NCBI GenBank assembly: GCA_025201705.1
Contig: MU617104.1
Coordinates: forward strand, 1-23,225
DNA: 23,225 nt
Source of the DNA: Dissophora ornata
Taxonomy: Eukaryota; Mortierellomycota; Mortierellomycetes; Mortierellales; Mortierellaceae
Direction of reading: 5' to 3'
Part shown: positions 1-23,225 of the stretch, piece after piece
Numbering within the stretch: position 1 is the first letter of the stretch
Layout: the number at the start of each line of letters is the position of its first letter
Translations under genes and position numbers: made by a program
Notes under the pieces: generated by a model
Seen by the model: only the letters and a program-made list of their open reading frames with translations
What the model was told of the DNA's origin: nothing
Databases searched by the model: none

Positions 1-326
1 AAAGGAAGAAACAACACCGAATACCACAGTGCAGGAAAACGTTTGAAGCTCACTTTCCCCCTCCCCTCATTCCAGCGACGCGACATTTCTTCCTGGTCCC
101 CCATCCCATCCGCCGGGACAAACGCACACGCAGCGCGGTGTATGTACATGGACAACCTTTTTATACTCTTGTTCTTATTGCCGAAAATGGGGGTGTGATT
201 TTGTTGGGTTCTCGTTGCTGACGCGGTTTCTGATGCAAATCTTCCCTCCTCCATAAAACATGTAGATCAGTGAAAACAAGAATCAGCCAGGAGCGAAATA
301 GCAAAAAAAAATAACCGCGACCGACA
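1..326 (+). promoter_or_regulatory. Upstream region of the PKA regulatory subunit gene
   Basis: No gene is seen here. The stretch has pyrimidine-rich blocks (around 50-105) and an A-run (302-310) shortly before the ATG at 327, as expected for a fungal promoter and 5' leader. The short reading frames in it carry no recognisable protein. The window edge prevents saying what lies further upstream. Confidence 0.5.
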
Positions 327-2287
327 ATGTTTGCCTCAGCGCCCTCATCCCAGTCGCCCATCCACAGGTCGCTCCCACAGGCCTATGCAGAGATCTTGAA
401 TGACCTGAATCAAAAAGTAATCGCTGCCCAACCTCAGGATGTCCTTCAGTTCTGCGCCAACTACTTCAACCAGAAACTGGAGGAGCAACGTACTCGGTTC
501 TTGGCTACTGGTAAGGATGGGCTATCAAGATTTTGCTTGTTTCAAATAACGGTCTTTGGGTTAGCTTGTGTGCATGTGTGTGTGCGTGAATGTGTATGTG
601 TACGCGTTTGCGCTCTTGGACTGCGAAAGAGCACGGAGGCCCTTTTGCCTAGAAAGCATTTTCCGATAGTAGATGAAAAAAAAAAAAAAAGAGCGATATG
701 GTAGAGGGCGTTGAGCCAGATGGTAGAATCACGCAACACACACCTTGTAAATCCATCCTATCTACCATCAATTGCTAGTGAATGTGGTCCGGCAGTTCCC
801 TCCTGCCCTCATGTCCCTGAAGAGCACATGTCCAGACGAAATGCGAATACTGGAAGTAAAAAGAGGCTGAAAGAAAACATGCGATATGCAGTTCCGGCCC
901 TAGGATATACTTGGAACCGTTTTATAGCCCGACAACTTTCGCTTGGATGCTAACCAATGTCCGCTTTACTTTTCTTCCGTGTCTGCCATGTGTTTTACAG
1001 CCCGCACCGCGCCACAGCAGAATCGGGAGGCCCCTCAATTCCTGCCCGCGGTAGCGCCACCCATTGTCTCGGTATCATCCCCAAAGCTCGGTAGCGCCGC
1101 CACACCCGCAGCATCTAGCCCCGATCATTCGATGGAGAGTGAAAGCGATAGCGAAAGCGACGATGAGGACCAAGAGGATCCCAGCCCGTTACTCACGATG
1201 CCTAACTATATGCGCGGTCGCCGTACCTCTGTCAGTGCCGAGAGCATGGTCCCTAGCCATCAAAATTATGTCAAGACGGTGATCCCAAAGACGGAGGAGC
1301 AGCGTCGACGAATCGAGACCTCGATCTCCAACAACTTTCTTTTCAAAAACTTGGACGAGGATCAATATGAGGATGTTGTGAACGCCATGACGGAGAAACG
1401 GTTCCAGCGCAACGTCAAGGTGATCGAACAAGGTGCTGTCGGAGACTTTTTCTACGTGGTCGAGACAGGAACGCTGGACGTCTTCGTTGCAAAGAACGGC
1501 AGGCCATCCGAAAAAGTTTTCGAGTATGGACCGGGAGGAAGCTTTGGAGAGCTCGCCCTAATGTATAACGGACCACGTGCAGCAACTGTGACAGCAACGT
1601 CGGACGTAGTTCTCTGGGCTCTGGATCGAATCACATTCCGCCGTATTCTTATGGAGAACACTTCGAGGAAGAGGCGCATGTACGAGGCCTTTTTGGAGAC
1701 GGTCCCTTTGCTCATGTCTCTCGAGCCGTATGAGCGCCACAAGATTGCAGATGCTTTGGAGTCTGTGTACTTTGACGATGGAGAGGTAGTCGTGAAGCAG
1801 GGTGACCAGGGCGATAACTTTTTCATCATTGAGTCAGGAGAGGCTACTGTCGTCAAGTGCAACGATGAGGGTGTCGAATACCCCATGCCAGGGCTTGGAC
1901 CCGGCCAGTACTTTGGAGGTAATGTTCTGCGCAATTGTTGCTGCGCACTCAGTTTTTGTCCAAATGCCCTTCATACATGATCGAGTGGTTAGCTGATTGA
2001 TATTCTTGATGCCGTTTTCACAAACAGAGTTGGCACTACTCAATGATATGCCACGAGCTGCAACTGTCAGGGCAAAAGGAAGGCTAAAGTGCGCAACCCT
2101 TGGCAAGAGGGCTTTTGTGCGCCTGCTGGGACCTGTAGTTGAGATTATCAAGCGCAATAGCGGTAATTATCAGACTATCGAGCAACAGATCCAGCAGCGG
2201 CAGATGTTGCAGGAGCAGCAGGCAGCTGCCGACGCTGCGCCAGAGGCAACACCACTGCATCCTCAGGATCAAGTCAATCATCACTAA
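327..2287 (+). CDS. BCY1: cAMP-dependent protein kinase regulatory subunit (PKA-R, Bcy1 type)
   Basis: Three exons, 327-510, 1001-1918 and 2028-2287, join in phase (1 and 1) to give 453 residues. An N-terminal RIIa-type dimerisation/docking helix pair lies at about residues 14-55 ([20 protein letters not shown]). A Ser/Asp/Glu-rich linker leads to the inhibitor site RGRRTSVS near residues 132-139, a type II-like autophosphorylatable site very close to that of yeast Bcy1. Two cyclic-nucleotide-binding domains follow, with phosphate-binding cassettes [16 protein letters not shown] (about 242-257) and [16 protein letters not shown] (about 366-381). Both retain the Glu and Arg that hold cAMP. The C-terminus is a Gln/Ala-rich tail. 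The protein holds the PKA catalytic subunit inactive until cAMP binds. Length is close to Bcy1 (416 aa). Intron 1 (490 bp) is long for this locus and carries a degenerate GT run and an A-run. It converges with the RGS gene downstream. Confidence 0.95.
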
Positions 2288-3494
2288 ACCCCAATAGCGA
2301 ACGACGGCACCAAAAAAAAAGTCTTTCGTAGCATAAAGAATTGGTGGCATGGCCTCGTTTTTGTTTATTATTGTCCCATCCAATCCTCCCTTTTTGTCCT
2401 ACAGTAGCCCCAGGAGGGTAAATACAACAGGGATGTCTCTTTTTTTTCCTCCCTTATCTTGTTCACGCCTGTCCATACAATACAACTTGTCCAAACACCC
2501 TCTTTTTCGCTCATTCGCGTTGTAGTTACCTACCTATTAAAAACAACAGCAAGATTGTTTAAACAATGCTAGTATGTATGCATGGCATAACGCTGGAATC
2601 GGCGTATGATTGGTCTTTTGCGCAGGAGTATTTACCAATATTATGGGCGTTCATCGCCTTTCGGAGTTTCTATTCCACCGGGATATGTCGGTAATGTGGA
2701 CGCGTTTTCATGGAAGTGGTCAAGCAAGTGTGGGTCTATGAGAGAGGATGACCAACCTCTTCCTTTTCCCATTCCACCTCCAAAGCTAAATAAGAACTTA
2801 TAATTCAGTGAATCCAAAGGACAATGATGAGGAGCACTATCTCGTAAAAGGAGTTCAGTCAACGATGTTGGTTGTCTACTCAAGAGTGAAATCAGGCGCA
2901 TGATAGTTGGAGGACTGTTGTTATCGCAAACTTATGTTACTTGTGATATGTGATGATTTATTCTACCATCTTCCCGCAATTGCCCCGCTAGAGCATGCAG
3001 TTACCCCTAGCAGATGATCATTATTCTGGCTGGATTTTCCTCCTTTTCCCAGCGGTAATGATCATTTTCAAGGCACGCTGAACAACAAGGTGAACTGGCC
3101 CGAGCAGTAAAAACCCCATTCAGGCGATTTCCCCTTTGAGTAGTTTACTCCGCCTTGAATATTTTTCTCCGCGGCTTCTATCGTTCCAACACTAGTCTCG
3201 ATAATGGCCTTTTGGCGTCATTGGGTTGTGAAGCAGAGTTCATGTGGTAAATAGGTAGCACCTATGCTGTGCGAAAAGGGAATAATCTGGCAGGTTGCTC
3301 AAGACGAAAGATATGGACAATGTTATATATACATTTGAGAGAGACAAAGGATATCAACAGCGCTGAGGAACCGTGAAGGGAACCAAGCCTCGGTAGCAGT
3401 ATTACAAAATTTCTCTATGGCGTAGATAAAATACAGATGCTCAAGGGTGTCTATGTACAGAATTGTTTTGTGTTTTCTATGTTTTGTTTTTCAG
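2288..3494. other. Intergenic region between convergent genes (3' flanks)
   Basis: About 1.2 kb between the stop codons of the PKA-R gene (+) and the RGS gene (-). It must hold both 3' UTRs and terminators. T-rich blocks follow the PKA-R stop (around 2355-2460). A 10-bp inverted repeat occurs at 3014-3023 and 3056-3065. No open frame with recognisable protein or RNA gene was seen. Confidence 0.5.
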
Positions 3495-4430
3495 TTACGA
3501 CGGCGTCTGTTTCTTCATGGCTCGCGGGAGCAGCTTAAGCTGCTCCATCGCCTTTCGCCACGAATTGCGATCGCGATCCGAGTCCTCTCGCTTGAAGACG
3601 GGCACTGGCGACGACGGTGAGGGAGCTGTCTCAATATTTTTACTGGAGGCGCTCTCCAGGAACGAAGGATAGCTGGAGCTCTTCATCAGATCAGTGATGG
3701 AGTCTTTTGCCTGGTCAAGAACCTGTGGGTGATAATCGCCAGATGCAACAGCTTTTAAAACCCTGGAGCGGATAGCGTCTGACAAGTTGAGTTCGTATGG
3801 ACCGTCCAACTGGATGTATGCCTCGAGGATTATGAGCATGGTGCTTTGGAGCTCCGAAAAGAGTCGCCTTTGCGGTTGTGTCAAAAATTGAAGCGAGCTT
3901 TGGTGCAGGTTAAACTCGGGGCATGTTTCCCGGATTGAATCGTAGACGTGCTGGGCATAAAGCTATGTGGAGAGAGACAAAGCAGAGATGGTGAGATGCG
4001 TGGTAAACATGATCTACAGGTATCTAAAGGTGATAGCATGAAAATGACGGAAATAGTATCTTCCTAATACCTCGTATTCGCGTGAATGAAGCCAGAAGGC
4101 GAGGTTTTCGACACAAAACTGGGCGTGCAAGAATTCTGCAAAGTGTTCTAGAGAGTACGGTCCTCTTACTTGATCCAAGAGGATCTGTTGGAGTGATGGA
4201 GTTGAACTGCTGTAACTAAACGAGGAGGACCTCGACCGGGGAATGCTGCGAATACTGGTTTCTGGACTTTGTTTGGGATGAGAGCTGGAGTTATATTGTG
4301 GGCGCTGCTGCATTTCTTGTTGCTGTTGTTGTTGCGTTTGCTGCGTGTTGTGTGTAGGCATTGTGGTGTGTTGGTGCATGACTGGCCCATGAGGTGTCGG
4401 CGGGCTGGATATTGAAACGACGGCAGACAT
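3495..4430 (-). CDS. Short RGS-domain protein (regulator of G-protein signalling)
   Basis: Two exons on the minus strand, 4430-4071 and 3962-3495, join in phase 0 to give 275 residues. The N-terminal ~90 residues are disordered, rich in Gln, Ser, Pro and His, with a Gln run (QQTQQQQQQEMQQ). The RGS domain spans about residues 92-232. It contains FCVENLAFWL with the conserved Glu-Asn pair, the LNLSDAIRSRV segment corresponding to the usual 'IN...TR' contact region, and the C-terminal helix AKDSITDLMKSSSYPSFL, which fits the RGS signature closely. A Ser/basic tail follows. RGS domains speed GTP hydrolysis by G-alpha subunits. There is no DEP or membrane segment, so it resembles short fungal RGS proteins such as yeast Rgs2 more than Sst2; that comparison is by size and layout only. 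The start is the first ATG after a pyrimidine-rich leader. Confidence 0.88.
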
Positions 4431-6183
4431 TATTATGAAAGAAAACTAGATGGCACTGCGAGGATTATGCAGGGGGGGTTTCTTGCTTGAGAGAATGAAA
4501 CAAAAAGAAGAAAACAGGGCGAAGGAGGATTTTTTGTCCATTTTATATGATGGGCGTCGGCTCTCCGAGTTGGGCGCCGTTTCCCCTGCAGTGGATGCGG
4601 AGGATATGCTCAGCAAACGCACTATTTCCCCCCTATCATTGTGCTGTTGCATGACATGTTCCAGGGGTACAGTGGTGCAACGTGGTCTCTGAGAGCGAAT
4701 TGTGTGCTCTCAAGACACAATCCAAATGGCTGGCTGTCTCCCTGTTGTTTGTGTACACGCTCACTTTCCAATTATGCTCTCCCCGGATGTACTAGTGATT
4801 GTCCGCCTATTGGTTGTATGTGAAATGATGCCATGTCGATTACTAACCATGCAATACACCTACTCGCACCACATACGGCACAAGAACCTGCAGAGCCTAG
4901 TCCGACCTAGGGTGATTACAGGTCATCAAATATAAAGACCCTGATGTACTTCCTCCGCTATTGCCAGTCCGCGATGCTGTGAACGCCGTCTCATTACTAT
5001 TTTGAATCACCGGTAAAACGTGCAATAGTACAGTGGACTACTGCAGCTATGAATCACCCAGAGATTGGATGCCGATTACCATAAATAACAACGAGGGCAA
5101 GATAGAGAGTGTCACAGAGCCCAACTCATTTTGTGCCACGCGCTTTAGCCACGTTATTGTGCAGCCAATTCTCTTTCTTTGTGTACTGCACTGCTGACGA
5201 TCTCGGGCGAATGACGCCAACTGTCATTGCCCAAATGCAGTCGGATGTTTACATACATGATCGATCGAGCAAAGTTGTGGCACATCCGATTCGCAGACTT
5301 CCTTTTCCAAAAGCGTGTTGTTTACTATGACGCGTCCCAGCTAGCGGCTCGGAGCTGCAACACTAGAGGTTTCAGAACGACGATCGCCCATTTAGACAAT
5401 TGATTGGTCAGTCCTCTAATCCATGTAGCCTGCAGACAGAGACAATCCATGGCGGCTCCCGCGTGCTTCCAACAGTACATCCAAAACGGTCGATACGTTT
5501 GGATGAGCCTCATGACCGAACGGGCAAGTCATAAACACGAGCAACTGGCGAAATTTTTCCTGGAAACTTTCTATTTAGCGCCATTGTTATTGCACCTAAA
5601 AATGAAATATGGTTAACCAACATGATTTGGTTCCTTCTCAATGGCGCAATGACGCCCGCATTGAAAAAAAAACGAAGCACGCTGGCTGCTCTTTAGTCCA
5701 CGATTGTCCCTGTTGGAGAAATCCCTTGAGTTCCTCGGTGATTTCGTGTCACCCGTCAGTTGATTTCTGTGTCCATGACGTTATCTTGGAAGGAGACGTC
5801 TTGCTAGATAAACGTCAATAGGAAATATTTGGAATAAACATGAAATGCGCTCTGGAAGCGCACAAAGCCTTGAATACAGTCAGTGATGCCGGCTAGACTA
5901 GAAAAGACGCTGCTTCGGTCCTATGTAGGACCATAATCCATATGGTATTTAGGGCATTTATTTTCTAGCCTTGTAAAAAGATGTACCGTTGAAGCGTAGA
6001 AGTCGTGAATACTAAAAGGTTCTTCCGATAATGTCGCAGTCTGACACCCTCGCATTTCACATACCCTCCATTCTTCAATATAATTTTTATCGTCATTGCC
6101 ACCGCCGTCCTTGTTGTAGTCCTGGCGACTGCCTAGGCAGTCCATGTTCCCGACCTCTGTCATGGACGTCAATACCAGCAGCA
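4431..6183. other. Long gene-poor region
   Basis: About 1.75 kb without a convincing gene. The first part (4431-4680) holds the promoter and leader of the RGS gene, read on the minus strand. The rest has only short open frames on both strands, none with recognisable domains, consistent composition or paired splice sites. No tRNA or repeat array was seen. The minus-strand frame ending at 5921 lies at its right edge and is listed separately. Confidence 0.5.
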
Positions 6184-6184
6184 T
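5921..6184 (-). CDS. Doubtful small hypothetical protein
   Basis: An ATG-started minus-strand frame of 87 residues. It starts with a short hydrophobic stretch (MLLVLTSM), then is polar and Gly/Asp/Asn-rich with four Cys. The ATG follows directly after a plausible splice acceptor (ACAG), so the real gene, if any, could start further upstream in another exon. It would be divergent from the complex I subunit gene at 6470. I recognise no family. The hydrophobic start is too short to be a good signal peptide. It may simply be a chance frame. Confidence 0.18.
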   Translation of the reverse strand: MLLVLTSMTEVGNMDCLGSRQDYNKDGGGNDDKNYIEEWRVCEMRGCQTATLSEEPFSIHDFYASTVHLFTRLENKCPKYHMDYGPT

Positions 6185-6469
6185 CTGTGTCAACGCTAAG
6201 GTTCTAACCAGAGCAAACACTAGCGATGTCAAGGCCGGGAAGCGCTACATCGTCCCCCCTGCCCCCCTTGTTCGTCGAATTTGAATGCTTGAAGTGGTTG
6301 GAACGAAGTAAAAAATACGGTGACGTAATTTGGACGGAATTTATTCTTGAATCTTGCAAGATTTTCTGTCCCGAACGCGCATCGACCTCGAATCGAATGA
6401 ATCGAATCGATTTCGACATTGCTTGAACTCTCCACTCCACCCTCCATCATCCCCTACATCATAGCCTAC

Positions 6470-7470
6470 ATGTCCGCCTCAGAGGAAGTTGTCTACCACG
6501 CCAAGGCTCCCGTCAAGGAGGGTCTTCAGGCCGGTGCCATTGGTGCCGGTGTCGGTCTCCTCGTCTCCGCTGCTCAGAACTCGTTGGGAACCCACTCACA
6601 CGGAGCCGCCGGTGTCTTTGCGAGAACCGGAGGCACTATTGGTGTCTTTGGTAATTCATGCTTCTCCATTCCTCATTCCCCAAGCAAAATGCCCCACAAT
6701 CTTTCACTCCAGACTATTTAACTTTGAGAGTGAAGATGCCGGCTCGACCAGGACTGATCTCAGGAACGTTTAGCACCTCGGAGCTGTTGTCCGATATTTC
6801 ATAATATACACTGTATCCCAACATAGCCATGGATCAACCCATTCAGCGGGCCAAGGAGAGCCTTGCTTGGTCTGTGTCTGCACTATGGTTTAATCCTATC
6901 TTTTGTCCAGGAATCGCTTCTTTCCCACGACAGCTCTGTATTCGACGACATATACAGATCAACACCAGCAACGCATTTTCCTGGATACCTGCCTGATCGC
7001 AGGTCCCTTCTGTAACTGCCCTGTCTCCTCCAGACGTTTAACAATGCTTCTCTTTAATCAATTGCTTGCGCAAATTACCAATAGCTGCCATGGCCGGTGT
7101 GTTTGCCGCCACGGATTCTGCTGTTGGAAACATTCGCGAGACCAAGGACGCATGGAACTCCGTCGCTGCTGGATGCGCTTCAGGATTGGTTGCTGGTGGA
7201 TTCCAGCGCAGCGCCCAGACGATGGTTTTCGGATGCCTGGGTATGGGTGCCATGATGGGCGCCTTTGATCTGAGTGGAAACTCGTTGAAGGTAAGCTGGG
7301 GACTCACAGCTCGTGCACTATGCATTATGCGCTTTCATATTTTCAGGACTCGACACTAAACATGCTCTGGCTTATTCCTCTCTTGTTTGATCTAATTGCA
7401 GGGTAAATACGCCGAGATGACCGAGCAACAAAAGCAGACATGGAGAGAGACGCAGACGAACAACAAGTAA
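6470..7470 (+). CDS. Complex I membrane-arm subunit, NDUFA11 / NUO-21.3b-like (Tim17 fold family)
   Basis: Three exons, 6470-6650, 7085-7290 and 7402-7470, join in phases 1 and 0 to give 151 residues. The protein is Gly/Ala-rich with about four hydrophobic segments: LQAGAIGAGVGLLVSAAQ, GVFARTGGTIGVFGAMAGVF, WNSVAAGCASGLVAGGF and TMVFGCLGMGAMMGAF. It lacks a cleavable presequence and ends with a polar tail. This is the layout of the Tim17/Tim22/NDUFA11 fold. The short N-terminus, the VxNIRETKDAWN loop and a length near human NDUFA11 (141 aa) favour the accessory complex I subunit in the mitochondrial inner membrane over a TIM23/TIM22 translocase subunit. Intron 1 is 434 bp and its acceptor was chosen because it restores the frame into GAMAGVF. 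Gene identity is good at superfamily level and moderate at subunit level. Confidence 0.75.
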
Positions 7471-8209
7471 ATACGAGCCGGAGGATGCACAGAGTAAAAC
7501 TATGACAGTTTCCTTGAATGCCCGCGACCGTTGAAACGACAGATCACCACCTATAGAGCGCAGAAAGAACATTGGTCAGAGGCGTCATTAAACTAAAAAG
7601 AATAATACCAATATATTCGCTTTTCTCTCTTTTTGCATATTGTTCTTCGACACAAGCGGCATGAACACCGGGCAGGGCTGTGTTGGAGCGACTTCTCGCC
7701 ACGTGTGCAGCTCTAGGTAGTCTAGGTAGCAGTGTTGGAGAGAGTATTCATGGCACAGGATGGTGCGGGTATGGCTGTGTCACGTGCACCATGGTCCTGC
7801 CACAGCATCGCTTTCATGTTTTTGAGAATCGTTTTTCCAGTCAACCGAGACAGAATAGACAACCCCTCCTCTTCCCCTTCTGTCTTCTGCCTCTTTCGGT
7901 TTCTCTCGCCTCTGCACCGTTCCCCACTCTCCTTGCCCCTCACCGCCTCTTTTCGAACCCCCACTTCATCTCCTTTTTTTCCCACCATCAGAAGCTCATC
8001 TCACGAAATAGCATCAGAACAAAGTTCAGCAGGCAAGTCCTGGAGCCAGGCACAGATGGAATCCTTCCTTGTTCATGCATCGAGCGGCGTGTTATACCTC
8101 CGTTCTCTCTCGCGCGCGCGTTCGCGCCCTCTTTCTGTCTTCCTGGCTGACAGCCTTGAGAATTGTTCGTTCCTCACCGTCAACCGTCCTTCCCGTTCTA
8201 GGTTGCAAG
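7471..8209 (+). promoter_or_regulatory. Region between the complex I subunit and PKC, with CT-rich PKC promoter and E-boxes
   Basis: The first part is the 3' flank of the complex I subunit gene. The second is the PKC promoter: CACGTG motifs occur at 7700-7705 and 7781-7786, a pyrimidine-rich tract runs from about 7860 to 8000, and a short alternating CGCG stretch lies near 8110. A likely splice acceptor with a good pyrimidine tract ends at about 8200, just before the PKC ATG, so a 5' UTR intron is possible. An in-frame upstream ATG exists at 8075. Confidence 0.45.
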
Positions 8210-12253
<4,044 letters not shown>

Positions 12254-12352
12254 ACTAAGGAAAGGAAGAGTGAAAAGAAGAAAGTAGTATACATTTCATT
12301 GTTTAGACCATTCATCTCTTATATATCTATAAATCTATAAAGTAAACATTCT
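12254..12352. terminator. Shared 3' region between convergent PKC and KICS2
   Basis: Only 99 bp separate the PKC stop (+) from the KICS2 stop (-). The AT-rich centre (12290-12350) has TATATATCTATAAATCTATAAAG-like sequence, suitable for bidirectional 3' end formation. The two 3' UTRs probably overlap. Confidence 0.5.
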
Positions 12353-14687
12353 TTATTCAACACGCATGGCGGAGAGAACCTCCGAATGCCTCAATTTGCT
12401 AGCCAAGAGTTGCAAGAAATCCATGGCTCCTGTATCCGGTTGCGGATGCTTGTCCAGATAGATGATGACGATTGAGACGTGCTTGTCAATGCGCGCAACA
12501 TAATAGGTGCATCCGATTTTGCGGTCGTAAAAGTATTGGCTCCGGAACTGGCGTAGGATGTGCATGCTGCCTTGCATGATAGAGATAATATTGGGCCAAT
12601 GGTCTCGAGGCGGATCCTAGTAGACGGGTTGCGTTATTTTGAGATTAAGGTCCGTTGCTGCTGAAGGGAAAACAAAAAAGAAACGAAGGAACAAAGGACA
12701 CAAAGAAAATCCTCTCGAGGCTGTCAAACATACCGGTGGATAGCTGTAAATACATGGGAAGGAGTTCAGACCCGTTGGAGCTTCATACGGCGCGTTTGCG
12801 CTGACCAACCCCAATGTCGAGAACCGAACACCATGAGATATTTCGTAGACGAACGAAATGCTCTGTGCCCCAGCCTTCTTTCGGAATGCCCGGATCCTAC
12901 CACACGAGAAGATAAACAAAACAAAGTCAGTCAACGACACGGATCGCTTGTGTGAACAACAGTCAAAAAGCTGACTTACATCCCGTGCATGTCCGGCTCC
13001 GTGTTTGCCCAAAGACTCCTTTCATCGCCGCCCATAGCCTGCTCTTTCTCCAGTAGAATGTCCATAAAGTAAATCGTCATCTTGGACTTTTCGCTTGCGA
13101 TCCACCGCCCGAGCCACTGCAAATGATTCGGCTGTAAATTGAATTTCCCTTTACTGCCTGCTCCTCCTCCTCCTGCTCCTCCCGAGGATGAAGAAGATGT
13201 GTTCTTCTCATCGCTTCCACCCCCGCTGTTACTCGTAGCAATGTTATTACTGTTGCTGCCAACACCAAAAAATGTCAGCCGCCACGATGTCTCCTCAGGT
13301 CGATGCACGGACTTGTCTGCATACTCCTGTTCCGTCGATATTCTCCTCCATTCTGAAAGCGCGACCAGAGCCAGATGTAAATTCGTTGCAGATTTTTGGA
13401 TATCGTACTCACATACGGCTTTGTGCATCAAGAGTGTGTGCTTCAATACTTGAATCTCACAACCGATACCCCGGCCTAGAACTGAGCTTTGGATCTCCAA
13501 CGTCCCCGAATCAAAAAGTTGGAGGGCCTGTTCTGTCTCTGCAATGAGTGTGTCAGTGTCGATTTCTACGGTCGAGAGTGAGAGCGTTCGATAGCTGATA
13601 GAGCAGGGAGAAAAAAGAAATGTTTAGTGCTCATTCCACTGGGCAAGCATGTTGCGACAGGAAGAAAGTTAGATGCATAATCACGTACATCCCGATCAAC
13701 GCCATACGAATATTGCACAGCTCCCGAAGAATGGTATAAAGTACAACATGATCCGCCGCCGATTGCTCTTCTTTCCCGCCATGATAACTCCTTTCTCCTT
13801 GATGATGAAAGTGAAGACCACTATAAGTTGGCGAGAGGCTGAGACCGGGGTTGGGTATATTTTCAGCAGCTCTTGCATTATGGATATTGCCGTTATTGTT
13901 ATTACTGTTACTGTTGTTGCTGGTGCTATAGTGGTAATTGCTGCTAGAGTTGTTGTTGTTGTTGTTGTTGTTGTTGCTGCCTTGGTTCCCTGAGACTTGG
14001 TTGATAGAGATGTATTGATGAATGCTAGGCTGACTCGCTTCTGACATGTTCGTAATTGGAGAACTTTGACCCGAAGTGGCCGTTGTAGGTCCGAAACCTG
14101 TTCCTACACCCTGTTGTCGCGATCCTGCTGACCGGGAAGAAGATGATGGTTGAAGCTGTGGTGGTGATGGCTCCAAAGTATCTGCGGAGCCGTATACCCC
14201 AACGACGGTGTCACGATATATCGAGATCTCGCGTTCCACGTCTGAAGTGAGATCGCTGTACATTTGGTACAGGTGCTATTCGATTTGCCGCCGCGTAAAA
14301 AAAAAGAGAAGTTGTCGTCCAATGTCAGAGATATAATAATAATGATAATAACGATCAAAGTTCGTGATTTGCTTGCTTGCCCATACGTCTTCTCTCCTGA
14401 ACATCTTTGGTTTCAGAAACTGCATCGAAGTATACACGCCTTCATATTGGATCACTCTTGAACATATGGCTCCTACAGTGGGATGTGCCTATATTGTGTC
14501 AAGCAATATATCAGCGCTTAGACTCCTCCATTCATTGGTTTTTGAGATCCTCCTCATGGTCACATTCCTGCTTGTTTCTCTTAGTCTGCATCCTAACCTT
14601 ACTGATTCTCATCAGGTGCTTATTGGCACAGGCGTAGTCGAAGGAGCCCAGAGCCTTGATCAGCTCGGCGCAATCTCTCGGAAACAT
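12353..14687 (-). CDS. KICS2: KICSTOR subunit 2 homologue (KICS2 / C12orf66 family)
   Basis: Six minus-strand exons (14687-14603, 14472-14387, 14275-13689, 13594-12980, 12896-12734, 12616-12353) join in matching phases to a 599-codon frame. I recognise blocks collinear with human C12orf66: N-terminal ELIKALGSFDYACANK; YEGVYTSMQFLKPKMFRRED followed by YSDLTSDVER; LIGIYRTLSLSTVEID; CEIQVLKHTLLMHKAVCEYD; LALVALSEWR; LQPNHLQWLGRWIASEKSKM; NTEPDMHGMIRAFRKKAG; YEAPTGLNSFPCIYSYPP; DHWPNIISIM; and CTYYVARIDKHVSIVIIYLD. In animals KICS2 works with KPTN, ITFG2 and SZT2 in KICSTOR, which brings GATOR1 to the lysosome to restrain TORC1 when nutrients fall. The protein exceeds the human one (about 445 aa) mainly because of an Asn/Ser/Gln/Gly-rich insert (about residues 94-230) and a Gly/Ser linker (about 360-400). 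The fungal function is inferred from the family. Confidence 0.82.
13750..14200 (-). repeat. Asn/Ser-rich low-complexity insert in the KICS2 homologue
   Basis: Roughly 140 codons inside exon 3 encode Ser/Pro/Gln and then long Asn/Ser runs, including nine consecutive Asn (AAC repeats, seen as a GTT-type run on the plus strand near 13949-13976). It sits between two blocks that are adjacent in the human protein. A second, Gly/Ser-rich insert lies at about 13140-13270. Confidence 0.75.
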
Positions 14688-14943
14688 GGTGTTTGATGAA
14701 TAAAAAGTGGTGTAACGACCGAAGGACCGAAGGCATTTTTCTGCCTTTATCACGTGCACATCGCGACCAATCTTGCTCCACAACCATCCGCGAGTTCCAC
14801 GGTTTTGAAATAATAATGTTCTTTGATCGTCTATTGCAACCAGTGTTGCATCGCAGCATGTCCCAACCGTCCTGGCGACCCAACCATTGGTGCACAGTAG
14901 TTGAAAAAACAAAAAAATAATTAGTCATTGACCGCAAAAGAAT
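14688..14943 (-). promoter_or_regulatory. KICS2 upstream region with an E-box
   Basis: Reading on the minus strand, this is the promoter of the KICS2 homologue and also the 3' flank of the tRNA gene. A CACGTG palindrome lies at 14751-14756, 64 bp before the ATG, within the 10-mer TCACGTGCAC that also occurs in the PKC promoter at 7780-7789. A short direct repeat of GACCGAAG is at about 14717-14731. T-runs on the minus strand at 14936-14939 and 14904-14917 fit RNA polymerase III termination for the tRNA. Confidence 0.45.
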
Positions 14944-15017
14944 GTTCCCAGTCCGGGGATCGAACCCGGGCCTTGTCGGTGAGAGCGACAAATCCTGACC
15001 ACTGGACCAACTAGGAA
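14944..15017 (-). tRNA. tRNA-Glu (anticodon CTC)
   Basis: Minus-strand 74-nt cloverleaf with no intron. The acceptor stem TTCCTAG pairs with CTGGGAA with one G-T wobble. The D arm is TGGTCCAGTGGTCAGG. The anticodon stem TGTCG/CGACA encloses the loop CTCTCAC with anticodon CTC. The T arm CCGGG-TTCGATC-CCCGG contains the B box GGTTCGATC. The anticodon arm and T arm match eukaryotic tRNA-Glu. Downstream T-runs follow on the minus strand. Confidence 0.95.
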
Positions 15018-15074
15018 TTACTTGATATTAATTGGTTAACTGAAAATATGATGTACTAATGGCACATTCGCGTG

Positions 15075-15096
15075 TCACATGACTAATATCATGTGA
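15075..15096. repeat. Perfect 8-bp inverted repeat upstream of the tRNA
   Basis: TCACATGA and TCATGTGA are separated by 6 bp, 57 bp upstream of the tRNA-Glu 5' end. Each half contains CACATG. Role unknown; it could be a protein-binding palindrome or chance. Confidence 0.6.
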
Positions 15097-15119
15097 TACC
15101 CTTAAGTAAAAGGGCATTG

Positions 15120-15350
15120 GGGCCCCCATTGTTGTCTTCAGCCACTGGGTTGGCCCATGGGAACGCGACTAGCTACATAGCGTTGGTGGATACCTTTATT
15201 GAGAAGAGGGACATTATTCGCAGATTCCTTCAGAGGATTTTGGCTTTGTTTTCGTCGCGTTATTAAACCAGAGAGACATGTTATTAAAAAAAAAGGGCCC
15301 GTTGTTGTTTTCGGTTCCCAGAGCATCATGGGAACGCGGCTGGTTATATT
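15120..15350. repeat. Diverged direct repeat pair
   Basis: A segment at 15120-15180 beginning GGGCCC and containing CATGGGAACGCGACTAGCTA recurs in diverged form at 15295-15350 (GGGCCC, then CATGGGAACGCGGCTGGTTA), offset by about 171-175 bp. The spacing differs by a few bases. No coding capacity is seen in either copy. Confidence 0.6.
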
Positions 15351-15540
15351 GCGCCACAATTAGCACACTCAACAAGTGGTGGCCACCACTCTTTCATGAT
15401 ATTCTGTGGTGTAGGAGGGAGGTCACCCTGCTCGTTGTAATTAATACTGGCCTGGTCTTCTCACACCTTTCATCTTGTTTTTCATCGCCTTTCAATCTCC
15501 ACACCACACTTTCTTGCACTTCATCACTCACCTCTTTGCA

Positions 15541-15560
15541 CACACACGCACACACACACT
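15541..15560. repeat. CA-rich microsatellite in a 5' leader
   Basis: An imperfect (CA)n tract with CACACACGCACACACACAC lies just upstream of the possible orphan gene start. Confidence 0.6.
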
Positions 15561-15582
15561 CGCCTCCTTCCACACTACACAC

Positions 15583-16057
15583 ATGGATCGCTTTAAAGCA
15601 AAGCGATTCGAGATGGATGTCTTTGAGGAGGGCACCAACCAGGTAAAAATCTGAAATTGCTTGAATACACCGGGGCGTTTTCACTGCCTCCATCGCAGCA
15701 ATTTCGGTTTTAATAACTCCTCTTTTCCTCTTTATACGTATTTGTGCATTGCTTCCACAACAGGAGTCGGCGCTTTGCGCTGGCCGTAGGCCATGCCTGT
15801 CGTCGAGGGCACTGCCACTATGGGCTGGGCGAGCGCGCCGGACGAGGGACGCGATGTGAACAAGAATGGAAAGGTAGGCTCTTTGTTTGCTTTAAATATT
15901 CTGTGCCGTGCTGTGCTGTGCTGTGCTGTGCTGTGTTTAATTTGTATTTTGGTGACACATCGCGACCGTGCGACGACGAAGACAGGGGTTCGCAAGAGCA
16001 GGCCACTTGGCTCCAGCGAATGAAGGCGCGAATCTGGCCGCGCAACTGCGCCTTTGA
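15583..16057 (+). CDS. Possible small orphan protein, three exons
   Basis: An ATG follows a typical CT/CA-rich fungal leader (15460-15582). Exons 15583-15642, 15790-15873 and 15986-16057, all phase 0 with GT-AG borders, encode 71 residues. The sequence starts MDRFKAKRFEMDVFEEGTNQ, continues with a Gly/Ala/Glu segment containing TATMGWASAPDEGRD, and ends NLAAQLRL. It has no Cys, no membrane segment and no signal peptide, and is mixed-charge. I recognise no family. The second acceptor was picked because it alone keeps the frame open. Intron 2 holds a pentanucleotide microsatellite. The alternative is that only exon 1 is genuine and the rest is decayed. Confidence 0.35.
15900..15936. repeat. GTGCT pentanucleotide microsatellite
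   Basis: About six to seven head-to-tail copies of a GTGCT/TGCTG unit, the first one imperfect (GTGCC). It lies in the proposed second intron of the small orphan gene. Confidence 0.85.
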
Positions 16058-16217
16058 GGTGAGTGACTCTGCTATGTAATATCTCTATCTTTGCAAAGGA
16101 AACAATAGAAAGCTCCGAATCGGCACAAACTTCACATTGTCCCACATCCGATCCCAGGCTTCACTTCAAGGCCAGTTGACGCCTCGATTGCCTGGAGTCA
16201 TCCCCACGCCCCACTCC

Positions 16218-16371
16218 CGTCCGACAAAGAACTCTTGACCACAAAAAAGTACCGCAACATCAACAGCGTGGTCTTCAACGAAAAGAGCCGCCCCGGGTCC
16301 GTCCTACGAAAGAACTCCCGGCCGCAAACAAGTACCGCAACGTCAACAGCACGGTCCGCAACGAAAAAAAG
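16218..16371. repeat. Tandem repeat, two units of about 82 bp
   Basis: Unit 1 starts at 16218 and unit 2 at 16300. Both share an AAAGAACTC block, then AGTACCGCAAC, TCAACAGC and CAACGAAAA in the same order, with substitutions between. A plus-strand frame is open through both, but it runs into low-complexity sequence and I do not call it a gene. Confidence 0.7.
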
Positions 16372-16535
16372 AAAACAACAAACAAAAACAAAAGAAAAAA
16401 GAAAAAAGAAAAAAGAAAAAAAAAGAAAAAGGAAAAAAGAGAAAAAAGGAATAGAAGGGAGAATGGGAAGAGGGGGCAAAGAAGAAAGGGAAGGGGGGAG
16501 TGGGAGGGGAAGAGGAAAAGAGACGGGGGAGATGC
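16362..16535. repeat. Polypurine low-complexity tract
   Basis: About 170 bp almost entirely A and G on the plus strand: an AAAAAAGAAAAAAG-like section (16363-16450), then GGGAGAGG-like sequence to about 16533. Open frames through it are compositional artefacts. Confidence 0.85.
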
Positions 16536-16810
16536 AGTCTGGGTTTCGAGAGGTGCTCATTGTTTTTTGCCTTTGTGCGTTTTCTTTTCACCTCTACAAA
16601 AACTCGAAACGAATAACGGAGGAGGAAAAAGAGGTGAGAAAGGGAAAGAGCCGAGATCGATACAGTCTGGGTTTTTGAGTTTTTTTGGCCCCTCATTTTT
16701 TTGTTGTCCTTCGCAAAAAAACAAAAAAACGGGAAGAGAGGTGCTCATTGTTTTTGCGTTTGTGCGTTTTCTTTTGACCTCTATAAAAATCTCAAAACGA
16801 ATAACAGGGT
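16531..16810. repeat. Direct repeat of about 75-90 bp with internal insertion
   Basis: The block at 16531-16622 opens with GATGCAGTCTGGGTTT and continues GAGAGGTGCTCATTG to GAATAACGG. Its opening recurs at 16659-16675 (GATACAGTCTGGGTTT). Its body recurs at 16736-16809 (GAGAGGTGCTCATTG to GAATAACAGG). In the second copy about 60 bp of T/A-rich sequence separates the two parts. Identity looks high, so the duplication seems fairly recent. Confidence 0.75.
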
Positions 16811-17010
16811 GCGAATAGCCAGACCACGTCCTCGTCGTGCACCCTGGGCAGCTCACTTGGTATTTATTTATCGAGTGAGCTGGCAGAGAGTCTGGTTTAG
16901 ACTAAAAGTACATAGCCTCGCAAACAAATAAATAAGAGAAAAAAGGGTAGTCTTCCTATCATAGGATACCTTCATTGCGAACAGGAACATAATTCGTAGA
17001 TCTCTAGAGG

Positions 17011-17489
17011 GAGGCAGGCACTGAAGTATCGAGGGTATTATATACCCAGAAAACCAAAAACCGAGAGTATCAAGCTGTGTGTGAAAAGCGCAGTTTTATT
17101 GATACATCCTTTATGGAAGTGCGGCTATGGGGCTTATGCATACGAAAATCAAACATTGAGGTGAGCTTCATGATGCTCCAGAGCTGGTCTTTTTCCCTTC
17201 CATCATCGATAGAGCTGTCCTTGCAAAGTGATCACTAGGCATAGGAAAAAAAGAGATCAGGAATGAATATGAAAGCGACCAGCTCGCGGAAAAATAAAAA
17301 ATGAGGAAGTTGGACATTTGCTGTTGTTTCTCCCTTGCTCTCTCAAGTAGCCGTAGTATAGAGGTGCGGAGTGTTTGCCCTGGACAAAAAAAAAAAAAAA
17401 TTGGAGCGCAAAAATGAAAAAGACAAAATTGAAAAGAAGGAAGCTTCGGTAATCGAGGTTTCATCGACGGGCGGCATCTCGAAAGTCAT
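17011..17489. other. 3' flank of the RBM39 gene
   Basis: About 480 bp downstream of the RBM39 stop (minus strand). It holds AT-rich stretches and an A-run at 17385-17400. No gene recognised. Confidence 0.45.
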
Positions 17490-20190
17490 CTACAAATTAG
17501 CTGCACGAGGAAAGCGGACGTTATACAGCATCTCCGGGAGGAAGGCAGCAACGATTTGCCTACCGGCAAAGAATCGCCCTCCCAGCGTCTGCACTGCATT
17601 CGTTGCAGACTGGACAGAGTCAAACTTCAGATAGATCTCACCCTAAAGACGCGAGAAAAAAAGGCAATGGAGATTAGTCGTGTTTCCTCCCTTGCTGTTC
17701 AAGAGAAAGCCAATGTGGTTGGTACGTACCGGCGAGTCTTGCTCCACATGGATGTGAACAACCTGTCCATTCTTCTCCACCTCCTCTTTGACGTCCTCCT
17801 CCAATTCCTTGGCCCATTCCGGCTCGGTTTTACTATAACGCAGAACACGAAACAAACGATTAGGACCACGGTATAGTATTATAACAAGAAGGAAGAGTGC
17901 ATTTTCGTCGCGTCACATACTCTTCATCAGTAAACATGTTCTTCAGCAGAACAGAGCGAGAAGGCCCAACAACCGGAAGCTGTCTAGGAGGACTGGAAAT
18001 GCAAAAGACTGTCAATTAAGCGATCTCATCATCATCGAGAAACTGTAAGGTACGGTACATGTTTCCAACTTACACAAAAGAAGGAACTGCAGGGGCGGGA
18101 GCTGGAGTAGCGGTGGCAGGAGCAGTAGCTCCAAGGCTCGCATCACCCCTGGCAAGCTTTTGCATCAGTTCAGCCCTGGACTGGGAAGTCATTGCATATC
18201 CAGCAGTGTCTATAGAGTGAAAAGGTACATCGTTAGTTCTTGCGCCCACAGCAAAGAAGGGTACTTGCGTTTGACCGTAGTTAGGGCAGACGTATGCTTA
18301 CCACTGTCGTCGATGCTGATGCTGTTGTTGATCTGACTATTGTTATACTGGTAGCTGCTGTTACTCTGAGTATTGCTTCCCCTTTCTGTTACAAGTCCAA
18401 CCTTGATCTTAAATGAGTAAAGGAGAGAGAGCAAAAGTTAGATTACATGCAACTTTAGTATGACGCCAGGAATAATTCCCTGTAACCATATCATCGATGA
18501 GCGCGCTTACTGTTCTTCCAGCCAAAACTTGTCCATTCATGCGCTCCATAGCCTGCTTAGCATCTTCCGCATTCTTGTATCTATCGTAAATAATGTTTGG
18601 TAAGGTTAAACCACGGCCAATACATGTACGATACGAAAGTGGCGATGGTGCAATGCATTAAGCTCTAACAAGCCATGACTTACTGGACGAATGCGAATCC
18701 TTTCGATTTTCCTGTTTCAGCGTCCCTATGCAGTTTGATGAACTCGATAGGTCCAAAAGGCTCAAGAACGTGTTTAAGATCATCCTCCGTCAAGTCAAAA
18801 TTCACAGACCCGACGTAGAGGCGGTGCAGAGAAAGATCGGCGGCGGCGGATTGAGCAGGCGATTCCGTCGCAGTAGCAGTAGCAGCTTGACTATAGTTTG
18901 ATAAAGTGGTCAGGATATCGAATAAAGCATTAGGACCACGAAATATAATTGCATCAATAAGGCTGATGTATCTTGCACGTAAAGATTTGCTCAACATACG
19001 CCTGTGAAGCCGCCTGGAGGGCCAAGCGGTTCTTCTCCGATTCCGTGTGCTTGGCGATAACAGGGATGCCTAGAAGTTTCTGTCCGGTCAATTCGATTGC
19101 TTTGGCGACTGATTCTTCGTCATAAAATTCCACGTATCCAACCCTATCATAATCGATATAAAAGGATACATAGTGAGTGAGCTGCTGCGCTGTAATGATT
19201 CGATCAGTCGTATACTATCCAGTGTGTGTTAGGTCGCTCCTGGCTTACCCCTTTGATCTTCCAGTATTGCGGTCCTCGATAATGCGGGCAGCCCGTACTT
19301 TTCCAGCCTGTGAGAAGAATGCTTCCAATTCTGATGAGCGAAGGCGGGCAGAAAGCTGCATCACAAACACCGTTCTTCGGTCACAGGTAGTCTCATCTGC
19401 AGGGGGCGAGGGAGATCTTCTGCGACGGGAGTGCCTAATAATTCAAAGAGCAACAAAATATAAATAAAGCTTTTTCTACATCAAGAAGTCATCCTTGTCC
19501 CTGAATATCTGAAAAGACATACCCTCCACCGTAGCCCCTGGGGCTTCTGCTTCTGCGCGAACCGCGGTCCCGAGAGTAGGTTCTTCTGGGCTCCCGCTCA
19601 TAGCGCTCTCTGTCGTAGCGGTCGCTGCGGTTGCCGCGGCCATCTCTGTAGTCGCGGTAATCCCTGTCTCTATAGTCTCTCTGATCTCTGTAATACTCGC
19701 CATAGTCTCGATGTTCTCTAGAGTGACGGGGAGAGCGGGATCGTGAGTGACGATGGCGTCTGCTTCCCGATCGCTCGTCGCCCCTTTCCTTTGAATTTCC
19801 ACGTTCTTTTGATTTCGAGTGGGGTCTCTCATGTTCACGAGGAGACCGTGAGCGGTGTTCTTCTCTAAACGGATCAACCGAAGGAACTCGTTCGCTACTG
19901 AAGGAAGAAGATTGTTAAGTTTTTTGCTCTCCAAAGCTTTCTCTTCAGAACCGCAGGTTTTGCAAAATAGGATAGATACCTCTTTGAATTCCTCCGGGAG
20001 ATATCAATGTCCATCGGGATTGAGGGAGGGTGCTGCTCCTGCATTAAGGGAAAAAAAACAATAAAAAAAACTGTTTAGCCGTGAAGAGCAGCACTTAAAC
20101 AAACGAATCGATGCCCAGAGATGATGTAATTTATGTTCGTGCCTTCTGAAAAGGGGCATCGACCATGGCTTCAATCGTGTCGTAGTCCAT
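17490..20190 (-). CDS. RBM39: SR-type splicing factor of the RBM39/CAPER family (S. pombe Rsd1-like)
   Basis: Twelve minus-strand exons (20190-20143, 20038-19980, 19897-19523, 19434-19249, 19143-19000, 18890-18684, 18580-18511, 18407-18302, 18209-18074, 17992-17921, 17832-17730, 17642-17490) stay in phase and give 552 residues. An Arg/Ser/Asp/Tyr-rich RS-like region (about 36-175) is followed by RRM1 (about 181-257, TVFVMQLSARL and VGYVEF), RRM2 (about 293-372, LYVGSVNFDL and KGFAFVQY), a short helix RAELMQKLARGD, and a C-terminal UHM-type RRM (about 455-545, KNGQVVHIHVE and GGRFFAGRQIVAAF). This is the full RBM39 order. Such proteins help 3' splice-site recognition by binding U2AF/SF3B1-type ULM peptides through the UHM. 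The first intron appears to use a GC donor. Confidence 0.93.
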
Positions 20191-20468
20191 TTGGTGATGA
20201 TTGGGAATTAAAGGATGCTATTATGGTTCAGAGGAAGAAAGGGTATTTCCTGAATGGATGGAAAAAGGTTAAGAGTTGAGGAGGGAAAAGGAGAAGTGTT
20301 GTTTTATTTTGCTCTGCTGCCTGAATTTTTAATGTGCCTCTTTTTTTTTCCTGCGATCAAAGCCACCCCGCTTGCTGCATTTGGCCCAAGCTGCCGCCGC
20401 AATTAAAAAAAAGGCTCCGTTCCTTTCTCGGGTGCAGCAGCAAAAAACGCATCAACATCGCCTCGAAA
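20191..20468. promoter_or_regulatory. Divergent promoter between RBM39 and PGS1
   Basis: The 278 bp between the two ATGs must serve both divergent genes. It contains A-rich and T-rich runs (for example 20341-20349 and 20405-20412). Confidence 0.5.
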
Positions 20469-22637
20469 ATGCTGGCTTCGATCGCTGCCATTCGCAGAGT
20501 GGCACCCGCGCATAGGTTAGCAAGTCTATCGGCTTGTGTGCGACAGCTCGCTACTCAGGGGACCGCCATCGCCAACCATTGCGACCAGGAGTATATCGCC
20601 CGCACCAGGCAGTTGCTTCAGGATGCTCGGCCTGCTCTTCCTCGATTTGCCGTCCAGGGCGAGAGTATCAAACCGATCCTCAGTCCCTCACAGTTTTACA
20701 GCGAAATGAAGGTCCGCCCATACCTACGCTGCTTCAAGAGGATTCGCTCGTTCGTTGGGACCCAGAGAACAAAATCACTGATCAGACCTTTTATCGCCAC
20801 ATCGTTCTCGTTAGGATAATATCCGCAAAGCTCAAAAGTCGATCACTCTGGCTGCTCTGTATCTCGGACACACCGAAAATGACCTTGTACGTCCCTGCGA
20901 TCGCTGTACCCGCTTTTCTGTAGTTCTACGATCCAATTGATTATCTAACACTAATCCTCGAGTTCAGGTCCAGGCACTCTCGGAGGCACTGCAAAGTCGA
21001 CCCAATCTCAAGCTGAATTTGCTCCTGGACTCACTGCGTGGGACGAGAGACTCTGGGAAAGGCAGCTCGGCGTCACTGTTGTATCCACTCCTCAAAGCAT
21101 ACCCAGACCAAGTCAAGATTTCCATGTATCACACGCCAGATCTCAGCGGATTCTTGAAGCACGTCATGCCGCCGCGCTTCAACGAGGGCATCGGCTTGAT
21201 GCACATGAAAGTCTATGCCTTTGATGAGACATTGATCATGAGCGGGTAGGTTGCCGGCAGGTTGCCGGCTAATGACAAGACACTATCTGACATCCACACC
21301 ATTCAAACATCGTCACTGACACGCTGCAAGGAACCTCTATCACAATCTAGAGCCAACATGAGCCATGATTACTTTACGGATCGGCAGGATCGGTACATTG
21401 TATTTCACAACAAGGACATCACGGAATACTACCGCGATCTGGTTTCGGCAGTGTCGTCAATCTCATATTCGTTGCAGGACAAGGAAGGCAGCTTCAAGTT
21501 GAACATGAACGATGGGGTCCCTGACCCGGTCAAAGAGAGTAAGCGGTTCAAACAGCATACTGTAAAAACCGTGCGCGCCTTTTTGAAGAAGTGGTCCAAG
21601 ATTCAACAATCGCCAAAAGATGACTCTTATGATACCACACTATACCCACTTATTCAGATGGGACCCTTTGGCCTGCATCAAGATGAGCGGGTGACTCTGT
21701 CCATGTTGGAACATGTACTTCACGCGGACGAGCAGGAAGGACCAGCCAAGTTGTTTATCACTTCTGGCTATTTCAACTTTGAGAAGCGTTACAGTCAGAC
21801 GATCATCAACTCAAAGACGGCCGAAGTTCGCCTTATCGCTGCATCTCCCGAGGTAACTACAACGGTCATTCAGAAAGGATCAGGGGGGGTCATGCATCAA
21901 CAGACAGGCAGGGATCTAATCAAGTAATGGATTTGCAATGTATTTTTCGGCAACAGGCGAACGGATTTTACAATTCCGCAGGCATTTCCAAGTACATCCC
22001 ACCTGCTTATACTCTTATCGAGCAGCGATTCTTCAACAAAGCAAAGGCAGCCGGTAGTGAGGAGCGGATAAAGATCGAAGAGTATGCGCGCAAGGGATGG
22101 ACTTATCATGCGAAAGGTAAGGAAAAAGGACTAGCTTGGGTTTGTGGGATGTTAGTTTGTTCGTTCGGACCACCCCCACATTGCGCATCGCTGATCTTTC
22201 AACTGTTGGTCCGTGTGTCACTGGAATATGTCGTATGGACTAGGTCTGTGGGTATATCCTCCCAAATCGGACCTGCCTGTCATGACAACGATTGGATCAC
22301 CCAACTTTGGGTACCGGTCCATTGTGCGAGACTTGGAGGCGCAGCTCTTCCTCGTGACATCCAACGCTGGGCTGCGGAGGGATCTCCACGAGGTAACATT
22401 GTGGAGCCAGTTGTGGGCCCTTTGCAAAGAGCGTAGCGATCAGACGTGGAGCATGCGTTAATAACGTGTATCGGGCCTTGTGCATTTTTCATTTCGTGGT
22501 TATTTCTGCTTGCATAGGAACTGAGCAGTCTGCGTCAATACGCACATCCGGTGACGGAGCAGACCTTCAAGGCGCCAGATCGACGGGTGCCTGTCTGGGT
22601 CGGTGGTGCGAGCAGAGCCATCAGGACCATGATGTAG
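20469..22637 (+). CDS. PGS1: CDP-diacylglycerol--glycerol-3-phosphate 3-phosphatidyltransferase, mitochondrial
   Basis: Seven exons (20469-20711, 20815-20886, 20968-21245, 21351-21852, 21957-22116, 22244-22392, 22518-22637) give 507 residues, near yeast Pgs1 (521). The first ~30 residues are basic and Ser/Ala-rich without acids, a mitochondrial presequence. Two phospholipase-D superfamily motifs are present: HMKVYAFD with His184/Lys186/Asp191, followed by SGANMSHDYF, and HAKGLWVY with His416/Lys418, followed by TIGSPNFGYRS. The second lacks the spaced Asp, as is usual in PGS1 proteins. The enzyme makes phosphatidylglycerophosphate from CDP-diacylglycerol and glycerol-3-phosphate, the committed step to cardiolipin in mitochondria. 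The exon 1 donor (GTCCGC) is weak but splicing there restores the conserved IRKAQKSITLAALYLG segment. Confidence 0.93.
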
Positions 22638-22656
22638 AATCGCAGTCACTTGAGCA

Positions 22657-22670
22657 TTTTTTTTTTTTTT

Positions 22671-22754
<84 letters not shown>
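22657..22754. repeat. 98-bp T homopolymer tract with two interruptions
   Basis: Uninterrupted T except G at 22671 and A at 22704. It lies 19 bp past the PGS1 stop and 186 bp before the eIF4E ATG. It could be a PGS1 terminator, a poly(dA:dT) promoter element for eIF4E, or a poly(A) remnant of a minus-strand retrocopy. True length may be affected by sequencing. Confidence 0.9.
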
Positions 22755-22759
<5 letters not shown>

Positions 22760-22940
22760 TGTGTATAAAACCCCTTCTCCCCCGACCGTCGAGATCGTTT
22801 TTCATATTTTTTCTGCATCGCTGATCCAACCGCAACATTCCTAAACACACACACACACACGCGTCGACTTGCATCCCTTCCTCGACTTATTCACACACAC
22901 CCCGCTCTCTGAATCCACACAGAACTTCACTTTCTTAATC
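22755..22940 (+). promoter_or_regulatory. eIF4E 5' leader and proximal promoter
   Basis: CT-rich sequence with a short (CA)n run at 22844-22860, typical of fungal leaders, ends at the ATG at 22941. Confidence 0.45.
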
Positions 22941-23176
22941 ATGGCACAGCAAGACAACACCGCCGCTTCCAGCAACAACAACACTCTTACTGTCCCCTCC
23001 GAAGCGAGCAGATATGTTACGGTCTTTAACGATCCTGTCAACTTCAATGCCAAGCACCCCCTCAACAACTCATGGACCCTTTGGTTCGACCACCCCGGAA
23101 AGAAGTCTAATGCCAACAACTGGGAGCAGTCGCTCAAGGAACTCATCACTTTTGACACGGTCGAGGACTTTTGGGG
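22941..23176 (+). CDS. Translation initiation factor eIF4E, first exon only (partial)
   Basis: The first exon encodes 78 complete codons and ends in phase 2 at a GT donor (GGGGTAAATG). A polar Asn/Ser/Thr-rich N-terminus precedes HPLNNSWTLWFD, the classic start of the eIF4E fold with the conserved His-Pro-Leu and Trp residues. NWEQSLKELITFDTVEDFWG then matches the first helix and the Trp of the next conserved block. eIF4E binds the mRNA 5' cap and nucleates eIF4F. The rest of the gene lies beyond the window. Confidence 0.93.
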
Positions 23177-23225
23177 GTAAATGTGGCCTCTTTAGTGATC
23201 ATGCCCAGAGCAGACAAACAACAAA

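Follow-up and report, generated by a model that had tools for sequence, protein, structure and literature searches.

The gene read from the minus strand at positions 14687-12353 of the window (the whole 23,225-nucleotide stretch of Dissophora ornata contig MU617104.1 analyzed here) encodes a homologue, likely an orthologue in the strict sense, of KICS2 (C12orf66). In the human KICSTOR complex, KICS2 acts as the link between SZT2 and the ITFG2-KPTN pair. Because the same genome encodes all KICSTOR subunits as well as the client GATOR1, the simplest reading is that the complex plays the same role on the vacuole of the fungus. Based on gene content and comparison with the human system, we estimate a probability of roughly 80% that the KICS2 homologue joins SZT2, ITFG2 and KPTN in a KICSTOR that holds GATOR1 on the vacuole, restraining TORC1.

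The gene comprises six exons running from ATG to TAA, with the reading frame kept in phase across all exon joins and five introns of 109, 111, 94, 83 and 117 bases, all of them of the GT..AG type. The first-pass annotation had placed the six in-phase exons and both ends of the gene exactly; its count of 599 codons is replaced by 606 codons plus the stop upon recounting. Exon 1 (14598..14687), defined by the gene model, carries the ATG at 14687 and is followed by the donor GTTAGG, and exon 2 (14387..14488; 34 residues) is defined by the gene model together with the fungal alignment. Junctions 1 and 2 read through in homologues, e.g. ...RISK/AHP... in P0002, P0003 and P0006. Exon 3 (13689..14275), supported by gene model, alignment and structure model, contains an Asn/Ser-rich stretch at approximately residues 90-235, where model confidence is low. 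The possibility that the Asn-rich stretch is an annotation artefact was rejected, as it lies in frame inside exon 3 and the low-complexity sequence found there in relatives varies in length. Exon 4 (12980..13594), supported by gene model, profile and PDB, encodes the helical core and leads into the C-terminal domain; it includes an insert rich in Gly and Ser at residues 354-409, where human KICS2 has residues 238-245. Exon 5 (12734..12896) is supported by the gene model and a PDB sequence match, and exon 6 (12353..12616, stop codon 12353-12355) encodes the portion of the C-terminal domain in which the blocks DHWPNIISIM and VARIDKHVSIVIIYLD lie; on its own, exon 6 matches PF09404 with an E value of 1.1e-13.

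The best protein match, P0001 (D. ornata BGZ58_006477), is identical to our model over its 571 residues, but lacks the 34-residue exon 2 and is one Asn short in the Asn run. Exon 2 is present in 22 of the 27 aligned fungal homologues, indicating that the deposited D. ornata model is very likely wrong at this exon; among the other five homologues, two skip exon 2 and three start later. One Linnemannia elongata model (P0018) also skips exon 2, and judging from the aligned sequences the skipping in both deposited models is very likely an annotation error. The Asn run is encoded by a (GTT)n tandem repeat, or microsatellite, at 13949-13976 on the minus strand, and because the deposited protein is one Asn shorter, the length of the run may differ between strains.

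Profile, PDB sequence, fold and fungal homologues agree on the family, as the first-pass annotation had proposed in naming a KICS2/C12orf66 homologue in a fungus. Of the checks suggested there, those by profile, fold and phylogeny all turned out in its favour. The model scored 141.5 bits against the Pfam C12orf66_like/KICS2 profile (PF09404; cut-off 22, E 4.2e-41) and therefore does not match by chance, and the other Pfam match, SOG2, was far below cut-off (E 0.82). A PDB sequence search returned mouse 2gnx and two human KICS2 entries as the top three (E 7.1e-28 to 5.2e-27), followed by four unrelated matches with E 0.0067 or worse. Identity to human and mouse KICS2 (PDB 9v6e_D, 9o5a_F and 2gnx) amounts to 30% over the C-terminal 193 residues, and the PDB alignment bears out the conserved order of blocks noticed earlier, with DHWPNIISIM and its companion block matched, in the same order, to HWPNVIMIM and LTRPEPHFTIVIIFES of the human protein. 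The sequence signal comes mostly from the C-terminal 195 residues; in the first half, where sequence similarity to human KICS2 is weak (10-11 bits), the evidence comes from the fungal alignment and the fold.

The best fold matches of the predicted structure, obtained with Foldseek, are the solved human and mouse KICS2 chains, with TM-scores of 0.38-0.43 by query and 0.57-0.72 by target. The structure model was built from P0001, which is without exon 2; its mean pLDDT is 62, with 245 of 571 residues below 50, and these include residues 454-496, a conserved stretch rather than an insert. That the gene encodes a helical protein from a different family with a mere resemblance to KICS2 is hardly credible, considering that it scores far above other listed families by profile, PDB sequence and fold; with no better match among those listed by any of the three approaches, this candidate was rejected. 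Compared to human KICS2 (445 residues), the fungal protein is longer, with about 120 extra residues ahead of the core, which places residue 246 opposite human residue 125, and about 48 extra residues in the Gly/Ser-rich stretch.

To describe the spread of the gene, a first protein search scored the 7994 candidates sharing most words with KICS2 and gave 34 matches, all of them named as genera that we take to be Mortierellomycota. When the C-terminal region was used as the query, 38 of 263 candidates matched, comprising the same 34 and four from further fungi: two Basidiobolus species, Funneliformis caledonium and Geosiphon pyriformis. Neither search listed animal sequences, and the absence of Dikarya from both carries no weight. 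The alignment included 27 of the 38 matches and left out the fused, partial or short sequences P0014, P0017, P0024-P0026, P0028 and P0030-P0034; the tree had 20 rows, using 17 of the 38 matches, with the near-identical human and mouse proteins as the only animal rows. The 14 Mortierellomycota rows, including the window protein and the identical D. ornata copy, form one group (100/99) with largely unresolved internal branching, the two Glomeromycotina rows form another (99/96), and the two Basidiobolus rows group with lower support (85/72). The tree is consistent with vertical descent within fungi, as far as these sequences indicate, with the root left unplaced by the two animal rows. Given that the homologues, found in Mortierellomycota, Basidiobolus, Funneliformis and Geosiphon, group by lineage, a retained ancestral KICSTOR explains them better than a separate gain, the two origins between which the first-pass annotation had left the choice.

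That annotation had also considered contamination by an animal; recent transfer from one would be a related explanation, and KICSTOR was in fact first described as vertebrate-only (Wolfson 2017, as quoted in the sections considered here of Barua, Plecha and Muszewska 2025, Sci Rep, PMC11836306). Either origin is extremely improbable, considering that all 34 first-search matches carry Mortierellomycota names, that the four additional ones are early-branching fungi, and that in the tree the 18 fungal rows group together, across a long branch from human and mouse. Two features of the locus argue in the same direction, namely its five short introns and its RBM39-like neighbour, which the gene models of two relatives fuse to KICS2; an animal source was rejected on homologue distribution and tree.

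The pieces of this RBM39-like RRM gene, which is not part of KICSTOR, lie upstream of KICS2 on the same minus strand (18070..19214) and match RRM_1 (48.4 bits) and RBM39linker (32.7 bits) above cut-offs, while two more RRM pieces (17.7 and 18.1 bits) are below cut-off. The two fused proteins, P0014 (Linnemannia hyalina) and P0025 (Podila epigama), are most simply explained as gene-model fusions across a conserved neighbourhood. In Gamsiella P0017, KICS2 is fused to a Tim17-family part instead, so that the neighbourhood may differ among relatives. A tRNA-Glu gene (14944-15016) is also located upstream of KICS2. On the other side, a protein kinase C-like gene with C2, C1 and kinase pieces (9019-12253, plus strand) is arranged tail to tail with KICS2, its last frame ending at 12253, 99 bases from the KICS2 stop. 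The same contig thus carries multiple signalling genes, as it also encodes an RGS-domain piece (3495-3962, minus strand) and a protein with cyclic-nucleotide-binding domains (928-1980, plus strand), likely a PKA regulatory subunit. The segment 16120-16900 (plus strand) looks like Lys/Glu-rich coding sequence and belongs to a dispersed repeat with 32 genome matches, including itself, on 23 contigs, four of which matches begin at contig base 1; e.g. a match on contig C911 has 93% identity over about 350 bases.

The partners SZT2, KPTN and ITFG2, named in the first-pass annotation as genes to look for, were all found in the same genome. ITFG2 on contig C310 consists of four collinear pieces, one with an internal stop, and both PDB matches of the hand-joined frames in a reverse search were ITFG2 (best E 3.3e-33). 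SZT2 on contig C138 was initially detected using residues 1-962 of the human protein (E 1.4e-11), and two of its frames, corresponding to human residues 220-442 and 2719-3059, have SZT2 chains as their only PDB matches (3/3 each). One locus each was seen for KICS2 and SZT2, both counts being lower bounds. KPTN on contig C26 (13284-16404, minus strand) has a five-exon model of 905 residues; its exon-level matches are weak (E 8.6e-4 and 1.3e-3), and residues 1-710 of the model have kaptin as their only PDB match (3/3, E 8.5e-19). This makes the model twice as long as human KPTN; its N-terminal part includes a His/Asp-rich stretch, and it ends in a long tail rich in Glu and Lys. A search with KPTN residues 245-690, which took proteins of about 500-1580 residues and thus had animal KPTN outside its range, gave 40 relatives, of which 39 belong to Mortierellomycota and one to Ambispora; P0039 is the KPTN homologue of D. 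ornata in the protein database. Three KPTN-like proteins of Benniella sp. (P0054, P0073 and P0077) are each listed on a contig with a length of 1,884,029 bases, suggesting that KPTN is duplicated on one contig in this fungus.

By gene presence, GATOR1 is complete in the same genome (IML1/DEPDC5, NPR2 and NPR3). A Sestrin search of the genome gave no match, and Sestrin was matched in no control genome either; the sections of PMC11836306 considered here report Sestrin in Mortierellomycota. A CASTOR1_N match was above threshold (28.7 bits, cut-off 26.5, E 2.7e-5) and contained a stop, and a PF11968 match above cut-off (E 1.1e-45) may represent Bmt2 or SAMTOR.

By analogy with human KICSTOR, fungal KICS2 is predicted to form a four-subunit complex with SZT2, ITFG2 and KPTN, in which it would bridge SZT2 to the ITFG2-KPTN pair. 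The complex would sit on the fungal vacuole and bring GATOR1 to the Rag/Gtr GTPases; GATOR1 held there would shut TORC1 off when nutrients are short, and loss of KICSTOR would be expected to leave TORC1 active during starvation. A true KICS2 orthologue could also act in a rewired KICSTOR, either in a role other than GATOR1 tethering or within a partial complex. Such rewiring would be in line with the lineage-specific low-complexity inserts in KICS2, the low identity to the human protein (30% over the C-terminal 193 residues), the long KPTN extensions (905 residues compared to 436 in human) and the three-protein complex inferred for Mortierellomycota in the part of PMC11836306 considered. We regard it as unlikely, as four KICSTOR and three GATOR1 subunits are kept, whereas loss of function is expected to scatter the set. 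A KICSTOR that tethers GATOR1 is the reading we prefer.

In the sections considered here, the survey by Barua and colleagues reports KICSTOR homologues in Mucoro-, Mortierello- and Glomeromycota, i.e. in non-Dikarya fungi, lists KICSTOR among the early-diverging fungal lineages only, and describes TORC1 components as generally inherited vertically. The novelty of a fungal KICSTOR that the first-pass annotation implied is lost to this earlier report and to Entomortierella parvispora P0015, which has 56% identity to the KICS2 described here and is already named 'KICSTOR complex protein C12orf66'; P0061 of the same species, named 'KICSTOR complex protein kaptin', has 56% identity to KPTN residues 245-690. 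Fungal KICS2 is well supported, but belongs to the already reported fungal KICSTOR genes. For Mortierellomycota, the same sections give KICSTOR as a complex of three proteins, exemplified by Lobosporangium transversale, whereas the D. ornata genome has all four genes; for L. transversale, the protein database contains KICS2 (P0003) and a partial KPTN (P0067). They also give more than two SZT2 copies in all Mucoromycota members, in contrast to the one locus seen here. Yeast shares the GATOR1 genes with D. ornata in the form of SEACIT (Iml1-Npr2-Npr3), but unlike D. ornata has no KICSTOR subunit in Table 1 of PMC11836306.

Rather than the three-protein complex described for them, Mortierellomycota probably keep a complete four-subunit KICSTOR together with GATOR1, inherited vertically from an opisthokont ancestor. 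The addition is modest: the full set of four KICSTOR subunits is present in at least one Mortierellomycota genome, a count that qualifies a detail of PMC11836306, as seen in the sections considered, the sole fungal KICSTOR survey found in our literature search. The deposited gene model is flagged for the skipped exon 2. KICSTOR defects have been linked to human epilepsy and overgrowth in the portion of the literature covered here. What KICSTOR does, and which of its parts are needed, can be asked in a small, culturable system such as a fungus that encodes the four subunits together with GATOR1. The standard yeast model is, to our knowledge, without KICSTOR. If the complete complex is indeed kept, these fungi would be the simplest culturable organisms in which a whole animal-type KICSTOR could be deleted piece by piece.
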